From: Hydrogenimonas urashimensis
GTDB lineage: Bacteria; Campylobacterota; Campylobacteria; Campylobacterales; Hydrogenimonadaceae
DNA length: 64,000 nt
Assembly (NCBI RefSeq): GCF_016593255.1
Contig: NZ_AP023212.1
Span: forward strand, 62,001-126,000
Direction of reading: 5' to 3'
In this document: positions 1 to 64,000 of the stretch, piece by piece
How positions within the stretch are numbered: position 1 is the stretch's first letter
How the letters are laid out: every line of letters begins with the position of its first letter
Program-made: the position numbers and the translations under genes
Notes under the pieces: model-generated
Databases searched by the model: none
Told to the model about the DNA's origin: nothing
Seen by the model: the letters and a program-made list of their open reading frames with translations, nothing else

Positions 1-23
1 TTCAATCCAACGAAGGAGAAGCA

Positions 24-341
24 ATGAGTCTGATGAAAGCACCGGAGAACACTCCGGTTTGGACCGATGAAAATCGATGCAAAGCATGCGACATCTGTGT
101 TGCCGTATGCCCTGCGGGCGTACTGGCCATGCGTTACGATCCCCACACCATTCTGGGACAGATGATTACCGTCGTCGAGCCCGATTCCTGCATCGGATGC
201 AACGAATGTGAACTCTCATGCCCCGATTTCGCTATTTTCGTAGCGGACAAGAAAGAGTACAAGTTCGCCAAACTGACCGAGCAGGCGAAAGAGCGCGCGA
301 AGAAGATCGCCGAAAACAACTATATGGTTCTCGGTGCCTAA
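24..341 (+). CDS. oorD: 2-oxoglutarate:acceptor oxidoreductase, delta (ferredoxin) subunit
   Basis: This 105-residue ferredoxin subunit passes electrons in the CoA- and ferredoxin-dependent interconversion of 2-oxoglutarate and succinyl-CoA. Two complete CxxCxxCxxxC clusters are visible (C19/C22/C25/C29 and C56/C59/C62/C66), enough for two [4Fe-4S] centres. A strong ribosome site (aaggag) lies 7 nt before the ATG. It is first in a tight oorD-A-B-C cluster, the usual order in Campylobacterota. In autotrophic members the enzyme runs in the reductive direction of the TCA cycle. That direction is inferred here, not shown by the sequence. Confidence 0.93.
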   Translation: MSLMKAPENTPVWTDENRCKACDICVAVCPAGVLAMRYDPHTILGQMITVVEPDSCIGCNECELSCPDFAIFVADKKEYKFAKLTEQAKERAKKIAENNYMVLGA

Positions 342-356
342 CAAAGGAGAAAAAAT

Positions 357-1496
357 ATGAGTGACAAAAGAGAATTGATATCTTCCGGTAACGAACTTTC
401 CGCCATTGCAGCGGTCGACGCCGGCTGTATGTTCTTCGCCGGATATCCTATTACCCCGTCGAGTGAAATCATGCATACGATTTCCGACCTCTTGCCGAAA
501 GTTGGCGGTGCGGCCATTCAGATGGAAGATGAAATCGGCGGAGTCTGTGCCGCTATCGGTGCGGGAATGAGCGGTGTCCGATCCCTGACGGCGACATCCG
601 GTCCCGGAATCTCCCTCAAAGCGGAGAACCTGGGCCTTGCACAGATGGCGGAAGTGCCGTTGGTGGTGGTCAACGTCATGCGTGGCGGTCCCTCCACCGG
701 TCTGCCGACCCGTGTTGCCCAGGGCGATGTCGCGCAGGCGAAAAATCCGAGCCACGGCGACTACAAATCGATCACCCTCTGTGCCGGAACACTTGCTGAG
801 TGTTATACGGAAGTGGTGCGCGCCTTCAACCTGGCCGACCGCTTCATGCAGCCTGTAATCGTCTTGACCGACGAAACTCTGGGCCATATGCACGGCAAAG
901 CGATTCTTCCGAGCCTCGAAGAGGTCAAAGCCGGCATCAAGCCGCGCAAAACCTTCGACGGCCCGCCGGAAGAGTACAAGCCCTACGGTGTTGGCCAGGA
1001 TGAACCGGCGGTTCTCAATCCGATGTTCAAAGGCTACCGCTACCATTTTACCGGCCTTCATCACGATGCCGACGGATTCCCGACCGAAGAGATCGAAACC
1101 TGCCGCAAACTGATCGACCGTCTTTTCCGAAAGGTCGACGCTCATCGCGACGAACTGGAAAGCAACGAAGAGTACATGCTTGATGATGCCGATATCCTCT
1201 TCGTCGCTTACGGTTCCGCATCACTGGCGGCCAAAGAGGCGATTCTGGAACTTCGTGAGCAGGGTATCAAGGCAGGCCTTTTCCGACCGATCACTCTCTG
1301 GCCGAGCCCGGAGGAGCGACTCTATGAACTTGGACAGAAATTCGACAAAGTCCTCTCTATCGAGCTGAACCAGGGACAGTATCTGGAAGAGATCCAGCGG
1401 GCGATGGGACGCAAAGATATCCAGAAACTGACCAAAACCAACGGCCGACCATTCTCCCCGGCAGACATTATCAACAAAGTCAAGGAGGTATTCTAA
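357..1496 (+). CDS. oorA: 2-oxoglutarate:acceptor oxidoreductase, alpha subunit
   Basis: This 379-residue protein is the alpha subunit of the 2-oxoacid:ferredoxin oxidoreductase family, carrying the pyrimidine-binding domain that works with OorB's TPP domain. The N-terminal GYPITPSSEIMH stretch and the central ATSGPGISL segment are typical of KorA/OorA/PorA proteins. It starts 15 nt after oorD with an aaaggag site and ends 1 nt before the oorB start, so stoichiometric co-translation is likely. The subunit set and length favour 2-oxoglutarate over pyruvate as substrate. Specificity rests on family resemblance. Confidence 0.92.
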   Translation: MSDKRELISSGNELSAIAAVDAGCMFFAGYPITPSSEIMHTISDLLPKVGGAAIQMEDEIGGVCAAIGAGMSGVRSLTATSGPGISLKAENLGLAQMAEVPLVVVNVMRGGPSTGLPTRVAQGDVAQAKNPSHGDYKSITLCAGTLAECYTEVVRAFNLADRFMQPVIVLTDETLGHMHGKAILPSLEEVKAGIKPRKTFDGPPEEYKPYGVGQDEPAVLNPMFKGYRYHFTGLHHDADGFPTEEIETCRKLIDRLFRKVDAHRDELESNEEYMLDDADILFVAYGSASLAAKEAILELREQGIKAGLFRPITLWPSPEERLYELGQKFDKVLSIELNQGQYLEEIQRAMGRKDIQKLTKTNGRPFSPADIINKVKEVF

Positions 1497-1497
1497 T

Positions 1498-2364
1498 ATG
1501 GCTTTCAATTACGATGAATATTTGCGTGTCAACAAGATGCCAACCCTCTGGTGCTGGGGATGCGGTGACGGCGTGATCCTGAAAGCGTTCATACGCGCCA
1601 TGGACAAACTGGGCATCAACAAAGACGATATGTGTGTCGTTTCGGGAATCGGTTGTTCCGGGCGCTTCTCCTCCTATATCGACGTCAATACGGTCCATAC
1701 CACCCACGGCCGAACCGTAGCCTACGCTACGGGAATCAAACTGGCCAACCCTGACAAGCATGTCGTCTGTGTCGCCGGTGACGGCGATGCGCTGGCGATC
1801 GGCGGTAACCACACCATTCACGGCTGCCGACGAAACATCGATATAACAATGATCCTTATCAACAACTTCATCTACGGCCTGACCAACTCCCAGACCTCTC
1901 CGACCACGCCCCAGGGCATGTGGACGGTGACAATGAAAAAAGGCAATATCGATCCGACATTTGATGCCTGCAAACTGGCCGAAGCATCCGGTGCCTCCTT
2001 CGTCGCCCGCGAAAAGGTGAGCGAGCCGAGAAAGCTGGAAAAAGTTTTCGTCGAAGCGCTGAAGCACAAAGGATTCTCCTTCGTCGATGTCTTCTCCAAC
2101 TGCCACATCAACCTGGGTCGAAAAAACAAGATGCAGTCGGCGATGGAAAACCTCGACTGGATTGACTCTATCACGATGTCCAAAAAGAAGTGGGAAAAAC
2201 TTCCGGACGAAGAGAAGAACAGTTATTTCCCGACCGGTATTCTGAAACAGGATACCGAAGTCGAAGAGTACACGAACCTCTATGGCAAATTGAAAGAGGT
2301 CTATCAGGGCAAACGTGGGCCTTTGACGCCGGAAGATTTTAAAAAATCGAGCAGTGAAGGATAA
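1498..2364 (+). CDS. oorB: 2-oxoglutarate:acceptor oxidoreductase, beta (TPP-binding) subunit
   Basis: This 288-residue beta subunit holds the thiamine diphosphate site and, in the family, a [4Fe-4S] cluster. The TPP motif is seen as GDGDALAIGG followed about 20 residues later by the ILINNFIYGLT segment. Cysteines in LWCWGCGDG (N-terminus) and GIGCSGR fit the cluster ligands. Aaggaggta lies just upstream, overlapping the end of oorA. The gene is 3 nt from oorC. Together with oorA it forms the catalytic core for 2-oxoglutarate/succinyl-CoA chemistry in the cytoplasm. Confidence 0.93.
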   Translation: MAFNYDEYLRVNKMPTLWCWGCGDGVILKAFIRAMDKLGINKDDMCVVSGIGCSGRFSSYIDVNTVHTTHGRTVAYATGIKLANPDKHVVCVAGDGDALAIGGNHTIHGCRRNIDITMILINNFIYGLTNSQTSPTTPQGMWTVTMKKGNIDPTFDACKLAEASGASFVAREKVSEPRKLEKVFVEALKHKGFSFVDVFSNCHINLGRKNKMQSAMENLDWIDSITMSKKKWEKLPDEEKNSYFPTGILKQDTEVEEYTNLYGKLKEVYQGKRGPLTPEDFKKSSSEG

Positions 2365-2367
2365 GCG

Positions 2368-2940
2368 ATGAGTAGAATTGTCATGCGATTTACCGGAGTC
2401 GGCGGACAGGGTGTCCTGCTGGCCGGCGAGATTTTCGCCGCGGCGAAAATCAAAATGGGCGGCTACGGTGTCAAAACCGCAACCTATACTTCCCAGGTGC
2501 GCGGCGGTCCGACCGTCGTTGATATCCAGCTCGACGACAAAGAGATCTGGTACCCTTATGCCATTGACGGGCAGATCGACTTCATGCTCTCTGTCGCCGA
2601 CAAAAGTTTCCAACTCTTTAAAAACGGGGTGCGCGAAGGCGGAACCATCGTGATCGATCCCAACCTGGTCTATCCGAAGGACGAGGATTACGCCAAGTGG
2701 AATATCTACGAAATTCCGATCATCACGATCGCCAAGGAAGAGGTCGGTAACGTCATTACCCAAAGTGTCGTCGCCCTGGCCATTGCCAACACCTTTACGA
2801 AGGCACTTCCGGAAGAGGCTTTGATCGAAACGATGCTCAGCAAAGTTCCGAAGAAAGTTCATGAAGCGAATCTCAAAGCGTATGAGCTTGGCAAGAAGTA
2901 TGCCGAAGAGGCCATTGCCAAAGGTCCTGTGAAAAAGTAA
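2368..2940 (+). CDS. oorC: 2-oxoglutarate:acceptor oxidoreductase, gamma subunit
   Basis: This 190-residue gamma subunit of the 2-oxoacid:acceptor oxidoreductase family has the characteristic N-terminal FTGVGGQGVLLAGEI motif and the QVRGGPTVVDIQ segment of PorC/KorC proteins. The family contributes to CoA handling and complex assembly. It is the last gene of the oorDABC operon, and a strong GC-rich hairpin follows at 2957-2978. The start ATG comes after AGTGAAGGATAAGCG, giving a modest AAGGA ribosome site overlapping the oorB stop. Confidence 0.92.
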   Translation: MSRIVMRFTGVGGQGVLLAGEIFAAAKIKMGGYGVKTATYTSQVRGGPTVVDIQLDDKEIWYPYAIDGQIDFMLSVADKSFQLFKNGVREGGTIVIDPNLVYPKDEDYAKWNIYEIPIITIAKEEVGNVITQSVVALAIANTFTKALPEEALIETMLSKVPKKVHEANLKAYELGKKYAEEAIAKGPVKK

Positions 2941-2956
2941 CATTTGGCCGAAGTTC

Positions 2957-2978
2957 TGCAGCGCCTTTGGGCGCTGCA
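2957..2978 (+). terminator. GC-rich hairpin after oorC
   Basis: A perfect 9-bp inverted repeat (TGCAGCGCC / GGCGCTGCA) closes a 4-nt TTTG loop 16 nt after the oorC stop. The nearest long T tract is about 16 nt further on (2996-3005), so it is not a textbook intrinsic terminator. It may act as a transcript-end stabiliser with termination in the T tract. Confidence 0.55.
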
Positions 2979-3030
2979 ATCTGAATAATCTTCTCTATTT
3001 TTTTTACCTCAAAAACCACTGCCTCCTTTT

Positions 3031-3039
3031 TGTTATAAT
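3031..3039 (+). promoter_or_regulatory. Extended -10 promoter for the molybdopterin oxidoreductase
   Basis: TGTTATAAT is a perfect extended -10 (TGnTATAAT) 38 nt before the ATG at 3078. The upstream DNA is T/A-rich without a good -35, as is usual for sigma-70 promoters in this phylum. TTGGAG just before the ATG is the ribosome site. Confidence 0.6.
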
Positions 3040-3077
3040 CACTCCAAATCACGAACCTTTAACGTCTTGGAGTCTCA

Positions 3078-4874
3078 ATGATACGAACCGCCTGTCCTCT
3101 GGACTGTTACGACGCCTGCGCCATCACCTGCGACCCGGCTCATCCCAACAAGCCGATCGCCACAGAAGCCCATCCCATGGCAAACGGGGCGCTCTGCGCC
3201 ATGCTCAACCGCTACATGCACGAAACGCCACGTATCGAAAGAGCGAGAGTGGATGGCAAGGAGGTGTCGATGGAAGAGGCTCTCGATGCCATCGCGGAAT
3301 CACTGAAAGCGCCAAATCCGCTGCTTTGGCGCGGTTCGGGAAACCTGGGTGTCATGCAAAATGTCACCAACCTGTTGATGAGCGGACTGGGCGGGACGCT
3401 GACTCACGGAAGCCTCTGCGACGCGGCGGGCCAGGCGGGCATTGAAGCGGGACGGGGACTGAATCGTATTTTGCCCCCCGAGCAGATCGCCAAAGCCGAC
3501 GTGGTGGTTGTCTGGGGACGCAACCTGACAGTGACCAACGCTCATCTGATGCCCTTCATCGAAGGGAAAAAACTGGTTGTCATCGACCCGGTAAAAACCC
3601 CCATCGCCAAAAGGGCAGATCTGCATATCCAGCTCAAACCCCGTACCGACTTCTACCTGGCCATTATGCTCTCGCGCTTCAATATCATGGAAGATGCCCA
3701 GAACGACGAATGGCTGGAGTCGATGGAGATGGATATCGACGACTTCTACGATTTCACCCGGAGCTTTCGCATCAAAGCTATATTGGAGTATATGGGACTG
3801 AGCCTCGATCAGATGGGAGATCTTTTGCTGATGCTCCAGCAACCGAGAGTGGTCTATCTGGTGGGAAACGGTGTACAGAAATATACCATCGGCCACTATG
3901 TGCTTCAGGCCATCGACTCCCTGGCGGCGACGATGGGGCATTTTGGCAAAGAGGGGTGCGGTGTCAGTTTTCTTGGCAACAGCCGTCTGGGATTTGATGA
4001 CCCTTTCAGGGTCAAAACCGATACGGTCTCCATCGTCACGACCCCGTTCGAAGCGTTTGAGACCGTGCTTGTGCAGGGAGGCAACCCCGCTGCTTCCATG
4101 CCCAACTCCCGACGAGTCGTCGAATCCTTGAAGAAGGTCGAAAACCTTATCTATTTCGGCCTTTACGAAAATGAAACAAGCGAACTGGCGCGCATCGTTC
4201 TGCCGGCCAAAACTTTTCTGGAAAAGGAGGATATACGCCTCAGTTACGGCCATCAGTATGTGATGCGGATGAACAAAGTGATCGACAGCGACATCGGTAT
4301 CAGCGAGTACGATTTCACCAAAAAGATGTTCGAAAAGCTGGGGCTGGAGGGACTGGAGCCAGAAACGGTCTACCTCGACCGGTGGCTCGGCCAGTGTGAG
4401 AAGGAGGGGGAAGCCCACATCGCTCCGGGTTATGAAGAGATTCCCTACGCCGAAGGGTTTGGAGACGAGGGTGACGAACCTTTCGAATATATCGATGACT
4501 TCGACGACGATTTCGAGGATATCAAACCTCTTAGAAAATTCAGAAAAAAAGGGCTCAAAGAGGAGAAGGACATCTATCGGCTTCTGACTCCCAAATCTCC
4601 CCACTCCCTCAATACCCAGTTCAGACGGGACGACAGGGTGTACCTCCATCCTTCACTCGGATACAAAGACGAAGAGAACGTCATCGTATTTTCCGAAATC
4701 GGCGAGCATCCGTTCAGAGTCAAAACGACGGAGAAAGTACGCCCCGACTGTGTACTCATTCACGCCGGGACCTACGGCGTCAATTACCTCACGCCGGATA
4801 TCGAAAGCGAGGAGGGAGACAACGCCTGTTTTCAGGAGGTCAAAGTGAAAATCCGCCGAGAGGGCGAAGAATAA
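3078..4874 (+). CDS. Molybdopterin-dependent oxidoreductase, single-gene
   Basis: This 598-residue protein belongs to the bis-MGD (DMSO reductase/formate dehydrogenase) superfamily. N-terminal cysteines C6, C10, C14 and C40 fit a [4Fe-4S] site. GSLCDAAGQAG (C114) occupies the position of the Mo-ligating Cys/Sec in formate dehydrogenases and nitrate reductases. The C-terminal 100 residues resemble the molydopterin dinucleotide-binding domain. There is no Tat signal and no neighbouring iron-sulfur or membrane-anchor subunit, which suggests a cytoplasmic enzyme with an unidentified partner. A very acidic linker (about residues 455-485) precedes the C-terminal domain. Substrate unknown; a formate- or CO2-related role beside oor would be speculation. 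Confidence 0.8.
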   Translation: MIRTACPLDCYDACAITCDPAHPNKPIATEAHPMANGALCAMLNRYMHETPRIERARVDGKEVSMEEALDAIAESLKAPNPLLWRGSGNLGVMQNVTNLLMSGLGGTLTHGSLCDAAGQAGIEAGRGLNRILPPEQIAKADVVVVWGRNLTVTNAHLMPFIEGKKLVVIDPVKTPIAKRADLHIQLKPRTDFYLAIMLSRFNIMEDAQNDEWLESMEMDIDDFYDFTRSFRIKAILEYMGLSLDQMGDLLLMLQQPRVVYLVGNGVQKYTIGHYVLQAIDSLAATMGHFGKEGCGVSFLGNSRLGFDDPFRVKTDTVSIVTTPFEAFETVLVQGGNPAASMPNSRRVVESLKKVENLIYFGLYENETSELARIVLPAKTFLEKEDIRLSYGHQYVMRMNKVIDSDIGISEYDFTKKMFEKLGLEGLEPETVYLDRWLGQCEKEGEAHIAPGYEEIPYAEGFGDEGDEPFEYIDDFDDDFEDIKPLRKFRKKGLKEEKDIYRLLTPKSPHSLNTQFRRDDRVYLHPSLGYKDEENVIVFSEIGEHPFRVKTTEKVRPDCVLIHAGTYGVNYLTPDIESEEGDNACFQEVKVKIRREGEE

Positions 4875-4913
4875 GGGCACCTCCAACAATCCATGATTAA
4901 GAAAAATTTAAAA

Positions 4914-4926
4914 AATATGCTATAAT
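4914..4926 (+). promoter_or_regulatory. rnpB promoter
   Basis: TATAAT (4921-4926) lies 6 nt before the predicted 5' end of RNase P RNA, preceded by an AT-rich tract (aaaaatttaaaaaatatg). Spacing agrees with transcription starting at about 4933. Confidence 0.65.
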
Positions 4927-4932
4927 TCCATC

Positions 4933-5359
<427 letters not shown>

Positions 5360-5463
5360 AATAATCCCTCTTCTACACTTTAATCAATAAAATCAATAAT
5401 ATAAACTGATTTTAATTTGTTATTCTTTATACTGCTTTCATCTTGCATCCAAGGAATCTACAG

Positions 5464-6213
5464 ATGAAAAAAGGCGTTTCTTTTCTTTTTGCCACGGCAA
5501 TTGTCTCTTCCGTTGTCATGGCGGATCATCATGCTATCCACTGGGGCTACAGCGGCCACGGCGGGCCGGAACAGTGGGGACAGCTCTCTGACGATTACAA
5601 AATGTGCATGATCGGTAAAAACCAGTCTCCCATCGACATCCGAACCGATACTGCCTACAAAACCGAACTGCCGGCGATCCGGTTCGATTACCACACTGCG
5701 ACCGAAGATGTGGTGGACAACGGCCATACCGAGCAGGTCGACATCGAGGCCGGCAGCGGCATCACGATCGACGGCATCACATTCGAGTTGAAGCAGTTTC
5801 ACTTCCATACACCCAGCGAAAACCGCATCGACGGAAGATCCTTCCCGCTGGAGGCTCACTTCGTCCATGCCGATGCACACGGCAACCTGGCGGTCGTGGC
5901 GGTGATGTTCCAATACGGCAAAGCCAATCCGATTCTGGCCAAAATCTGGAGCAAAATGCCCAAACATGCGGGCAGAAAACACCATTTGAGTATGACGGCA
6001 GACGATGTCAAACATCTGCTTCCCAAAAACAGAGCCTACTACCGTTTCAACGGCTCTTTGACCACGCCGCCCTGCTCCGAGGGGGTCCGTTGGCTTATTC
6101 TCAAGCATCCGGTTACTGTCTCCAAAGCCCAGGTCCGGGAGTTCGCCAACATCATGGGAGATGCCAACAACCGTCCCGTTCAACCTCTCAATGCTCGTAT
6201 TATTCTGAAGTAG
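5464..6213 (+). CDS. Alpha-class carbonic anhydrase, periplasmic
   Basis: This 249-residue enzyme interconverts CO2 and bicarbonate. The start is the ATG at 5464, preceded by AAGGAATC and followed by a typical signal peptide ending near VMADHH; an upstream in-frame TTG lacks a ribosome site. Zinc ligands are visible as the two histidines of QFHFHTPSE and the third in LEAHFVH. The C-terminal NGSLTTPPCSEGVRW block is the alpha-CA signature. Export implies CO2/bicarbonate supply or pH control in the periplasm, fitting a carbon-fixing lifestyle. A small Cys4 protein follows 3 nt downstream. Confidence 0.93.
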   Translation: MKKGVSFLFATAIVSSVVMADHHAIHWGYSGHGGPEQWGQLSDDYKMCMIGKNQSPIDIRTDTAYKTELPAIRFDYHTATEDVVDNGHTEQVDIEAGSGITIDGITFELKQFHFHTPSENRIDGRSFPLEAHFVHADAHGNLAVVAVMFQYGKANPILAKIWSKMPKHAGRKHHLSMTADDVKHLLPKNRAYYRFNGSLTTPPCSEGVRWLILKHPVTVSKAQVREFANIMGDANNRPVQPLNARIILK

Positions 6214-6216
6214 GCG

Positions 6217-6453
6217 ATGTACGACCCTTTCGATATTCCTACACGCAAAACGACGCGGCGGAAACCCTTCCGCCCCCGGTGTAAATCCTGTCGCACCAAC
6301 AAATACATCGTTCCCGTCGTTTACAGTGTCGAGGTCACCAAAGAGCTTCTGAAAAAAGAGAAGAAAGGCGAACTGAAGATAGGTGGCAATGCCAGAAGCG
6401 TCGATGCGCCCAACTGGTACTGCATGCGTTGCGGGGGGAGCTTTCTGCGCTAA
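6217..6453 (+). CDS. Small Cys4 (zinc-ribbon-like) protein
   Basis: This 78-residue basic protein of unknown function has two CxxC pairs, RCKSC near residue 22 and CMRC near residue 71, arranged like a split zinc ribbon. It begins 3 nt after the carbonic anhydrase stop and probably shares its transcript. It is cytoplasmic by prediction: no signal peptide or membrane segment. I do not recognise the family, and co-transcription does not prove a shared function. Confidence 0.65.
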   Translation: MYDPFDIPTRKTTRRKPFRPRCKSCRTNKYIVPVVYSVEVTKELLKKEKKGELKIGGNARSVDAPNWYCMRCGGSFLR

Positions 6454-6460
6454 GTCGTAA

Positions 6461-6517
6461 GTCGTTTGTCGTTGGGGTGCTGATAGCGGTTTTTATAAAT
6501 TACCAACGACCAACGAC
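6461..6517. terminator. Long imperfect hairpin between convergent genes
   Basis: GTCGTTTGTCGTTGG (6461-6475) pairs with CCAACGACCAACGAC (6503-6517) across a 27-nt spacer, with one mismatch in 15 bp. The arms are themselves built from repeats of GTCGT/ACGAC. T/A-rich DNA flanks the right arm. Lying between two convergent genes, it probably serves as a bidirectional transcript end. Confidence 0.5.
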
Positions 6518-6528
6518 CACTCACCTTT

Positions 6529-8094
6529 TTATAGAAATTCTTTACGCAGCGCCTCTTTGTCGATGCTTCGACTGTGGAGTGATTTTCTCGGCATGTTGGG
6601 ATTGAAAACGATCTGAGCCGGCAGCATATAGTTGGGGAGATGTTTTTTCAGTTCGAAAAGGATCTCGTTTTTCGGCAGCTCTCTTTTGCCCCCGTAGACC
6701 ATGACGATCTCCTCCTCGATTTCCTCGTTTGGTATCGAAAAAACGACGCATTCGGTGATTTCGGGTATGTTCGCATAGACGACACTTTCGATCTCGTAGG
6801 GGCTGACACGGTAGCCCTGGGTCTTGATCATATCGTCCTTGCGGCAGACGAAATAGATGTATCCCTCTTCGTCTGCGTAGACATAGTCCCCGCTGGCCAC
6901 GACGATTTCGTCGGTAAGCCGGCCTTCGGGTTCGAGGACCTTGTCGAGTATTCTGATACTTTTGAAACGTTTTTCGGTCTCTTCGGGTGCGTTCCAGTAC
7001 CCCTTGTAGATACAGGCCCCGCGATGGATCAGTTCGCCGACTTCGCGGGGCTTGCACGCCTCTCCCTGATCGTTGATGATGTAGAGTTCCACGTCGGGCA
7101 CCGCCTTGCCGATGGAGTTGGGGCGTATATGGATCTGTGCCGGATCGAGGTAGGCGGAACGAAACGCCTCGCTCAGGCCGTGCATCGAGTAGAACCTGGC
7201 ATCGGGGAAGTGGGTCGTGATGTTTTTGATCATGAGCGGAGTGATGTTGCCGCCCGATGAAGTGATGGTTCGCAGTTTTTTAAAATGCTCGGGCTTCGGA
7301 ATGCGGTGGGGGTCTTCGTCGAACATCTGGGTGATGTGGATAGGCATCAGCGGCAGGATTGTCACGCCGTCGTCGATGAGATGGGTGAAAAAATCGCTCG
7401 GAAGGACAAATTTGTGAATCGCGAGTGTCGCCCGATTGAAAAGCGCCGTGAATATCTGATTCAGACCGTAGTCCAGGTTGAAAGAGAGGATGCCGCTGAT
7501 GACATCGTCGGCACGGATATCCAGATACTTCGATACGATGGCGGCTCCGTCGAAAAAGGCACGGTGGTTGATGACGATTCCCTTGGGATTGCCCGTCGAA
7601 CTGAAAGTGTAGGTGATGGCGGCGTTGTCGTGTCCCTTGATCTCGCAGCTGTGCTCGCCCGTGTAGCATTTGTAGATCTCTTCGAAAGAGACATCGCTGG
7701 CATCTGTGGGAGTGTAGGAGACAATCTTTCCCGAAAAACCGGTCGCTTTGACGGTTTCGATTTTTTGGGTATCGGTAATGATGCACACAATACCGCAATC
7801 CTCGATGATATGTTTGACCTGTTCCGGTTTGAGCAGCCGGGTAATCGGCACGAAGATATGTTCAGTGGACATGATAGCCAAAATAGCGATTGCCTGGTCG
7901 CAGCTCTTGTTGGAGTAGATGCCGATACGGCTACCTCTGGGCAGCGACAGGGTCGTAAGATAGTGTGCCACCTGGTTGACACGTTCCAGAAGCTGGGCAT
8001 AGGTATAGTGCTCGCTTCCCAGCGTGATGGCTGTTTTTTCGGGATGGTAGCGGGCGGCGTTTTCGAGCAGTTCGCGAACGGTATTGACGGTCAT
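6529..8094 (-). CDS. AMP-forming acyl/aminoacyl ligase of the glutamate mutase operon
   Basis: This 521-residue adenylating enzyme belongs to the ANL superfamily. The P-loop A3 motif is TFSSTGNPKG (residues 163-172), the hinge region is GYRVSPYEIESVV, and FNLDYGLNQIF (D208 within it) sits where amino-acid-activating members place a substrate-binding acid. At the extreme C-terminus the usual GK-IDRxAL catalytic-lysine motif reads RS-IDKEAL, so the A10 lysine appears replaced by serine (about S510). It is the last gene of glmS-glmE-glmL-ligase, overlapping glmL by ATGA. By analogy with natural-product loci, it may activate 3-methylaspartate. No carrier protein is nearby, so that is inference. 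Confidence 0.8.
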   Translation of the reverse strand: MTVNTVRELLENAARYHPEKTAITLGSEHYTYAQLLERVNQVAHYLTTLSLPRGSRIGIYSNKSCDQAIAILAIMSTEHIFVPITRLLKPEQVKHIIEDCGIVCIITDTQKIETVKATGFSGKIVSYTPTDASDVSFEEIYKCYTGEHSCEIKGHDNAAITYTFSSTGNPKGIVINHRAFFDGAAIVSKYLDIRADDVISGILSFNLDYGLNQIFTALFNRATLAIHKFVLPSDFFTHLIDDGVTILPLMPIHITQMFDEDPHRIPKPEHFKKLRTITSSGGNITPLMIKNITTHFPDARFYSMHGLSEAFRSAYLDPAQIHIRPNSIGKAVPDVELYIINDQGEACKPREVGELIHRGACIYKGYWNAPEETEKRFKSIRILDKVLEPEGRLTDEIVVASGDYVYADEEGYIYFVCRKDDMIKTQGYRVSPYEIESVVYANIPEITECVVFSIPNEEIEEEIVMVYGGKRELPKNEILFELKKHLPNYMLPAQIVFNPNMPRKSLHSRSIDKEALRKEFL

Positions 8095-9314
8095 GGTAAC
8101 TCCTTGGTGGCCTCGTTGTTTTCCAAAATCGCCTGCATTCCGTAGGTCCAGATTTCGTAATTTCTGTCCAGAACGATTTCGGGTATCTGATGGAAATGCA
8201 GCAGTTTTTTGTAGAAGAAGCGGATAATCGTTTCCGCATCCTCCTTTTCCAGTACTTTCGTGATTCCGCCTGTGAGAACGATATTGTTGAGGTTTTCGAG
8301 TTTCAGTTCCACATACTCGCTGTGGTGTCTGGATACTTTGTAAAGAACGAGGAATATCGCCAGCTGCATCAGAACCTTCGTCGCCGCTTCGCTCTCTTCT
8401 TCGAGAACGTTTTCGGTGACATTGAGGTGGTTGAGCAGCTCATAGACGAATTCGTTCTGACGGGCCGTATGCACCAGGCTTTCTCGGGATTTGTAGACAC
8501 CCAGCTTTTTGAATACAAGGCGGTCGTAGCCTCCTTCGCCGGTGATGTTGTCGCTTACAAGGTCACGGCTGTAGTGGATGTCGGTCGTAGCACCGCCGAT
8601 GTCGATGACGATAAAAGGATCGGTTACGTCGAGACGGCGACTGATGAATGGAAGCGCCCGGTTGACGACGTAGGGGGTGGAGAAAATCTGGTTGGCCGTG
8701 ATTTCGTAAAGCTGTTTGATATCTTCCTTGCCCATGATGTCGGCCTGGTAGAGGTCGGTCAGGTAGGTTTTGAGCGCACGTTCGTTGATCTTCAGTTTTT
8801 CGGTGATGATGTTTTCAAGCACGACCAGCCGCCGGATGTGTCCGCTCAGGAAATTCCGTTCGTCGGCGCTGCCGACGTAGACGATATTCTGGAAGGTGCA
8901 CTTTTCCAGAAAACCGATGAGTTTCTCGTCGAATATTCCTCCCACACCGTCGATGCCTCCTACGATGATGACCACATCGATCGTCTCCACAGGAGGTGTG
9001 GCCCTTTCGATTTCGTGATAGAGCACCGTATCGATGATATTGATACCCGAGTTGAAGGCGATATTGATCGCGTATTTGAGGCTGAAAGAGTTGCTGATGC
9101 CAATAATCAGAGTGCTCAATCCGCCGTTGGCGGAGCTGCAGATCTGGATCTCTTCCGGCCTGTATTTGGCGACAAGATCACCGCATTTGTCCATCAGATC
9201 CTCGAAAATCGGGCGGTTGAAATCGCGGAACCAGTGGCGGATAGTTCCGTTTTCCGCCACTTTGAAATAGGTACTGCCGATATCGAATAGAAGTTTTTTT
9301 CTGACGGCGCTCAT
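8091..9314 (-). CDS. glmL: GlmL/MutL-type protein, glutamate mutase reactivation factor
   Basis: This 407-residue protein of the ASKHA ATPase fold resembles GlmL/MutL, associated with glutamate mutase and thought to reactivate it or exchange damaged B12. The phosphate-1 motif FDIGSTYFK is at residues 10-18 and the phosphate-2 motif VIDIGGATTD lies in the middle. The frame is open far upstream, but the start is placed at the ATG overlapping the glmE stop (ATGA), because similarity begins there and the upstream part is only glmE read in another frame. Its own stop overlaps the ligase start the same way. Confidence 0.85.
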   Translation of the reverse strand: MSAVRKKLLFDIGSTYFKVAENGTIRHWFRDFNRPIFEDLMDKCGDLVAKYRPEEIQICSSANGGLSTLIIGISNSFSLKYAINIAFNSGINIIDTVLYHEIERATPPVETIDVVIIVGGIDGVGGIFDEKLIGFLEKCTFQNIVYVGSADERNFLSGHIRRLVVLENIITEKLKINERALKTYLTDLYQADIMGKEDIKQLYEITANQIFSTPYVVNRALPFISRRLDVTDPFIVIDIGGATTDIHYSRDLVSDNITGEGGYDRLVFKKLGVYKSRESLVHTARQNEFVYELLNHLNVTENVLEEESEAATKVLMQLAIFLVLYKVSRHHSEYVELKLENLNNIVLTGGITKVLEKEDAETIIRFFYKKLLHFHQIPEIVLDRNYEIWTYGMQAILENNEATKELP

Positions 9315-10672
9315 TGCATGATTCCTATGTCTTTGATGATTTTGTCGACGACCCTTTCGCCCTCTTTGAGCCTGATTTTCGATCTTTCGAAGGCGAAGCT
9401 TCTGTCGGATATCGGCAGTTTTCCCCGTTCTAGAATGCGAATGTTCTCCTGGGGGTCGCGAATCGTTATGACTTCGTTGGCGTTGATGACATGGGGAGAG
9501 AAGGGGATCTCGATATGTCCCTTTTTGATGGCGTTGAAAACTTTGCGCCAGAGGGTGTCGGCGCTGTCGTTCAAAACCGCCTCCATGATTTCGTTGACCA
9601 TGTTGGTGAGGTTTTCCTCCTCCTCTTCGTCGCTGACATTGGGCAGTCCCTTGAGCATGCCGAGGGTGTACTTGACACTGGCGACGGCCCGGGCGTTGGC
9701 CTCTTTGGTCGGAATGCCGAAGGCTTCGTTGCGTGTCTTGGTGATGATCTTGTCGGCACCCACCATGGCGGCGATGACGGTCGAGGCGGTGATCAGGGCG
9801 TCGGAGAACTCCTTGTTGTAGGGAAACGCCCCCATCCACTGGTGGTAAACGAGATGGATATCCGCGTCGTGATGGCCGAACATATCGGCGTAGCGGCGGG
9901 AAAGTTTCCTGATCACGTTGGCGGTGACCACATCCTGAATCATCGATCCGGTCTGGGAGAAACTGACGGAGAAAGATTTGACGCCCTCCTCGAGTGAAAG
10001 CAGCATTTCGATGATCTGGATGACGATGACAATGGCCGGCGGCTGAAGCGTGGCGCTCAGGGGACCGAAAGATTCCCGGTTGATCGGTTCGTTGAGCTTG
10101 GAGTAGAGGGCGCATACTTTCTCGACATATTTCCAGTAGAGAAAAGCTTTGTCCAGCGGAAAATTTTTGGAGTAGGGGAGCAGGTAGGTGATGGGTCCCC
10201 CTTCGATCTCGAAAATGCCCGAAGCGAGCGCCATCTCCACAAGGAGCCTGGCATCCGGTGTGCCGTGACGGAGGCTGACGGGGGTGTCGAAATGGGTGAT
10301 CATTTTCCGGGTCGTGCGGTAGCCGTGGTTGATGAGCGGATAGCCGTTGAGCATGTCCACGTCGTTCTCTTCACTCAGCGCTAGCATCTTCTTGGCGGTG
10401 GCGTAATCGTTGAGACGTGTGTTGGAATCGATCGTCAGGGGCAGGACGTCGACACCCGCCTCCTTGAACTCTTCGTAGAGACGAAACACCTTTTCATAGG
10501 TCGGAAAGCCGCCGCGGGGCTGTACCTGCATCGCGTCGGAGGTTTTGAAACGATGGGAGATGAAGAGCTCTTTGCTGGCGTTTTTCACGAACTCTTCGAT
10601 CTCGTCGAAATCGAAATGGTCGACATACTCGTTTCTCGTGATGATTTCCCGTTCGCGCCTGAAAAGGCTCAT
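9311..10672 (-). CDS. glmE: Glutamate mutase (methylaspartate mutase), E subunit
   Basis: This 453-residue large subunit of adenosylcobalamin-dependent glutamate mutase interconverts L-glutamate and (2S,3S)-3-methylaspartate by carbon-skeleton rearrangement. The sequence reads colinearly with GlmE barrels, including LTIDSNTRLNDY, NGYPLINHGYR, SLRHGTPDARLL, the SFSVSFSQTGSMIQD block and the VYHQWMGAFP segment. Its length is close to the approximately 480 residues of clostridial GlmE. It overlaps glmS upstream and glmL downstream by ATGA, implying translational coupling of a 1:1 complex. Glutamate mutase is uncommon in Campylobacterota as far as I know. Confidence 0.9.
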   Translation of the reverse strand: MSLFRREREIITRNEYVDHFDFDEIEEFVKNASKELFISHRFKTSDAMQVQPRGGFPTYEKVFRLYEEFKEAGVDVLPLTIDSNTRLNDYATAKKMLALSEENDVDMLNGYPLINHGYRTTRKMITHFDTPVSLRHGTPDARLLVEMALASGIFEIEGGPITYLLPYSKNFPLDKAFLYWKYVEKVCALYSKLNEPINRESFGPLSATLQPPAIVIVIQIIEMLLSLEEGVKSFSVSFSQTGSMIQDVVTANVIRKLSRRYADMFGHHDADIHLVYHQWMGAFPYNKEFSDALITASTVIAAMVGADKIITKTRNEAFGIPTKEANARAVASVKYTLGMLKGLPNVSDEEEEENLTNMVNEIMEAVLNDSADTLWRKVFNAIKKGHIEIPFSPHVINANEVITIRDPQENIRILERGKLPISDRSFAFERSKIRLKEGERVVDKIIKDIGIMQ

Positions 10673-11076
10673 GCGCTCTCCTTCAGAAAAACTTCGAGCC
10701 GGTCGAGACCCTCGTTGAGATCGACCTGGTGAAAAACGAGGTCGAAGCCGTAGCTTTTGAATTTGGGCACGAGCGCATCTGGGTCCATCTCTCCGACTCC
10801 CAGGTTGCCGCCGATCATGAAGACGACGCGTTTTCTGAAGCGGTAGCTCTCTTTAAGAATCTGCAGATCCCGGCACCACCCCTCCGCCTCGCCGTTGAGG
10901 GACGAGATGAGCAGGACGTCGGCGTCGGTCTCGATGACGGCATCGAGAAACTCTTCGAGATAGGTGTTGACCCCCAGGTTGAAGACGGTAAAACCGCGTT
11001 CTTTGAGAGAGATTTCGATCAATCGGTTGGCGACGACATGGATGTCGTTTCCGACCACTCCTGTTACAACTTTCAT
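10669..11076 (-). CDS. glmS: Glutamate mutase, S subunit (B12-binding)
   Basis: This 135-residue small subunit carries the cobalamin-binding Rossmann-like domain. GVVGNDIHVVANRL corresponds to the DxHxxG motif that supplies the lower-axial histidine; here the glycine is alanine. LLISSLNGEAEGW and FMIGGNLGVG match the SxL and GG motifs that hold the nucleotide tail. It is the first gene of the operon, 87 bp from the divergent RraA-like gene. Its ribosome site is weak (GAAGAAGAATCC). Note that the name glmS is also used for the unrelated glucosamine-6-phosphate synthase. Confidence 0.9.
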   Translation of the reverse strand: MKVVTGVVGNDIHVVANRLIEISLKERGFTVFNLGVNTYLEEFLDAVIETDADVLLISSLNGEAEGWCRDLQILKESYRFRKRVVFMIGGNLGVGEMDPDALVPKFKSYGFDLVFHQVDLNEGLDRLEVFLKESA

Positions 11077-11109
11077 CCGGATTCTTCTTCACTTGGAAAT
11101 ATGATCGAT

Positions 11110-11143
11110 ATTTTATCCAATCGGAGATGTTTTTAAGTATAAT
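11110..11143. promoter_or_regulatory. Divergent promoters between glmS and the RraA-like gene
   Basis: On the plus strand, TATAAT (11138-11143) lies 20 nt before the 11164 start, with AAAGGTGG as ribosome site. On the minus strand, TAAAAT (complement of 11110-11115) lies about 33 nt before glmS. The two signals sit within 35 bp, so one regulator could control both. Confidence 0.45.
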
Positions 11144-11163
11144 TTTCCAAAAAAGGTGGAAAG

Positions 11164-11664
11164 ATGAAGTTCTTCACGGCCGATATCTGCGATGAATGCA
11201 AAGAACGGGTCCAGGTGCTCGATCCGGTTTTCAAATCCTACGGGGGCGCACCGGCGTGCTACGGGCCCATCCAGACGCTGAAACTCGAGAAAAACAACAC
11301 CGAACTGATCTCCCTGCTCAAAGAGGAGGGGCACGACCGATTCATCGTCGTCGATGTGGGAGGCGCCTACGATGCGGTGGTCGGTGAGAACCTGATGAAA
11401 CTGGCGCACCACAATGGCTGGGCCGGCATCCTTGTACATGGGTATGTCCGCGATATCCATGTGACAACGACGATTCCCGTAGGCCTCTGGGCGCTTGGGA
11501 CCTGTCCCAGGAAAAGTTTCGAACACAACCCGGCACAGCGGGATGTGGAACTCTCCTTCGCCGGCGCGACTTTCCGCAATGGCGACTACCTTCTGGCGGA
11601 TAGGGACGGCATTGTGGTCATCTCACCCGAAACAATGGCCGATTTGCAGGAAAAGCTCTTTTAA
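11164..11664 (+). CDS. RraA-like / 4-hydroxy-4-methyl-2-oxoglutarate aldolase family protein
   Basis: This 166-residue protein has the RraA fold shared by class II HMG/CHA aldolases and by RraA, an inhibitor of RNase E in gamma-proteobacteria. Typical elements are DICDECKERVQVLDP at the N-terminus, VVDVGGAYDAVVGENL, and the HGYVRD arginine-aspartate pair used for pyruvate/metal binding in aldolases. The acidic residue expected three positions after RD is absent (RDIHVT). With RNase Y rather than RNase E encoded in this window, an RNase E inhibitor role is doubtful. Divergent placement from the glutamate mutase operon hints at a link to branched 2-oxo or amino acid metabolism, which is inference. 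Confidence 0.8.
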   Translation: MKFFTADICDECKERVQVLDPVFKSYGGAPACYGPIQTLKLEKNNTELISLLKEEGHDRFIVVDVGGAYDAVVGENLMKLAHHNGWAGILVHGYVRDIHVTTTIPVGLWALGTCPRKSFEHNPAQRDVELSFAGATFRNGDYLLADRDGIVVISPETMADLQEKLF

Positions 11665-11704
11665 AGGCTGCCGGTGCGACTCGATGATATGCGGGAGAGC
11701 GGCC

Positions 11705-12547
11705 ATGTCGACGACCGCCGTTTCCGAAGCCCGGGACCGGGGAGGATCGGTTGGCAGTCTATTGAGAATCTGGCCGCTGATACGGATGCTTTTACGGACC
11801 AAATTCGGCTGGGTACTCATCGCTTTGGGAATCCTCGCCTACATGGGTGGGTACGATCCTCTGGCGCTGCTGGACGGCGGCGTCTCTTCAGGGCCTGTGG
11901 ATCGGGCGCACGAGGAGCAGGAGGCCCGTTTCGTCAAGAGGGTGCTTGCAAGTACCGAAGATGTATGGAGCCGCCTGCTGCCGGCATACGGCAAAAACTA
12001 CAGCCCGCCGGTTCTGGTGCTTTATCGGGGCTCGACACGCAGCGGTTGCGGTTACGCCGCGTCACAGGCGGGTCCTTTCTACTGCCCGAAGGATCAAAAA
12101 ATCTATCTCGATCTCGGCTTTTACAACGAATTGGCGAATCGTCACGATGCGCCCGGCGATTTCGCGCAGGCCTATGTGCTCGCCCACGAGGTAGGGCATC
12201 ATGTGCAGAATATTTTCGGTACGCTCGAAAAGGTCCACCGGGCACAGAAAAACGCTCTGCAGATCGGCGACAAGGCGACGGCGAACCATCTTCAGATACC
12301 GGTGGAGCTTCAGGCCGACTGCTATGCCGGTGTCTGGGCCCATTACGCCCGAAACCGGCTGGAACCGGGTGATTTGGAGGAGGCGATCAACGCGGCGTCG
12401 CGCATCGGCGACGATACGCTTCAGAAAGAGGCACAGGGGTATGTGGTACCCGACAGCTTCACCCACGGCACCTCGAAGCAGAGGATGACGTGGTTTCTCA
12501 GAGGATTCAGGAGCGGAAAACCCGAAGCGTGCGATACGTTCCGATAG
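11705..12547 (+). CDS. YpfJ-family neutral zinc metallopeptidase, N-terminus apparently frameshifted
   Basis: This 280-residue open frame has one membrane segment (about residues 28-48) and a zinc peptidase domain with AHEVGHHVQ (HExxH), GCGYAASQAGPFYCP, and the C-terminal VVPDSFTHGTSKQR typical of YpfJ. The normal YpfJ start (MRLDDMRESGHVDDRR) is present in another frame from 11674. Removing one T at 11752 joins the two frames to give a 290-residue protein, against 287 for E. coli YpfJ. Either this is a real frameshift, a sequencing error, or translation begins at the internal ATG chosen here. The catalytic domain is intact. Confidence 0.75.
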   Translation: MSTTAVSEARDRGGSVGSLLRIWPLIRMLLRTKFGWVLIALGILAYMGGYDPLALLDGGVSSGPVDRAHEEQEARFVKRVLASTEDVWSRLLPAYGKNYSPPVLVLYRGSTRSGCGYAASQAGPFYCPKDQKIYLDLGFYNELANRHDAPGDFAQAYVLAHEVGHHVQNIFGTLEKVHRAQKNALQIGDKATANHLQIPVELQADCYAGVWAHYARNRLEPGDLEEAINAASRIGDDTLQKEAQGYVVPDSFTHGTSKQRMTWFLRGFRSGKPEACDTFR

Positions 12548-12555
12548 TTTGGCGA

Positions 12556-13095
12556 CTATTTTTTTATTTTCGTGATTTTCGAACCCTCGAGGGTCAAGTT
12601 GTACATCAGGCCTTCGTTGCCGAAAACGAAGCCGATGACGGGGTCCTTGAAGTCGATCGTGTTGACATCTTCGCCGACCCCCCATTTGGCAAGAGCCACC
12701 GATGCGTCGACGCCGATCTTCCAGCCGTCGCTGTTGCGGAAATCGTCGAGCGCTTTTTGGGTCAGAAAGACAATAAGAAGCGATTTTCTCTGGGCACCGA
12801 TCTGAAAACCGTAGGATGCGGCGACGGTGTTGTAGTACCCGACGATCCTGCCGCGAACCATCAGCCCCCCTTCGCCATATTCGCCCCCGATGCCGAAACC
12901 GGCTTTGTAGACGTTGGGGAAAACGAGATAGCCATTGGCTTTGCGCAAAAACTCGGCACCGCCTTTGACCTCTTTGTCAAAACGCTTGATCGTCTCTCTT
13001 ATTTCGATGGTGAGCTCCTCTTTCGAAGCGGCGTGAAGAGAGTGCGCCCAAAAGAGGAGCAGTGCCAACCATGCAAAAAACATTCTTTTGGTCAT
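12556..13095 (-). CDS. SYLF/Ysc84-domain exported lipid-binding protein
   Basis: This 179-residue protein has a clear signal peptide (MTKRMFFAWLALLLFWAHSL...HAAS), placing it in the periplasm. The rest is one SYLF/YSC84 domain, with the family's KANGYLVFPNVYKAGFGIGG and GFQIGAQRKS regions. Homologs bind phosphoinositides in eukaryotes; bacterial roles are poorly known. It is monocistronic and convergent with the YpfJ-like gene, 8 nt apart. GGGGGCAC upstream may be the ribosome site. Confidence 0.85.
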   Translation of the reverse strand: MTKRMFFAWLALLLFWAHSLHAASKEELTIEIRETIKRFDKEVKGGAEFLRKANGYLVFPNVYKAGFGIGGEYGEGGLMVRGRIVGYYNTVAASYGFQIGAQRKSLLIVFLTQKALDDFRNSDGWKIGVDASVALAKWGVGEDVNTIDFKDPVIGFVFGNEGLMYNLTLEGSKITKIKK

Positions 13096-13124
13096 ATACG
13101 TGCCCCCAATGGTCGATTTCCGGA

Positions 13125-13130
13125 ATTATA
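13125..13130 (-). promoter_or_regulatory. -10 box for the SYLF gene
   Basis: On the minus strand this reads TATAAT within TTGGCTATAATTCC, about 29 nt upstream of the start at 13095. No convincing -35 is visible. Confidence 0.45.
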
Positions 13131-13248
13131 GCCAAATCGTTGCTATGCTTTGAAAAGGGGATATGAACGATTTTAAATGACCGCAAAGCCCTCTCTCAAG
13201 AGATTCGTTGTAAAATTTCCCAGATATTACGGAAACGGGACCATCAGT

Positions 13249-14049
13249 ATGCGAAAAACGTTAATACTCTGTCTGCTTTTTTTCCCATTGGTGCTGGCGG
13301 CGCGGGTACACTATGCCAAGCTCGAACCGGTGGAAATCTATGTCATAAAGGCGGCGGCGCCGGGGCAGGTACTTGAGGCTGACGACGGGGCCGAGGGGCG
13401 TATCGGGGACGCCAGCGTGGTCGTGCAGATCGACGACAGGGTAGACCGGGCGCAGAAAAGGGCCGTCGAACTCTCCCTGAAAGCTCTGAAATCGACTCTG
13501 CAGCTGACCCGGGAGATGGAGAAGAACCAGCAAAAGGTGTATGAAAAAGATTACCGCTACTATCTGCGCACGAAGGATTTGAAGACCAAGTCGCAAACCG
13601 AGAAGGATAGGATATTCACCGCGATGATGGCTTCGAAAAACCAGCTTCTGAGTCTGCGGGAGAAGATTGCCACCCTGGAAAAACAGATCGCGGACACCGA
13701 ATACCAGAAAGCTCTGCTCGATGACAGAATCGCCAAAAAAGCGGTCCGTGCCAATGGTCTTTATATCTACAAAGTGGCGGTGAGACGCGGTGATTACGTC
13801 AATCCGGGTGCTCTGCTTCTCAAGGCGATGGATATCTCCCGGGGGCGACTCGTTCTCTACCTGGATGCGGACGAGATCGAGGGTATCGCCGACAAGCGCA
13901 TCTATCTCGACGGCAAAGAGACCGATCTGACATTTAACAAGGTGATCCGCGTGGCGGACGATGTGCATATCTCCTCCTACAGGGCGGAGGTCATTCTCGA
14001 TCGTCCGGGAAAACTCTTTTCAAGACTGATCAAAGTTGAACTGAAATAA
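13249..14049 (+). CDS. Periplasmic adaptor (HlyD/MFP-like) protein
   Basis: This 266-residue exported protein has an N-terminal signal peptide (MRKTLILCLLFFPLVLAARV), a split lipoyl-like half-motif (AAAPGQVLEADDG and VRANGLYIYKVAVRRGDYV), and a long central coiled-coil hairpin (about residues 65-165) rich in K/E/Q. These are hallmarks of membrane fusion proteins that bridge inner-membrane pumps to TolC. The start is the ATG at 13249; the frame is open further upstream but without a signal peptide or ribosome site. It precedes argD and then a TolC-like gene. No pump is adjacent, so the partner is unknown; the RND protein at 58.8 kb is a candidate. Confidence 0.75.
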   Translation: MRKTLILCLLFFPLVLAARVHYAKLEPVEIYVIKAAAPGQVLEADDGAEGRIGDASVVVQIDDRVDRAQKRAVELSLKALKSTLQLTREMEKNQQKVYEKDYRYYLRTKDLKTKSQTEKDRIFTAMMASKNQLLSLREKIATLEKQIADTEYQKALLDDRIAKKAVRANGLYIYKVAVRRGDYVNPGALLLKAMDISRGRLVLYLDADEIEGIADKRIYLDGKETDLTFNKVIRVADDVHISSYRAEVILDRPGKLFSRLIKVELK

Positions 14050-14059
14050 GGAACAGAAC

Positions 14060-15244
14060 ATGACACTTCAGGAACTCGACCGGGCCTATGTGCTTCCGAC
14101 CTATGCCAGAAACTATGTCCACTTCGTACGGGGCGAGAATTCGATGCTCTACGACGCGGAAGGAAACGATTATGTCGATTTCGGCAGCGGCATCGCCGTG
14201 TGCAGCGTGGGCCATGGCAACCCCAGGCTCGCGGCGGCGATCTGCGACCAGGCGAAGAAGCTGATTCACACCTCCAATCTCTACCTGATCGAACCGCAGG
14301 CGCTTCTGGCCAGACGGCTGGCGGAGCTGACCGGTATGGATGTGCAGACCTTTTTCGCCAACAGCGGAGCGGAAGCCAACGAAGGGGCCATAAAAATCGC
14401 GCGCCGTTACGGCACTGACGATGAAGGCAACGTCAAACGCTACAAGATCATCACCCTCGAGCACTCCTTCCACGGGCGCACCATCACAGCGCTCAAAGCG
14501 ACGGGACAGGAGGCGATGCATACCTATTTCGGCCCATTCCCGGACGGCTTCGTCTACGCGAAGAACATCGCCCACGTCTACGACCTGATCGACGATCATA
14601 CGGTGGCCGTCATGATCGAACTGGTGCAGGGCGAAGGGGGTGTGCAGCCGATGGAGAAAGAGGAGGTGCAGCAGCTGGCGGCGGAGCTGAAACGGCGGGA
14701 CATCCTGCTGATCGTCGACGAGGTGCAGACGGGCATCTACCGCACCGGCGAAGTGCTGGCGAGCAACCTTTACGAGATCGTGCCCGATATCGTCACCCTG
14801 GCCAAGGGACTCGGCGGCGGTGTACCGATCGGGGCGATCATGACGACCCACAAAAACATTCTCAAAGCCGGTGACCATGGCAGCACGTTCGGGGGAAATT
14901 TTCTCTCCACCCGGGCGGCGCTCGAGGTGCTCGACATTCTGGAGGAGAGGAAAAACAGCGGCGAGCTGGACCATATGCTGCTTCTTTTTGAAGAGCGCCT
15001 GAAATCGTATGTGACGAAGTATCCGCACCTTTTCGAAAAAGAGGTGGGCATCGGCCTCATGCGGGGACTTCGCGTCAAAGAGGGGAGAGATGCGGCCGAC
15101 ATTATCAAAGCGGCCTTCAAACAGCGTCTTGTTGTTTTGAAAGCGGGCAAAAACACGGTCAGATTCCTGCCGGTGCTGACCCTGACGAAAGAGGAGATGG
15201 AGCTTGGATTTGAACGGTTCGAAACTGCGCTGGGCACTCTGTAG
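14060..15244 (+). CDS. argD: Acetylornithine aminotransferase
   Basis: This 394-residue class III PLP aminotransferase converts N-acetylglutamate semialdehyde to N-acetylornithine in arginine synthesis, and may also act on succinyl-diaminopimelate. Diagnostic stretches are NSGAEANEGAIKIAR, HSFHGRT, IVDEVQTGIYRTG and TLAKGLGGGVPIGA, which contains the Schiff-base lysine. AAGGAACAG precedes the ATG. Its last 41 nt overlap the TTG start of the TolC-like gene. It sits between adaptor and outer-membrane channel genes with no obvious metabolic relation. The pathway partner argB lies at 33.5 kb. Confidence 0.92.
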   Translation: MTLQELDRAYVLPTYARNYVHFVRGENSMLYDAEGNDYVDFGSGIAVCSVGHGNPRLAAAICDQAKKLIHTSNLYLIEPQALLARRLAELTGMDVQTFFANSGAEANEGAIKIARRYGTDDEGNVKRYKIITLEHSFHGRTITALKATGQEAMHTYFGPFPDGFVYAKNIAHVYDLIDDHTVAVMIELVQGEGGVQPMEKEEVQQLAAELKRRDILLIVDEVQTGIYRTGEVLASNLYEIVPDIVTLAKGLGGGVPIGAIMTTHKNILKAGDHGSTFGGNFLSTRAALEVLDILEERKNSGELDHMLLLFEERLKSYVTKYPHLFEKEVGIGLMRGLRVKEGRDAADIIKAAFKQRLVVLKAGKNTVRFLPVLTLTKEEMELGFERFETALGTL

Positions 15245-16430
15245 CCTTCTGGCCGTCTCTGTGCTGCAGGCGGGAGAGGCCGATGAGCTGCTCTCTGCGC
15301 TGAAGCGAAAAAGTCTTGCGCTTCAGCACGAAAAGAACCGAGCCGACAGTGGCGAGCTGGAGTTCAGCTGGGTCAATGCGGTAACGCTCAGCTATACCGA
15401 CAGTCGCAGCGAACAGTTCGACACGACGCAGAGACGGCGCGAATTCGCCATTGTCGTCGATCAGCCGATCTTTAAAAGCGGCGGCATCTGGTATGCGGTC
15501 AAATATGCGAAAGCGACGCGGCATGTGGGGGATCTTCTCATCGAAACACAGCGCAGGCAGCTGATCAAACAGGTGGTCGCCACGCTTTTTAATTTCAAGA
15601 AAAACGCCTACCAGATAGAGAAACAGAAACTGATGATCGAAAACGACAGGCTCGACATAGAGCGGAAAAAAGAGCAGTATCTCAGCGGAGACCTCGACAG
15701 TGGCTTTCTCGACCAGGCGATTTTGAAGAAAAACCAGGACACGCTTAACCTCTATGTCCTTGAGGATACAAAAGCTCAGCTGCAGAAGCGGTTCGATGAT
15801 CTGAGTGACGCCGACCCTTCGACGATAAAACTGCCCCGTTTCACGCTGATGGACAAAGAGACCTTTTTGAAAAACCATATCGACCTGGCCCGCCAGAAAG
15901 AGGAGATCGATCAGAAAAACTATTTCAATACGATGACATGGGCCCGCTACATGCCGACGCTCTCCGTGCAGGCGAGTTACGTCAAACCGTACGAAAACAA
16001 CTATTTCTTCAGCGGGGGAAACGTTTACGATCTGACCGATGACTACTATACCTACGGTTTTCGTCTCTCGATGCCGCTTGATATCAAATCCTACTACACC
16101 ATCGAATCGACGAAAGTGGATTATCTCAACGCCAAAGTGAAGCTGAGCGACAGCAGAAGAGAAGCGGACAACACCTATGTCGCGACGCTTAAACGCCTGA
16201 AGGTACTCGACCGGATGATAGAACTCTCCAAAAGCGACGAAGTGCTCTACAGCAGCCTTGTGAAGAGTACGAAAGAGAAGGTGGATGCGGGCGAAATGAC
16301 GATGTACGATCTTCAAACGATGCAGAATTCAAAAAGAATCCGCCAGCTTGATCAGAAGATATTCGATCTGGACAAGCAGCTGGTGCTGCTCGATCTTTAC
16401 GAAAAGAGTTACGAAAGTGTGGGAAAGTGA
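15204..16430 (+). CDS. TolC-family outer membrane protein
   Basis: This 408-residue exported protein has long amphipathic helices in two repeats, as in TolC/OprM channels. A signal peptide (LRWALCSLLAVSVLQAGEA) follows a TTG start at 15204 preceded by AGGAG at the right distance inside argD. The beta-barrel portions are suggested by alternating patterns such as EFSWVNAVTLSYTDS and YTYGFRLSMPLDI. With the adaptor gene upstream of argD it would make an outer-membrane export conduit lacking its inner-membrane pump. The overlap with argD suggests translational coupling. Confidence 0.78.
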   Translation: MDLNGSKLRWALCSLLAVSVLQAGEADELLSALKRKSLALQHEKNRADSGELEFSWVNAVTLSYTDSRSEQFDTTQRRREFAIVVDQPIFKSGGIWYAVKYAKATRHVGDLLIETQRRQLIKQVVATLFNFKKNAYQIEKQKLMIENDRLDIERKKEQYLSGDLDSGFLDQAILKKNQDTLNLYVLEDTKAQLQKRFDDLSDADPSTIKLPRFTLMDKETFLKNHIDLARQKEEIDQKNYFNTMTWARYMPTLSVQASYVKPYENNYFFSGGNVYDLTDDYYTYGFRLSMPLDIKSYYTIESTKVDYLNAKVKLSDSRREADNTYVATLKRLKVLDRMIELSKSDEVLYSSLVKSTKEKVDAGEMTMYDLQTMQNSKRIRQLDQKIFDLDKQLVLLDLYEKSYESVGK

Positions 16431-16493
16431 GACTGCCGTTTTGCGGCAGACGCAAACGCCAGGAGCGTCGAACCTATTGCGCGAAGGAAACAG

Positions 16494-17495
16494 ATGAAGC
16501 CATTTTCCGAATATATGAATGAGTGGCTCTACGGACCGGATGGGTATTATGCCCATTTCAAGGCGATCGGAAAAGAGGGGGATTTCTATACCGCTGTAAG
16601 TACCAGCCGCTTTTTCGGTGCGACGATCGCCCACTACATGATCTCCCTGATCAAAAAGGAGAAGCTCTCTCCCCGGACATTCCTGGTAGAGATCGGGGCG
16701 CATCAGGGATATCTGCTCGGTGACATGATCGAGTGGATCGCCCAGGAGGCGCCGGAGCTGCTGGAGACGATGCGTTTTGGCATAATCGAACGGTTCCCTT
16801 CGCTGCAGCGTGTGCAGAAGGAGTATTTCAAAAGCCGTTTCGGCGATACGGTCGTTTTGCACCACTACATCGATGCGAGACAGATCGGTGCTAAAGAGGC
16901 TTTTGTCGTCGCCAACGAAATTTTGGACGCATTTCCCTGTGACCTGGTCTACAGGGGGAAAACGGCACTCGTTGATGAAAACCATGCAATCCGTTTCGAA
17001 GGGGAGGATGAACAGGCACTGGCAATCGCCAAACGGTACGGTCAGCAAAAGGGAGAAGTGGCGAGAGGGTATGAAAGTTTCGCCGCTACGCTTTATGAAG
17101 CGGCCGAAAAGATCGTGTTCACCGCTTTCGACTACGGAGAGAAGGAGGCGCGTCCCGACTTCTCTATCCGAATATACAAAGGGCATGAAGTCTTTCCCCT
17201 TTTCGAAGAGGGGATCGATCTCAAAGAGCTTTTTGGAAAGAGTGACATTACCTACGATGTCAATTTTTCCCATGTCATGGACGCTTTCGAGGGGGCCGGT
17301 TTTTCGACAGCCGCTTTCAAAACGCAGCTTCGGGCACTGACAGAGTACGGTCTGCCCGATCTGTTGGAACAGCTGGCACGGCTGGGAGATCAGAAACTCT
17401 ATCTGCGGGAGCTCAATAAAATCAAAACCTTAATCGATCCACAAATGATGGGAGAACGTTTCAAACTGATTGAGTTTCATAAGAATATCGGATAA
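16494..17495 (+). CDS. SAM-dependent methyltransferase, MidA/NDUFAF7 family
   Basis: This 333-residue protein matches the family of the mitochondrial arginine methyltransferase NDUFAF7 (MidA). Visible are the SAM-binding start LVEIGAHQGYLLGDM (around residue 64), ERFPSLQRVQ, and the family signature VVANEILDAFPCDLV. In mitochondria it methylates an arginine in a complex I subunit; the bacterial substrate is not established, though Campylobacterota do carry complex I. The ATG at 16494 follows a GAAGGAAACAG ribosome site. It is probably transcribed with the TolC-like gene or alone. Confidence 0.82.
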   Translation: MKPFSEYMNEWLYGPDGYYAHFKAIGKEGDFYTAVSTSRFFGATIAHYMISLIKKEKLSPRTFLVEIGAHQGYLLGDMIEWIAQEAPELLETMRFGIIERFPSLQRVQKEYFKSRFGDTVVLHHYIDARQIGAKEAFVVANEILDAFPCDLVYRGKTALVDENHAIRFEGEDEQALAIAKRYGQQKGEVARGYESFAATLYEAAEKIVFTAFDYGEKEARPDFSIRIYKGHEVFPLFEEGIDLKELFGKSDITYDVNFSHVMDAFEGAGFSTAAFKTQLRALTEYGLPDLLEQLARLGDQKLYLRELNKIKTLIDPQMMGERFKLIEFHKNIG

Positions 17496-17498
17496 AAT
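17493..17498 (+). promoter_or_regulatory. -10 box placing the start codon of the ankyrin gene at or near +1
   Basis: TAAAAT (within CGGATAAAATAG) is separated by exactly 7 nt from the ATG at 17506, spanning the end of the methyltransferase gene. No ribosome site precedes that ATG. The same 7-nt spacing occurs at cmoB and the DUF455 gene. Confidence 0.35.
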
Positions 17499-17505
17499 AG
17501 ATGGC

Positions 17506-18099
17506 ATGAAAAGAGTCGCATCGATTGTTTTGTTTGTATTGATTCCGATGTTTGCGGACAGTGTGAACGGGTGGGAGCCTCTGCACGAAGCGGTCTACGA
17601 GGCCGATATGAACCGGACACGGGGGATTGTGGAAAACTCCGATGCCGATATCGATGCCCAGTCAAAAGCCGGGATCGCCCCGCTGCATATCGCCGTGAAG
17701 ATAAGAAATCTGCCGATGGTGGACTATCTTCTCGAGCATGGTGCGGATGTGGACATTCAGGACAATAACGGCTACACACCGTTGCTCTATGCCATCGGCC
17801 AGCATCGTCTGAAGATCGTAAAGACGCTTCTACAGCATGATGCCGATGTCAATCTCGCCAACAGCCAGGGGATCACCCCACTTCAGCAGGCGGCCTACAG
17901 CAACGATTTTCCGATTGTCGACTATCTGCTCGACCATGGTGCCGACCCGGAGATTTTGAATGCAAACGGCATCAATGCCTGTGAACTGGCCTATATCAAA
18001 GGGAATTTTTCGATGGCACACCATCTGCTGGCCTACACGAAAGGTGTTTGTGGAAAGTATGTGGATGAACTGAACGCGACGAAGGGGAGCAGAGAATGA
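17506..18099 (+). CDS. Exported ankyrin-repeat protein
   Basis: This 197-residue protein has a signal peptide (MKRVASIVLFVLIPMFADS) and four to five ankyrin repeats, with units such as GIAPLHIAVKIRNLPMVDYL, GYTPLLYAIGQHRLKIVKTL and GITPLQQAAYSNDFPIVDYL spaced 33 residues apart. Ankyrin repeats mediate protein binding; periplasmic bacterial examples are often linked to oxidative-stress enzymes, but no such partner is adjacent. The start is the ATG at 17506, where the signal peptide begins. Its stop overlaps the thiS start (ATGA). Confidence 0.85.
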   Translation: MKRVASIVLFVLIPMFADSVNGWEPLHEAVYEADMNRTRGIVENSDADIDAQSKAGIAPLHIAVKIRNLPMVDYLLEHGADVDIQDNNGYTPLLYAIGQHRLKIVKTLLQHDADVNLANSQGITPLQQAAYSNDFPIVDYLLDHGADPEILNANGINACELAYIKGNFSMAHHLLAYTKGVCGKYVDELNATKGSRE

Positions 18100-18296
18100 A
18101 AATCATCGTCAATGGAGAGGAGAAGGAGTTCGCCGACAACATCACGCTGGCACAATTGATCGAACATCTCGGCATCGCCGAGAAGGTGATGGCGGCGGCG
18201 GTAAACATGGAGGTGGTGAAGAAAGAGGCGTGGGACCGCTTCGTGCCGAAAGAGGGTGACAAAGTCGAGCTCCTGCACTTTGTCGGAGGGGGATGA
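18096..18296 (+). CDS. thiS: Sulfur carrier protein ThiS
   Basis: This 66-residue beta-grasp sulfur carrier is used for thiazole synthesis in thiamine production. It ends in the required diglycine (HFVGGG), whose C-terminus is adenylated and thiocarboxylated. It begins with MKIIVNGEEKEF, typical of ThiS. It overlaps the ankyrin gene by ATGA and is not followed by thiG or thiF. The rest of the pathway must lie elsewhere. Confidence 0.85.
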   Translation: MKIIVNGEEKEFADNITLAQLIEHLGIAEKVMAAAVNMEVVKKEAWDRFVPKEGDKVELLHFVGGG

Positions 18297-18344
18297 TCGT
18301 CGAAACGGTGATAAGCAATTCGTAGACGGTGATCCGTTCGATGC

Positions 18345-18695
18345 CTATGTCGTCTCGATGGCGGCGACGGCGATGGCGAAACCGCCGTCGTGGGCGATGG
18401 AGAGGGAGGTGGCGGTGATGCCGAAAACTTCTGACACTCTTTCATTCAGCCTGAAATGCGGCGCGCCCTTCGCGTTCTTGCCGATAACTATGTCGTGAAA
18501 ACCGACCTCCTTGCCGATTCCGGTACCCAGAGCCTTGGCTACCGCCTCTTTGGCGGCCCAGAACCCGGCGGCGGTCTGCGGCCCTTTGACGAGGGCGATC
18601 TCTTCTTCGCTCAGGTAGCGGGACAAAAACTTTTCGCCATGCTTTTGCAGTGACTTTTCAATGCGATCGATTACGACGATATCGACACCGATCAT
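18345..18695 (-). CDS. acpS: Holo-[acyl-carrier-protein] synthase
   Basis: This 116-residue enzyme transfers 4'-phosphopantetheine from CoA to the acyl carrier protein. The N-terminal MIGVDIVVIDRIE carries the metal-binding aspartate, and FWAAKEAVAKALGTG is the second AcpS signature. Length is normal for the family, which forms trimers. It overlaps fliL by ATGA and is the second gene of a fliL-acpS transcript, a pairing with no obvious functional logic. It is convergent with thiS, 48 bp apart. Confidence 0.9.
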   Translation of the reverse strand: MIGVDIVVIDRIEKSLQKHGEKFLSRYLSEEEIALVKGPQTAAGFWAAKEAVAKALGTGIGKEVGFHDIVIGKNAKGAPHFRLNERVSEVFGITATSLSIAHDGGFAIAVAAIETT

Positions 18696-19225
18696 TGAAT
18701 GACGAACTCCGTAAAGTAGATATGGCGTATTTCACCGTCTTCCAGGTGCCTGTTGATCTGGGCGATGATCTCCTCTTTGAGCTTCTCTTTCCCTTTGGCA
18801 GTCGTGATCTCTTCCACCGTTTTGGAGGAGAGGATGGAGATGACGATATCGCGGATCAGGGGCGTTTTTTTGTCCAGTTCCGGCGTGAGCTCTTCACTGT
18901 CTTCTTCCAGGTTCATCTTGGCCACAAGGAATCTTCTGCCGTTTTCACTCATCAGGTTGACGGTGAACTTGTCGAGCGGGTACATCGGTCCGACTCCGAT
19001 ATCTTCGCTCCGGTGGGAACGCTTTTTCTCCACCTTTTCCTGTTTGACGGCCGTCGCATCCTCCGCCTCGTCGCCCGAGAGCATCAGGTAGGCGACAACC
19101 CCGCCGATGGCAAGCACCAGAACCAGCAGTACCACGATAAGAATGAGCACGACATTGCTGCCGCCCGATTCTTTTTTCGAGTCGTTTTCACTCTCTGCTG
19201 CAGCTTCTTTTTCTTCTTCGGCCAT
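18692..19225 (-). CDS. fliL: Flagellar basal-body protein FliL
   Basis: This 177-residue inner-membrane protein is associated with the flagellar stator. It has a charged cytoplasmic N-terminus (about 22 residues rich in E, K and S), one transmembrane helix (VVLILIVVLLVLVLAIGGVV) and a periplasmic stomatin-like domain with GPMYPLDKFTVNL and the conserved C-terminal IYFTEFVIQ. CCAAGGAGAATGC gives a strong ribosome site. It is the only flagellar gene in the window, indicating a motile relative or remnant. Confidence 0.9.
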   Translation of the reverse strand: MAEEEKEAAAESENDSKKESGGSNVVLILIVVLLVLVLAIGGVVAYLMLSGDEAEDATAVKQEKVEKKRSHRSEDIGVGPMYPLDKFTVNLMSENGRRFLVAKMNLEEDSEELTPELDKKTPLIRDIVISILSSKTVEEITTAKGKEKLKEEIIAQINRHLEDGEIRHIYFTEFVIQ

Positions 19226-19396
19226 GCATTCTCCTTGGCATTTATAAATATTTGAAATAGTATCGTCGTTTCGGGCCTGAAGTTAATACCGTTGTCCCAC
19301 AAAAAGGAATCGGCATGGCGTATTATACGTCAATTCAGGGGCCATACGGAGTAAATAGGTTAAAATATCGGCAAAAAGCGAAAGCAGGCAGTACGA

Positions 19397-20197
19397 GTGG
19401 GAATATTGGAATCTTTCTTTGCACGCATCGGCGCACCCTTTGTCAAAATGTACGAAAAAATCGGCGATTTCGGCCGATTCGTCGAATTCCAGGTGGGGTT
19501 GATTCCTCTGTATTTCACCCGTCCCCACCGTATCCGTGAATTTTTCCAGCAGATGGACAGCATCGGCATCGGGACACTGGGAGTCATCCTGCTGACGGCC
19601 CTTTTTACCGGCATGGTCGAAGCGATCCAGCTCTATCACGGTTTTCACCAGTTCAATGCGGAAAATTTCATGGGGTATACGATTTTCGTTTCGATCTCCC
19701 GTGAACTTGGCCCGGTTTTCGCGGCTTTGATGCTCACATCCCGCGCCATCAGCGCCATGGCGGCGGAGCTGGGCACGATGCGCGTCACCGAGCAGATCGA
19801 CGCGATCGAAACGCTTGCTGTCGATTCGAAAAAATATCTGATCATTCCGCGGATTCTGGCGACGACAATCTCGCTGCCGCTGCTCGTTATTGTCTTTGAT
19901 TTCGTCGGCAATGTCAGTGCCTATCTCATCTCAACCGAGGCGCTTGGGGTCAATCCGGTCTCCTATCGGAACCTGATACAGCAGTACCTGGAATTCGGTG
20001 ACATCGGAACGGGGATTTTGAAGGCGTTTGTGTTCGGCTATCTGGTCAGCTCCATCGGTACCTATCTTGGATACATCGCCCGGGGCGGTGCGCGGGGCGT
20101 CGGACAGGCGACGACGGCCGCCGTTGTCTATTCGGCGATAACGATTTTCGCTGCCAACTACTTCCTCTCTTCGCTCTTTCTCTTTCTGGATTGGTAG
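19397..20197 (+). CDS. mlaE: MlaE-family ABC transporter permease
   Basis: This 266-residue multi-spanning permease is of the MlaE/YrbE family, the membrane part of phospholipid-trafficking MCE transporters. Characteristic regions are GMVEAIQLYHGF, the loop SRELGPVFAALMLTSR, AAELGTMRVTEQIDAIETL, and a C-terminal GYIARGGARGVGQATT. Translation is predicted from a GTG at 19397. Unlike the usual arrangement, the matching ATPase gene is not adjacent; an mlaF-like gene lies 30 kb away at 50563. No MCE-domain (MlaD) gene is present in the window. Confidence 0.87.
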   Translation: MGILESFFARIGAPFVKMYEKIGDFGRFVEFQVGLIPLYFTRPHRIREFFQQMDSIGIGTLGVILLTALFTGMVEAIQLYHGFHQFNAENFMGYTIFVSISRELGPVFAALMLTSRAISAMAAELGTMRVTEQIDAIETLAVDSKKYLIIPRILATTISLPLLVIVFDFVGNVSAYLISTEALGVNPVSYRNLIQQYLEFGDIGTGILKAFVFGYLVSSIGTYLGYIARGGARGVGQATTAAVVYSAITIFAANYFLSSLFLFLDW

Positions 20198-20248
20198 AAA
20201 TTTGCCTTTTTGGCGGGCAGCTCCGCAAAGCGCGTTTTCTGAGCGCTT

Positions 20249-20527
20249 CTACTCACACCTGTCGATTCCCAGAGTTTTCATCAAAGCATCAAAAAACGGA
20301 CCGGCCTCTTTGTCGTAGTCGTCGTGAAATTCGACGGCGATGAATCCCCGGTTCTCTCCTTCGCGGACATCGCTGATTTCGACCTGGCACTCCTTTCTGT
20401 AGTTGAGCCGGTCGATCGCATTCAAAATCTTCTTTTTTTCCGCTTCGTTTCTGTATAGGAGCTCGAGTTTATCGTAGCGCTCCTCGTGGGAATGGATGGC
20501 TGTAATATTGTCAAGAATATCCGGCAT
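20249..20527 (-). CDS. Small acidic protein, paralog of the protein at 26918
   Basis: This 92-residue cytoplasmic protein is of unrecognised family. It aligns along its whole length with the protein at 26918-27223: ERYDKLELLYRNEAEKK...ILNAIDR at the N-terminus and a C-terminal motif of VEFHDDYDKEAGPFF then LGIDRCE. The invariant DDYDKE and the near-terminal cysteine suggest a conserved binding surface. It stands alone, convergent with mlaE, and precedes the divergent pssA. Function unknown. Confidence 0.65.
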   Translation of the reverse strand: MPDILDNITAIHSHEERYDKLELLYRNEAEKKKILNAIDRLNYRKECQVEISDVREGENRGFIAVEFHDDYDKEAGPFFDALMKTLGIDRCE

Positions 20528-20598
20528 ATGCTCTATCTTTCTTCAATTAAAGTTGTATCTATGTAAAATAGCGGGGTGATTATAGCAAAAGGAAACCG

Positions 20599-21153
20599 AT
20601 GGCTTTCATATTGAATCCCAAATCCCATTTCAATCTCGCCAATCTCTTTACGATGGTCAATATCACCTGTGGTCTTATCGCCACCTACCTCATTACCCAA
20701 AACAACTTTTTTGATGCCATTGTCTTCGCATGGATCGGCGGCGCTTTCGATATTTTCGACGGAAAGATCGCCAGGAGATTCCGCCTCTCCAACGAGTTCG
20801 GCATTCAGCTCGATTCGTTCGCCGATTTCCTCTCGTTCGTACTCGTTCCGGTCTTTTTGATCTTTCAGGCCGTCTATTCCCATCTGGAAGGCGGTTGGTT
20901 CTACTTCTCGGCGATAGTGAGCATATACTATGTCATCAGCGGACTTCGCCGGCTGATCCAGTTCAACATCAACGCCGAAGCCGGTGAGGTGGGAAAATAT
21001 TTCGTGGGGGTGCCGACACCGCTGGGAGCGATACTCCTGTGGCTCGTCTATCTCGGATATACCTACAATATTCTTCCAAGCGAATCGGTGACCATGCTGA
21101 TGATCGTCATCGGCTGGTTGCTCAACTCCACGGTGAGAGTGCCGCACCCCTGA
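20599..21153 (+). CDS. pssA: CDP-diacylglycerol-serine O-phosphatidyltransferase
   Basis: This 184-residue integral membrane protein is a CDP-alcohol phosphotransferase. The full active-site signature D-x2-DG-x2-AR-x8-G-x3-D-x3-D is seen from FDIFDGKIAR through the aspartates of LDSFADF. The N-terminal NLANLFTMVNITCG and the class II architecture point to phosphatidylserine synthase, feeding phosphatidylethanolamine. It is shorter than the roughly 240 residues I expect for relatives, ending at STVRVPHP without a C-terminal extension. AAGGAAACC precedes the ATG. Confidence 0.85.
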   Translation: MAFILNPKSHFNLANLFTMVNITCGLIATYLITQNNFFDAIVFAWIGGAFDIFDGKIARRFRLSNEFGIQLDSFADFLSFVLVPVFLIFQAVYSHLEGGWFYFSAIVSIYYVISGLRRLIQFNINAEAGEVGKYFVGVPTPLGAILLWLVYLGYTYNILPSESVTMLMIVIGWLLNSTVRVPHP

Positions 21154-21183
21154 TGGGAGAGTCAAAAAAAGAGGCCGGATGTT

Positions 21184-22533
21184 TCACATCCACTCCACGA
21201 CTTTGGCGACCTCGTCGGCGACGAAACATTTCAACGGGGTTTTGAAAGAGGGCTTGTTCGGGACTATCGCTTTTGTAAACCCCAGCGTATGGGCTTCTTT
21301 TAGGCGCTGTTCCAGGTGGAATACTTCCCGAATGTCGCCGATGAGGCTCACTTCGCCGATGAAGATGCTCTCATCGCTGAGCGGCCTGTTCCTGAAACTG
21401 CTGATGATGGCGGCGATGATGGCCAGGTCCGCGGCGGGTTCACTGATTTTGATTCCCCCCGCGATATTGACGAAGACGTCGTACTGGCCGAAGGGGAGGT
21501 CCAGTTTTTTTTCAAGAAGGGCCAGGAGCATCGTCAGTCGGCTCGAGTCGTACCCGGTGGTGGAGCGTTTCGGGTTGCCGTATCCGCTGTCAGCCACGAG
21601 TGCCTGCACTTCGATGACCAGGGGTCGGCTCCCTTCCATGATGACAGTCACTGCGCTGCCGGCCTGCGCTCTGCCCCGGCTGAAAAATTTGCTCGCGATA
21701 TTTTTGGCGCTGACCAGACCCTCCTGCGTCATCTCGAAAATCCCCACTTCGCTCGTACTGCCGAATCGGTTTTTGAAAGCGCGCAGCATCCGGATCTCCC
21801 GGCTGCCGTCTCCTTCGAAATAGAGCACCGTATCGACCATATGCTCCAGTACGCGGGGGCCGGCGATGGAGCCCTCCTTGGTGATGTGGCCGATGATGAA
21901 GATGGGAAGCTGTTTCTCTTTCGCAAGGCGCATCAGGTCGAAGGTGATGGTACGCACCTGGGTGACACTTCCGGGTGCGGAGGGAATCGCTTCGGAGTAG
22001 AGGGTCTGGATGGAATCGATGATGATCAGATCGTACCGGTTTTTCGCTACTTCCGCCATCACCGCCTCCAGGCGGATTTCACTGAGCAAAAAGAGATCCT
22101 CGTGGTTGGCGCCAAGGCGGTTGGCACGCATTTTGATCTGTCCTCCCGACTCCTCACCGCTTACATAGAGCACCCTTTTTCTTTCCCTGGCGAGATTGCC
22201 GCCGATTTTCAGAAGCAGCGTCGATTTTCCTATCCCCGGACTGCCGCCTATGAGCACCAGGGAACCCGGGACGATGCCGCCGCCGAGCACCAGGTCGAGT
22301 TCGCTGTCACCGCTTGTAAACCGCGTGACCTCCTCTTCGTGGATCTGGGTAATCGGTCTGGCTTCGGGTGCGCCCGCGGAGGTCTTGGAGATTTCGTCCA
22401 GGACCTTCTGCTGTTCGGCGGAGAGTTCGACGAAGCTCTCCCATGCGCCGCAGTTGGGACATTTCCCCATCCAGCGGGGGCTCTGCATCCCGCAGGCCTG
22501 GCATTCGAAAAGGGTCTTTTTTTTAGCCATCAA
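21184..22533 (-). CDS. radA: DNA repair protein RadA/Sms
   Basis: This 449-residue RecA-like branch-migration helicase has an N-terminal C4 zinc finger (C11, C14, C25, C28), Walker A GGSPGIGKST, the RadA-specific KNRFG motif and a C-terminal Lon-like domain (GGIKISEPAADLA). It aids recombination intermediate processing. It is third in the tlpA-ftsY-radA run, with 52 bp after ftsY. It is convergent with pssA, leaving only 30 bp between stops, without a clear hairpin. Confidence 0.93.
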   Translation of the reverse strand: MMAKKKTLFECQACGMQSPRWMGKCPNCGAWESFVELSAEQQKVLDEISKTSAGAPEARPITQIHEEEVTRFTSGDSELDLVLGGGIVPGSLVLIGGSPGIGKSTLLLKIGGNLARERKRVLYVSGEESGGQIKMRANRLGANHEDLFLLSEIRLEAVMAEVAKNRYDLIIIDSIQTLYSEAIPSAPGSVTQVRTITFDLMRLAKEKQLPIFIIGHITKEGSIAGPRVLEHMVDTVLYFEGDGSREIRMLRAFKNRFGSTSEVGIFEMTQEGLVSAKNIASKFFSRGRAQAGSAVTVIMEGSRPLVIEVQALVADSGYGNPKRSTTGYDSSRLTMLLALLEKKLDLPFGQYDVFVNIAGGIKISEPAADLAIIAAIISSFRNRPLSDESIFIGEVSLIGDIREVFHLEQRLKEAHTLGFTKAIVPNKPSFKTPLKCFVADEVAKVVEWM

Positions 22534-22585
22534 TCAATCCGTACTTTCTTCATCCCTCTTGACCGTTTCCGGTTCACCGCCCAAA

Positions 22586-23713
22586 TCATTCCTCCAGTTC
22601 TTCGGCTCTGTAGGCGCGGACGATGCTGCCGTCTTTGTCAAGGATTTCCATCAGATCGGCATTTTCATTGACGTTGAGCCTGTAGGTTTCGCCGCTCGCC
22701 CGTTCGCTGACGAAATGTTTGGAAAGGAGGTTGAAGCCGTCGTTGTCCAGAAGCTCTTCGAGACGCTTTCGCTGCGATTCGGTGAGGGCATGGAGATCGA
22801 CCCGGTGGATTTTTCCGGAAGACGGGATCTCCTCCTCTGTCGGTTCGGTGAAGATCGCGTCGAGGATCGTGTTGACGAACTCTTTGGGATCGAAAGGGAT
22901 CAAATCTTCCGCCTTTTCACCCACTCCCACATAATAGATGGGAAGTTTCAGCTCTTCCGCGATGCTGAAGAGTGCGCCCCCTTTGGCGGTACCGTCGAGT
23001 TTTGTGATGATGATCCCGTCGATGTCGATCATCTCCTTGAAGGCTTTGGCCTGGTTGATGGCGCTGTTGCCCTGGGTGCCGTCGAGGATCAGAATCTTTC
23101 GATGCGGTGCCCCATCCATCGCTTTGCCGCAGACCCGGACGATCTTTTTGAGCTCTTCGGCAAGATTGCTCTGGGTGTGCAGTCGTCCTGCCGTGTCGAT
23201 GATGACATGGTCGAAACCTTTTGCTTTGGCGGAGCTGATGGTATCGTAGGCGACGGCGGAGGGGTCGTGCCCCTGCCGGGTGTAGACGATGGGAATGTCG
23301 AGCTTTTCGGCCCAGGTTTTGAGCTGTTCGATCGCTGCAGCGCGGAATGTGTCGGATGCGCCGAGCATGACCGTCTCCCCCTCCGTTTTGTAGCGCTGTG
23401 CCAGTTTCGCGATGGTCGTCGTCTTGCCTGCGCCGTTGACGCCCACGATCAGTTCGACGAAGGGTTTTTCGCCCCGGGGTTCGATCTTTTCGACCTCGTA
23501 GATAAACAGAGAGATGAGTGTGTTGTAAAGCTGTATGCGCTTGATGTTTTCTGGAAGGGATTCGACGATTTTCTCGACGAGGTCGTAGGTCACATCCGCT
23601 TCGAGCAGGAGGTCTTCGAGTTCGTCACGGCCGATCTTTTCCCGTTTGACAGGCGCGTTGCTTTCGATCGTTTCGACCGTCTTTTTAAGCCCGCGTTTCA
23701 GAAAGCTGAACAT
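22586..23713 (-). CDS. ftsY: Signal recognition particle receptor FtsY with C-terminal extension
   Basis: This 375-residue SRP receptor GTPase docks ribosome-SRP complexes at the inner membrane. G-motifs are complete: GVNGAGKTTTIAKLA (G1), DTFRAAAIEQL, IIDTAGRLHTQ (G3), ITKLDGTAKGG (G4) and GVGEKAEDL (G5). The normal protein ends near residue 288 (EFVNTILDAIF), the full length of C. jejuni FtsY. Here about 87 further residues follow, acidic then helical and strand-like (HRVDLHALTESQRKRL..., RLNVNENADLMEIL). I do not recognise that tail. The gene overlaps the tlpA stop by one base (TAATG). Confidence 0.92.
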   Translation of the reverse strand: MFSFLKRGLKKTVETIESNAPVKREKIGRDELEDLLLEADVTYDLVEKIVESLPENIKRIQLYNTLISLFIYEVEKIEPRGEKPFVELIVGVNGAGKTTTIAKLAQRYKTEGETVMLGASDTFRAAAIEQLKTWAEKLDIPIVYTRQGHDPSAVAYDTISSAKAKGFDHVIIDTAGRLHTQSNLAEELKKIVRVCGKAMDGAPHRKILILDGTQGNSAINQAKAFKEMIDIDGIIITKLDGTAKGGALFSIAEELKLPIYYVGVGEKAEDLIPFDPKEFVNTILDAIFTEPTEEEIPSSGKIHRVDLHALTESQRKRLEELLDNDGFNLLSKHFVSERASGETYRLNVNENADLMEILDKDGSIVRAYRAEELEE

Positions 23714-24282
23714 TATTTGCTCACCTTTTTCAGTGCCTCTTTGATGTCGCTTTCGAGCATCTCTTCGGGAACCAGGCCGATGTAGTGACGGAAATATCTG
23801 CCATCGACGAAAAGGACCATGAAGGGGATCGAAAAGTTTCGGGGCTGATGGAGCATGTCGGCGACTTTGGCGGCGATGGCCATATTGTCAGGGGCGTTGG
23901 AAACGAAATAGTTGATATTGTGCCCCGTAATGAATCGTCGCATTTCGGCGGGATTTTTCGATTCGATCGAAACGCCGATGATTTTCAGTTTGCCCCTGTA
24001 TTTCTCCTGCAGGTTCACGAGATGGGGAATCTCGGCACGGCAGGGGGGACACCATGTGGCAAAGAAGTCGAGCATAACGACACGCTCTTTTGCGCCGAAA
24101 TCGAATTTTCCGTCTCTGAGCGTCGCTTTGACGGTATTGTTCGCGTCTTTGAGAATAAAAAGAGTTTTCTGTGCCACATTCACTGTCGTGCGGCTCGCTT
24201 TTTTCTCTTTTTTCTCCCCGCATCCTGTATAAAGGAGTGTCACAAACACCAGAACCGTAAGTGAGAGAAATTTGATACGCAT
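23713..24282 (-). CDS. TlpA-like thioredoxin-fold lipoprotein
   Basis: This 189-residue exported thiol-disulfide protein has a lipoprotein signal with LLYTGC lipobox (C21), then a thioredoxin fold with active site ATWCPPCRAEIPHL, typical of the TlpA/ResA reducing family. The cis-proline region appears as FSIPFMVLFVDG. It likely reduces periplasmic disulfides, for example during cytochrome c maturation. It leads the tlpA-ftsY-radA run with TAATG coupling to ftsY. The substrate is unknown. Confidence 0.87.
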   Translation of the reverse strand: MRIKFLSLTVLVFVTLLYTGCGEKKEKKASRTTVNVAQKTLFILKDANNTVKATLRDGKFDFGAKERVVMLDFFATWCPPCRAEIPHLVNLQEKYRGKLKIIGVSIESKNPAEMRRFITGHNINYFVSNAPDNMAIAAKVADMLHQPRNFSIPFMVLFVDGRYFRHYIGLVPEEMLESDIKEALKKVSK

Positions 24283-24336
24283 TTGAAAACCTTTTTGGAT
24301 AAAATGGCGATATTATAAGATATCAGGGCTTAAACA

Positions 24337-24930
24337 TTGGACAAAAAAACTTTCAGAAAACAGTGCCTCGCAAAGTTGCAAAAAGCTGAAAAAAACGGTA
24401 GATTGAACCGGAACAGGAAAGTGTTGAAAAGAATCGATATGATTATAAGAAAATATAATCCAAAATCCATTCTTTTCTATCTTCCGATGAGCCATGAAGT
24501 CGACGTCAGACCGCTGTTCAGGCGGTTGCGGCGCGACAGAAAAATTTACGTTCCGTTTATGGAAGGCGAAAGTTTTAAGCTGGTACAATACAGACTGCCG
24601 CTGAAAAAGAAGCGGTTTGGTATTTACGAACCGATGAATTCACATTTTTATCTGTCAAAAATAGATATGGCGATTGTGCCGGTTGTGGGGGTTGACGGCC
24701 GATTTCGCCGCATAGGATTTGGAAAAGGTATGTACGATAGATTTTTTGGGTCGCTGAGGCAAAAGCCTCTGACCGTGTTTGTACAGTTGGCGAAATGCTG
24801 TACAAAAAAGAGAATTACCGATGATTTCGACGTCATGGCAGATATCTACATAACCCCCGAAGATATTACAGTCCGAGGGAAAAAAGATGTTGACAGAATT
24901 GATCATAGGAGGTGCGGCAGCCACTGTTAG
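24337..24930 (+). CDS. 5-formyltetrahydrofolate cyclo-ligase
   Basis: This 197-residue enzyme converts 5-formyl-THF to 5,10-methenyl-THF with ATP. The family motif RIGFGKGMYDRFF (usually RLGYGGGYYDR) and the phosphate-binding end VVGVDGRFRRIG are seen. A TTG start at 24337 follows a short AGGG; basic N-terminal KKTFRKQCLAK is typical. The gene overlaps rny by 44 nt in another frame. It has an AT-rich, lysine-rich first half, unlike its neighbours. Pairing with rny is frequent in Campylobacterota. Confidence 0.86.
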   Translation: MDKKTFRKQCLAKLQKAEKNGRLNRNRKVLKRIDMIIRKYNPKSILFYLPMSHEVDVRPLFRRLRRDRKIYVPFMEGESFKLVQYRLPLKKKRFGIYEPMNSHFYLSKIDMAIVPVVGVDGRFRRIGFGKGMYDRFFGSLRQKPLTVFVQLAKCCTKKRITDDFDVMADIYITPEDITVRGKKDVDRIDHRRCGSHC

Positions 24931-26455
24931 CGGTGTAGCGGCATTTTTCATCACAAAAAAGATCGACGCTTCGAAATACGACATCTTCGTCGAACAGGCC
25001 AAGGCGAAAGCCAAGGCGATTGAACACGAAGCGGAAGTGGTTTTGCAGAACGCCCGGCTCAAAGTGACCGAGGCGGAGCTCGAAGCGAAGCAGAAATACG
25101 AGGACGAGCTGCTCCGGCTCAACAACGAGTTCAATGCACGGCTGGCGCAGCTGGAGAAACGGGAAGAGCAGCTTGCCAAACGTCTCGAAGAGGAGTTGAA
25201 GCAGGTCTCCGAAGAGAAAGAGGAGATCAAAAACGCCAGGGCGGAACTCAAAGCCGCCCGGGAGCAGACAGAGGCGCTGCGCAGGGAGTATGAAACCAAA
25301 CGCGACGAGATGTTGAAGATACTCGAACGGGCATCGGGTCTTACCGCCGACGAAGCACGTGAACTCGTTCTCAAAGAGGCGGAAGAGGATGCGCGGGCCG
25401 AGATCGCCCATATCGTCAGAAAATACGAAACCGAGGCGAAGACGGAAGCCAAACGGAAGGCGAACTACATCCTTGCGCAGGCAACGACACGGTATGCCGG
25501 CGAGTTCGCCGCGGAACGGCTCATCAATGTCGTCTACCTGCCCGATGACGAACTCAAAGGGCGCATCATCGGCAAAGAGGGACGGAACATCAAAACCCTG
25601 GAAATGCTGCTGGGCGTCGATATCATCATCGACGATACGCCGGGAGCCATCATTCTGAGCAGTTTCAACCTCTATCGGCGTGCCATCGCGACACGGACAA
25701 TCGAACTTTTGATCGAAGACGGTCGCATTCAGCCGGCGCGGATCGAAGAGATCTATGAAAAGGTGACGGAAGAGTTCGAGCAGATGGTCCTTGAAGAGGG
25801 AGAGAGAATCGTCGTCGACCTGGGTGTCTCCCCGATGCATCCCGAACTGATGAAACTGATCGGACGCCTGCGTTACAGGGCCAGCTACGGACAGAACGCC
25901 CTTGGGCACTCTCTTGAAGTGGCGCATCTGGCGGGCATCATGGCGGCGGAGATGGGCGGAGACGAGACTCTCGCCAAGCGTGCTGGCATTCTGCACGATA
26001 TCGGCAAATCTCTGACGCATGAATATGCCGGAAGTCATGTCGACCTGGGGGCGGAAGTGTGCCGCCGCTACAAAGAGCATCCGGTGGTGATCAACGCCAT
26101 CTATGCCCACCATGGGCATGAAGAGCCTGAAACCGTGGAAGCGGCAGCCGTCTGTGCCGCCGACACGCTTTCGGCGGCCAGACCGGGAGCGCGCCGGGAA
26201 GTACTCGAAAGTTTCCTCAAACGCGTCAAGGCGATCGAGGAGATCGCGACTTCCAAACCGGGAGTCCATCACGCCTACGCCATCAACGCGGGCCGGGAGG
26301 TGCGCGTCATCGTCAACGCCTCTCTCGTCAACGACGACGAAGCGATCCTCCTCAGCAAAGAGATTGCGGAGGAGATCGAAAAAAGCGTCCAGTATCCGGG
26401 CGAGATCAAAGTGAACGTGATAAGAGAGACCCGGGCGATCAACTACGCGCGGTAG
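24887..26455 (+). CDS. rny: Ribonuclease Y
   Basis: This 522-residue membrane-anchored endoribonuclease initiates mRNA decay. Order of parts: N-terminal membrane segment (residues 2-22), long charged coiled coil (about 30-170), KH RNA-binding domain (DDELKGRIIGKEGRNIKTLE), and HD phosphohydrolase domain with AGILHDIGKSL and NAIYAHHGHEE. The start ATG lies inside the upstream folate gene after GAGGGAAAAAAG. The last 75 nt of the gene, with stop codon and following hairpin DNA, are repeated 192 bp downstream. RNase Y takes the place of RNase E in this phylum. Confidence 0.95.
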   Translation: MLTELIIGGAAATVSGVAAFFITKKIDASKYDIFVEQAKAKAKAIEHEAEVVLQNARLKVTEAELEAKQKYEDELLRLNNEFNARLAQLEKREEQLAKRLEEELKQVSEEKEEIKNARAELKAAREQTEALRREYETKRDEMLKILERASGLTADEARELVLKEAEEDARAEIAHIVRKYETEAKTEAKRKANYILAQATTRYAGEFAAERLINVVYLPDDELKGRIIGKEGRNIKTLEMLLGVDIIIDDTPGAIILSSFNLYRRAIATRTIELLIEDGRIQPARIEEIYEKVTEEFEQMVLEEGERIVVDLGVSPMHPELMKLIGRLRYRASYGQNALGHSLEVAHLAGIMAAEMGGDETLAKRAGILHDIGKSLTHEYAGSHVDLGAEVCRRYKEHPVVINAIYAHHGHEEPETVEAAAVCAADTLSAARPGARREVLESFLKRVKAIEEIATSKPGVHHAYAINAGREVRVIVNASLVNDDEAILLSKEIAEEIEKSVQYPGEIKVNVIRETRAINYAR

Positions 26456-26501
26456 AAGCTTTTTTCGAGAGCCGCGCAGCGGTGCCGGGCCCGCTGCCGA
26501 A
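26381..26501 (+). repeat. Direct repeat, copy 1: 3' end of rny plus GC-rich element
   Basis: These 121 bp include the last 24 sense codons and stop of rny and 46 bp beyond it. They are repeated at 26573-26694. The copies are identical except for GAG versus AAAC at the junction after GCTTTTTTC. Confidence 0.9.
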
Positions 26502-26521
26502 GCGGACACAGCGTCAGCGCA

Positions 26522-26546
26522 GGAAGGAGGGCTTTGCTCTCCTTCC
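26522..26546 (+). terminator. Hairpin between the two rny-tail repeats
   Basis: GGAAGGAG (26522-26529) pairs with CTCCTTCC (26539-26546) around a 9-nt loop. No T tract follows, so it may be part of the repeat element or a transcript-stabilising 3' hairpin rather than a terminator. Confidence 0.4.
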
Positions 26547-26572
26547 GTGTACGGCGGAGCCGAATGTGAGTC

Positions 26573-26694
26573 AAAAGCGTCCAGTATCCGGGCGAGATCA
26601 AAGTGAACGTGATAAGAGAGACCCGGGCGATCAACTACGCGCGGTAGAAGCTTTTTTCAAACAGCCGCGCAGCGGTGCCGGGCCCGCTGCCGAA
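26573..26694 (+). repeat. Direct repeat, copy 2: displaced duplicate of the rny 3' end
   Basis: This second copy of 26381-26501 still encodes the rny C-terminal peptide from KSVQYPGEIK through INYAR and its stop, but has no start. It is a non-functional fragment left by a local duplication with a 192-bp period. The rest of the 26456-26917 gap holds the hairpin element and an AT-rich promoter region. Confidence 0.9.
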
Positions 26695-26873
26695 TCCTTC
26701 TGATGAAAAAATTTTTCGATTCCGCGCTGTCGCATGACAATACGATGATGCCGATATTCCTTCCCTATCCCTTCGGGTTTTGATACAAAACTCCACACTC
26801 TTTATGTATAGATAAATTTAATTATCAAAAAGTGATTATGTTAAAGCAAAAAGAGAGTAAAATACGCGAAATA

Positions 26874-26879
26874 TATAAT
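26874..26879 (+). promoter_or_regulatory. -10 box for the 26918 gene
   Basis: TATAAT within GAAATATATAATTTTTAA lies 38 nt before the start, in a strongly AT-rich stretch (26800-26885) with periodic A/T runs typical of promoters in this phylum. Confidence 0.55.
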
Positions 26880-26917
26880 TTTTAACGGTCGCTACAGCCA
26901 TGCAAGGAGAATACTAT

Positions 26918-27223
26918 ATGCCTGAACAGACAACAAAGAGCCGGTGCGGACGCATCAAAGCCTATTTCAGACGGGAAGAGCGCTATGAAGGTCTTCAGCT
27001 CGTCTTCAAAGAGCATCCAGAGCTGAAGGAGGAGATACTCCAGGCGATCGATGAAACGATGAAAGAGACCGGAGAGAAACCGGCTGTTTTCGAAAACAGC
27101 GAAAAATCGGGTGCCGAACCGTACGCGTTCTATGTCGAATTCAACGACGATTACGACAAAGAGGGTGGTGACTTTTTCGAGATTCTTCTCAAAAAACTCG
27201 GCATCGACAAGTGTGAAGAATAA
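26918..27223 (+). CDS. Small acidic protein, paralog of the protein at 20249
   Basis: This 101-residue cytoplasmic protein is of unrecognised family. The ATG at 26918 is chosen over one 18 nt upstream because AAGGAGA sits 7 nt before it. The N-terminus carries a cysteine and basic residues (TTKSRCGRIKAYFRREERY). Then come ILQAIDE and the C-terminal VEFNDDYDKEGGDFF plus LGIDKCEE, shared with the paralog at 20249-20527. It has its own promoter and a strong terminator at 27230-27266, so it is an independent unit. Confidence 0.7.
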   Translation: MPEQTTKSRCGRIKAYFRREERYEGLQLVFKEHPELKEEILQAIDETMKETGEKPAVFENSEKSGAEPYAFYVEFNDDYDKEGGDFFEILLKKLGIDKCEE

Positions 27224-27229
27224 ACCTCA

Positions 27230-27266
27230 AGCGCGGCATCGTCGAAGGGTGCCGCGCTCCTCTTTT
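27230..27266 (+). terminator. Intrinsic terminator after the 26918 gene
   Basis: AGCGCGGCA (27230-27238) pairs perfectly with TGCCGCGCT (27250-27258) around an 11-nt loop, followed by CCTCTTTTT. It starts 7 nt after the stop codon. Confidence 0.8.
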
Positions 27267-27281
27267 TCTATCTGACTCTGC

Positions 27282-28190
27282 CTACGCTTCCTTTTTTGAT
27301 TTTGCAGCCTCCTCCATATTGATGACGGAATCGTCATAGGGATCGAGATGGATGTTGATGAGCCAGTCGGCTTTCGGGTCGACTGCCTTGATCTTCTCCT
27401 CGACGTTGTCGCCAATGCGGTGCGCTTCCAGCAGTGACATCTCCGGATTGAATACCAGATGGACATCGACGAAGTAGTCGTTGCCCGCTTTTCGCGTTTT
27501 GAGCCAGTGGTAGTCTGTCACACCCGGTTCGCTTTTGATCGCTTTGACGATCTTTTTGACTATCTCCTCTTCGAGCGCCACGTCCAGAAGCATCAATACC
27601 CCTTCATGAATCAGCTCGTAGGCCGAGTAGATGATGTAGATGGCGATGAGGATGCCCAGAATCGCATCGATCATGAAGAAAGCAGTGAAATGGATGACGG
27701 CGAGGGAGACGAGGATGGCGCCGTTGCTCAGAAGGTCGGTTTTGTAGTGCAGGGCATCCGATTTGATCACCATGTTCTGGGTGACCCTGGCTACATGGTT
27801 AAGATACATCACCAGCGCGCCGGTCATAACGATGGAGAGCAGCATCACCCCGATCGATGCATCCAGGTGGGTGATCGGTTCGGGATGGAGGATTTTCATG
27901 ACCGCCTTGTATCCGATGAACAGACCCGACATCGTGATGACGACTCCTTCGATGACAGCGGCGATCGCTTCTACTTTGCCGAGTCCGTAATTGAACTTTT
28001 CACTGGCCGGTTTTTCGGCATTGGCGACGGCGAAATAGTTAAAAAGCGAGACGGCCAGGTCGAGGCCGGAGTCGATAGCCGATGCGAGAACGGCGACGGA
28101 ACCGCTGATGATCCCGACAATCAGTTTGACGATCACCAAAACGACAGCGACGGATGAACTGACAACGGTGGCTCTCTTCTGCATTGTCAT
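27282..28190 (-). CDS. Cation diffusion facilitator (FieF-like) metal transporter
   Basis: This 302-residue inner-membrane proton/metal antiporter has six predicted helices and a cytoplasmic ferredoxin-like domain. The metal site appears as DSGLD in helix 2 (ASAIDSGLDLA) and HYKTD in helix 5 (SDALHYKTDLLSNG), giving the D-x3-D/H-x3-D set that fits Zn, Fe or Mn. The C-terminal domain ends with histidine-containing segments (INIHLDPYDD). CCGGAG precedes the ATG. It is monocistronic. The metal cannot be named from sequence alone. Confidence 0.88.
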   Translation of the reverse strand: MTMQKRATVVSSSVAVVLVIVKLIVGIISGSVAVLASAIDSGLDLAVSLFNYFAVANAEKPASEKFNYGLGKVEAIAAVIEGVVITMSGLFIGYKAVMKILHPEPITHLDASIGVMLLSIVMTGALVMYLNHVARVTQNMVIKSDALHYKTDLLSNGAILVSLAVIHFTAFFMIDAILGILIAIYIIYSAYELIHEGVLMLLDVALEEEIVKKIVKAIKSEPGVTDYHWLKTRKAGNDYFVDVHLVFNPEMSLLEAHRIGDNVEEKIKAVDPKADWLINIHLDPYDDSVINMEEAAKSKKEA

Positions 28191-28337
28191 ATTTTATCTC
28201 CGGAAAAAATTTTTCTTATATGGTGCGGCATGCACCCTCGTCCGCGGCATCGTCGCCGTACGGGAACAAGGCGCCGCGGTGAAGTGCAGCCGACTTCGCA
28301 CCGATGGACAGATTTATGAATTTTATCCGATTTAAAC

Positions 28338-28343
28338 TATAAT
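28338..28343 (+). promoter_or_regulatory. -10 box of cmoB, predicting a leaderless transcript
   Basis: A perfect TATAAT is followed by 7 nt (CCTCTTT) and then the cmoB ATG at 28351. A transcript starting at the usual distance would begin at or within a base of the ATG. No ribosome site is present upstream. Confidence 0.55.
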
Positions 28344-28350
28344 CCTCTTT

Positions 28351-29256
28351 ATGGATATTGACAAAATCATCGAAGAGCGCCGCTCCTGGCTCGGCTGGAA
28401 AAATATCGCACCTTTGCGCGAAGCGCTGAAGAAGTTGCCCCGCATCGACGACGTCGAAGTGCTGCTGGACGATACCGTTACGATTCGCAGCGACTCCGTC
28501 ACCTCCGCCCAGCGTGAACAGATAGAGACGGCAGCGCGGATGATGATACCGTGGCGCAAAGGGCCCTTCGATCTCTTCGGAATCTTCATCGACAGCGAGT
28601 GGCGAAGTTTCAAAAAGTACAATCTGCTCAGGCCCTACATGGATCTGGAAGGAAAAAGGGTGGCCGATGTGGGATGCAACAACGGGTACTATATGTTCCG
28701 GATGCTCGAGTTTCGTCCCCACAGTATCATGGGCGTCGACCCCTCTCCGCTTTTTCGAACCCAGTTCGATCTGATCAACCTCTATGTCAAAAGCCGTCTG
28801 CTACGTTACGAAATGCTGGGCATTGAACATATGCGCGGGTTTGCCGATATGTTTGATACAGTGTTCTGTTTGGGAGTGCTCTACCATCGAAGCGACCCGA
28901 TTGCGGCGCTGAAATCTTTGAAACAGTGTCTCAAACGCGGCGGCGAACTCTTTCTCGATACCTTCATGATCGACGGAGAAGAGCCGGTCTGCCTCGTGCC
29001 CGAGTCGACCTATTCGAAGATTTCGAACGTCCATTTCGTTCCGACGATTTCCGCGCTGGAAAACTGGTGCAAAAAAGCGGGTTTTGAAGGTTTCGAAGTG
29101 CTCGAGATCGTAAAAACCGAAAAGGAAGAGCAGCGAAAGACCGAATGGATCGCGGGAGAAAGCCTTGATGCGTTCCTCGATCCGCACAATTCAGCCTTGA
29201 CGGTCGAAGGATATCCTGCTCCCAAACGGGTCTATATCAAAACCTACAGGAAGTAG
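28351..29256 (+). CDS. cmoB: tRNA U34 carboxymethyltransferase CmoB
   Basis: This 301-residue enzyme uses carboxy-S-adenosylmethionine to make 5-carboxymethoxyuridine at tRNA position 34, widening wobble decoding. The SAM-like motif [16 protein letters not shown], the [13 protein letters not shown] segment and [12 protein letters not shown] match CmoB. Length is slightly below E. coli CmoB (323). cmoA is not in the window. The next gene begins 1 nt after its stop. The -10 placement implies a leaderless mRNA. Confidence 0.9.
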
Positions 29257-29257
29257 T

Positions 29258-29740
29258 ATGGCCGAAGAGATCATCACCGAAGAGGAGACGGAGAGCGAAA
29301 GCGAAGAGCTGCATCCGGAACTGCTTGAACGCGTCGAACTCAAAACCCATCAGCGCATCGACCAGTCCCTTTGCGGCACTCTTCTCGAGCTGCGGGTGGG
29401 ATATGCGAAGGTGGAACTCGAAACGACCCGTGAAATGGTCGTTGACGAGATGGGACTCGTTCATGGAGGATTTACCTTCGCCGCAGCGGATTTCGCTGCC
29501 ATGGCGGCCGTGAACGACCCGAACGTGGTACTTGTCAGCAGTGAATGCCGTTTTCTCTCGCCGGTGAAAGTGGGTGACAGGATCGTTTTCGAAGCCACAG
29601 AGCTTTACAAAGAGGCACGAAAGCGGAATATCCATGTCGTCGGCTATTTTGAAGATATCAAGGTCTTCGAAGGGGAGTTCATGGCGGTCGTTCTCGAACG
29701 CCATGTGCTGAAGCTCAAACTCGTCAAAGACGAAGCGTAG
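29258..29740 (+). CDS. Hotdog-fold thioesterase-like protein
   Basis: This 160-residue PaaI/4HBT-type hotdog protein has an acidic N-terminal extension (about 20 residues, mostly E and S). The MGLVHGGFTFAAADFAAMAA stretch is the HGG-containing helix of acyl-CoA thioesterases, and ECRFLSPVKVGD is the following strand. It probably hydrolyses an acyl-CoA or binds one; the substrate is not evident. It starts 1 nt after cmoB's stop, so the two are likely co-translated. Confidence 0.8.
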   Translation: MAEEIITEEETESESEELHPELLERVELKTHQRIDQSLCGTLLELRVGYAKVELETTREMVVDEMGLVHGGFTFAAADFAAMAAVNDPNVVLVSSECRFLSPVKVGDRIVFEATELYKEARKRNIHVVGYFEDIKVFEGEFMAVVLERHVLKLKLVKDEA

Positions 29741-29770
29741 AAGAATTGACGAAGGGCAACCGAGCCCAAA

Positions 29771-30367
29771 TCAGCCCAGTGCCTCGATCCAGTAGGGGAT
29801 GACCTTCTTTTCCGCTTCCAGTGTCGTCCGGGGTCCATGGCCGGGATGGAGAATGGCGTTTTTGGGCCATTCCAGTGCTCTTTTGAGACTTTTTACCATC
29901 GCGACGGGATCGGAGTAGGGAAAATCGACCCGCCCGATCGATCCTTTGAAAAGAAAATCTCCGCAGAACCAGTTTCCTTCGATCTCGATGGCGCTTGTGC
30001 CGGGTGTATGTCCCGGAAAATGGAGGAAGGTCATCGTCACGCCGCTGAGTTGCAGTGTTTCGTCCGGCTTGACGGCGACATCCGCCCTGCTAGGGGGCGT
30101 TCCCTGGGAAAAGGGATCCTTTTCGAGCATGAAGGTGTCGCCCTCGGGACAGCAGATCGGAACACCCAACCGCTTTTTCAACTCCGCATTGCTCCAGACG
30201 TGGTCGAAATGGCCGTGGGTATTGAGAATGGCGATGGGGTTTTTCACATGTTTCATGACCCATTCCGTGGCTCCGACACCCGGGTCGACGATGAGATCCC
30301 TTCCGTCGATCGTGACGATGTAGCAGTTGGTTTGGTACGCTCCCATCGGCTGCATCTGTATCTGCAT
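29771..30367 (-). CDS. Metallo-beta-lactamase-fold hydrolase (glyoxalase II-like)
   Basis: This 198-residue hydrolase carries the complete zinc set: THGHFDHVW (HxHxDH), the later histidines in FPGHTPG and HPGHGP, and the bridging aspartate in FCGDFLF. It resembles glyoxalase II or persulfide dioxygenase-type small MBL proteins. The start is the ATG at 30367, where MQIQMQPMGAYQTNCYIV matches the family N-terminus; the frame continues upstream without similarity. Only 15 bp separate it from the divergent DUF455 gene, so the two promoters must reach into each other's coding DNA. Confidence 0.87.
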   Translation of the reverse strand: MQIQMQPMGAYQTNCYIVTIDGRDLIVDPGVGATEWVMKHVKNPIAILNTHGHFDHVWSNAELKKRLGVPICCPEGDTFMLEKDPFSQGTPPSRADVAVKPDETLQLSGVTMTFLHFPGHTPGTSAIEIEGNWFCGDFLFKGSIGRVDFPYSDPVAMVKSLKRALEWPKNAILHPGHGPRTTLEAEKKVIPYWIEALG

Positions 30368-30375
30368 GGTATAAT
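30368..30375 (+). promoter_or_regulatory. -10 box of the DUF455 gene, predicting a leaderless transcript
   Basis: TATAAT (30370-30375), read as an extended -10 TGGTATAAT with the preceding bases, is followed by 7 nt (CTTTCCT) and the ATG at 30383. No ribosome site fits in the gap. Confidence 0.55.
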
Positions 30376-30382
30376 CTTTCCT

Positions 30383-31201
30383 ATGGAATTTTTCAGTGAA
30401 ACACGCGCCGCACTGCTCGAAAGCGATCCTCGTAAAAAAGGGGCGCTTGTGGAGCAATTGTACACAAATTTGAAACAGAACAAGCTGACGTTCGATCACG
30501 ACGCACCGGTGAGTCTTTTCGAACAACCCTCCTATGCCCCCATCGTGCAGATCGTTCGCCCCCGGGATGTTCCCAAGCGCAGACATTTCGACAATCGTGA
30601 GGGGCAGGGGATACTTCTGCATGCCATCGCCCATATCGAATACAGCGCCATCGACCTTGCGCTCGATTCGGCCTACCGTTTCCGTCACATGCCCCGCGAG
30701 TACTACAGGGACTGGATCGAGGTGGCCGACGACGAGGTGCGCCATTTCCGCATGCTTGAGGAACTGATGAAGAAAGCGGGTGTGAGGTATGGCGACTACC
30801 CTGTGCATACGGCACTTTTTGACGCCGGAAAAAAGAGCGGGAAAGATATTTTGGAACGGATGGCGGTGATTCCGAGGTACCTGGAAGCCAACGGCCTGGA
30901 TGCCAATCCGAAAATCATCCGAAAGCTTCGGAACTCTCCCCCCGATGCGATGCTCGATGCCATCGCCGAAGCGCTGGAGGTGATCCTGGAGGAAGAGGTC
31001 GTCCATGTCGCCAAAGGGGACAGATGGTTCAAATACGTGTGCGCACAGCGGGGTATCGACCCTTCGGTCTATTTCGAGATAATCGAGCGATTCTATCCCG
31101 GCATGGAAAAGAGACATCCGCAGCTCAACATCGAGGCGCGTCGTGCCGCGGGATTCGCCTGCGAAGAGCTCAAACGGATGGGGGCCGAAAAGTGTGAATA
31201 A
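30383..31201 (+). CDS. DUF455 ferritin-like protein
   Basis: This 272-residue all-helical protein of the DUF455 family, related to ferritin-like di-iron proteins such as MiaE, has candidate metal ligands in the repeated ExxH patterns: IAHIEYSAIDLA, VADDEVRHFRMLEE and ILEEEVVHVAKGD. The family has no firmly assigned reaction that I know of. The start is the ATG at 30383, just after TATAAT, and a leaderless mRNA is predicted. It is divergent from the MBL hydrolase, with 15 bp between starts. Confidence 0.83.
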   Translation: MEFFSETRAALLESDPRKKGALVEQLYTNLKQNKLTFDHDAPVSLFEQPSYAPIVQIVRPRDVPKRRHFDNREGQGILLHAIAHIEYSAIDLALDSAYRFRHMPREYYRDWIEVADDEVRHFRMLEELMKKAGVRYGDYPVHTALFDAGKKSGKDILERMAVIPRYLEANGLDANPKIIRKLRNSPPDAMLDAIAEALEVILEEEVVHVAKGDRWFKYVCAQRGIDPSVYFEIIERFYPGMEKRHPQLNIEARRAAGFACEELKRMGAEKCE

Positions 31202-31390
31202 GAGTGCATCCAGAATCTTTCCGACAAAAATGGAATGCCCTGCAAGATGGGTGGGGCGCCTACATATTCTTCGCATAGGCTAAAAGATGGGAAATCCCGG
31301 CTAACTTATGTCTTCCAATTATATATAAAAGCTGCCATTAATAAAAATTTCAATATCATGTACCACATTAAAAAAGATGAGGAGCATCAC

Positions 31391-32527
31391 GTGGCACGAG
31401 AAATCCCCTTTTTCAAACCCGACATCGGCAACGCGGAGCGTGAGCAGATCGAACAGGTTCTCGATCTGGAGGGTGAAACGAAAATCGAAGATCTCGAAAA
31501 TGCGTTTGTCAAAAAAACCGGGGCGACCTATGCCGTTTCGACCAACAGCGGTACATCCGCGCTCCATCTGGCGATGTGCGCGATGGATCTCAAACGCGGC
31601 GACAAGATCATCTGCTCGGTGAACTCTTTTCCCTCCGTACCGGAAGTCGTTCGCCATTTCGATGCCGAGCCTATTTTCGTCGATATCGACAGCGAGGATT
31701 TCAATATCGACCTGGATGCTTTCGAAAAGATTTTGGAAGAGAACAAGTCGAAAAAGCTCAAAGGGGCGATCATCAACCATGTCGGCGGGCAGCCCACCGA
31801 TCTGGCGAGACTCTACGAGATAGCCGAGAAGTACGGTATCCGGATCGTCGAAGATGCAAGCGACGCGCTGGGCGGGAGCTACGAGGGAAAACCCATCGGT
31901 GCCACGGGTGCCGACATCACCTGTTTCAGCTTCTCCCCCCACATGAAACACTCCATCGCCAATGCGGGGATGCTGCTGTGTGAGGACGATTCGCTCTATG
32001 AGCGCTCCATCCTTCTGCGCAACCACGCCATCAAGTCGGACGGATGGGACAAATACGGAAATCTCGAATATATGTACGATGTCGTCGATATCGGGTGCAA
32101 ATATGATATCAGCATTCTCGATGCCGCCTACGCGCTCGCCCAATACAGTCGCGTCGACAAGATGATAGCAAGACGACAGCAGATCGCGAAAATGTATGAC
32201 GAACAGCTTGCCGGTATCAAACATGTGACGCTTCCTGTGAAAAAACGGGACCATATTTACCAGCTCTATATCGTGCGCATCGACCGCAACAGGGACGGTT
32301 TCGCCCGGGCGCTCAAAGAAAAGGGTGTCCATACGGGGCTGCACTACATTCCTCTGCATCTGATGAGCTACTACAAACAGAAATACAATCTGAGGGTCAA
32401 CGATTTTCAGCAGGCGCTGCAGACCTATCAGCAGGTGCTTTCTCTTCCCATCTACCACAATATGAGCGACAGTGACGTCGAGTATGTCTGCAACATGGTC
32501 AAAGAGGTCGCCGCAGAACATATTTGA
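31391..32527 (+). CDS. DegT/DnrJ/EryC1/StrS-family sugar aminotransferase
   Basis: This PLP-dependent aminotransferase of about 378 residues acts, by family, on nucleotide-linked keto-sugars. STNSGTSALHLAMCAMDLK is the family N-terminal signature. The lysine-binding region appears as FSFSPHMKHSIANAGML, where HMKH replaces the more usual HxKxxT, and VEDASDALGG binds PLP. The start is the GTG at 31391, chosen for GAGGAG 6 nt upstream; an ATG at 31359 is the alternative. It overlaps lpxK by 1 nt (TGATG). It probably serves surface polysaccharide or flagellin glycan synthesis. Confidence 0.83.
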   Translation: MAREIPFFKPDIGNAEREQIEQVLDLEGETKIEDLENAFVKKTGATYAVSTNSGTSALHLAMCAMDLKRGDKIICSVNSFPSVPEVVRHFDAEPIFVDIDSEDFNIDLDAFEKILEENKSKKLKGAIINHVGGQPTDLARLYEIAEKYGIRIVEDASDALGGSYEGKPIGATGADITCFSFSPHMKHSIANAGMLLCEDDSLYERSILLRNHAIKSDGWDKYGNLEYMYDVVDIGCKYDISILDAAYALAQYSRVDKMIARRQQIAKMYDEQLAGIKHVTLPVKKRDHIYQLYIVRIDRNRDGFARALKEKGVHTGLHYIPLHLMSYYKQKYNLRVNDFQQALQTYQQVLSLPIYHNMSDSDVEYVCNMVKEVAAEHI

Positions 32528-33474
32528 TGCCCGCCGTTGTCACCTTTTTCGAAAATCTCTACTACCGCCCGAAATGGTACCACTGGGCGGCAGCATTTCT
32601 GCTTCTTCCTTTTTCGATTCTCTACGCTTCGATCATGTGGATTCGACGCAGGATCGTTCGCCGCAGAAGATTCAAACTCCCGATCATAGGGGTGGGGAAT
32701 CTGCTCGTCGGCGGCAGCGGCAAGACGCCGATGACGATCACCCTGGCGAAAAGGTACGAGAAAGCGGCCGTCGTACTGCGCGGCTACGGCCGCAAGAGCA
32801 GGGGGCTCGTGGTAGTCAGCCGATGGGGACGCATCGAATCGGATGTCGAAACGAGCGGCGACGAAGCGATGCTGCTGGCGCGATCACTGCCCGATGCGAC
32901 GATCATCGTCGCCGAAGACCGCATCGAGGCGATCGAAAAAGCCCATGCGATGGGGGCAACGATCGTTTTTCTCGACGACGCTTTCAGCAAAGTGGGGATA
33001 GAAAAGTTCGAGATACTTCTCTATCCCGCCAAAACTCCCAACATCCTGCCGCTTCCTTCAGGGCCCTTTCGCGAATTTCCGTCGGAGAAAAAGTTTGCAG
33101 ACCTCGTGCTCGTGGAAGGAAGGGATTTCGAACGCATCGTCACATGCGAGGGATGTGACGAGCCAATGCTTCTGGTCACCGCCATCGCCAATCCCCAGCG
33201 GCTGGAACCCTTTTTGCCAAAAGGGCGGATCAAAGGGCGCCTGATACGTCCGGACCATGCCTGGTTCGACACAAACGAAATTGAAAGAGCGATGCAAATT
33301 GCCGGCGTAAAAAAGATTCTGACCACACAGAAAGATGCCGTGAAACTTGAAACATCCGGTTTTGACATGGCACTTCTTACGCTTCGGCTGCGCATTGAAC
33401 CTACCGTTTTCGATGCAATCGAAAGGTATGTCGAGCGTTTTGACACTCAACGACCGGCTGCGGCTCCTACGTAA
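32527..33474 (+). CDS. lpxK: Tetraacyldisaccharide 4'-kinase
   Basis: This 315-residue lipid A 4'-kinase has an N-terminal membrane helix (WAAAFLLLPFSILYASIMW), the P-loop GNLLVGGSGKTPMT, and the GYGRKSRG block and FLDDAF motif conserved in LpxK. It phosphorylates the lipid A precursor on the inner face of the cytoplasmic membrane. It overlaps the aminotransferase stop by one base. It indicates an outer membrane with LPS or LOS. Confidence 0.92.
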   Translation: MPAVVTFFENLYYRPKWYHWAAAFLLLPFSILYASIMWIRRRIVRRRRFKLPIIGVGNLLVGGSGKTPMTITLAKRYEKAAVVLRGYGRKSRGLVVVSRWGRIESDVETSGDEAMLLARSLPDATIIVAEDRIEAIEKAHAMGATIVFLDDAFSKVGIEKFEILLYPAKTPNILPLPSGPFREFPSEKKFADLVLVEGRDFERIVTCEGCDEPMLLVTAIANPQRLEPFLPKGRIKGRLIRPDHAWFDTNEIERAMQIAGVKKILTTQKDAVKLETSGFDMALLTLRLRIEPTVFDAIERYVERFDTQRPAAAPT

Positions 33475-33503
33475 TCGCACTCATCGTTTTTTTACCTGCG
33501 GGC

Positions 33504-33512
33504 TGATATACT
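33504..33512 (+). promoter_or_regulatory. Extended -10 promoter for argB
   Basis: TGATATACT is an extended -10 (TGnTATACT) 27 nt before the argB start at 33540, downstream of the lpxK stop. Confidence 0.5.
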
Positions 33513-33539
33513 CTCTGCCAGACGATACCATTTGGAGAA

Positions 33540-34397
33540 ATGATCATGAAAAAGAAGATGCAAGTGGTTCAGACACTGCTCGACACCCTTCCGTTCATCA
33601 AGAAATTCGCCGGCAAAACCATTGTCATCAAATATGGCGGGGCCGCCCAGGTGAAGGAGGAACTCAAGGAGAAATTCGCCCAGGATGTCGTACTGATGCA
33701 TCTGGTGGGTATCCGTCCTGTCGTCGTGCATGGCGGTGGGCCCAAGATAACGCAGCTTCTGTCGGATCTTGGCATCGAAACAAGTTTTGTCGACGGGCAG
33801 CGTGTCACGACGAAAGAGGCGATGCGCATCGCCGAAATGGTCCTCAGCGGGGAGGTGAACAAGGAGATCGTTTCGCTTCTGAACGACCACGGTTCCAAAG
33901 CGATCGGCATCAGCGGCAAAGATGCCCATTTTATCCAGGCACGGGCGAAAGACCGCAGCCGATTCGGCTATACGGGGATCATCGAAGAGATCCACGCCGA
34001 TGTGGTGCAGAATCTGATGAACGAGGACTTCATTCCCGTCATCGCACCGATCGCCGCGAGCAAGGATCCGGGCGAACCGGGTTTCAACATCAATGCCGAC
34101 CTCGCCGCAAGCAAGATCGCCATAGCGCTCAAGGCGACGAAGGTGATTTTCCTTACCGATACGCCGGGCGTGCTGGATGGCCAAGGCCGGCTGATCGGGA
34201 CGCTGGGAACCGAAAAGATCGAGCTGCTCAAGCAAGAAGGGATCATCAGCGGAGGCATGGTACCCAAAGTCGACGCCTGCCTCGAAGCGATTCAAGGGGG
34301 GGTCCAGAAAGCGCATATCATCGACGGGCGTGTCGAACATTCCATTCTGTTGGAAATTTTTACCAGCGAAGGGATCGGCACGCAGATCGTTCATTGA
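33540..34397 (+). CDS. argB: Acetylglutamate kinase
   Basis: This 285-residue amino-acid kinase phosphorylates N-acetylglutamate, the second step of arginine synthesis. Signatures are IVIKYGGAAQ, VVVHGGGPKITQLL, FNINADLAASKIAIAL and GGMVPKVDACL. The start is ATG 33540, or ATG 33546 (TTTGGAGA gives the better spacing to the latter). The N-terminal extension (MQVVQTLLDTLPFIKKFAGK) is the type present in arginine-sensitive NAGKs, so feedback inhibition is plausible. argD is encoded at 14 kb. Confidence 0.94.
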   Translation: MIMKKKMQVVQTLLDTLPFIKKFAGKTIVIKYGGAAQVKEELKEKFAQDVVLMHLVGIRPVVVHGGGPKITQLLSDLGIETSFVDGQRVTTKEAMRIAEMVLSGEVNKEIVSLLNDHGSKAIGISGKDAHFIQARAKDRSRFGYTGIIEEIHADVVQNLMNEDFIPVIAPIAASKDPGEPGFNINADLAASKIAIALKATKVIFLTDTPGVLDGQGRLIGTLGTEKIELLKQEGIISGGMVPKVDACLEAIQGGVQKAHIIDGRVEHSILLEIFTSEGIGTQIVH

Positions 34398-34411
34398 GCG
34401 GGAGGTGGAAC

Positions 34412-34477
34412 ATGAATCTCTGCAGCGACGAAGTGAAAGATTACGATGGGTCGGCAGCCGGAGCAGGCTGTGGCTGA
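34412..34477 (+). CDS. Putative 21-residue peptide upstream of cutA
   Basis: An ATG with a very good ribosome site (GGGAGGTGGAAC) opens a 21-codon frame with two cysteines and a glycine-rich end (SAAGAGCG). It overlaps the likely cutA start by 8 nt. It could be a leader peptide coupling translation to cutA or a chance frame. No homology is recognised. Confidence 0.25.
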   Translation: MNLCSDEVKDYDGSAAGAGCG

Positions 34478-34793
34478 TTTCCGGTTGGTTGTGGTGACAG
34501 CTTCCGATACAGCCGAGGCGGAGCGCATTGCACGCAAAATTGTCAAAAAGAGGCTGGCGGCGTGTGTCAACATCGTGCCGAAAGTCCGATCCATCTATCG
34601 GTGGAAAGGAGAGGTACAGGAAGATCGCGAGACACTGATGCTGATCAAAACCGACAGGCGAGTGCTTGCCAAACTCAAAAAACTGATCAGAAAGATGCAC
34701 AGTTACGACCTCCCAGAAATTCTGGCATTCAAGATCGACGGAGGAGATCGCGACTATCTGGCCTGGCTGGACGATGCGCTGCGAAAGAGATAG
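34470..34793 (+). CDS. cutA: CutA-type divalent ion tolerance protein
   Basis: This small trimeric protein, about 107 residues, is of the CutA1 family. RLAACVNIVPKVRSIYRWKGEVQ and the YDLPEILAFKI segment are diagnostic. The start is taken as GTG 34470, because GGAG lies 6 nt before it and the length then matches the family; an in-frame ATG at 34446 would add 8 residues. CutA has been linked to copper tolerance in E. coli, but its real role is debated. It follows argB by 72 bp, possibly in one transcript. Confidence 0.85.
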   Translation: MADFRLVVVTASDTAEAERIARKIVKKRLAACVNIVPKVRSIYRWKGEVQEDRETLMLIKTDRRVLAKLKKLIRKMHSYDLPEILAFKIDGGDRDYLAWLDDALRKR

Positions 34794-35058
34794 ACGAAAG
34801 CGGGAGTGACGGAGGAGCGGGTTTTCTTTTTTCACCGTCAGTGGCGAGGCGGCTCGGGTTTTCCTGTCTGCAATGAGCGTCTGGAGGCGGAAAAGCCTGT
34901 AATTGCCAAAACGCACCGCCGATGCATCGAAACGGCGACGGGAGCCGCTGCCTTGCTCTTCCCACCGGTTGAGAGAGGTCTGCCGTTGCAGAAACAGCCG
35001 AAGAGAGAAAACGCCCTGAAACCGAAGAGAGAACCGGATGTGCGTACCCGAAAAATGG
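34794..35058 (+). other. Intergenic stretch between cutA and thrC
   Basis: This roughly 295-bp gap before thrC holds no gene I can support. A GTG-started frame of about 103 codons (34806-35117) runs through it into thrC, but it has low complexity, no recognisable domain and a poor start. It may be a decayed gene. Its 3' end contains the thrC promoter. Confidence 0.4.
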
Positions 35059-35064
35059 TATACT
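35056..35064 (+). promoter_or_regulatory. Extended -10 promoter for thrC
   Basis: TGGTATACT, an extended -10, ends 24 nt before the thrC ATG. GCAGGATG provides the ribosome site. Confidence 0.5.
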
Positions 35065-35088
35065 TTCACCAAAAAAGCAGGATGATGC

Positions 35089-36555
35089 ATGACTTTCATC
35101 GAGACACGCGGCAATGACGGCAGGAAGCCGTCGGAAGTGACTTTCAGTGAAGCGATACTGAGCCCGAGTGCCAGCTTCGGCGGACTCTACGTACCCAAAA
35201 AGCTGCCTGAGCTGGGGTTTGATTTTTTCAAAGCCCATATCGACAGCCACTACAGCGATCTGAGTCGGGCGCTTTTTGAAAAGTTCGACGTGGATGTGGA
35301 CCCGGAAGATCTCGACAACGCGCTGGCACGCTACAACCGTTTCGATGACCCCTCCGACCCTGTCCCCCTTGTGAAGGTGGAAGAGGATGCCTTTGTCAGC
35401 GAACTGTGGCACGGACCGACACGCGCTTTCAAGGACATGGCCCTTCAGCCTTTCGGCTACATTCTCTCCAGACTGGCGCAAAAGCGCGGCGAACACTACC
35501 TTATCATGGCGGCGACCAGCGGGGATACGGGACCCGCGACGCTCGAAACGTTCAAAAACACCCCGAACATCAAGGTGGCATGCCTCTATCCAAGCGGGGG
35601 AACCAGCGACGTTCAGCGCCTGCAGATGGTGACGGAGGAAGCCAGCAACGAAAAGGTGATCGGCATTCGGGGAAATTTCGATGATGCCCAGACCGCTTTG
35701 AAGAATCTTCTGGCCAGCGAGAGTTTCAATGCCAGGCTCAAAGAGAGCCATACCGAACTTTCCGCCGCCAACTCGGTCAATTTCGGACGAATCATTTTTC
35801 AGATCATCTACCATGTCTCCAGCTATCTGAGGCTCGTGAAAGAGGGTGAAGTCTCGCTTGGAGAACCTGTCTATCTGATCGTACCCAGCGGGAATTTCGG
35901 CAATGTGTTGGGCGGATACTACGCGAAAAAGATGGGACTTCCGGTCGAAAAGCTTCTCATATCATCTAATATCAACAACATCCTGACAGAACTCGTCACG
36001 AAAGGGGAGTACGATCTGCGGGGAAAATCGCTCATTCAGACCACTTCACCGGCTATGGACATTCTCAAATCTTCCAATGTGGAGCGGGTCCTTTTCGACA
36101 AGTTCGGCGCGGAGCGGACAAAACAGCTGATGGACGATCTGAACGAAAAGGGCGTCTACAGACTTTCGGAAGATGAACTGGCGATGCTTCGGGAGGATTT
36201 CGACGCCACCTTCTGCAGTGACGAGGAGGGGAAGGCGATCATCGCGAAATACGCCAAAAAGGGGTACATCATGGACCCGCATACCGCCACCTGCTTCAAA
36301 GCCTACGGGGAGTTGAGAAAGAAGAGCCTCAAAACGGTGATTTACTCGACAGCCGAATGGACGAAGTTCAGCCCCACAGTCAGCGAAGCGCTGGGCCACA
36401 GGGCAAAGCGGGATCTCGATGCACTGCAGTGGATCAGCGAACATTACGGCGTACCCGTTCCCAAAGTGATCGCCGACCTTTTCGAAAAACCGGTCATCCA
36501 CGACACGGTGGTCGACAAAGAGCGGATAGAGGAAGAGATCCTCAAATTCATCTGA
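35089..36555 (+). CDS. thrC: Threonine synthase
   Basis: This 488-residue PLP enzyme converts O-phosphohomoserine to threonine. It is the long (yeast/E. coli-type) form: N-terminal MTFIETRGNDG, the PLP-lysine block WHGPTRAFKDMALQPFG, AATSGDTGPATLE, the phosphate-binding PSGNFGNVLGG, and a C-terminal ATCFKAYGEL segment. It has its own promoter. It is followed 10 nt later by a flavoprotein gene, probably co-transcribed. Confidence 0.94.
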   Translation: MTFIETRGNDGRKPSEVTFSEAILSPSASFGGLYVPKKLPELGFDFFKAHIDSHYSDLSRALFEKFDVDVDPEDLDNALARYNRFDDPSDPVPLVKVEEDAFVSELWHGPTRAFKDMALQPFGYILSRLAQKRGEHYLIMAATSGDTGPATLETFKNTPNIKVACLYPSGGTSDVQRLQMVTEEASNEKVIGIRGNFDDAQTALKNLLASESFNARLKESHTELSAANSVNFGRIIFQIIYHVSSYLRLVKEGEVSLGEPVYLIVPSGNFGNVLGGYYAKKMGLPVEKLLISSNINNILTELVTKGEYDLRGKSLIQTTSPAMDILKSSNVERVLFDKFGAERTKQLMDDLNEKGVYRLSEDELAMLREDFDATFCSDEEGKAIIAKYAKKGYIMDPHTATCFKAYGELRKKSLKTVIYSTAEWTKFSPTVSEALGHRAKRDLDALQWISEHYGVPVPKVIADLFEKPVIHDTVVDKERIEEEILKFI

Positions 36556-36565
36556 TGAACTCCCG

Positions 36566-37777
36566 ATGCGTGTAGCGATTGTCGGCGGCGGTGCGGCGGG
36601 GTTGATGACCGCATTGACGGCAGCGGAAAAAAGTATTCATATAGATTTATATGAATCGGGTCCGAAATTGGGACGCAAGATCCTCGCATCCGGCAACGGC
36701 CGCTGCAACATCTCCAACCGCCGCCTCTCTTTGGAAGATTACAGCGGCCGTCATCCCGCTTTTGTCCGCTACGCCCTGAAACGATTCGATTTCGACGCTT
36801 TCGAAAGATTCTGCCACTCCATCGCCCTTCCGCTCTCGATCAGACCCGACGGCAGAGCCTATCCCTTAAGTAACGAGGCCCGTTCGGTGCATCGTGCCTT
36901 CACGGAGGAGATCCGCCGCCGCGGTGTGAATGTCAGGATTCAAACCCCCGTTGACTCGATAGAGAAGGTTTCCGGCGGTTTCCTGATCCACTCTCCGGCA
37001 GGCTCCGAGGGATACGACAGGGTGGTGTTGGCAGCCGGTTCTCCGGCCGCTCCGCAACTTGGGGGAACAGACGGCGGCCTTCATCTGGCACGAAAACTGG
37101 GACATACCGTTGTTGCTCCCTATCCGGCGCTTGTGGGCCTGCATCTGGCGGGAAAGATGCATGAGAAGATGAGCGGTGTCAAAAGCGATGCCGCTTTGAG
37201 ACTTTTTGAAGATGGCCGCCCGGGCGGGAAGGTCAACGGCGACCTGCTCTTTACACGGTACGGCATCTCCGGCTTCGCGGTTCTTGATATCTCCATCGAT
37301 GCGTCACGGGCTCTTCGGGAAGGCAGACGGGTCGATGTGGAGATCGACCTGCTGCCCGATTATCACCGGCAGCAGCTCGTATCGGAGATGACCCATGCCC
37401 TGAAGTGGATTCCTGATGCCTCAATCCATCGGCTGATACACGGGTTTTTGCCCCTGAAGGTAGCCGATCAGCTTCTGATATCGCTCGATTTGCCCGGGGA
37501 GACCCCCTGCCGAAAGATCAATGCCAGACAGATACGACAGATCGCCTTCCGGATCAAAGCCTGGCGGTTCGAGGTGACCGATACCCATGGGTACAAACAC
37601 GCAGAGAGTGCCGGTGGCGGGGTGGCCACCGACGAGGTGGATCCCAAAACGATGGCGTCGCAAAAAGTAGACGGCCTCTTTCTGGTAGGAGAGGTGCTGG
37701 ACATCGTGGGAAAACGGGGCGGCTACAACCTCCATTTCGCCTGGGCCAGTGGATATCTTGCCGGAAAATCTCTCTGA
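36566..37777 (+). CDS. HI0933/BaiN-family flavoprotein oxidoreductase
   Basis: This 403-residue FAD protein of the HI0933 (YhiN/BaiN) family has a dinucleotide fold at the N-terminus (VAIVGGGAAGLM), then GPKLGRKILASGNGRCNISN, the family hallmark, and a C-terminal GLFLVGEVLDIVGKRGGYNL that closes over FAD. Family members reduce double bonds in some gut anaerobes, but most are uncharacterised. It sits 10 nt after thrC. The enzyme is cytoplasmic; its substrate is unknown. Confidence 0.87.
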   Translation: MRVAIVGGGAAGLMTALTAAEKSIHIDLYESGPKLGRKILASGNGRCNISNRRLSLEDYSGRHPAFVRYALKRFDFDAFERFCHSIALPLSIRPDGRAYPLSNEARSVHRAFTEEIRRRGVNVRIQTPVDSIEKVSGGFLIHSPAGSEGYDRVVLAAGSPAAPQLGGTDGGLHLARKLGHTVVAPYPALVGLHLAGKMHEKMSGVKSDAALRLFEDGRPGGKVNGDLLFTRYGISGFAVLDISIDASRALREGRRVDVEIDLLPDYHRQQLVSEMTHALKWIPDASIHRLIHGFLPLKVADQLLISLDLPGETPCRKINARQIRQIAFRIKAWRFEVTDTHGYKHAESAGGGVATDEVDPKTMASQKVDGLFLVGEVLDIVGKRGGYNLHFAWASGYLAGKSL

Positions 37778-37880
37778 AACCTTTCTGAGGGAGGAGTCAC
37801 CGGCTCTTTTCAGTCTTCCATAAGTCACAATCTGGGATAATCTTTAGAATTCTTTAAAATTTCATCGAAGGTGACGGACT

Positions 37881-38930
37881 ATGGAAATCCTCAAGCTCGG
37901 CGAAACCGCGAAAAAGATGCACGTCGGCCCGGAGCGTGCGAGAGAGATACTCGAAAAGCGTGTCGTTCCCGGCATCAAAAAGAGTTCATCCACCCGCGAG
38001 ACGTACTATGTGCCGCGGATAATGTTCGACTATGCGAAAACGATGCTGGGACTGGAAAAGGACAAAGAGTTCAAAAAACTCGAAACGGACGACGGGATAT
38101 CCGGCCGTTTTGCAAACAGAAACGGTCCCCGGGTGATCTCCTTCTCCAATCTCAAGGGCGGCGTCGGCAAAACCTCCATTGCGGCCAATTTCGCCTACAA
38201 CCTGGCGCTGCTGAACAAACGGGTGCTGCTTGTGGATATGGATTCACAGGCCAACAGCTCCCGCTATTTCGCCAACCGCTACTTCGTAGGCGAAAGCATC
38301 AAGAACCTATTCGATCGGATGAGCCGGCGGGAGCATGTGGGGTACGAGGAGATCAAAGAGAAGATTGTGCCGATCGCGTTCGACAACGCGACGATCGATC
38401 TTCTGCCGAGCGAACTCTCCCTGGGGCGTATCGTCGAACTGAGCCGGTCGGTCTTTACACTTCCGCATAAAAAACTGAGCGACATCCTCAAGCTCGTGAA
38501 GGAGGATTACGATTTTATCGTCATCGATACGCCTCCGTCAACGGGGCTTTCACTGCATATGTCTCTTTATGCCAGCGATCTTGTGAGTATCGTCACCGAC
38601 GCGGAGGATTTCAGCGTCAACGGATTGAACGAACTCTATCTGGAGATCAAGGAACTGGCCGAAGAGACCGACCACGATGTAAAGGTCGATTCTGTCTTTA
38701 TCAACAAGGTCAAAAAGAGCAACATCCACAGCGTCTACATCGAAGCGATTGCCGAAATGGCCGTCAACGAAGGGATAGAGAATCTCTACACGATCAAAGA
38801 GAGTACCCGTTTTAAAGAGTCGCAGAATCTGCACATCCCTCTGATCGAGTACAAAAAGGAACTGGAGAAAAAACTTATGATCGCCGAGAGCATGCTCGAA
38901 TATGCGATCGAAAAAGCGGTGGAGGCGTAG
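37881..38930 (+). CDS. ParA-type ATPase with N-terminal HTH, plasmid-like
   Basis: This 349-residue Walker-type ATPase has its deviant Walker A KGGVGKTSIAANFA at about residue 93, VDMDSQANSS and FIVIDTPPS. About 85 residues precede the ATPase core; LKLGETAKKMHVGPERAREIL looks like an excisionase/MerR-type helix-turn-helix, as in type Ia plasmid ParA proteins that also repress their own operon. A ParB-like gene follows 1 nt later. The pair may partition a plasmid-derived region or position another cargo. The usual chromosomal soj/spo0J are not identified in this window. Confidence 0.82.
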   Translation: MEILKLGETAKKMHVGPERAREILEKRVVPGIKKSSSTRETYYVPRIMFDYAKTMLGLEKDKEFKKLETDDGISGRFANRNGPRVISFSNLKGGVGKTSIAANFAYNLALLNKRVLLVDMDSQANSSRYFANRYFVGESIKNLFDRMSRREHVGYEEIKEKIVPIAFDNATIDLLPSELSLGRIVELSRSVFTLPHKKLSDILKLVKEDYDFIVIDTPPSTGLSLHMSLYASDLVSIVTDAEDFSVNGLNELYLEIKELAEETDHDVKVDSVFINKVKKSNIHSVYIEAIAEMAVNEGIENLYTIKESTRFKESQNLHIPLIEYKKELEKKLMIAESMLEYAIEKAVEA

Positions 38931-38931
38931 G

Positions 38932-39624
38932 ATGGCGAAAATCAATCTGGAAAAATTCAAAAGCAATGCCAAAAGCGCACTGTCGAAAAAAGAGACGCAC
39001 GGGATTTTCAAAGAACAGGGAGAGAAACTGGAGACGATTCCGCTCAGTTCTCTCGAAAAAGGGGTCGTGATACGACTCTTCGAAAAAGAGCCGGCCTCTT
39101 TGGTGCGATCGATCAAAGAGCAGGGGCAGCTGGAACCGATTATTGTCCGAAAAAAAGGGGAACGATACGAGATTCTTGATGGATATCGCAGGGTCGCCGC
39201 CGCCGAAAAGTTGGGACGGGCGGATATCTCGGCGGAAGTGGTCGAAGCGGAGGCGGAAGAGGCGCCTTTCATGCCCTATATTCTCAACGCCCCGGAGAGT
39301 TTCGATCTGATTGAAGTCGTGCACTATCTGCACCGGCTCAAAAAAGAGTTCGGTTTCGACGACGAGACGATCGAAAAAAGAACGGGCCTCAAGGTTGCCG
39401 ACTACCGTGAGCTCTTTTTCGAGACGGAAGGGGCAGAAGGGGTCCTTGACGCGTTCAACCGACATTTCGAGGGTCTACTGAAGCGATATTTCCGCGTCAT
39501 TCATGGAGAACTCGATATCGAAAAGGGAGGGGTGCGTTTGAAGCTGCGCATCGACGGCCAAGAGGCAGATGAGGCAACAAAAGCGGAAATTTACCGATTT
39601 ATCTACCGATTGAGTCGATTATAA
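38932..39624 (+). CDS. ParB/Srx-domain protein partner of ParA
   Basis: This 230-residue protein has an N-terminal ParB/sulfiredoxin-like domain (about residues 33-110): IPLSSLEKG, SLVRSIKEQGQLEPIIVRKK and YEILDGYRRVAAAEKLG, the last containing the arginines that bind CTP in ParB proteins. A clear DNA-binding HTH is not visible after it; instead there is a charged C-terminal half. GGAGGCGTAG upstream gives the ribosome site, and the gene is 1 nt from parA. It may be a divergent ParB or a cargo adaptor. Confidence 0.75.
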   Translation: MAKINLEKFKSNAKSALSKKETHGIFKEQGEKLETIPLSSLEKGVVIRLFEKEPASLVRSIKEQGQLEPIIVRKKGERYEILDGYRRVAAAEKLGRADISAEVVEAEAEEAPFMPYILNAPESFDLIEVVHYLHRLKKEFGFDDETIEKRTGLKVADYRELFFETEGAEGVLDAFNRHFEGLLKRYFRVIHGELDIEKGGVRLKLRIDGQEADEATKAEIYRFIYRLSRL

Positions 39625-39636
39625 CAGGGAGATTCG

Positions 39637-41064
39637 TTGCGCCACTCCGTTTTTTTCATTGTGTCCTGCCTTTTCCTCCTTACCGGCTGCGGAAGCGGCG
39701 GAAACCCGGTGCCGACGGAGGCCTCGGCGGATGAAAGGGGGGTGGCGCAAAAGAGCTATCCTCTCCATGAAAACATCACTTCGACGATTTTCTGGATCGG
39801 AGAGGAGGCGAGTGCGGACAACGGCGGTATCGCCAATGTCGCCAGCGTGTGGGACGAAAAGTGGATGGAGCGGTACGGAGGGGTCGATACGCCCGATCGG
39901 CGCAACGGCTATCTTCCCGCCGCTTTCAAGCCTATGGAGAATCCTTTCTACGCGGCACTCCCTTTCAACGACTTCGATGAAAACGGTGAGAGAAAACCGG
40001 ATCTTTCCGCAACGATTCCCTGGTACGAGCCGGGCCTTCCAAAAGAGCGTTCCTACTGCAAAAACCGCTGGATCGAAATCGTCAAGGACGGGAAGAGAGC
40101 CTATGCCCAATGGGAAGATGCCGGGCCTTTCGGCGAGGATGACGCCGCTTATGTTTTCGGTAACGCGGCACCGAAGAACACCCTCAACGCAAACGCCGGC
40201 ATCGATCTCTCTCCGGCGGTTCGCGACTATCTGGGTCTGAAGGATATCGACTGGGTCGACTGGCGATTCGTCGAGGAGGAGGATGTGCCGCAGGGGCCGT
40301 GGAAGGAGGTGCCCACTCTCAGCGGTGTCGGGTGGCCGCTGTGGTATCGTCCCGCCCCGAATACCACATGGCAGTGGCAACTGCAAAAAGAGGTGAACAT
40401 CTCCTACGATGTCGAAGTTTACGACATCGATCTTTTCGACAGCGGTACGGACCGGATCGAGGCGCTCCATCGAGACGGCAGGAAGGTTGTCTGCTATTTC
40501 AGTGCGGGCAGTTACGAAGAGTGGCGGGAGGATGCCGGATCTTTCCCCTCCGATGCGGTGGGCCTCTCTCTTGAGGGATGGGCCGGGGAGCGGTGGCTCG
40601 ATATCCGGTCCGAAGAGGTACGCAACATTATGGTTAAAAGGCTCGATCTGGCCCGAATCAAAGGGTGTGACGCTGTGGAGCCTGACAATGTGGATGGGTA
40701 CGCCAACGATACAGGCTTCACTCTCAGTGCCAAGGACCAGCTCGACTACAACAGATTTCTCGCCGACGAGGCGCACAAAAGAGGACTGGCCGTCGCATTG
40801 AAAAACGACCTGGATCAGGTTGAAGCGCTCGAACCGTGGTTCGATTTCGCGCTCAACGAAGAGTGCCACATCTACGAAGAGTGTGATCTGCTGGAGCCTT
40901 TCATCAAAGCGGGCAAACCGGTGTTCAATGCGGAATATGCGCAAATGTACCGCCGCGATCCCGAGATTCGCCGGCAGCTGTGTGACGATGCGAAAAGAAG
41001 AGGCTTCCATACACTTATTTTGCCGCTCGATCTTGATGACACTTTTCGCTACAGCTGTGAATAG
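39637..41064 (+). CDS. Lipoprotein with C-terminal GH114-like domain
   Basis: This 475-residue lipoprotein has a TTG start preceded by AGGGAG, and lipobox LLTGC with C18. The C-terminal half (about 240-475) resembles the GH114 endo-alpha-1,4-polygalactosaminidase family: YDIDLFDSG, KVVCYFSAGSYEEWR, WLDIRSEEVRNIM, CDAVEPDNVDGYAN and ALNEECHIYEEC. The N-terminal 200 residues, with ICFWIGEE-like and AQWEDAGPFG / AGIDLSPAVRDYLG segments, form a separate domain I cannot name. GH114 proteins cleave or are linked to cationic amino-sugar exopolysaccharide such as Pel. It follows the ParA/ParB pair by 12 nt. Confidence 0.78.
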   Translation: MRHSVFFIVSCLFLLTGCGSGGNPVPTEASADERGVAQKSYPLHENITSTIFWIGEEASADNGGIANVASVWDEKWMERYGGVDTPDRRNGYLPAAFKPMENPFYAALPFNDFDENGERKPDLSATIPWYEPGLPKERSYCKNRWIEIVKDGKRAYAQWEDAGPFGEDDAAYVFGNAAPKNTLNANAGIDLSPAVRDYLGLKDIDWVDWRFVEEEDVPQGPWKEVPTLSGVGWPLWYRPAPNTTWQWQLQKEVNISYDVEVYDIDLFDSGTDRIEALHRDGRKVVCYFSAGSYEEWREDAGSFPSDAVGLSLEGWAGERWLDIRSEEVRNIMVKRLDLARIKGCDAVEPDNVDGYANDTGFTLSAKDQLDYNRFLADEAHKRGLAVALKNDLDQVEALEPWFDFALNEECHIYEECDLLEPFIKAGKPVFNAEYAQMYRRDPEIRRQLCDDAKRRGFHTLILPLDLDDTFRYSCE

Positions 41065-41207
41065 ATCCATCCAAACAGTGTATGTATATTAATGATTTTT
41101 TGAAAAAGACGATATAGAAATAACAGATTTTTTCACCTATTAAAACCGTATCGCCAAAGCTCCGAGGTGGCAGCCGGTGCGTCGGAAACGGGTTCTGGAA
41201 AGCGACT

Positions 41208-42929
41208 ATGGGTAAAACAGGAATAGAGGATTCGGTCACTGTCGGTTTGCTCGATTCGGACGAGAAGTTCCGTGCGCTCGTCGAACATGCCGTCGTGGGC
41301 ATATACATCATACAAAACGGCAGGTTCAGCTACGTCAACGAGCGGCTGGCGGAGATATTCGGCTACGAACAGCATGAGCTGATCGGAAAGAGCAATCTCG
41401 ATCTGACACATCCGGACGATAGGGACCTTGCGACCAAGAATATCAGAAAGAGGATCGAAGGGCACGAAGAGAGCATCGAGTACTCATTCCGCGGAGTGAC
41501 GAAGGGCGGCGAGATCAAATACATCCGTGTTTTCGGGAGTGTTTTTGGTTCCACAGGAGAGCGGGCGATCATCGGGACACTGATAGACGAGACCGAAACG
41601 GTCATCGCCAAGCAGCAGCTGGAAAAGCTCGCCAATTACGATACCCTCACCGGACTTTACAACCGCCATGTCTTCGTCGACGAGTTCCGGCGTGCCGTAG
41701 CGTTGGGGAACCGGCGTGGTCACAAGGTGGCGCTGATCGTTTTCGATATCGACAATTTCAAACGAATCAACGATTCCCTGGGCCACAAGGCCGGCGACAG
41801 GCTCCTGGAGATTATCGGGGAGCGTATAGCACGGATTCTTCGCAAGACCGATCTTTTCGCCCGCATCGGCGGCGACGAGTTCGCCATTATCGTCGAAGAC
41901 TACCTCAATCTCGAAGAGATAGGCGTTCTTATCGGCCGTATCCAGAATGCGGTGCACAATGCCGTGGAGATCGAAGGGCTCTCTTTGCATATTTCCATCA
42001 GTCTCGGTGTTTCGCTCTTTCCCGAACACGGCAGGGATATCGAGACACTCCAGAAAGCCGCGGACATCGCTCTTTACGAGGCGAAGAAAAACGGCAAGAA
42101 CCGTTTCGCGTTTTTCGCCCACAACAGTGATGTCATGTTCGACAATATTCAGATGGAGAACGAGCTTTTCGAAGCGATAGACAAAAAGGAACTGATGATC
42201 CATCTGCAACCGCAGATCGATTTGAAAAGCGGCGATATCTGCGGGGCCGAAGCGTTGATACGCTGGAACCATTCGCAAAAAGGGATCATCCCCCCCGATC
42301 GTTTTCTCCCGCTGGCCCGGGAGCTTGGTATTTTGTATAAAATCGACACGTTCGTCATCGAAAGTGTCCTTGAGATGCTGGAGAGATGGAAAGAGGCGTG
42401 CCGTTTCTGTCCCGTAGTTTCGGTCAATATCTCGAGCGCTCTTTTTCACCATCAGCGATTTCTCCCGACAATGAAAGAGATGCGCCGACGATACGGCGTC
42501 ATCTGTGAATCGGTCGAACTGGAACTGACCGAGGATATTCTGATCGAAAACGAAAGACACGCCTATCTGCTCATCAAGGCCTTGAAATCGTTGGGTTTCA
42601 AACTTTCGATCGATGATTTCGGCACAGGATTCTCCTCTTTGAGCCATCTGAAGATGCTGGAAGTGGACAAACTGAAGATCGATCGGAGTTTCATCGAAGA
42701 TATCGCGGGCAATCCCAACGATATGGCGATCGTCAAATCGATTATCGTCATGGGACACACACTGGGACTTGCGATCGTTGCGGAGGGGGTGGAGAGTGAA
42801 GGGCAGCGCACTATTCTTGAATCGATCGGCTGCGACATCATCCAGGGGTATCTCTATTCGAAACCTCTGCCGGTCGAGGCGTTCGAGAAGATGTGGCTTC
42901 CCGGACTCTCCCGGCTTGGATGGCAATAG
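41208..42929 (+). CDS. PAS-GGDEF-EAL cyclic-di-GMP protein
   Basis: This 573-residue cytoplasmic signalling protein has no membrane segment. The PAS domain (about 15-130) includes YIIQNGRFSYVNERLAEIFG and its C-terminal PAC motif. The GGDEF domain (about 140-300) has an intact RIGGDEFAIIV active site. The EAL domain (about 310-560) has EALIRW, the DDFGTGFSS metal loop, VAEGVE and QGYLYSKPL. Both synthesis and hydrolysis of c-di-GMP therefore look possible, with PAS sensing an unknown cue. It lies next to the GH114 lipoprotein, which could fit biofilm control (inference). Confidence 0.92.
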   Translation: MGKTGIEDSVTVGLLDSDEKFRALVEHAVVGIYIIQNGRFSYVNERLAEIFGYEQHELIGKSNLDLTHPDDRDLATKNIRKRIEGHEESIEYSFRGVTKGGEIKYIRVFGSVFGSTGERAIIGTLIDETETVIAKQQLEKLANYDTLTGLYNRHVFVDEFRRAVALGNRRGHKVALIVFDIDNFKRINDSLGHKAGDRLLEIIGERIARILRKTDLFARIGGDEFAIIVEDYLNLEEIGVLIGRIQNAVHNAVEIEGLSLHISISLGVSLFPEHGRDIETLQKAADIALYEAKKNGKNRFAFFAHNSDVMFDNIQMENELFEAIDKKELMIHLQPQIDLKSGDICGAEALIRWNHSQKGIIPPDRFLPLARELGILYKIDTFVIESVLEMLERWKEACRFCPVVSVNISSALFHHQRFLPTMKEMRRRYGVICESVELELTEDILIENERHAYLLIKALKSLGFKLSIDDFGTGFSSLSHLKMLEVDKLKIDRSFIEDIAGNPNDMAIVKSIIVMGHTLGLAIVAEGVESEGQRTILESIGCDIIQGYLYSKPLPVEAFEKMWLPGLSRLGWQ

Positions 42930-42932
42930 CGC

Positions 42933-43373
42933 CTATTTTTCCCAGGTCCACTTTCGCAGTTTCTGGTGGCAGCCCACACACTCTTGCATAATATGGGTGT
43001 AACCGGCGGCTATTTTGCTGTAGTCGTGTTTCGTGAAGATGTCTTCTCGCATCATTCTGACGTACCGTTCGATATTCTGTTCACTTTTCATTGCAAGGCT
43101 CAGAGCGAATTTCGGATTGTCCGGCTCGAACTTTTTCAGCGCCTCGCCATGTTTTGTCAGGTATCCCTCTCGGACGCGTTTGAGTGCGCGCACGCCTGCG
43201 AGCAGAGTTTCCCTCTCGTTGTAGAGAATACCCTTCTGGATTTTCATGAGGCCGTCGGCCATGGAAGTCATCGTGTTTTTGAGCGCTTTTTGCTCAGGGG
43301 TCATTGGTGAATTGGTCTGACCGGCACCCAACATCACAATTCCGAGCCCAAGTGTCACAATCAGTTTTTTCAT
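42933..43373 (-). CDS. Exported c-type cytochrome, cytochrome c'-like
   Basis: This 146-residue periplasmic protein has a signal peptide ending near LGAGQTNS, then a helical domain and one heme site CVGCH close to the C-terminus (about residue 133). The late CxxCH with preceding long helices matches class II cytochromes (c'/c-556), which bind NO or transfer electrons. It is convergent with the PAS-GGDEF-EAL gene, 3 bp apart. CAAAAAGGAGC gives the ribosome site and TATAAAAT on the minus strand (near 43400) is a likely -10. Confidence 0.82.
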   Translation of the reverse strand: MKKLIVTLGLGIVMLGAGQTNSPMTPEQKALKNTMTSMADGLMKIQKGILYNERETLLAGVRALKRVREGYLTKHGEALKKFEPDNPKFALSLAMKSEQNIERYVRMMREDIFTKHDYSKIAAGYTHIMQECVGCHQKLRKWTWEK

Positions 43374-43486
43374 GACAGCTCCTTTTTGTGAGATAAGAAT
43401 ATTTTATAGTATTATTGTAAAAACGTTCTTGAAAATAATAAATTAGAATTATATTTAAGAAGTGGTGCCGAAGCGTGTTGAAACCC

Positions 43487-43804
43487 CTATGAGAGAAGAA
43501 TTTCGTAGGGGCGGCGAATCTGTTCGACGAGAGCGGGAATACTCACATTCCGGCTGACACGCGCAAACTCTTTTCCGTCCAGAAACACGATGGCCGTGGG
43601 GATGGAAAAAACACCGAAATGTGCGGCAATATCGGCATGTTCGCCCACATCGATCGTGATTTTCTCTATTTTGGGAAAGTTTTTGTCGAACGCTTCGAAA
43701 AGTTTGGGCTGCAGCGCGTGGCAGACGTTGCAGTGCTCGCCCCAGAAATAGAGCATAACACCTGTTTGGTTGTGAATCTTCTCTCCGATACTCTCGATTC
43801 TCAT
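43487..43804 (-). CDS. Thioredoxin-family protein
   Basis: This 105-residue thioredoxin-fold protein has no signal peptide. The active site is WGEHCNVCHAL (CNVC), not the canonical CGPC, which should alter redox potential. FSIPTAIVFLDGKEF contains the cis-proline. GAAGGAGCCGC directly before the ATG is a strong ribosome site. It lies between the cytochrome and the large exported protein, both on the same strand. Confidence 0.82.
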   Translation of the reverse strand: MRIESIGEKIHNQTGVMLYFWGEHCNVCHALQPKLFEAFDKNFPKIEKITIDVGEHADIAAHFGVFSIPTAIVFLDGKEFARVSRNVSIPALVEQIRRPYEILLS

Positions 43805-43862
43805 GCGGCTCCTTCGCGGTCTATATGAAAACGATTCCGAACATTGTAGCAGAATCGATCTG

Positions 43863-45689
43863 TCAGTGCCTGTGCTTTTTCAGTTCTACGAACCCTTCAT
43901 CTTTCAGGTGCCGAACCAATGCTTCGCTATCCGGCAGGTCGTTGCGGATGCCTGCCCATGTTTGGGAATAGCTGTCATAAAAATATCTGTCTGCGCCGAT
44001 GGGAACGTCGATTTCTTCGCCAGTGACGGGATTGTCGTATCTCTCTTCACCTCCCAGGGCATAGAAGGTGTCCCAGAGCTCTTCCGTTTTTTCATGCGTC
44101 TGCGATTCCCACATCCGCAAATTCTGATTCATCCGGTATTCGGCGTTTTCATGGATGATTCGAGACATGTTCCTGTAGTGTCGCAGGATACTTTTGGCTT
44201 CGGCCGCACTGTTTCGGTAGTGTTGCATCAGCCATTCCTGGGAGGTTTGCCAGCTTGTGGCGATATGTTCGAACACCTGCATCCATGATGAGAGTTCTCC
44301 TTTTTTCGCCGTCTCAATAAAAAGAGGTGCCGGTCCCCATGCGTAGGAGTATCCGGCCCCCTGCAGGGGCATGGTCGTATACTGGATGATTCCGACGATC
44401 AGCATATCGTACGGTTCGCCTTTTTCGGTGTAATGGGCCCTGGCCAGGACCGCTTTGGTCTGTAACGATCCTGTGAACCCCGCTTTCCGTGTCAGTTCGT
44501 TGTTTTCGGCTTCCAGCTTTCGGCTGATTTCGCGCTCTTCTGCAGCCGAGTCGATGGCCAGATTGTCAAAACGGATGTTGTAACGGCTTTGAAGGTCCTG
44601 GAAGAAACGGTATCTGATGTACTCCTGCGGCTTTTGAGGGGGAATCCCGCTGTTGCCGCCATACAGCTGCGCATACTGATAGAATGGATAGTAGATGCCG
44701 TAAATACCGGCATTTCCGTTTAAGGATGAGAGCCTAACGAGTCGGATGTAGCCGTTGACGCCCAGGTCCGCGGTGCCTCCGTCTGCCTGCCAGTTTAGCG
44801 GGACATCAATGGTGAAACTGCCGTCGCGCGGCGTCCAGCGGCGATATGCGGTGTGGATGGAGCGATTTGCTCCATGATCGGTATGCTTCGGTTTCAAAGA
44901 GGCGATGGCGATCGATAGGGCCTTGAAGTCCCCCATGTTTTTCGCTCTGACGAAACTCGCGATGCCGGGTGCCGATCTTTTGGTCATGACCTGGATGATA
45001 CGGTAGGGTGCGCCGGTGCGGCAGAGAAATAGGGTGGAGTCACCCTTTTGGAGTACGTGCTCGGGTTGACAGCTTTTTTCCATTCGCCGGATAACAGTTT
45101 CCGGGTGTTTCGTTTTGCCGAGCCACGCGTCGCTGCCGCGGTAGGAGAGTGTCACACCCTTCCTAGAGGTTTCGACTCTGCACCCTTGGGGGACGTAGAC
45201 AATGAACTCTTTGGCTTTGTGAAGATGCCACTGTTTTGGGAAAGGGTTCGAAACGGCTTTTTTGCCCGCTTTTTCCCTTCGCGCTTTTGGGGTGTGGTCC
45301 GATGCAGGCAACCGGCACCCTTCCCGTTGAAAGATACCGGCTTTCTGCCAGCGGAGGCGGCATTTGTCGATGATTTCGGCACGGGATGGGGTGAGGTTGC
45401 CGATATCGCTCGCTGTTGGTTTGAAATAGATGTATTTGCCGCGAATTTCGCAATCACCGGTCTGAATGTCGAGAATCTCATCCCCCTTTTCGATCCAGTA
45501 GTCATAGAGGCCCTCTTCGATATCCAGTTTCATACCGGGCTGATTCATGTTGATGTAGATGCCGTTTTCCAGGGATATTGCCGGCGTCGGCAGCATGAAA
45601 AACAGCAGCGAAACGGGCAGCAGGAGAAAAAAACGGCAGGCGTCATGCACGCATCCTCGACAGGCCGTTGCGGTTTCGTCTCTTTTCAT
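43863..45689 (-). CDS. Large exported protein of unknown function
   Basis: This 608-residue protein has an N-terminal signal or anchor (FFLLLPVSLLFFMLPTPAIS, residues 20-39). No known domain is recognised. Features: an N-terminal segment on a bound small molecule or envelope-type reading (LENGIYINMNQPGMKLDIEEG), a central part with FIVYVPQGCRV and SFTIDVPLNWQ (two similar 'wash' strands suggesting a duplicated beta domain), and a C-terminal helical stretch ending in the TYALGGEERYDNPVTGEEIDVP-like region with many Tyr and Trp. AAAAGGAGAGC precedes the ATG, 12 nt after the ABC-F stop, so they are probably co-transcribed. Confidence 0.6.
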   Translation of the reverse strand: MKRDETATACRGCVHDACRFFLLLPVSLLFFMLPTPAISLENGIYINMNQPGMKLDIEEGLYDYWIEKGDEILDIQTGDCEIRGKYIYFKPTASDIGNLTPSRAEIIDKCRLRWQKAGIFQREGCRLPASDHTPKARREKAGKKAVSNPFPKQWHLHKAKEFIVYVPQGCRVETSRKGVTLSYRGSDAWLGKTKHPETVIRRMEKSCQPEHVLQKGDSTLFLCRTGAPYRIIQVMTKRSAPGIASFVRAKNMGDFKALSIAIASLKPKHTDHGANRSIHTAYRRWTPRDGSFTIDVPLNWQADGGTADLGVNGYIRLVRLSSLNGNAGIYGIYYPFYQYAQLYGGNSGIPPQKPQEYIRYRFFQDLQSRYNIRFDNLAIDSAAEEREISRKLEAENNELTRKAGFTGSLQTKAVLARAHYTEKGEPYDMLIVGIIQYTTMPLQGAGYSYAWGPAPLFIETAKKGELSSWMQVFEHIATSWQTSQEWLMQHYRNSAAEAKSILRHYRNMSRIIHENAEYRMNQNLRMWESQTHEKTEELWDTFYALGGEERYDNPVTGEEIDVPIGADRYFYDSYSQTWAGIRNDLPDSEALVRHLKDEGFVELKKHRH

Positions 45690-45701
45690 TTTGCTCTCCT
45701 T

Positions 45702-47651
45702 TTATCGTCCTTCCAGCTCCTCCTGAAGCTCCAGAAGCTCCAGGTAGCGGTCGGCTTTGGTATTGTACTCCACCTCCAGGTCGTTCAGTTCGTCGGTGAG
45801 TTTCTGGATGCCATTTTCCTGGTAGCAGTCGGGGTCGGCCAGGCATTCGTTGATTTCGGCGATGCGGTTTTCCAGCACGTCGATCTCTTCCGGAAGCATG
45901 TCGAGTTCGCGCTGCTCTTTGTAACTCAGTTTTTTCTTTTTTTTCGGTGCAGGTTTGGCGCCTTTTGGGGTGGCCTTTCGGACTTCCAGCTCCTGTTCGA
46001 AGTGGTCCAGGTTTTTGAGCTCTTTTTCGATGGCGAGGAATTCCGAGTAGGGCTGGTAACTCTCTTCGACGATGCCGTGGCCTTTGAAGATGAAGAGCTT
46101 TTTGGCGATCTTGTCCACGAAGTAGCGGTCGTGGCTGACGAAGATGAGCGCACCCGGGAAGTTGAGCAGGTACTCTTCGAGAATGTTGATGGTGGGAATG
46201 TCCAGGTCGTTGGTCGGCTCGTCGAGGATGAGGCAGTCGACCTTTTTCGTAAACAGAAGCGCCAGGGCGACCCGGTTCTTTTCGCCGCCGCTGAGAACGC
46301 CGATTTTTTTGTCCAGGTACTCTTTGGGGAAGAGGAAGTTTTTCAGGTAGCCGTAGACGTGCATGTTCTTGCCCTGCACGTCGACCCGGTCGCCACCGAA
46401 AGGACAGAAGGTTTCGATGAGGTTTTTGTCGTCGTCGAGCATCTCCCGGTGCTGGTCGAAGTAGCCGATTTTGAAATCGCCCCGCTTGATGACGCCGGCA
46501 TCCGGTTTTTCGCGTCCCAGCAGCAGGTGCAGGAAGGTCGATTTGCCGCTGCCGTTTTTTCCCACGATGGCGATGCGGTCTTTTTGGAGGATGCGGTTGG
46601 AGAAGTTGTGGATGAGCAGTTTGTCGCCCAGCCGTTTTTCCAGATGTTCGATCTCAAAAAGCACCTTTTTGCGGCTGACGCCCTCCTCGCGGTTGAAGTG
46701 GTGCTTCTCCCGCTCCAGCTCCAGTTTGATCTTTCGGATGGCGGCGGGATTTTTCTTCGCCTTTTCCCGCATCTCCATGACCCGTTTTTTGCGCCCCTCG
46801 TTGCGTTTGAGGCGCGCCTTGACCCCTCGGCTGAGCCACTCTTCCTCCGCTTTGAGGAGTTTGAGCAGGTTTTCGTGCTCCTTGGCCATGGCCTGAAGCA
46901 GCTGCTCCTTTTGCAGAAGGTAGCTTTCGTAACCTCCCTTGAAGCTGCGAAGCTCGTGGTTGTCGATCTCTACCGTGCGGGTGGCGATGCGGTCGATGAA
47001 GTAGCGGTCATGGGAGATGAGCAGCAGGGTAAATTTCTCTTTGAGCAGCAACTCCTCGAGAAATTCGACCATATAGACATCCAGATGGTTGGTGGGTTCG
47101 TCAAGGAGCAGAATATCCGGTTTTTTCAAAAGCAAAGAGGCGAGGGCGACGCGGCGCTGTTCGCCTCCGCTGAGCAGGTTTACCGGCCGGGTTTCGTAGG
47201 TTTTGAGGTCGAACTCTTTGAGAATCCGCTCGATTTTGTCGTCCAGATTCCAGGCGTTGTGATAATCAAGAAAGGCGGTCAGCCTGGCATGTTCCTCAAG
47301 AAGGGCCTTGTTCTCGAAATCTTCGGCCAGAAGATTGGAGAGCTCCTCGTAGCGTGTTTTGGCATCCTGAATTTCCGTCAGCTCCTTCTCGATGGCTTCC
47401 CTGACCGTCACCCCCGCTTCGAAAGAGGGCTGCTGGCTGAGCATTTCGATGCGAATGCCCTGGCGGACGATCCGTTTTCCGGCATCCGGCTCGATTTCGC
47501 CGCTGACGATTTTCATGAGTGTGCTTTTGCCGCTGCCGTTGCGACCGACGATGACGATGCGTTCATATTCATCGATATGAAAATGGATGCCTTTGAAAAT
47601 GATCTGTGATTCGAACTGTTTGTCGACTTCAAGAAGGTCTACAAGCGCCAT
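45702..47651 (-). CDS. ABC-F family ATPase (Uup/YdiF-like)
   Basis: This 649-residue soluble protein has two ABC ATPase domains: Walker A GRNGSGKST and GKNGSGKST, signatures LLSGGEQRR and VLSGGEKNR, and Walker B LLLDEPTNHLD and LILDEPTNDLD. A charged linker lies between the domains, and a C-terminal coiled coil (about 560-649, rich in K and E) matches Uup. ABC-F proteins act on ribosomes or DNA structures rather than transport. The start is the ATG at 47651 after AAAAGGTATCC. It is divergent from the Ste24 gene. Confidence 0.9.
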   Translation of the reverse strand: MALVDLLEVDKQFESQIIFKGIHFHIDEYERIVIVGRNGSGKSTLMKIVSGEIEPDAGKRIVRQGIRIEMLSQQPSFEAGVTVREAIEKELTEIQDAKTRYEELSNLLAEDFENKALLEEHARLTAFLDYHNAWNLDDKIERILKEFDLKTYETRPVNLLSGGEQRRVALASLLLKKPDILLLDEPTNHLDVYMVEFLEELLLKEKFTLLLISHDRYFIDRIATRTVEIDNHELRSFKGGYESYLLQKEQLLQAMAKEHENLLKLLKAEEEWLSRGVKARLKRNEGRKKRVMEMREKAKKNPAAIRKIKLELEREKHHFNREEGVSRKKVLFEIEHLEKRLGDKLLIHNFSNRILQKDRIAIVGKNGSGKSTFLHLLLGREKPDAGVIKRGDFKIGYFDQHREMLDDDKNLIETFCPFGGDRVDVQGKNMHVYGYLKNFLFPKEYLDKKIGVLSGGEKNRVALALLFTKKVDCLILDEPTNDLDIPTINILEEYLLNFPGALIFVSHDRYFVDKIAKKLFIFKGHGIVEESYQPYSEFLAIEKELKNLDHFEQELEVRKATPKGAKPAPKKKKKLSYKEQRELDMLPEEIDVLENRIAEINECLADPDCYQENGIQKLTDELNDLEVEYNTKADRYLELLELQEELEGR

Positions 47652-47717
47652 GGATACCTTTTCTTACATAGTTGGGTTAGGTTGAACGAATGGAATTGGA
47701 TTTTAACCTAACTTGGC

Positions 47718-47723
47718 TATAAT
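47718..47723 (+). promoter_or_regulatory. -10 box for the Ste24 protease gene
   Basis: TATAAT within TTGGCTATAATCCCC lies 34 nt before the chosen ATG at 47758 and 16 nt before the alternative at 47740. Confidence 0.55.
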
Positions 47724-47757
47724 CCCCATAATTTCAAATATGCAAGGATCTCCCGAA

Positions 47758-49005
47758 ATGGTTGAAGCACTCTCCATAATTTTCTTTCTGTATGTCTTGA
47801 TAAAAGTCTACATCAGTGTCATGCAGATAGGGTATGTCGCCAGGGCGAAAGAGATGCCGCCGGTTCTGATGAAGCCCGGAAGCTGGATGAAATCCGCACG
47901 CTATCTTATCTCCAACGAGCGGCTCAAAATCGTCGAAACACTGGTGGAGTACGCTCTTTTCGTCTTCTGGCTCTCCTGGGGAATCCACTGGCTCGATACG
48001 ATCACATGGAACATGGATCCTCTCTGGCAGGCTGTCGTCGCCGTCGATCTTTTCCTTGTCGTCAATTACATTGTCGAGCTGCCGTTTTCCATCTATAAAA
48101 CCTTCGTCATTGACGAGCGGTTCAAATTCAACCATTCCACGCCCGAACTTTTCATCAAAGACCAGATCAAAGGGGGTCTTCTGACGCTGGCACTGGCTTC
48201 GGTTCTGAGTGCCGCGATCGCCTGGATCATCATAAACGTTCCGATGTGGTGGTTTTTCAGTTTTCTGCTTGTTTTCGCCGTGATCGTCCTTTTGAACCTG
48301 CTCTATCCGACCTTCATTGCGCCGATTTTCAACAAGTTCACCCCTCTTAAAAACGAGGCACTTAAAGAGAAGATCGACAATCTGCTGGCACGGAGCGGTT
48401 TTGAGAGCGAAGGTGTCTATGTGATCGACGCAAGCAAGCGGGATGCCCGCCTGAACGCCTATTTCGGAGGCTTGGGGAAGAGCAAGCGGGTTGTTCTTTT
48501 CGATACGCTGCTCAACAAGCTGAACGAGAATGAGCTGCTCGCGGTTCTTGGACACGAACTGGGGCACTTCAAACACCACGATATCTACAAGAACATCCTG
48601 ATGCTCGGAGGGGTCCTTTTCGTCGGCTTCTACATCTTCGGAAATCTTCCCACCTCTCTTTTTATGGAGTTGGGTGTGCGCGAAACGCCGGCGATGCTGA
48701 TGATCATCTTCATGCTGATGATCTCCGTTTTCATTTTCCTGTTCATGCCGATCATGAGTTTCGTAAGCCGACAGAACGAATACGCCGCCGACCGCTATGC
48801 GTCGCGAATGTGCGGGAGTGAAAGCCTTGTCAGCGCCCTGAAAAAACTGGTGGACGAAAACAAGAGCTTTCCCAAAGCCCACAAGCTCACCATCTTCTTC
48901 TACCACTCCCATCCCCCTATCATCGAACGATTGAAAGCGCTGGGTGACAAAAGTGTCCGCGACGACACAGAAGACGAGGCTCTCAAAGGCGAGTGCACGA
49001 TATGA
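47758..49005 (+). CDS. M48 family (Ste24/CAAX protease 1-like) membrane metalloprotease
   Basis: This 415-residue multi-spanning zinc protease has the HExxH site in AVLGHELGHFKHHD and the downstream glutamate region NEYAADRYAS. Its N-terminal M48-associated domain and KFTPLKNEALKEKI match Ste24 homologs. In bacteria it probably degrades damaged membrane proteins. The ATG at 47758 follows AAGGATC; ATG 47740 is an alternative. It overlaps prmC by ATGA. Confidence 0.89.
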   Translation: MVEALSIIFFLYVLIKVYISVMQIGYVARAKEMPPVLMKPGSWMKSARYLISNERLKIVETLVEYALFVFWLSWGIHWLDTITWNMDPLWQAVVAVDLFLVVNYIVELPFSIYKTFVIDERFKFNHSTPELFIKDQIKGGLLTLALASVLSAAIAWIIINVPMWWFFSFLLVFAVIVLLNLLYPTFIAPIFNKFTPLKNEALKEKIDNLLARSGFESEGVYVIDASKRDARLNAYFGGLGKSKRVVLFDTLLNKLNENELLAVLGHELGHFKHHDIYKNILMLGGVLFVGFYIFGNLPTSLFMELGVRETPAMLMIIFMLMISVFIFLFMPIMSFVSRQNEYAADRYASRMCGSESLVSALKKLVDENKSFPKAHKLTIFFYHSHPPIIERLKALGDKSVRDDTEDEALKGECTI

Positions 49006-49832
49006 CGATCGAACAGGCGCTTCGCGAAGCATCTGTTTTGTTGTCAAAAGTCTCCGAACGCCCGAGGCTGGAGGCGGAGATACTGATGTCCCATCTTCTC
49101 CATAAGGAGCGGACATGGCTGCACACGCACAGTGACGAATCTTTGGGAGACGAAGAGGGTTACCGCAGGTTCGTGGAGCGCCGCAGAAAGAGCGAACCGA
49201 TTGAGTATATCGTAGGCCGTGTCTCCTTTTACGATGTGGAGCTTGAAGTGGGAAAGGGTGTTCTCATCGCCCGTCCCGAGACGGAGCTTTTGGTCGATAT
49301 GGCCGCTGAGGTCATTCGGAAGCACCGTTTGCAGCGCATTTGCGAAATCGGTGTCGGAAGCGGCGCCGTAAGCATCGTACTGGCCAGAAAGTTTCCGCAT
49401 CTGACAATCGTGGCAACCGACATTTCCCGGGAGGCACTCGGATACGCTGAAAAGAATATAAAAAAATATGGCCTGCACGAGCGCATCGAACTTGTGCATA
49501 CCAATCTACTGGATGGCGTTTCATCGGAGTGCGAAATGATTGTCTCCAACCCTCCCTATATCTGCAAAGCCTATCTGCTGCCCCATTCGGTGCGGTACGA
49601 GCCGCAAAACGCCCTGATAGGGGGTGAATGTGGCGATGAACTGCTCAAGGAGATCATACTCACGGCGAAGCGGCGGAAGATTCCCCATCTTATTTGTGAA
49701 ATGGGATACGACCAGCGGGAGTCGATTGCCGATTTTTGTACCCAAAAGCGGCTTCCTGCGCCCAGGTTCTACAAGGATCTGGCGGGACTCGACCGTGGAT
49801 TTTATCTGCAGTTGGCAACCAAAAGCCGATGA
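49002..49832 (+). CDS. prmC: Peptide chain release factor N5-glutamine methyltransferase
   Basis: This 276-residue SAM methyltransferase (HemK) modifies the GGQ glutamine of release factors. The N-terminal helical domain (about 1-70) is followed by the SAM motif CEIGVGSGAVSIVLA and the substrate-gripping NPPY (IVSNPPYIC). RPETELLVD is also typical. It overlaps the Ste24 stop by ATGA. Its own stop overlaps a short frame at 49829. Confidence 0.92.
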   Translation: MTIEQALREASVLLSKVSERPRLEAEILMSHLLHKERTWLHTHSDESLGDEEGYRRFVERRRKSEPIEYIVGRVSFYDVELEVGKGVLIARPETELLVDMAAEVIRKHRLQRICEIGVGSGAVSIVLARKFPHLTIVATDISREALGYAEKNIKKYGLHERIELVHTNLLDGVSSECEMIVSNPPYICKAYLLPHSVRYEPQNALIGGECGDELLKEIILTAKRRKIPHLICEMGYDQRESIADFCTQKRLPAPRFYKDLAGLDRGFYLQLATKSR

Positions 49833-49960
49833 GAGGAAATTTCGCCACCCTGCCGGTACGATCACAGCTTTCAATTTTGTTTTATATCGTGTTTTTGTCG
49901 AAAAACGGAGAGGGCGCAAAAGTCGAACATCCTTCCGAAATCTTCGAGTTCAAAGCTTAA
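49829..49960 (+). CDS. Putative 43-residue peptide overlapping prmC
   Basis: ATGA overlap with prmC opens a 43-codon frame with a short hydrophobic stretch (QLSILFYIVFLS) and an acidic C-terminus (VEHPSEIFEFKA). The geometry suits translational coupling, but no homolog is recognised. It may be spurious. Confidence 0.3.
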   Translation: MRGNFATLPVRSQLSILFYIVFLSKNGEGAKVEHPSEIFEFKA

Positions 49961-50029
49961 GAGGTGCACGGGACGGAGTATCCCGGCAAAAGCATGGGCT
50001 CTGCCCATAATCAGTAAAAAGGAGAATTC

Positions 50030-50548
50030 ATGCCATCCAGCCCAACCAACCCACCCAGATCCCCCATCGAACTGTCGATGCCGAAAAAACTGTGGATCGG
50101 CTATCTGTTGATCCTTGGCATCACGCTGGGTGCCGGGATTTGTGCCGGGGTTTTCGCGGCACCGGTTGTCTTCCATGCCGACGATCTGCTGGGCGGAGGG
50201 GTATTGAGCCACTATCAGGAGGGGATCATCATGACGCAGATCTTCCTGAAAATGAACTGGCTTGTCAATATCGCGTGCACGCTCATACTTTTTGCGGAGG
50301 GGTACCATTTTCTCCGTTTCTACCGTGACCAGATCACTTTCTACAGCGCTTTTGTTACTGTCTGGACCGGCTTTATGTTTACGCTCTACTACACGCCCCA
50401 GATTGTAGAGTTTCAGCGGCAGGGGGAGACGATTTTGAACAACAAGCTCTTCCAGAATGCCCATATGATGTCTGAGTGGGATTTCAAGATCTTTGTGGTA
50501 GCATTGACCGTACTACTGGGACGATACCTCTACCGAAAGATCGTCTGA
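50030..50548 (+). CDS. DUF4149-like integral membrane protein
   Basis: This 172-residue protein has four predicted membrane helices: KLWIGYLLILGITLGAGI, WLVNIACTLILFAEGY, FYSAFVTVWTGFMFTLYY and FKIFVVALTVLLGRYL. The spacing of charged loops fits the DUF4149/TMEM205-like family. AAAAAGGAGAATTC gives a strong ribosome site. It precedes mlaF by 14 nt and probably shares its transcript, but a role in lipid transport is unproven. Confidence 0.75.
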   Translation: MPSSPTNPPRSPIELSMPKKLWIGYLLILGITLGAGICAGVFAAPVVFHADDLLGGGVLSHYQEGIIMTQIFLKMNWLVNIACTLILFAEGYHFLRFYRDQITFYSAFVTVWTGFMFTLYYTPQIVEFQRQGETILNNKLFQNAHMMSEWDFKIFVVALTVLLGRYLYRKIV

Positions 50549-50562
50549 CGCCAGGGGATGGA

Positions 50563-51321
50563 ATGATTGAAATCAAAGGCTTGAAAAAACGCTTTGGTCC
50601 CAAAGAGGTTCTAAAAGGGGTGGACCTGACTATTCCGGAGGGCAAGACCACCGTCATTCTCGGACTTTCAGGCGGAGGAAAGTCGACGATAATCAAACAT
50701 ATTGTCGGACTGCTCAAACCGGATGAGGGAGAGATATGGGTCGATGGCGAAGAGATAGGCCGTGCCGACGAAGAGCAGATCCGCGCCATTCGCAAAAAGG
50801 TGGGTTTTCTCTTTCAAAGCGGTGCCCTTTTCGACAGTATGAACGTTTACGAAAATGTCGCCTTTCCTCTCAGGGAACACACCGATATGACGGAGGATGC
50901 GATACGCAGCCGGATTGTCGAGTGCCTGGAGATGGTCGCGCTCAAGCCCAAAGAGGTGATCGATCTCTATCCCGATGAACTAAGCGGCGGCATGCGCAAA
51001 CGCGTGGGCCTGGCCCGCACGATCGTCCTGGGGCCTCGTATCATTCTCTATGACGAACCTACGAGCGGACTCGACCCCATCACCAGTGACCTGATATCGA
51101 AGATGATCGTTCATCTGAAAAAGACACTCGGCGTCACTTCGGTGCTCATTTCGCACGACATAAAAGAGAGTTTCAAAGCGGGAGACTATTTCGCGATGCT
51201 CTATGACGGAAAGATTATAGAATTCGGGGACGCCGAGCACTTCAAGGCGACAACGAACCCCTACGTCAGACAGTTTCTGGATGGGAAGAGCGAAGGCCCC
51301 ATCCAGTTTCAGGAAGGATAG
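50563..51321 (+). CDS. mlaF: MlaF-like ABC transporter ATPase
   Basis: This 252-residue ATPase of the MlaF/phospholipid-trafficking MCE type has Walker A GLSGGGKST, signature LSGGMRKRVGLAR and Walker B IILYDEPTSGLDP. The FLFQSGALFDSM Q-loop is characteristic of this subfamily. The start is the ATG at 50563 after GGGGATGG. The matching permease (mlaE) is 30 kb upstream at 19397, whereas other Campylobacterota usually keep them together with an MCE gene. No MCE gene is in this window. Confidence 0.88.
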   Translation: MIEIKGLKKRFGPKEVLKGVDLTIPEGKTTVILGLSGGGKSTIIKHIVGLLKPDEGEIWVDGEEIGRADEEQIRAIRKKVGFLFQSGALFDSMNVYENVAFPLREHTDMTEDAIRSRIVECLEMVALKPKEVIDLYPDELSGGMRKRVGLARTIVLGPRIILYDEPTSGLDPITSDLISKMIVHLKKTLGVTSVLISHDIKESFKAGDYFAMLYDGKIIEFGDAEHFKATTNPYVRQFLDGKSEGPIQFQEG

Positions 51322-51339
51322 GAGTACGCGCAGAAGGAA

Positions 51340-52500
51340 TCAGTCCATCTGATTGCGCATCCAGGTCGGAATGTCGAGGATATCTTCGTTGTCGTAGCCG
51401 CCAACCACTTTGACACGGGGTGTGCTGACCGGAATGGCGGCTTCCGCGTTCTCTTCGGGCTGCATCAGGGTGATCTGCTGTTTTTTTGTTTCAGCCTTCT
51501 TCTCCTCCTCTTTGGCATGCCCCTCTGCGCTTTCGAAACCCGTGGCGACGATCGTGATTTTGACTTCGTCGACAGAGAGCGACTCGTCGGTCGTGGTTCC
51601 GAAGATAACGTGGGCATCTTCGTCCGCGTTGTCCTCGACGATGCTCATCGCTTCGCTGATCTCCAGAATCGGATAGTCCGGATGGATATGGAAATGCACG
51701 AGTACGCCCATCGCCCCCTTGATATCCATGCTGTCTAGAAGCGGTGATTCGATGGCGTTTTTGATCGCCTCGTAGGCCGCACTCTGTCCGGAGGCTTCAC
51801 CGACGCCCATCAGGGCGAGTCCACGGTGGCTCATGACGGTGTTGACATCCGCGAAGTCGAGGTTGATGTCGTGCTCGCCCCGTGAAACGATGACGTTGCT
51901 GATGCCGCTGACGGCTCGTGCAAGAATGTTGTCGACCAGTTTGAAACTCTCTTTGATACCGAGATTTTTGTCGACGATGCTCAAAAGCTTTTCGTTGGGG
52001 ATGACGATGATCGAGTCGCTCTCTTTTTTGAGCTGTTCGAGTCCCGTTTCGGCGAGTTTCATCCGTTTTCGTCCTTCGAATCGGAAAGGTTTCGTGACGA
52101 CCGAAACGGTAAGCGCACCGACCTCTTTCGCCGCCTGTGCGATAATGGGGGCGGCACCCGTTCCGGTGCCACCGCCAAGCCCCGACGACACGAACACGAT
52201 ATCGGCACCGGCTAGGACCTCTTTGATCGTGTCGTAACTCTCGAGCGCCGACTCCTGACCGACTTCCGGTTTCATTCCGGCACCGAGCCCTTTTGTTAGC
52301 TTCTCTCCCAGCTGGATCTTGTAGGAAGCTTTCGATGTTTCCAACGCCTGGGCATCGGTGTTCGCCACGATCAGATCGATTCCGTCGATTCCCTGGTGAA
52401 TCATATGGTTGATCATGTTGCCGCCGCCGCCGCCGACACCGATCGCTTTTATTTTCGCTCCACTGACTGTAACTGACTCCTCTATGGTGAATCCGGGCAC
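51340..52500 (-). CDS. ftsZ: Cell division GTPase FtsZ
   Basis: This 386-residue tubulin-like GTPase forms the division ring. The glycine-rich motif GGGTGTGAAP is intact, as is VGGGGGNMI at the N-terminus. The C-terminal peptide EDILDIPTWMRNQ is the conserved tail that binds FtsA and other partners; a variable linker of about 40 residues precedes it. It lies 13 nt after ftsA on the minus strand, in a ppiD-ftsA-ftsZ unit. Confidence 0.96.
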   Translation of the reverse strand: MPGFTIEESVTVSGAKIKAIGVGGGGGNMINHMIHQGIDGIDLIVANTDAQALETSKASYKIQLGEKLTKGLGAGMKPEVGQESALESYDTIKEVLAGADIVFVSSGLGGGTGTGAAPIIAQAAKEVGALTVSVVTKPFRFEGRKRMKLAETGLEQLKKESDSIIVIPNEKLLSIVDKNLGIKESFKLVDNILARAVSGISNVIVSRGEHDINLDFADVNTVMSHRGLALMGVGEASGQSAAYEAIKNAIESPLLDSMDIKGAMGVLVHFHIHPDYPILEISEAMSIVEDNADEDAHVIFGTTTDESLSVDEVKITIVATGFESAEGHAKEEEKKAETKKQQITLMQPEENAEAAIPVSTPRVKVVGGYDNEDILDIPTWMRNQMD

Positions 52501-52513
52501 TCTTCTCTCCTTC

Positions 52514-53881
52514 CTAGAATATTTGTGTCATCCAATGCCAGAACTTTTTCAGTGACTGGCCGAATGTTTCTTTGTCTTCCTGCGCGACGCGCGCAAGGGT
52601 CTGTTTGACATCCTCGTTTTTCAGTTTGATGCTATTCTCTTTTTCCTGACCGGTGGAGGTCGGCGAAATGGTGGGCAATTCTCCCTCGTCGGTCGTGATA
52701 GGCTCTTTCTTGTGAAGCATCTTTCTATGGGAATCGATTTCGTACTGGGTATATCCTCCCGCCCCGTATTCGAGCAGTCCCATGACCGTCGCGAAGGCGG
52801 GATCGTTGAGCGGTTCGAAATCCCCCTCGACAGGGGATGGTCTGGCGATGCGGACGGGCATGTTGTCGAAGATCGCCATGGCCAGTTCTCTGATGCCGTC
52901 GAGTTTGGTCATGCCTCCTGTGAGGACGATGCCCGCTCCGATCTGGTCGCGGAGATTGCTCTTTTCCAGCTCTTTGGCAAGAATCATAAGGGTCTCCTGC
53001 ACACGCGCCTGGATGACGTTGTAGACAATCTCCAGGGAGATTTCGTGATTCTCCTCCTCGTCGCCGATGACGGGGATCTCGATCAGGTCGCTGGAGGGGG
53101 AACGGAGCGAGCCGTATTCGAGCTTGATCCGCTCGGCGACATGCAAGGGAGTGTGCAGCGCCATCGAGAGGTCGTTGGTAATATGGTTCGATCCGACAGC
53201 CAGAAACGTGTTGAAACGGATGGAGTTGCCCGAATGGACGACCATCTCGCAGGTTGAACCGCCCATGTCGATGACGCAGACACCCAACTCCCTTTCGTCG
53301 TCATTGAGTACGGAGATAGCGGAAGCGTAGCCCGCGAGGACGACATTGTCGATCTCGATGCCGGCTGACTTGACCGCTTTTTTGAGATTGCTGAGGCTCG
53401 ATTTCTGGGCCGTGATGATATGGGTATCGACCTCGAGCCGGCTCGCGTTCATGCCGAAAGGATCTTCGATGAACTCCTGCTCGTCCACTTTGAAGTTGTA
53501 AGGAAGAACATGAAGGACCTCATACTCGTTGGGGATATTGGCATTGTAGAGGGCTGTCTGCATGACGCGGTTGATCTCACTGATGCCGATCTCCTGCTGG
53601 GGGATGTTGACGATCCCGGAACTGTTGATCGAACGGGTGTAGGCACCGGAGATCGAGATGATCGCCTTGGAAGCGACGGTACCGGCGACGCGTTTGGCAT
53701 CGCTTAGTGCCTGACGGATCGAACGTGTCGTCAATTCGATATTGGTGATCGTTCCTTTGCGGACACCCTGGGATTTGGCGACGCCCGAGCCTATGACATG
53801 GATCGTGTTCTCTCTCTTTTCAGCGATGACAACGCTGATTTTGCTCGATCCGATATCAATGGCGAGGAGAGGTTTGCTCAC
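52514..53881 (-). CDS. ftsA: Cell division protein FtsA
   Basis: This 455-residue actin-like protein tethers FtsZ to the membrane. It begins LLAIDIGSSKISVVIAEK (phosphate-1), has CVIDMGGSTCEMVVH (phosphate-2) and GIVLTGGMTKLDGI. The C-terminal amphipathic tail SLKKFWHWMTQIF is the membrane-targeting sequence, preceded by a variable linker. It overlaps the ppiD stop by ATGA. Confidence 0.95.
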   Translation of the reverse strand: MSKPLLAIDIGSSKISVVIAEKRENTIHVIGSGVAKSQGVRKGTITNIELTTRSIRQALSDAKRVAGTVASKAIISISGAYTRSINSSGIVNIPQQEIGISEINRVMQTALYNANIPNEYEVLHVLPYNFKVDEQEFIEDPFGMNASRLEVDTHIITAQKSSLSNLKKAVKSAGIEIDNVVLAGYASAISVLNDDERELGVCVIDMGGSTCEMVVHSGNSIRFNTFLAVGSNHITNDLSMALHTPLHVAERIKLEYGSLRSPSSDLIEIPVIGDEEENHEISLEIVYNVIQARVQETLMILAKELEKSNLRDQIGAGIVLTGGMTKLDGIRELAMAIFDNMPVRIARPSPVEGDFEPLNDPAFATVMGLLEYGAGGYTQYEIDSHRKMLHKKEPITTDEGELPTISPTSTGQEKENSIKLKNEDVKQTLARVAQEDKETFGQSLKKFWHWMTQIF

Positions 53882-55350
53882 TCAGCTTCCTTTAGAAATA
53901 TCTCGATCGGATATTTTTGCTGCAGCTGCGTTATCAGATTGTTTTGGAGAAGATTGGATTTGATCTTTCCTGCATTCTCTTTGACAAACGCCTCGTGCTC
54001 TTTCAGTTTGTCACTGTCAAGCAACTTTTGTTCCACTATCGCATAACTGACAGCTTTGTTGTCAAGAAGTATCGCGCCCCTGGCCTTTTTCGCACTGAAA
54101 AGCTGCCGCAGAAAGAGGGAGGCTTCGGCTTTCGTCAAAGGGGGAAGTTTGTCAACGCTGTCACGTGTCACATAGTCAGATTCCTGTGCATCCGTAAGAT
54201 TTTCGCTCGACTTTTGTGCGACTTTTTTCAACGCTTCGGCACGTTTTATCTTCATGAAGTCGTTTTTGACATCATTGTAGGCTTCCTCGAAACTTTTCGG
54301 CTTGGGCAGAATCATCTTTTCGATTTTGATGACCGCGTACCTGCCGCCTACGATTTTGGGTTTGAGGGTCGTCCCGGCAACGGCGCCTTCGATCGCCTCC
54401 CATGTCTTCGTGTCAAAAAGTGGGTCTCCCGCATCGACAACACGCTCCTCGCTCGCACTCTTTTTCCCTTTCTTAAGATCGATATACGCAAGCTGAGCCT
54501 TTTTCTTCGCGTGTTTGAGGCGAATTGCTTCCACGATCTTCTCTTTTGCCGATTCGAGGGGGAGAATCTCTCCCTTTTCATTCACGAAATCGGTTCGGTT
54601 CTCTTTGTAATAGCTTTCGATTTCGGTATCGGAGGGTGTTTCGTCGGAGGGTTCGACCCAGAGGATCGCCAGTTTGAAACGTTTGGGGGTCATGTAGGCC
54701 TCTTTGTGCGCTTCCCAGTATTTCTTCAGTTCCTTTTCATCCGCCTTTACGGTGACATCGTCGGCCGTGAAGACTTTGTAGCGGAGTCTGTCGGCCATGA
54801 AAAGCGCCGCGCCGAAGGCTTCAACCTCCAGCGGTGCCGCGTCGGAAGAGAGCAGGGAGAGTGTCTTCTTGATCAGGATTTCGCTTTTGAGACTCTCTTC
54901 GAACGCCTTTGGTTTCATCCGCATGTTCTGAAGCACGGCGAGATAGGTGTTTTTGTCGAATTTCCCGTCTTTTTGGAATGCGGGAATCGCAAGAATCGCC
55001 TTTTGCACCTCTTCGTCACTGACCACGATGCCGTGGTCTTTTGCGAAATTTTTGACGAGTGCCTGGTAGACAAGCGATTGCAGAACCTGTTTTTGAAGCC
55101 CCATTTTTCTGGCGGTCGCTTCATCTAGCGTGCCACCCATTGCACGGTTGTACTGCTCAAAGGCATTTCCGTAGGCCTGCTGAAACTCTTCCAGCGAAAC
55201 GGGAATGTCGCCGACGAGCGCGACGCTGTTGCTTTTGCTTCCGTACTGGTAGGTGCCCCATCCCACAAAACCGGCGCCGACGAAAGCGATCGTGCTGATC
55301 CAGATGGTGATGACTAGATATTTTCTGTGTTTCTGCATCCAAGAGATCAT
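53878..55350 (-). CDS. PpiD/SurA-like periplasmic chaperone
   Basis: This 490-residue protein has an N-terminal transmembrane anchor (YLVITIWISTIAFVGAGFVG) and a SurA-type N-terminal chaperone domain (about 35-200, with NAFEQYNRAMGG and FAKDHGIVVSDEEVQKAIL). The parvulin-like middle portion is weak, so isomerase activity is uncertain. PpiD homologs assist folding of proteins leaving the translocon. It is first in ppiD-ftsA-ftsZ, overlapping ftsA by ATGA. Confidence 0.84.
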   Translation of the reverse strand: MISWMQKHRKYLVITIWISTIAFVGAGFVGWGTYQYGSKSNSVALVGDIPVSLEEFQQAYGNAFEQYNRAMGGTLDEATARKMGLQKQVLQSLVYQALVKNFAKDHGIVVSDEEVQKAILAIPAFQKDGKFDKNTYLAVLQNMRMKPKAFEESLKSEILIKKTLSLLSSDAAPLEVEAFGAALFMADRLRYKVFTADDVTVKADEKELKKYWEAHKEAYMTPKRFKLAILWVEPSDETPSDTEIESYYKENRTDFVNEKGEILPLESAKEKIVEAIRLKHAKKKAQLAYIDLKKGKKSASEERVVDAGDPLFDTKTWEAIEGAVAGTTLKPKIVGGRYAVIKIEKMILPKPKSFEEAYNDVKNDFMKIKRAEALKKVAQKSSENLTDAQESDYVTRDSVDKLPPLTKAEASLFLRQLFSAKKARGAILLDNKAVSYAIVEQKLLDSDKLKEHEAFVKENAGKIKSNLLQNNLITQLQQKYPIEIFLKEAE

Positions 55351-55375
55351 TCAAAAGCCTTTGATGTTTATGCGG

Positions 55376-55381
55376 TATAAT
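55376..55381 (+). promoter_or_regulatory. -10 box upstream of bioA
   Basis: TATAAT within TGCGGTATAATTGA lies about 140 nt before bioA in the divergent ppiD-bioA spacer. The long leader implied contains the repeats at 55458-55503. Confidence 0.45.
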
Positions 55382-55457
55382 TGATTAACTGATTTTATTT
55401 GATTTGAAATTAATTTCGGTTTAAATTTAACGCTTTAGCGCCGAATTTACCGATATT

Positions 55458-55503
55458 TTGTCAATACTTTACAACTTGTCAAAAAAGTTTACAAATATTG
55501 ACA
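55458..55503. promoter_or_regulatory. Repeated operator-like elements upstream of bioA
   Basis: Two copies of TTGTCAA followed by TTTACAA lie in tandem (55458-55474 and 55476-55494). An outer inverted repeat TGTCAATA (55459-55466) / TATTGACA (55496-55503) brackets them. GTTTACAA (55487-55494) equals the right half of a BirA box, but the left half TTGTAAAC at the usual distance is missing. A regulator site for biotin genes is plausible, not proven. Confidence 0.35.
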
Positions 55504-55521
55504 GAAATGAGGGGAAATGCC

Positions 55522-56817
55522 GTGAAAAACAGCGAAGTGACGGAGCGTGACCTGGCTCACATATGGCACCCGTGCACCCAGATGAAAGATCATGAACGGC
55601 TGCCTCTGGTGCCTGTCAGATCGGGCAGGGGCGTCTGGCTCGAAGATTTCGAAGGCAACCGGTTCATCGACGGTATCAGCAGCTGGTGGGTCAACCTTTT
55701 CGGTCATGCCCATCCCTACATCACCCGGAAGCTTTCCGAACAGGCGGCGACCCTTGAGCATGTGCTGCTGGCCGGTTTCACCCACGAACCGGCGGTGCGG
55801 CTGGCCGAAAGGCTCTGCCGTATCGCTCCGGGCGGTCTGGAAAAACTCTTCTTCGCCGACAATGGTTCCAGCGCGATCGAAGTGGCACTCAAGATGAGTT
55901 ACCACGCCCACCTCAACGCGGGGGAGAGGAGACCGCTCTTTCTCTCCCTGACCAACAGCTACCACGGCGAGACGATCGGGGCGCTCTCCGTCGGTGACGT
56001 GGCACTCTACAAGAAGACCTACGAACCGATCCTCATCCGCTCCCTACAGACGCCGGTGCCGGAAGACCGGAGTGTCGAAGCGGCCGAAAACGCGGCAATC
56101 GCCCTCGAAGGTATTCTCAAAGAGCGCGGAGGAGAGATTTCCGCACTGATCGTGGAGCCGCTGGTACAGTGTGCCGGATACATGCACATGTACCATCCCC
56201 GTTATCTGAGCCTTGCCAAGAAGCTGTGCGAAGCCTACGGCGTGCACTTTATCGCCGACGAGATCGCCGTCGGATTCGGTCGGACCGGTACGATGTTCGC
56301 CTGCGAGCAGGCGGATGTCGTTCCCGATTTCATGTGCCTCTCCAAAGGGCTCACCGGCGGGTATATGCCCCTCGCCGCTGTGTTGACGACCGACGAAATC
56401 TACAGCCGTTTTTACTGCGACTATCTTGAATACAGAGCCTTTCTCCACTCCCACAGCTATACCGGAAACCCGCTCGGATGCAGCTGTGCCAATGCGGTAT
56501 TGGATATTTTCGAAACAGAGAATGTGCTAAAGAGCAACCGTGAAAAAATTCGATGGATGACGGAGCTTCTCGAGCCTTTCGGGAAGCTGCCCAACGTCAG
56601 GGATGTCCGGCAGCAGGGGCTGATCGCAGCGGTGGAACTTAAGGGGTACCGCCCTGAAGAGCGGGTCAATCTCAAACTTTTCGACTACTGCCTCAAGCGG
56701 GGTGTTTTCATCCGTCCTCTGGGGCATGTCCTCTATTTCATGCCTCCCTACATTATCACGAAAGAGGAGATGGCAACCATGATCGAAACGGCCTACGATG
56801 CCATAAGGAGCCTGTGA
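55522..56817 (+). CDS. bioA: Adenosylmethionine-8-amino-7-oxononanoate aminotransferase
   Basis: This class III PLP aminotransferase of about 431 residues makes 7,8-diaminopelargonate in biotin synthesis, using SAM as amino donor. IWHPCTQMKDHE, GISSWWVNLFGHAHP, SYHGETIGALSVG, FIADEIAVGFGRTG and LSKGLTGGYMPLAAVLT (Schiff-base lysine) are characteristic. The GTG start at 55522 fits AGGGGAAA upstream; ATG 55507 is an alternative. It overlaps the DUF72 gene by one base. Other bio genes are not in the window. Confidence 0.93.
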   Translation: MKNSEVTERDLAHIWHPCTQMKDHERLPLVPVRSGRGVWLEDFEGNRFIDGISSWWVNLFGHAHPYITRKLSEQAATLEHVLLAGFTHEPAVRLAERLCRIAPGGLEKLFFADNGSSAIEVALKMSYHAHLNAGERRPLFLSLTNSYHGETIGALSVGDVALYKKTYEPILIRSLQTPVPEDRSVEAAENAAIALEGILKERGGEISALIVEPLVQCAGYMHMYHPRYLSLAKKLCEAYGVHFIADEIAVGFGRTGTMFACEQADVVPDFMCLSKGLTGGYMPLAAVLTTDEIYSRFYCDYLEYRAFLHSHSYTGNPLGCSCANAVLDIFETENVLKSNREKIRWMTELLEPFGKLPNVRDVRQQGLIAAVELKGYRPEERVNLKLFDYCLKRGVFIRPLGHVLYFMPPYIITKEEMATMIETAYDAIRSL

Positions 56818-57581
56818 TGGCGGATTCGAACATTCGGGTTGGAACCTCGGGTTTTTATTACGAGCACTGGCGCGGGGTTTTCTATCCCGAGGATCTTGCG
56901 AAATCGCACTTTTTCGAATACTATATGCGCCGTTTCAAAACGGTCGAGCTCAACAGCACCTTCTACCATCTGCCCCGTCTGAAGACGACAGAGCACTGGG
57001 CGCAGATGTCGCCGAACGACTTTCTCTTTTCGCTCAAGGCCTACCGGGGCATCACCCATTATCGTAAACTCAAAGATGTCGAAGAGGACCTTTACCGCTA
57101 CCTTCATCTGGTCAAGCCGCTGAAGCCGAAACTCGGGACCATACTCTTCCAGCTTCCACCTTCGCTGCATCTGGACCGGGAACTGCTCGCCGATTTTCTT
57201 CAACTGCTTCCCAACGGATATCGCTACACGATCGAATTCCGCCATGCAAGCTGGCTGAACGACGACATTTTCAACCTGCTCAAAAGCTACAATGTGGCAC
57301 TTTGTGTCAACGATTTCGGGAAACGGCAGATGGATTGGATCGCGACGGCCGATTTCGGCTATCTCCGTTTTCACGGACCGACGGGGCATTACGGGGGAAG
57401 TTACGACGACGCGACGCTGGCGGCATGGGCCGATCGTCTCAAAAAGGAGATCCGGTCACTGCGGGCGATCTTCGTCTATTTCAACAACGATTTCGGCGGA
57501 TATGCCGTCATGAACGCGATGACTCTGATGAGAATGCTCGGAATAAGCTATAATTCGCAAAAAGATTCGGAAACGCGATGA
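56817..57581 (+). CDS. DUF72 (YecE-like) protein
   Basis: This 254-residue TIM-barrel-like protein belongs to DUF72. RVGTSGFYYEHWRGVFYPE at the N-terminus, FKTVELNSTFYHLP and the C-terminal FVYFNNDFGGYAVMNA are typical. No biochemical function is firmly known. TGATG overlap couples it to bioA. The -10 for rsmH lies in its last 32 nt and its stop overlaps rsmH (ATGA). Confidence 0.87.
   Translation: MADSNIRVGTSGFYYEHWRGVFYPEDLAKSHFFEYYMRRFKTVELNSTFYHLPRLKTTEHWAQMSPNDFLFSLKAYRGITHYRKLKDVEEDLYRYLHLVKPLKPKLGTILFQLPPSLHLDRELLADFLQLLPNGYRYTIEFRHASWLNDDIFNLLKSYNVALCVNDFGKRQMDWIATADFGYLRFHGPTGHYGGSYDDATLAAWADRLKKEIRSLRAIFVYFNNDFGGYAVMNAMTLMRMLGISYNSQKDSETR
57550..57555 (+). promoter_or_regulatory. 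Internal -10 box for rsmH
   Basis: TATAAT within AAGCTATAATTCGC, inside the end of the DUF72 gene, 22 nt before the rsmH ATG. It would give rsmH-ftsL a start independent of bioA. Confidence 0.45.
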
Positions 57582-58504
57582 ACGAAAAAATTCCCCACGT
57601 TCCTGTTCTTCTGGAAGAGGTTCTGCGCTGTTTCGAAGCGATGCCCCGCGAGGGCTTCTTCATCGACTGCACGCTGGGGTATGGCGGCCACAGCGAAGCG
57701 ATTTTGGAAAAATTTCCGAAGATCCGTCTCATTGGAATCGACCGTGATCCGGAAGCGATCGCCTATGCGACGAAACGCCTCGCACCGTTTAAGGAGCGTT
57801 TCGAGGCGAAACAGGGACGCTTTTCCGATCTGCTGCCGTCTCTTTTGACGCTTCCTGTCGCCGGTGTTCTGGCCGATTTCGGTGTCTCATCACTTCAGCT
57901 GGACAAAAAGGAGAGGGGATTCAGTTTTCTTTCGGAAAACCTCGATATGCGGATGGATCCCGAAGCCCCATTGAGTGCCTACGAGGTCGTCAACCGCTAT
58001 CCGCAGGAGGAGCTCGAGCGCATTTTCAGGGAGTACGCCGAAGAGCGCGCCTACAAAAGAGCGGCCAGGGCGATCGTGGAGGCGCGGGCCGAAAAACCGA
58101 TCGCAAGCGGGTTGGAGCTGGCGGAGATTCTTGGCCGTGTCATCCCAAAACGGGGAAAGACCAATCCCGCCACGGCGCTTTTCCAGGCGATACGCATCGA
58201 AGTAAACGATGAATTGGGAGAGATCGAGCGGCTTTTGGATATTCTCGAAAAGATGCCGCCCAAAGGGGCGGTCGTCGGCCTGATCACATTCCATTCGCTG
58301 GAGGACAGGCTAGTGAAGCAGCGTTTCAGAAAGTGGAGTACCGAGTGCATCTGTCCCCCCGAAGCGTTCCGGTGTTCCTGCGGCGGCGGCCATGCCCTTG
58401 GCAAACAGCTCGGCCGTAAACCTGTAACGGCTTCCGCCTCGGAGCTGAAAGAGAATCCAAGAAGCCGCAGTGCGAAACTGCGCTGTTTCAAATTCAAGGA
58501 GTAG
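57578..58504 (+). CDS. rsmH: 16S rRNA (cytosine-1402-N4)-methyltransferase RsmH
   Basis: This 308-residue SAM-dependent methyltransferase (formerly MraW) modifies C1402 of 16S rRNA. HVPVLLEEVLRCF, FIDCTLGYGGHSEAIL (SAM binding), LADFGVSSLQLD and TNPATALFQAIRIEVND are diagnostic, as is GLITFHSLEDRLVK. It overlaps the DUF72 stop by ATGA. It is followed 5 nt later by an ftsL-like gene, the order known from mra/dcw clusters. Confidence 0.94.
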   Translation: MNEKIPHVPVLLEEVLRCFEAMPREGFFIDCTLGYGGHSEAILEKFPKIRLIGIDRDPEAIAYATKRLAPFKERFEAKQGRFSDLLPSLLTLPVAGVLADFGVSSLQLDKKERGFSFLSENLDMRMDPEAPLSAYEVVNRYPQEELERIFREYAEERAYKRAARAIVEARAEKPIASGLELAEILGRVIPKRGKTNPATALFQAIRIEVNDELGEIERLLDILEKMPPKGAVVGLITFHSLEDRLVKQRFRKWSTECICPPEAFRCSCGGGHALGKQLGRKPVTASASELKENPRSRSAKLRCFKFKE

Positions 58505-58509
58505 AAGCG

Positions 58510-58842
58510 TTGGCGGAAAAAAAGGTGTCGAAAAAAGCGGCAGCCGAAAAAAAAACCTCGACGACCGCTAAAGAAAAAACGGAACTGGTCGATAGTATCA
58601 GTGAGGCCACTTACGACGGCACGGCTGATTGGCAGTTTTTACTTTTGGTTTTAATCTCTATTGCCATTGCTCTCCTCCTTTTGCTGCCGAAGATATATCT
58701 TAGAAACTCTATCTATTATCAAAGCCGTGCCATCGACCGACTCGAAACCCAGTACGGTGCCCTTCTGGAAGAGAACAAGCTTTTGAAACGGAAAGTGGAG
58801 GGATTGAAGGTCAAAAACCAGATTCTCGACACCATCTTCTGA
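58510..58842 (+). CDS. FtsL-like bitopic membrane protein
   Basis: This 110-residue protein has a basic, alanine-rich cytoplasmic N-terminus (about 45 residues), one membrane helix (FLLLVLISIAIALLLLLP) and a short periplasmic coiled coil (IDRLETQYGALLEENKLLKR). This topology and its place right after rsmH fit FtsL of the divisome. Sequence identity is not diagnostic. The start is a TTG at 58510 with AAGGAG overlapping the rsmH stop. It is 2 nt from the RND gene. Confidence 0.65.
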   Translation: MAEKKVSKKAAAEKKTSTTAKEKTELVDSISEATYDGTADWQFLLLVLISIAIALLLLLPKIYLRNSIYYQSRAIDRLETQYGALLEENKLLKRKVEGLKVKNQILDTIF

Positions 58843-58844
58843 CC

Positions 58845-61800
58845 ATGATCGAAAAATTCATCCGTTTCGGAATCGAAAAGCCGATACTGAACCATATTTT
58901 TCTCGCGTTCTTGCTCCTTCTTTCGATTTTCGCCTACCACAATATCCCCAAGGAGATCTTTCCGCCCGGCACGCTCGATAGGGTCGTCATCACAGGGCAC
59001 TACAGCGGTGCGAGCGCGGATATACTGGACAAAATGGCCGTTCATACGATCGAGGACGGGCTCAAGAATCTAAGTGAAATCGATACGATCGAATCGGTCA
59101 TCAAGAACGGCGCCTTTTCGATCGGTGCCGATATCAAGCCGGGGAACGATCCCTCCCTGACGCTTGATGATGCCAAAGATATCGTCGCCAACATCCGCAG
59201 GGATCTTCCGGCAGACATGGACGAACCGATCGCCAAGATCGCCAAACGCAATTTTCCCCTGGTACTCATCGCCGTCGCGGGCGATACGAAGAAGAAGGAA
59301 CTGCTCGCCGTGGCGGACGAGATCAAAAACGATCTTGCCAATCTCAGGGAACTCAGCGACATCGTCATATACGGCGACGCGGATGACGAACTCGACATCT
59401 ACATCGACAGCGAAAAGGCGAAGGCGCTCGGGGTCTCCTACCGCTCTTTGATCAATGCGCTCTCCCAGCTTGCTTCGATCTTTCCTGTCGGTGCCGTGAA
59501 GCAGCGGGGGGAACACTATTTCATCAGTACCATAAACGGTGAAAAAAAGGCGAAAGAGCTGGAAAACACGATTCTCAAGGTCGACGGGAAGAGTATTCTT
59601 CTCAAGGATGTGGCCACCGTGAGGTTCCAGCTCAGCGATCCTGAGGAGATTTCGCATTTCAACGGTATCAAAAACGTCTCCATCTCCGTCAGCAAGTCGG
59701 AGCGGGGCAATGCCATCGCCCTTTCCAAAGAGATAAGGCGGATGCTCGAGGGGTACAAAAAGAGATATCCGCAGCTGACTTTCGACGTCTATACCGATAC
59801 CTCCGTCTGGATAAAAAACCGCCTCAACACGGTTGTCTCCAACATCATCTTCGGTCTCTTTCTGGTCTTTCTCTCCATGCTGCTTTTCGTCAACGCCCGC
59901 ATCGCCCTGGTCGTCGCCATCGGTATTCCTGTCAGTTTCATGATCGGCCTGGTGGCCCTCGAAATTCTCGACTACAGTCTCAATATGCTGACACTGCTGG
60001 GGGCGCTGATCGCGCTGGGGATGCTGGTGGACGAGGCGATCGTCGTGGCGGAGAATATCTACCGCTACATCGAAGAGGGAATGCCGCCGCAGGAAGCGGC
60101 TCTCAAAGGGGCGGTGGAGATGTTTCCCGCTGTGCTGACAGCGACGATGACCACCGTTTTCGCATTTCTTCCCCTGCTCATGCTCAGCGGCCAGCTGGGG
60201 GAGTTCATCAAGGTGTTGCCGGTGATGATCACGGTACTGCTGCTCAGTTCGCTTTTCGAAGCTTTCTATTTTCTGCCGCTGCATGCGAAAGATATGCTCA
60301 AACCGACGCATGAAATGAGTTTCACACGCCGTTTCTGGGCACGCAACTACGCCGTGTACCGTGCCGTTCTCAAACCTCTGGTCCACTACAGGTATCTGTC
60401 GCTTCCCCTGATGGTCGGCGCGATCGTGCTGGCAACGTGGCTGTTGGCGAAACAGAGCAAATTTCAACTCTTCCCCGATTTCGATACGACGCAGATATAC
60501 ATCAATGGCGAGGTGGACATCAACAACGACCTGCGGGACAACGAAAAGATCGTCTCGAAACTCGAAGCGGCGCTTCTGAAAAGACTTGATAGAAGAGATG
60601 TCGCCTCTTTGACGGCGGTCATCGGCCTGAAGGTGGACAGCAACAACAAAGGAGAACACGCCGACAATCTCTTTCACATTTTCGTGAATCTGCACGAACC
60701 GGTCCCGAAGAACTTTTTCGACAGGTATCTCAATCCCTGGCTGAGTCCCGAATACGACGACAGCGACATGATGCGTGTCCACTCGGCCCAGGAGATCGCC
60801 GGGCAGATTCAGAGCATCGTCGAGCCTTTCCGAAAGATGAAGGACAGCTACGGTCCCCTTTTCAAGGAGATCAACGTCATCGTGCCCCAGGCGGGCATCG
60901 TCAAAAGCGATATCGAACTCTCCTTCGGCGGGGCTCCCGAAAAGGTGGCATACGCCCTCAAAAGCGTCGAAAAGGTGCTGCAGGAGATAAAAGGGGTCGA
61001 AAACATCACGGACGATGCCATGCTGGGCGAGGATGAGCTAAAACTAAGAGTCAACCGTTATGGCCAGCGTCTTGGATTCAACGAAGTGCTGGTCACGCAG
61101 GCGCTGCAGCCCTTCTTTCTGGAAGGCGAGTACGGAAAGATGTTCAACGAGGAGGGATTGGTGCGCATCCGGCTTCAGGAGAGGTTCAAGGACCGTTACG
61201 AGCGGTTTTTGCATTTTGAACTTCAGGTACCCGGAAGGATGCAGTGGGTGAAACTTTCGGAGATTGTCGATATCGGGCACAAAAAGAGCTTCGCGAAAAT
61301 CTACAAAGTCGACGGAAAACGAGTCAGCACTGTCTATGCCTCCTTGAACAAAAAATTCGTCACTTCCGGCGAAGTGATGGACCGGCTCGCCCCCCTTTTT
61401 GTAAAACTCGAAAAAGAGGGTGTGTCGATCGATATCAAAGGAGAGGAGAAGGAGAACCGTACCGTCAGAAGAGAGATCATTCAGTCCGCCGTCGTGGCGA
61501 TTTTTCTGATATTCGTCGCGCTTGTCTGGATGTTCGACTCCATCGCCCTGCCGTTGATTACGCTGACGACGATTCCTCTTTCGATCTTCGGCGTGCTGAT
61601 CGGCCACATCGTCATGGGAATGAATATCACGATGCCGAGTCTCATCGGCATCGTGGGTCTTTCGGGGGTGGTGGTCAACGATGGGCTGATCATGATCGAT
61701 TTCATCAAACATACGCGCTCCATCGACGAACTGCTGGAGAGGGCCAGACTGCGATTGCGGCCGATTCTGCTCACATCCCTCACCACTGTTCTGGGACTTT

Positions 61801-61946
61801 CGTCGCTAATGTTTTTCGCTTCCGGGCAGGCTCTGATACTCCAGCCCATGGCGGTGACCCTCGGTTTCGGTCTGATCTGGGCGACGGTTCTTAATCTCTA
61901 CTTCGTTCCGCTGCTCTTTTCGGTACTCTACAGGGTGAAGGCGTAG
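58845..61946 (+). CDS. RND-family efflux transporter (AcrB/HAE-type)
   Basis: This 1033-residue proton-driven RND pump has 12 predicted membrane segments and two large periplasmic loops. The family motif in helix 4 reads GMLVDEAIVVAENIYR; the second of the two proton-relay aspartates of AcrB (LVDDA) is glutamate here. C-terminal GLSGVVVNDGLIMIDFIKH is the helix 10-11 region. No adaptor or TolC gene is adjacent. The adaptor and TolC-like genes at 13.2-16.4 kb, which lack a pump, could complete it. The gene follows the ftsL-like gene by 2 nt. Confidence 0.9.
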   Translation: MIEKFIRFGIEKPILNHIFLAFLLLLSIFAYHNIPKEIFPPGTLDRVVITGHYSGASADILDKMAVHTIEDGLKNLSEIDTIESVIKNGAFSIGADIKPGNDPSLTLDDAKDIVANIRRDLPADMDEPIAKIAKRNFPLVLIAVAGDTKKKELLAVADEIKNDLANLRELSDIVIYGDADDELDIYIDSEKAKALGVSYRSLINALSQLASIFPVGAVKQRGEHYFISTINGEKKAKELENTILKVDGKSILLKDVATVRFQLSDPEEISHFNGIKNVSISVSKSERGNAIALSKEIRRMLEGYKKRYPQLTFDVYTDTSVWIKNRLNTVVSNIIFGLFLVFLSMLLFVNARIALVVAIGIPVSFMIGLVALEILDYSLNMLTLLGALIALGMLVDEAIVVAENIYRYIEEGMPPQEAALKGAVEMFPAVLTATMTTVFAFLPLLMLSGQLGEFIKVLPVMITVLLLSSLFEAFYFLPLHAKDMLKPTHEMSFTRRFWARNYAVYRAVLKPLVHYRYLSLPLMVGAIVLATWLLAKQSKFQLFPDFDTTQIYINGEVDINNDLRDNEKIVSKLEAALLKRLDRRDVASLTAVIGLKVDSNNKGEHADNLFHIFVNLHEPVPKNFFDRYLNPWLSPEYDDSDMMRVHSAQEIAGQIQSIVEPFRKMKDSYGPLFKEINVIVPQAGIVKSDIELSFGGAPEKVAYALKSVEKVLQEIKGVENITDDAMLGEDELKLRVNRYGQRLGFNEVLVTQALQPFFLEGEYGKMFNEEGLVRIRLQERFKDRYERFLHFELQVPGRMQWVKLSEIVDIGHKKSFAKIYKVDGKRVSTVYASLNKKFVTSGEVMDRLAPLFVKLEKEGVSIDIKGEEKENRTVRREIIQSAVVAIFLIFVALVWMFDSIALPLITLTTIPLSIFGVLIGHIVMGMNITMPSLIGIVGLSGVVVNDGLIMIDFIKHTRSIDELLERARLRLRPILLTSLTTVLGLSSLMFFASGQALILQPMAVTLGFGLIWATVLNLYFVPLLFSVLYRVKA

Positions 61947-62060
61947 GGGAAGTCGCAAAAAATCCATCGCTTTTGCACCCTCATGCGGCCGGGGAGAAAA
62001 AGCGTGATCGGAGGCAAACCGTTTTTCACCCTGCCATGCCTGCCATCTGTAAGCTATTAG

Positions 62061-62069
62061 TGGTATAAT
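62061..62069 (+). promoter_or_regulatory. Extended -10 promoter upstream of the DUF2018 gene
   Basis: TGGTATAAT, an extended -10, lies 45 nt before the ATG at 62115. The rest of the 61947-62114 gap shows nothing recognisable. Confidence 0.55.
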
Positions 62070-62114
62070 AATGGCTTTTAAGACCGGATCGAAACACAAT
62101 TCATAGGGGGAAAC

Positions 62115-62396
62115 ATGTTATTCGAAGATGAAGAGGATATCTTTACGGGCGGATCGCCGAAGAGAAAATTTTTCGACATTGTCTACCATGCCAACCGCAA
62201 TCTCGTGGAAAACGAGATCGACAAGCTGGTGATGCGTCTGTGTATCGTGGAGTCGATGCTCGAAGAGAAAATCGGCGAAGAGGCCCTCGAGAACGAAGTG
62301 CGGCGGCACTCGGCACTTCCGTCCGAAGAGCTCGAGGATTGCATGGCAAGCAAATACATCGGATTGACGGCGGACATTCTGACGCAGAATGAGTAG
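62115..62396 (+). CDS. DUF2018 (HP0242-like) protein
   Basis: This 93-residue helical protein aligns with Helicobacter pylori HP0242: an N-terminal DIFTGGSPKRKFFDIVYHAN matching EIFEGNPLDKWNDIIFHAS, and a C-terminal LTADILTQNE matching SMANILSGNE. HP0242 is an intertwined (knotted) dimer of unknown function. TAGGGGGAAAC gives the ribosome site. It overlaps the next gene by 8 nt and leads into the polyprenyl synthase and hemA. Confidence 0.8.
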   Translation: MLFEDEEDIFTGGSPKRKFFDIVYHANRNLVENEIDKLVMRLCIVESMLEEKIGEEALENEVRRHSALPSEELEDCMASKYIGLTADILTQNE

Positions 62397-62826
62397 GGCC
62401 GTCGCCGTTTTGCTGTTCGTTTCGTCTCTGCTGTTGGGAGCGGGGGCGAACGATCCCAACGAGGCATGGAGCCATTACGATACGTTTGCTTTGAAAAAAG
62501 ATCAGGTTCAGCATGTCCGGATAGATGCGAACGAAAAGAGTCATCGGCTTGCGTTCAGGTGGACACTTTACAAAAACGGCGGACTTGTCATGCATGTCGA
62601 TTACGACGGGCACAGGTTTCAGCCGCTGCTCTACACCGGCTACAAACGCAACGCCTTTCGCATCGATCTTTTCTCAAGGCCGAACGACGCCACGCCAATG
62701 CAGTTGGAAACACCTTTCGCGCTGTTGATTTTCACGGCTTTCGATCCCCGAAAGCGGGAAGCTCACATCGATATGAAGATCAGAAGCGACGAAGCGAGTG
62801 AAGTATTTTATGTAAAAGGGAAGTAG
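62389..62826 (+). CDS. Exported protein of unknown function
   Basis: This 145-residue protein has a signal peptide (AVAVLLFVSSLLLGAGANDP). The mature part is predicted to be mostly beta-strand (HRLAFRWTLYKNGGLVMHVD, APFALLIFTAFDPRKREA-like segments). No family is recognised. It overlaps the DUF2018 gene by 8 nt and precedes the polyprenyl synthase by 5 nt, so it is co-transcribed. Periplasmic location is predicted. Confidence 0.7.
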   Translation: MSRAVAVLLFVSSLLLGAGANDPNEAWSHYDTFALKKDQVQHVRIDANEKSHRLAFRWTLYKNGGLVMHVDYDGHRFQPLLYTGYKRNAFRIDLFSRPNDATPMQLETPFALLIFTAFDPRKREAHIDMKIRSDEASEVFYVKGK

Positions 62827-62831
62827 AGACG

Positions 62832-63728
62832 ATGCTTGAAGCTGTTGAATCGAAGATGCGCGAATACATCGCCGAGCTGGAAAACGACGAGGTGGCGAAA
62901 CTTTTCGAAGCGCTGCCGCATGGGAAGCGTCTTCGCGCGAAACTGGTGCTGAAAGTGGCGAAAAGTGACGACAGAGCCGTCGTGCTGGCCGCGGTTATCG
63001 AAATGATCCATGCGGCGAGCCTGCTTCATGACGATGTGATCGATGATGCGATGACGCGCCGCGGCGTGCCTTCGATGAACGCGACCGAAGGGAGCAAGCA
63101 GGCGATCATGATGGGAGACATCCTCTATTCCAAAGGATTCGAGGAGCTGACGGCATTCGAGAGGAAAATCGCCTCCACCGTGGCCCGCGCCGTAACGCAA
63201 CTGAGCATCGGGGAGCTTATGGATGTGCGCCTTTCGGATCGCTTCAACCCCGACGTGGCCGCCTATATGCGGATGATTTATCAGAAGACGGCGGCGCTGA
63301 TTGAGGCGACCGCCGCATCGGCGGCATTGCTGGCCGGAAAAGATGAAAAAATCTACGGCATTTACGGCAAAAATCTCGGCATCGCCTTTCAGATCATCGA
63401 CGACATTCTCGACATCACCCAGACGTCCGAACGGCTCGGCAAGCCGGCGATGCACGATTTCGAAGAGGGCAAAACGACACTTCCTTATATCTACCTCTAC
63501 GAATCTCTCGACGAAACGGCGAAAGAGCGTCTTGTTTCCCTCCATCGAAAGCCGCTCACGGATGAAGAGAGAGCGTGGATTACAGGTATGATGGAAGAGA
63601 CCGGGGCGCTGCGCAGGGCCTATCTCTACGCCAAAGAGCTGGGAGAGGAGGCGGTCGCGCTCATGGAAGGGGAGGGCGAAACCTCACTGGCCGAGATCGT
63701 CACGGCGATGATCGAAAGGGAGTTTTGA
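62832..63728 (+). CDS. Polyprenyl diphosphate synthase
   Basis: This 298-residue all-trans prenyl transferase has first aspartate-rich motif LLHDDVIDDAMTRRG and second IDDILDI (FQIIDDILDITQT). The two residues before the first motif (Ser-Leu-Leu) are small or aliphatic, which suits a long product such as octaprenyl diphosphate for quinones (menaquinone in this phylum). KLVLKVAKSD is slightly unlike the usual KxLRP motif. It overlaps hemA by one base. Confidence 0.88.
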   Translation: MLEAVESKMREYIAELENDEVAKLFEALPHGKRLRAKLVLKVAKSDDRAVVLAAVIEMIHAASLLHDDVIDDAMTRRGVPSMNATEGSKQAIMMGDILYSKGFEELTAFERKIASTVARAVTQLSIGELMDVRLSDRFNPDVAAYMRMIYQKTAALIEATAASAALLAGKDEKIYGIYGKNLGIAFQIIDDILDITQTSERLGKPAMHDFEEGKTTLPYIYLYESLDETAKERLVSLHRKPLTDEERAWITGMMEETGALRRAYLYAKELGEEAVALMEGEGETSLAEIVTAMIEREF

Positions 63729-64000
63729 TGCAGTATCTCGTCGTGAGCTATTCCCACAAAAATACCGATATCGTCGTTCGGGAGAAGCTGGCTTTTTCGG
63801 ACGCGGAAGAGAAACACCGGGCACTCCGTTCCGTTCTCGATGTTCACGGGGTTAACGAGGCGATTCTTCTTTCTACGTGCAACAGGGTCGAATTCATCGT
63901 CAGCACATCGAACCCTTCCGCTGCGCTCGATGCCATATTCATGGTTTTGCACCACCACAGCGCTCTTTCTGTCGAGGAGTTGGAAGGACGGGCCGACGTC
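63728..64000 (+). CDS. hemA: Glutamyl-tRNA reductase, N-terminal part
   Basis: The first 91 codons of HemA run to the window edge. MQYLVVSYSHKNTDIVVREKL is the catalytic-domain start and ILLSTCNRVEF contains the catalytic cysteine of glutamyl-tRNA reductase, which makes glutamate-1-semialdehyde for heme and B12. It starts with a TGATG overlap with the prenyl synthase. The rest lies beyond position 64000. Confidence 0.9.
   Translation, partial: MQYLVVSYSHKNTDIVVREKLAFSDAEEKHRALRSVLDVHGVNEAILLSTCNRVEFIVSTSNPSAALDAIFMVLHHHSALSVEELEGRADV

Follow-up and report, generated by a model that had tools for sequence, protein, structure and literature searches.

A conserved five-gene module linking a divergent glutamate mutase with a VinN-like ANL enzyme and an RraA-family protein in Hydrogenimonas urashimensis

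Glutamate mutase opens the methylaspartate cycle in haloarchaea and a fermentation in clostridia, whose operon for it, glmS-mutL-glmE, also carries methylaspartase. In the vicenistatin system the glutamate mutase VinH/VinI accompanies VinN, a 3-methylaspartate adenylation enzyme. To our knowledge, a glutamate mutase with a dedicated activating enzyme is known only from natural-product loci such as that of vicenistatin. What, then, is the role of a glutamate mutase whose genes adjoin one for an ANL-superfamily ligase in Hydrogenimonas urashimensis? In this study, we followed up the minus-strand genes at positions 6529–11076, with their flank to 11664, in a 64,000-nucleotide stretch of H. urashimensis DNA (the window).

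Direct checks of the reading frames and overlaps confirmed the description in an earlier note of glmS, glmE, glmL and ligase genes on the minus strand, joined by three exact ATGA overlaps (Table 1). That four-gene unit stopped short, as a divergently oriented RraA-family gene, which had been overlooked, also belongs to it. The divergent arrangement of glmS and the RraA-family gene is conserved in 47 loci, and the region between them presumably serves as a shared promoter region.

Table 1. Features of the glutamate mutase module in the window (positions are those of the window)
Feature	Coordinates	Strand	Basis
glmS-like (MutS), B12-binding small subunit, 135 aa	10669..11076	-	frame check and profile
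glmE, glutamate (methylaspartate) mutase catalytic subunit, 453 aa	9311..10672	-	frame check and profile
glmL-like, MutL family ASKHA ATPase, 407 aa, divergent	8091..9314	-	frame check and profile
ANL-superfamily (AMP-binding) ligase, VinN-type pocket, 521 aa	6529..8094	-	profile and pocket alignment
RraA-family protein (class II pyruvate aldolase/oxaloacetate decarboxylase fold), 166 aa	11164..11664	+	
ATGA overlap glmS/glmE	10669..10672	-	read directly
ATGA overlap glmE/glmL	9311..9314	-	read directly
ATGA overlap glmL/ligase	8091..8094	-	read directly
Divergent intergenic region, glmS to RraA-family gene, 87 bp	11077..11163		
Ligase motif A3 (P-loop), residues 162-172, YTFSSTGNPKG	7579..7611	-	
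Ligase D208-Y209 (VinN Asp230-Phe231, amino-group recognition), invariant in 81	7468..7473	-	
Ligase S280 (VinN Ser299), invariant in 81	7255..7257	-	
Ligase R312 (VinN Arg331, alpha-carboxylate recognition), invariant in 81	7159..7161	-	
Ligase residue 510, Ser at the A10 adenylation lysine position	6565..6567	-	

The genes do stay together in relatives. Order (S-E-L-ligase) and strand were identical in all 57 loci of other genomes in which the four genes were present, these loci being from Campylobacterota, Gammaproteobacteria and Rhodothermales. Among 60 sampled genomes, including that of H. urashimensis, all ten with GlmE also have the ligase, and none of the other 50 does; matches to the RraA-family gene of at least 52% identity occur in exactly the same ten genomes, even where the gene is unlinked. 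The module is therefore tight and recurs in marine bacteria of other phyla than that of its vent-type host. Sulfurospirillum and Colwellia are among the carriers that can be cultivated. It is the adjacency of the genes that is conserved and not the exact ATGA overlap, which is common at the S-E (42 of 57 loci) and E-L (51 of 66) junctions but rare between glmL and the ligase gene (6 of 77); at this last junction the majority of loci show a short gap or an overlap of a different kind. Separately, two loci (L052 and L059) hold the ligase gene without an adjacent mutase and have unrelated neighbours; a third, L053, resembles L052.

All three mutase proteins could be placed by profile. GlmS matched the B12-binding/PRK02261 methylaspartate mutase S profile above its cut-off (152 versus 110 bits), though not TIGR01501 (92 bits against a cut-off of 136), and has the D-x-H cobalamin motif (GNDIHVVA) of a base-off/His-on B12 site. 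The matches of GlmE to Met_asp_mut_E (1.9e-115) and of the GlmL-like protein to MutL (4.3e-27) were also clear, but scores below the equivalog cut-offs of TIGR01503 (364 versus 390) and NF040745 (72 versus 475), respectively, mark both as divergent members. In GlmE, the 12 active-site residues that we checked by alignment, with the Clostridium cochlearium structure as reference (R66, R100, N123, R149, H150, E171, Y177, Y181, H291, K322, K326 and E330 in its numbering), are all invariant. Based on these conserved residues, GlmS and GlmE are strongly predicted to convert L-glutamate to 3-methylaspartate, while the GlmL-like protein is assigned by family as the putative accessory protein or reactivase of the mutase. 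The module thus has in common with the clostridial operon its mutase subunits, accessory protein and active-site residues, but it differs in gene order (S-E-L), in having no methylaspartase and in the addition of the ligase and the RraA-family protein. A CobA-type adenosyltransferase is encoded in the H. urashimensis genome, and no PduO-type enzyme was found in any of the 60 genomes. The idea that the ligase stands in for a missing corrinoid adenosyltransferase was dropped as genomes without the module show the same gap.

The earlier note had also proposed that the ligase is dedicated to adenylating 3-methylaspartate, a proposal that our analyses support in part. The ligase has a strong AMP-binding match (9e-62), and among PDB entries its pocket segment is matched best by VinN (61 bits versus 44 for the next protein). 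VinN with bound 3-methylaspartate (3wv5) is likewise its best fold match (Z 46.7, 2.1 Å over 378 residues), with a small lead only, as the next different protein has a Z of 45.4. The residues of the VinN pocket, whose roles are described in three reports (PMC11253843, PMC7756342, PMC12186527), have invariant counterparts in the module ligases, with no gap in the region of the shortened loop. What the pocket by itself does not establish is specificity for 3-methylaspartate, as the VinN-type pocket is also found in the exosortase-A ligases of TIGR03098 (ligase_PEP_1), the closest named family. These share the pocket motifs FDYGLSQ and GLTEAFRST and about 33% identity with the window ligase, which scored 466 bits against a cut-off of 592, in line with its orthologues in 17 other genomes (420 to 452) and apart from true members (726 and 742). 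The pocket therefore indicates an Asp-like substrate with a beta-carboxyl, and not 3-methylaspartate alone. Since TIGR03098 ligases have no known mutase partner, whereas the module ligases are tied to glutamate mutase, specificity for 3-methylaspartate rests on gene linkage.

The adenylation part of the proposal fared less well. The window ligase has neither the canonical A10 lysine nor the canonical A3 P-loop of VinN-type adenylation enzymes. In 78 of 81 homologues the A3 sequence TSG(S/T)TG has become (S/T)F(G/A/S)xxG, with S changed to F, and the A10 lysine is present in only 34 of 79 ligases and absent from 45, that of the window included, with at least eight changes on the tree. A Sulfurospirillum orthologue (L073) is one that has the lysine. 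In contrast, TIGR03098 members (L131 and L132) keep both the canonical loop, TSGSTGKPKG, and the NGK lysine. The A8 thiolation residues K424, G427 and R429 are invariant in the module ligases. ATP-dependent adenylation is thus uncertain, and the activity may have been weakened or lost. That the adenylation lysine should disappear while the substrate pocket is strictly maintained was unexpected and is unusual for the ANL superfamily. Possibly, ordinary ATP-dependent adenylation has been abandoned and the ligase instead performs amino-acid-binding acyl transfer, or another activation chemistry, on mutase-supplied 3-methylaspartate, in an undescribed B12-dependent pathway needing an RraA-family aldolase/decarboxylase; we offer this tentatively and give it a low probability.

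The fifth protein passes the cut-offs of PRK09372 and TIGR01935 (family PF03737, RraA/HMG-CHA aldolase). It has E-X20-R-D, with R-D kept across 49 homologues and either E or D as the first acid, so that the D-X20-R-D metal/catalytic motif of class II pyruvate aldolase members is retained with a conservative change. It is likely a metal-dependent pyruvate-enolate aldolase/decarboxylase. What sets it apart within its family is its tie to the mutase module, and regulation of RNase E is an unlikely role since related genomes that lack the module also lack the gene.

Taken together, we consider it somewhat probable that the five genes form a module for the synthesis and subsequent handling of 3-methylaspartate. 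With GlmL servicing them and adenosylcobalamin as cofactor, GlmS and GlmE would convert L-glutamate to (2S,3S)-3-methylaspartate, which the ANL enzyme would bind as VinN does, with the amino group on D208 and the alpha-carboxylate on S280/R312, a mode that would present the side-chain (beta) carboxyl for activation. The activated carboxyl may then pass to an acceptor, a thiol or an amine, whose gene lies outside the module. The first half-reaction (adenylation) would be altered, given that the enzyme lacks the A10 lysine and has retained the P-loop only in part; the residues of the second (acyl transfer) are kept. More speculatively, the RraA-family protein may act on a keto acid of the same pathway, such as 3-methyloxaloacetate formed by a cellular aminotransferase.

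As in the vicenistatin system, a glutamate mutase is here linked to a stand-alone ANL enzyme. The module differs in its hosts, Campylobacterota and Gammaproteobacteria, in its GlmL and RraA-family partners, and in having no carrier, PLP decarboxylase or PKS. It would represent a compact accessory module conserved in marine and vent bacteria of several phyla, and no product of it is apparent. Orphan glutamate mutases would gain a specific pathway that can be tested, and an RraA-family protein a functional context other than RNA decay. No paper joining these components was found in the open-licence literature.

An alternative in which the RraA-family protein is central was also considered, namely that 3-methylaspartate is transaminated to 3-methyloxaloacetate and decarboxylated by this protein to 2-oxobutyrate and CO2, for isoleucine or propionyl units, the ANL enzyme being secondary or regulatory. 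The RraA-family gene is an obligate partner, studied members of its fold have oxaloacetate decarboxylase activity (PMC5065237), and a route to 2-ketobutyrate by way of glutamate mutase has been described (PMC7476758). In addition, a gene for an AspC-like aminotransferase adjoins that of RraA in seven gammaproteobacterial loci of several families, although this neighbour could be a long-resident housekeeping gene of the site where the module inserted. No citramalate synthase match exceeded its cut-off. However, 57 of the 60 genomes, all ten carriers among them, have threonine deaminase, so a role in isoleucine synthesis is not required, and we rejected isoleucine or 2-oxobutyrate as the essential purpose. 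This route also leaves the always-present ligase unexplained and is, in our judgement, unlikely.

We think it quite doubtful that the module acts by VinN-style thiotemplate chemistry, in which 3-methylaspartate would be adenylated and loaded on AcpP or another carrier. A decarboxylase would then convert it to a beta-amino acyl unit that goes into a natural product or an envelope amide, the genes for both carrier and decarboxylase lying elsewhere. The VinN-like pocket would suit it, and a free carrier is the acceptor in the studied VinN-type enzymes BolO and AfcQ (PMC7756342, PMC12186527), but the A10 lysine termed invariant for AfcQ is the one not kept in the module ligases. The absence of a visible carrier, decarboxylase or methylaspartase, as first remarked from the window, extends further: in 80 loci no gene for a carrier, decarboxylase, PKS or NRPS was a recurrent neighbour of the module, the only recurrence beyond the five genes being lineage-bound synteny and, in eight gammaproteobacterial loci, the AspC-like gene, and the H. 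urashimensis genome has no methylaspartase or dedicated carrier, its only two PP-binding matches being unlinked and one of them in a pyruvate-dehydrogenase-like operon.

An anaplerotic role, as in the methylaspartate cycle that glutamate mutase opens, would have 3-methylaspartate deaminated to mesaconate and the ligase forming mesaconyl-CoA; this is highly improbable, as methylaspartate ammonia-lyase was not found, PF07476 giving only partial enolase-type matches of fewer than 110 positions whether or not a genome carries the module, and the pocket of the ligase is one made to accommodate an amino group. That the operon has by chance taken in an ordinary acyl-CoA ligase would fit the matches of this protein to general ANL profiles but is scarcely credible given its strict linkage with the mutase across phyla and its invariant amino-acid pocket of the VinN type, which the general ANL paralogues and ordinary acyl-CoA ligases of the same genome do not have.

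The module formed by glmS, glmE, glmL, an ANL-superfamily ligase gene and an RraA-family gene is a new form, found across phyla, of the pairing of glutamate mutase with VinN, the 3-methylaspartate adenylation enzyme of vicenistatin biosynthesis, to which it adds the RraA-family partner and an altered adenylation site. A search of open-licence literature gave no earlier description of it. The four minus-strand genes reported in an earlier note were confirmed, each of the three junctions being an ATGA overlap. In profile searches GlmE and GlmL score under the strict NCBI equivalog cut-offs and are therefore divergent family members.

Genes of the glutamate mutase-ligase module in the window
Gene	Position	Strand	Basis or placement
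glmS	10669-11076	minus	reading frame and profiles
glmE	9311-10672	minus	reading frame and profiles
glmL	8091-9314	minus	reading frame and profiles
ANL-superfamily ligase	6529-8094	minus	reading frame and profiles
RraA-family gene, divergent	11164-11664	+	upstream of glmS

The H. urashimensis genome is a complete chromosome of 2.30 Mb, and the nearest named relatives with the module are Hydrogenimonas. Among 60 genomes (its own, its genus and its order), GlmE occurs in ten and the ligase in exactly those ten. The ligase alignment led to 80 loci in named genomes: Campylobacterota (Hydrogenimonas, Sulfurovum, Nitratifractor, Sulfurospirillum, Sulfurimonas, Arcobacter) and, outside the phylum, Colwellia, Thalassotalea, Vibrio, Reinekea, Neptuniibacter, Granulosicoccaceae, one Rhodothermales bin and one Desulfobulbaceae bin. 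The adjacency in relatives that the earlier note proposed to check holds in all 57 loci with all four genes visible, each having the order glmS-glmE-glmL-ligase on a single strand; 4-bp overlaps are common at the first two junctions, not at glmL-ligase. The sole recurrent neighbour in the 80 loci is the divergent RraA-family gene upstream of glmS (47/57 complete loci; 45 of the 50 in which 600 bases or more were available for it). At 52% identity or more it is found in exactly the ten carriers, even where unlinked from the mutase genes, and it is absent from the 50 non-carriers save for two homologues of lower identity (39% and 22%). The carriers span six families; a 10/10 match by chance would have a probability of ~1e-11 with phylogeny ignored, a figure that relatedness makes less extreme. 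The gene unit is real, and larger than the four genes first proposed.

Downstream of the module, on the opposite strand, lies an alpha-type carbonic anhydrase gene (5443-6213), conserved within the genus only. An operon for a ferredoxin oxidoreductase of four subunits, apparently of the 2-oxoglutarate type (24-2940; 4229-7151 in locus L129), lies near the module's ligase end in Hydrogenimonas genomes and also adjoins an unlinked ligase in G027, a genome of another family.

The active-site residues compared with the Clostridium cochlearium mutase (R66, R100, N123, R149, H150, E171, Y177, Y181, H291, K322, K326, E330) are identical in GlmE at all 12 mapped positions and invariant across ~60 homologues. 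GlmS retains the cobalamin-site D-x-H, the glycine after it being alanine. A CobA-type corrinoid adenosyltransferase is present in the H. urashimensis genome and no cobyric acid synthase was found there, consistent with corrinoid salvage. On these grounds, production of 3-methylaspartate from glutamate is strongly predicted. Cobyric acid synthase (CobQ) occurs in ten of the 60 order relatives (G010, G020, G021, G027, G032, G036, G038, G039, G050 and G053), none with a recognised PduO/EutT- or CobA-type adenosyltransferase, and CobA-bearing genomes lack CobQ; this anti-correlation, perfect in the 60 genomes, hints that Campylobacterota which make corrinoids have an adenosyltransferase not yet recognised.

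VinN (3WV4/3WVN) is the top PDB match of the ligase pocket segment alone (61 bits; next protein 44). Its 3-methylaspartate complex is the top structure aligned to the AlphaFold2 model of the ligase (mean pLDDT 84, 38 homologues; Z 46.7, 2.1 A, 378 residues), a match weak on its own because many ANL folds score close behind. The pocket residues are stronger evidence for a VinN-like ligase: VinN Asp230, Phe231, Ser299 and Arg331 correspond to D208, Y209, S280 and R312, none of which varies among the 81 sequences. In published assignments for VinN, Asp230 recognises the amino group and Ser299 and Arg331 the alpha-carboxylate, thereby presenting the beta-carboxyl for activation (PMC7756342, PMC12186527, PMC11253843). 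This pocket, absent from ordinary ANL paralogues in the same genome, indicates an aspartate-like amino acid as the predicted substrate. Since the D-Y and R, plus S or T, also occur in true TIGR03098 members (ligases associated with exosortase A), the choice of 3-methylaspartate in particular rests on gene linkage.

The A10 lysine, reported to be highly conserved, contacts the alpha-phosphate in adenylation (PMC8388817). The window ligase has serine at this position; lysine stands there in just 34 of the 79 sequences, and the tree shows a minimum of eight changes. The P-loop has the form (S/T)F(G/A/S)xxGxPKG, with Phe in 78/81 in place of the serine that follows the first hydroxyl residue, and often Leu in place of the next Ser/Thr. 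TIGR03098 sisters and ANL paralogues of the same genome have a canonical P-loop and the GK lysine. The module P-loop is altered rather than destroyed, as the first Thr/Ser, the glycines and the proline, which matter in other ligases, are mostly kept. The A8 residues K424, G427 and R429, which serve the second half-reaction, are invariant. Given this mixture of lost, altered and kept residues, adenylation is uncertain; of the earlier 'make and activate' proposal, making and recognition are supported, and activation is left in doubt. The most eroded P-loops (YATHSFAKG, YAPHSFAKG) are in the ligases of loci L057 and L104 (G053/G038 family), the former retaining GK at A10.

In agreement with the earlier note, neither a methylaspartase nor a dedicated carrier was found, nor any recurrent decarboxylase in the module neighbourhood. 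The H. urashimensis genome gave two PP-binding matches, of which one is strong and the other lies within a pyruvate-dehydrogenase-like operon. This operon (G000:C1:611000-617000; locus L130, 5000-10500) encodes an 81-aa stand-alone carrier, an AhpD-like protein, an E2-like catalytic protein and an acetyl-CoA-synthetase-like ligase. The module as a necessary isoleucine route was rejected because every carrier has threonine deaminase. In the RraA-family partner the R-D motif known from class II pyruvate aldolases is present; some of these enzymes can decarboxylate oxaloacetate as well (PMC5065237), and 3-methyloxaloacetate is a reasonable putative substrate of the partner. An AspC/TyrB-like aminotransferase gene immediately convergent with the RraA-family gene, which would fit such a substrate, is found in loci L074, L091, L100, L101, L105, L106 and L107, from gammaproteobacterial carriers of several families.
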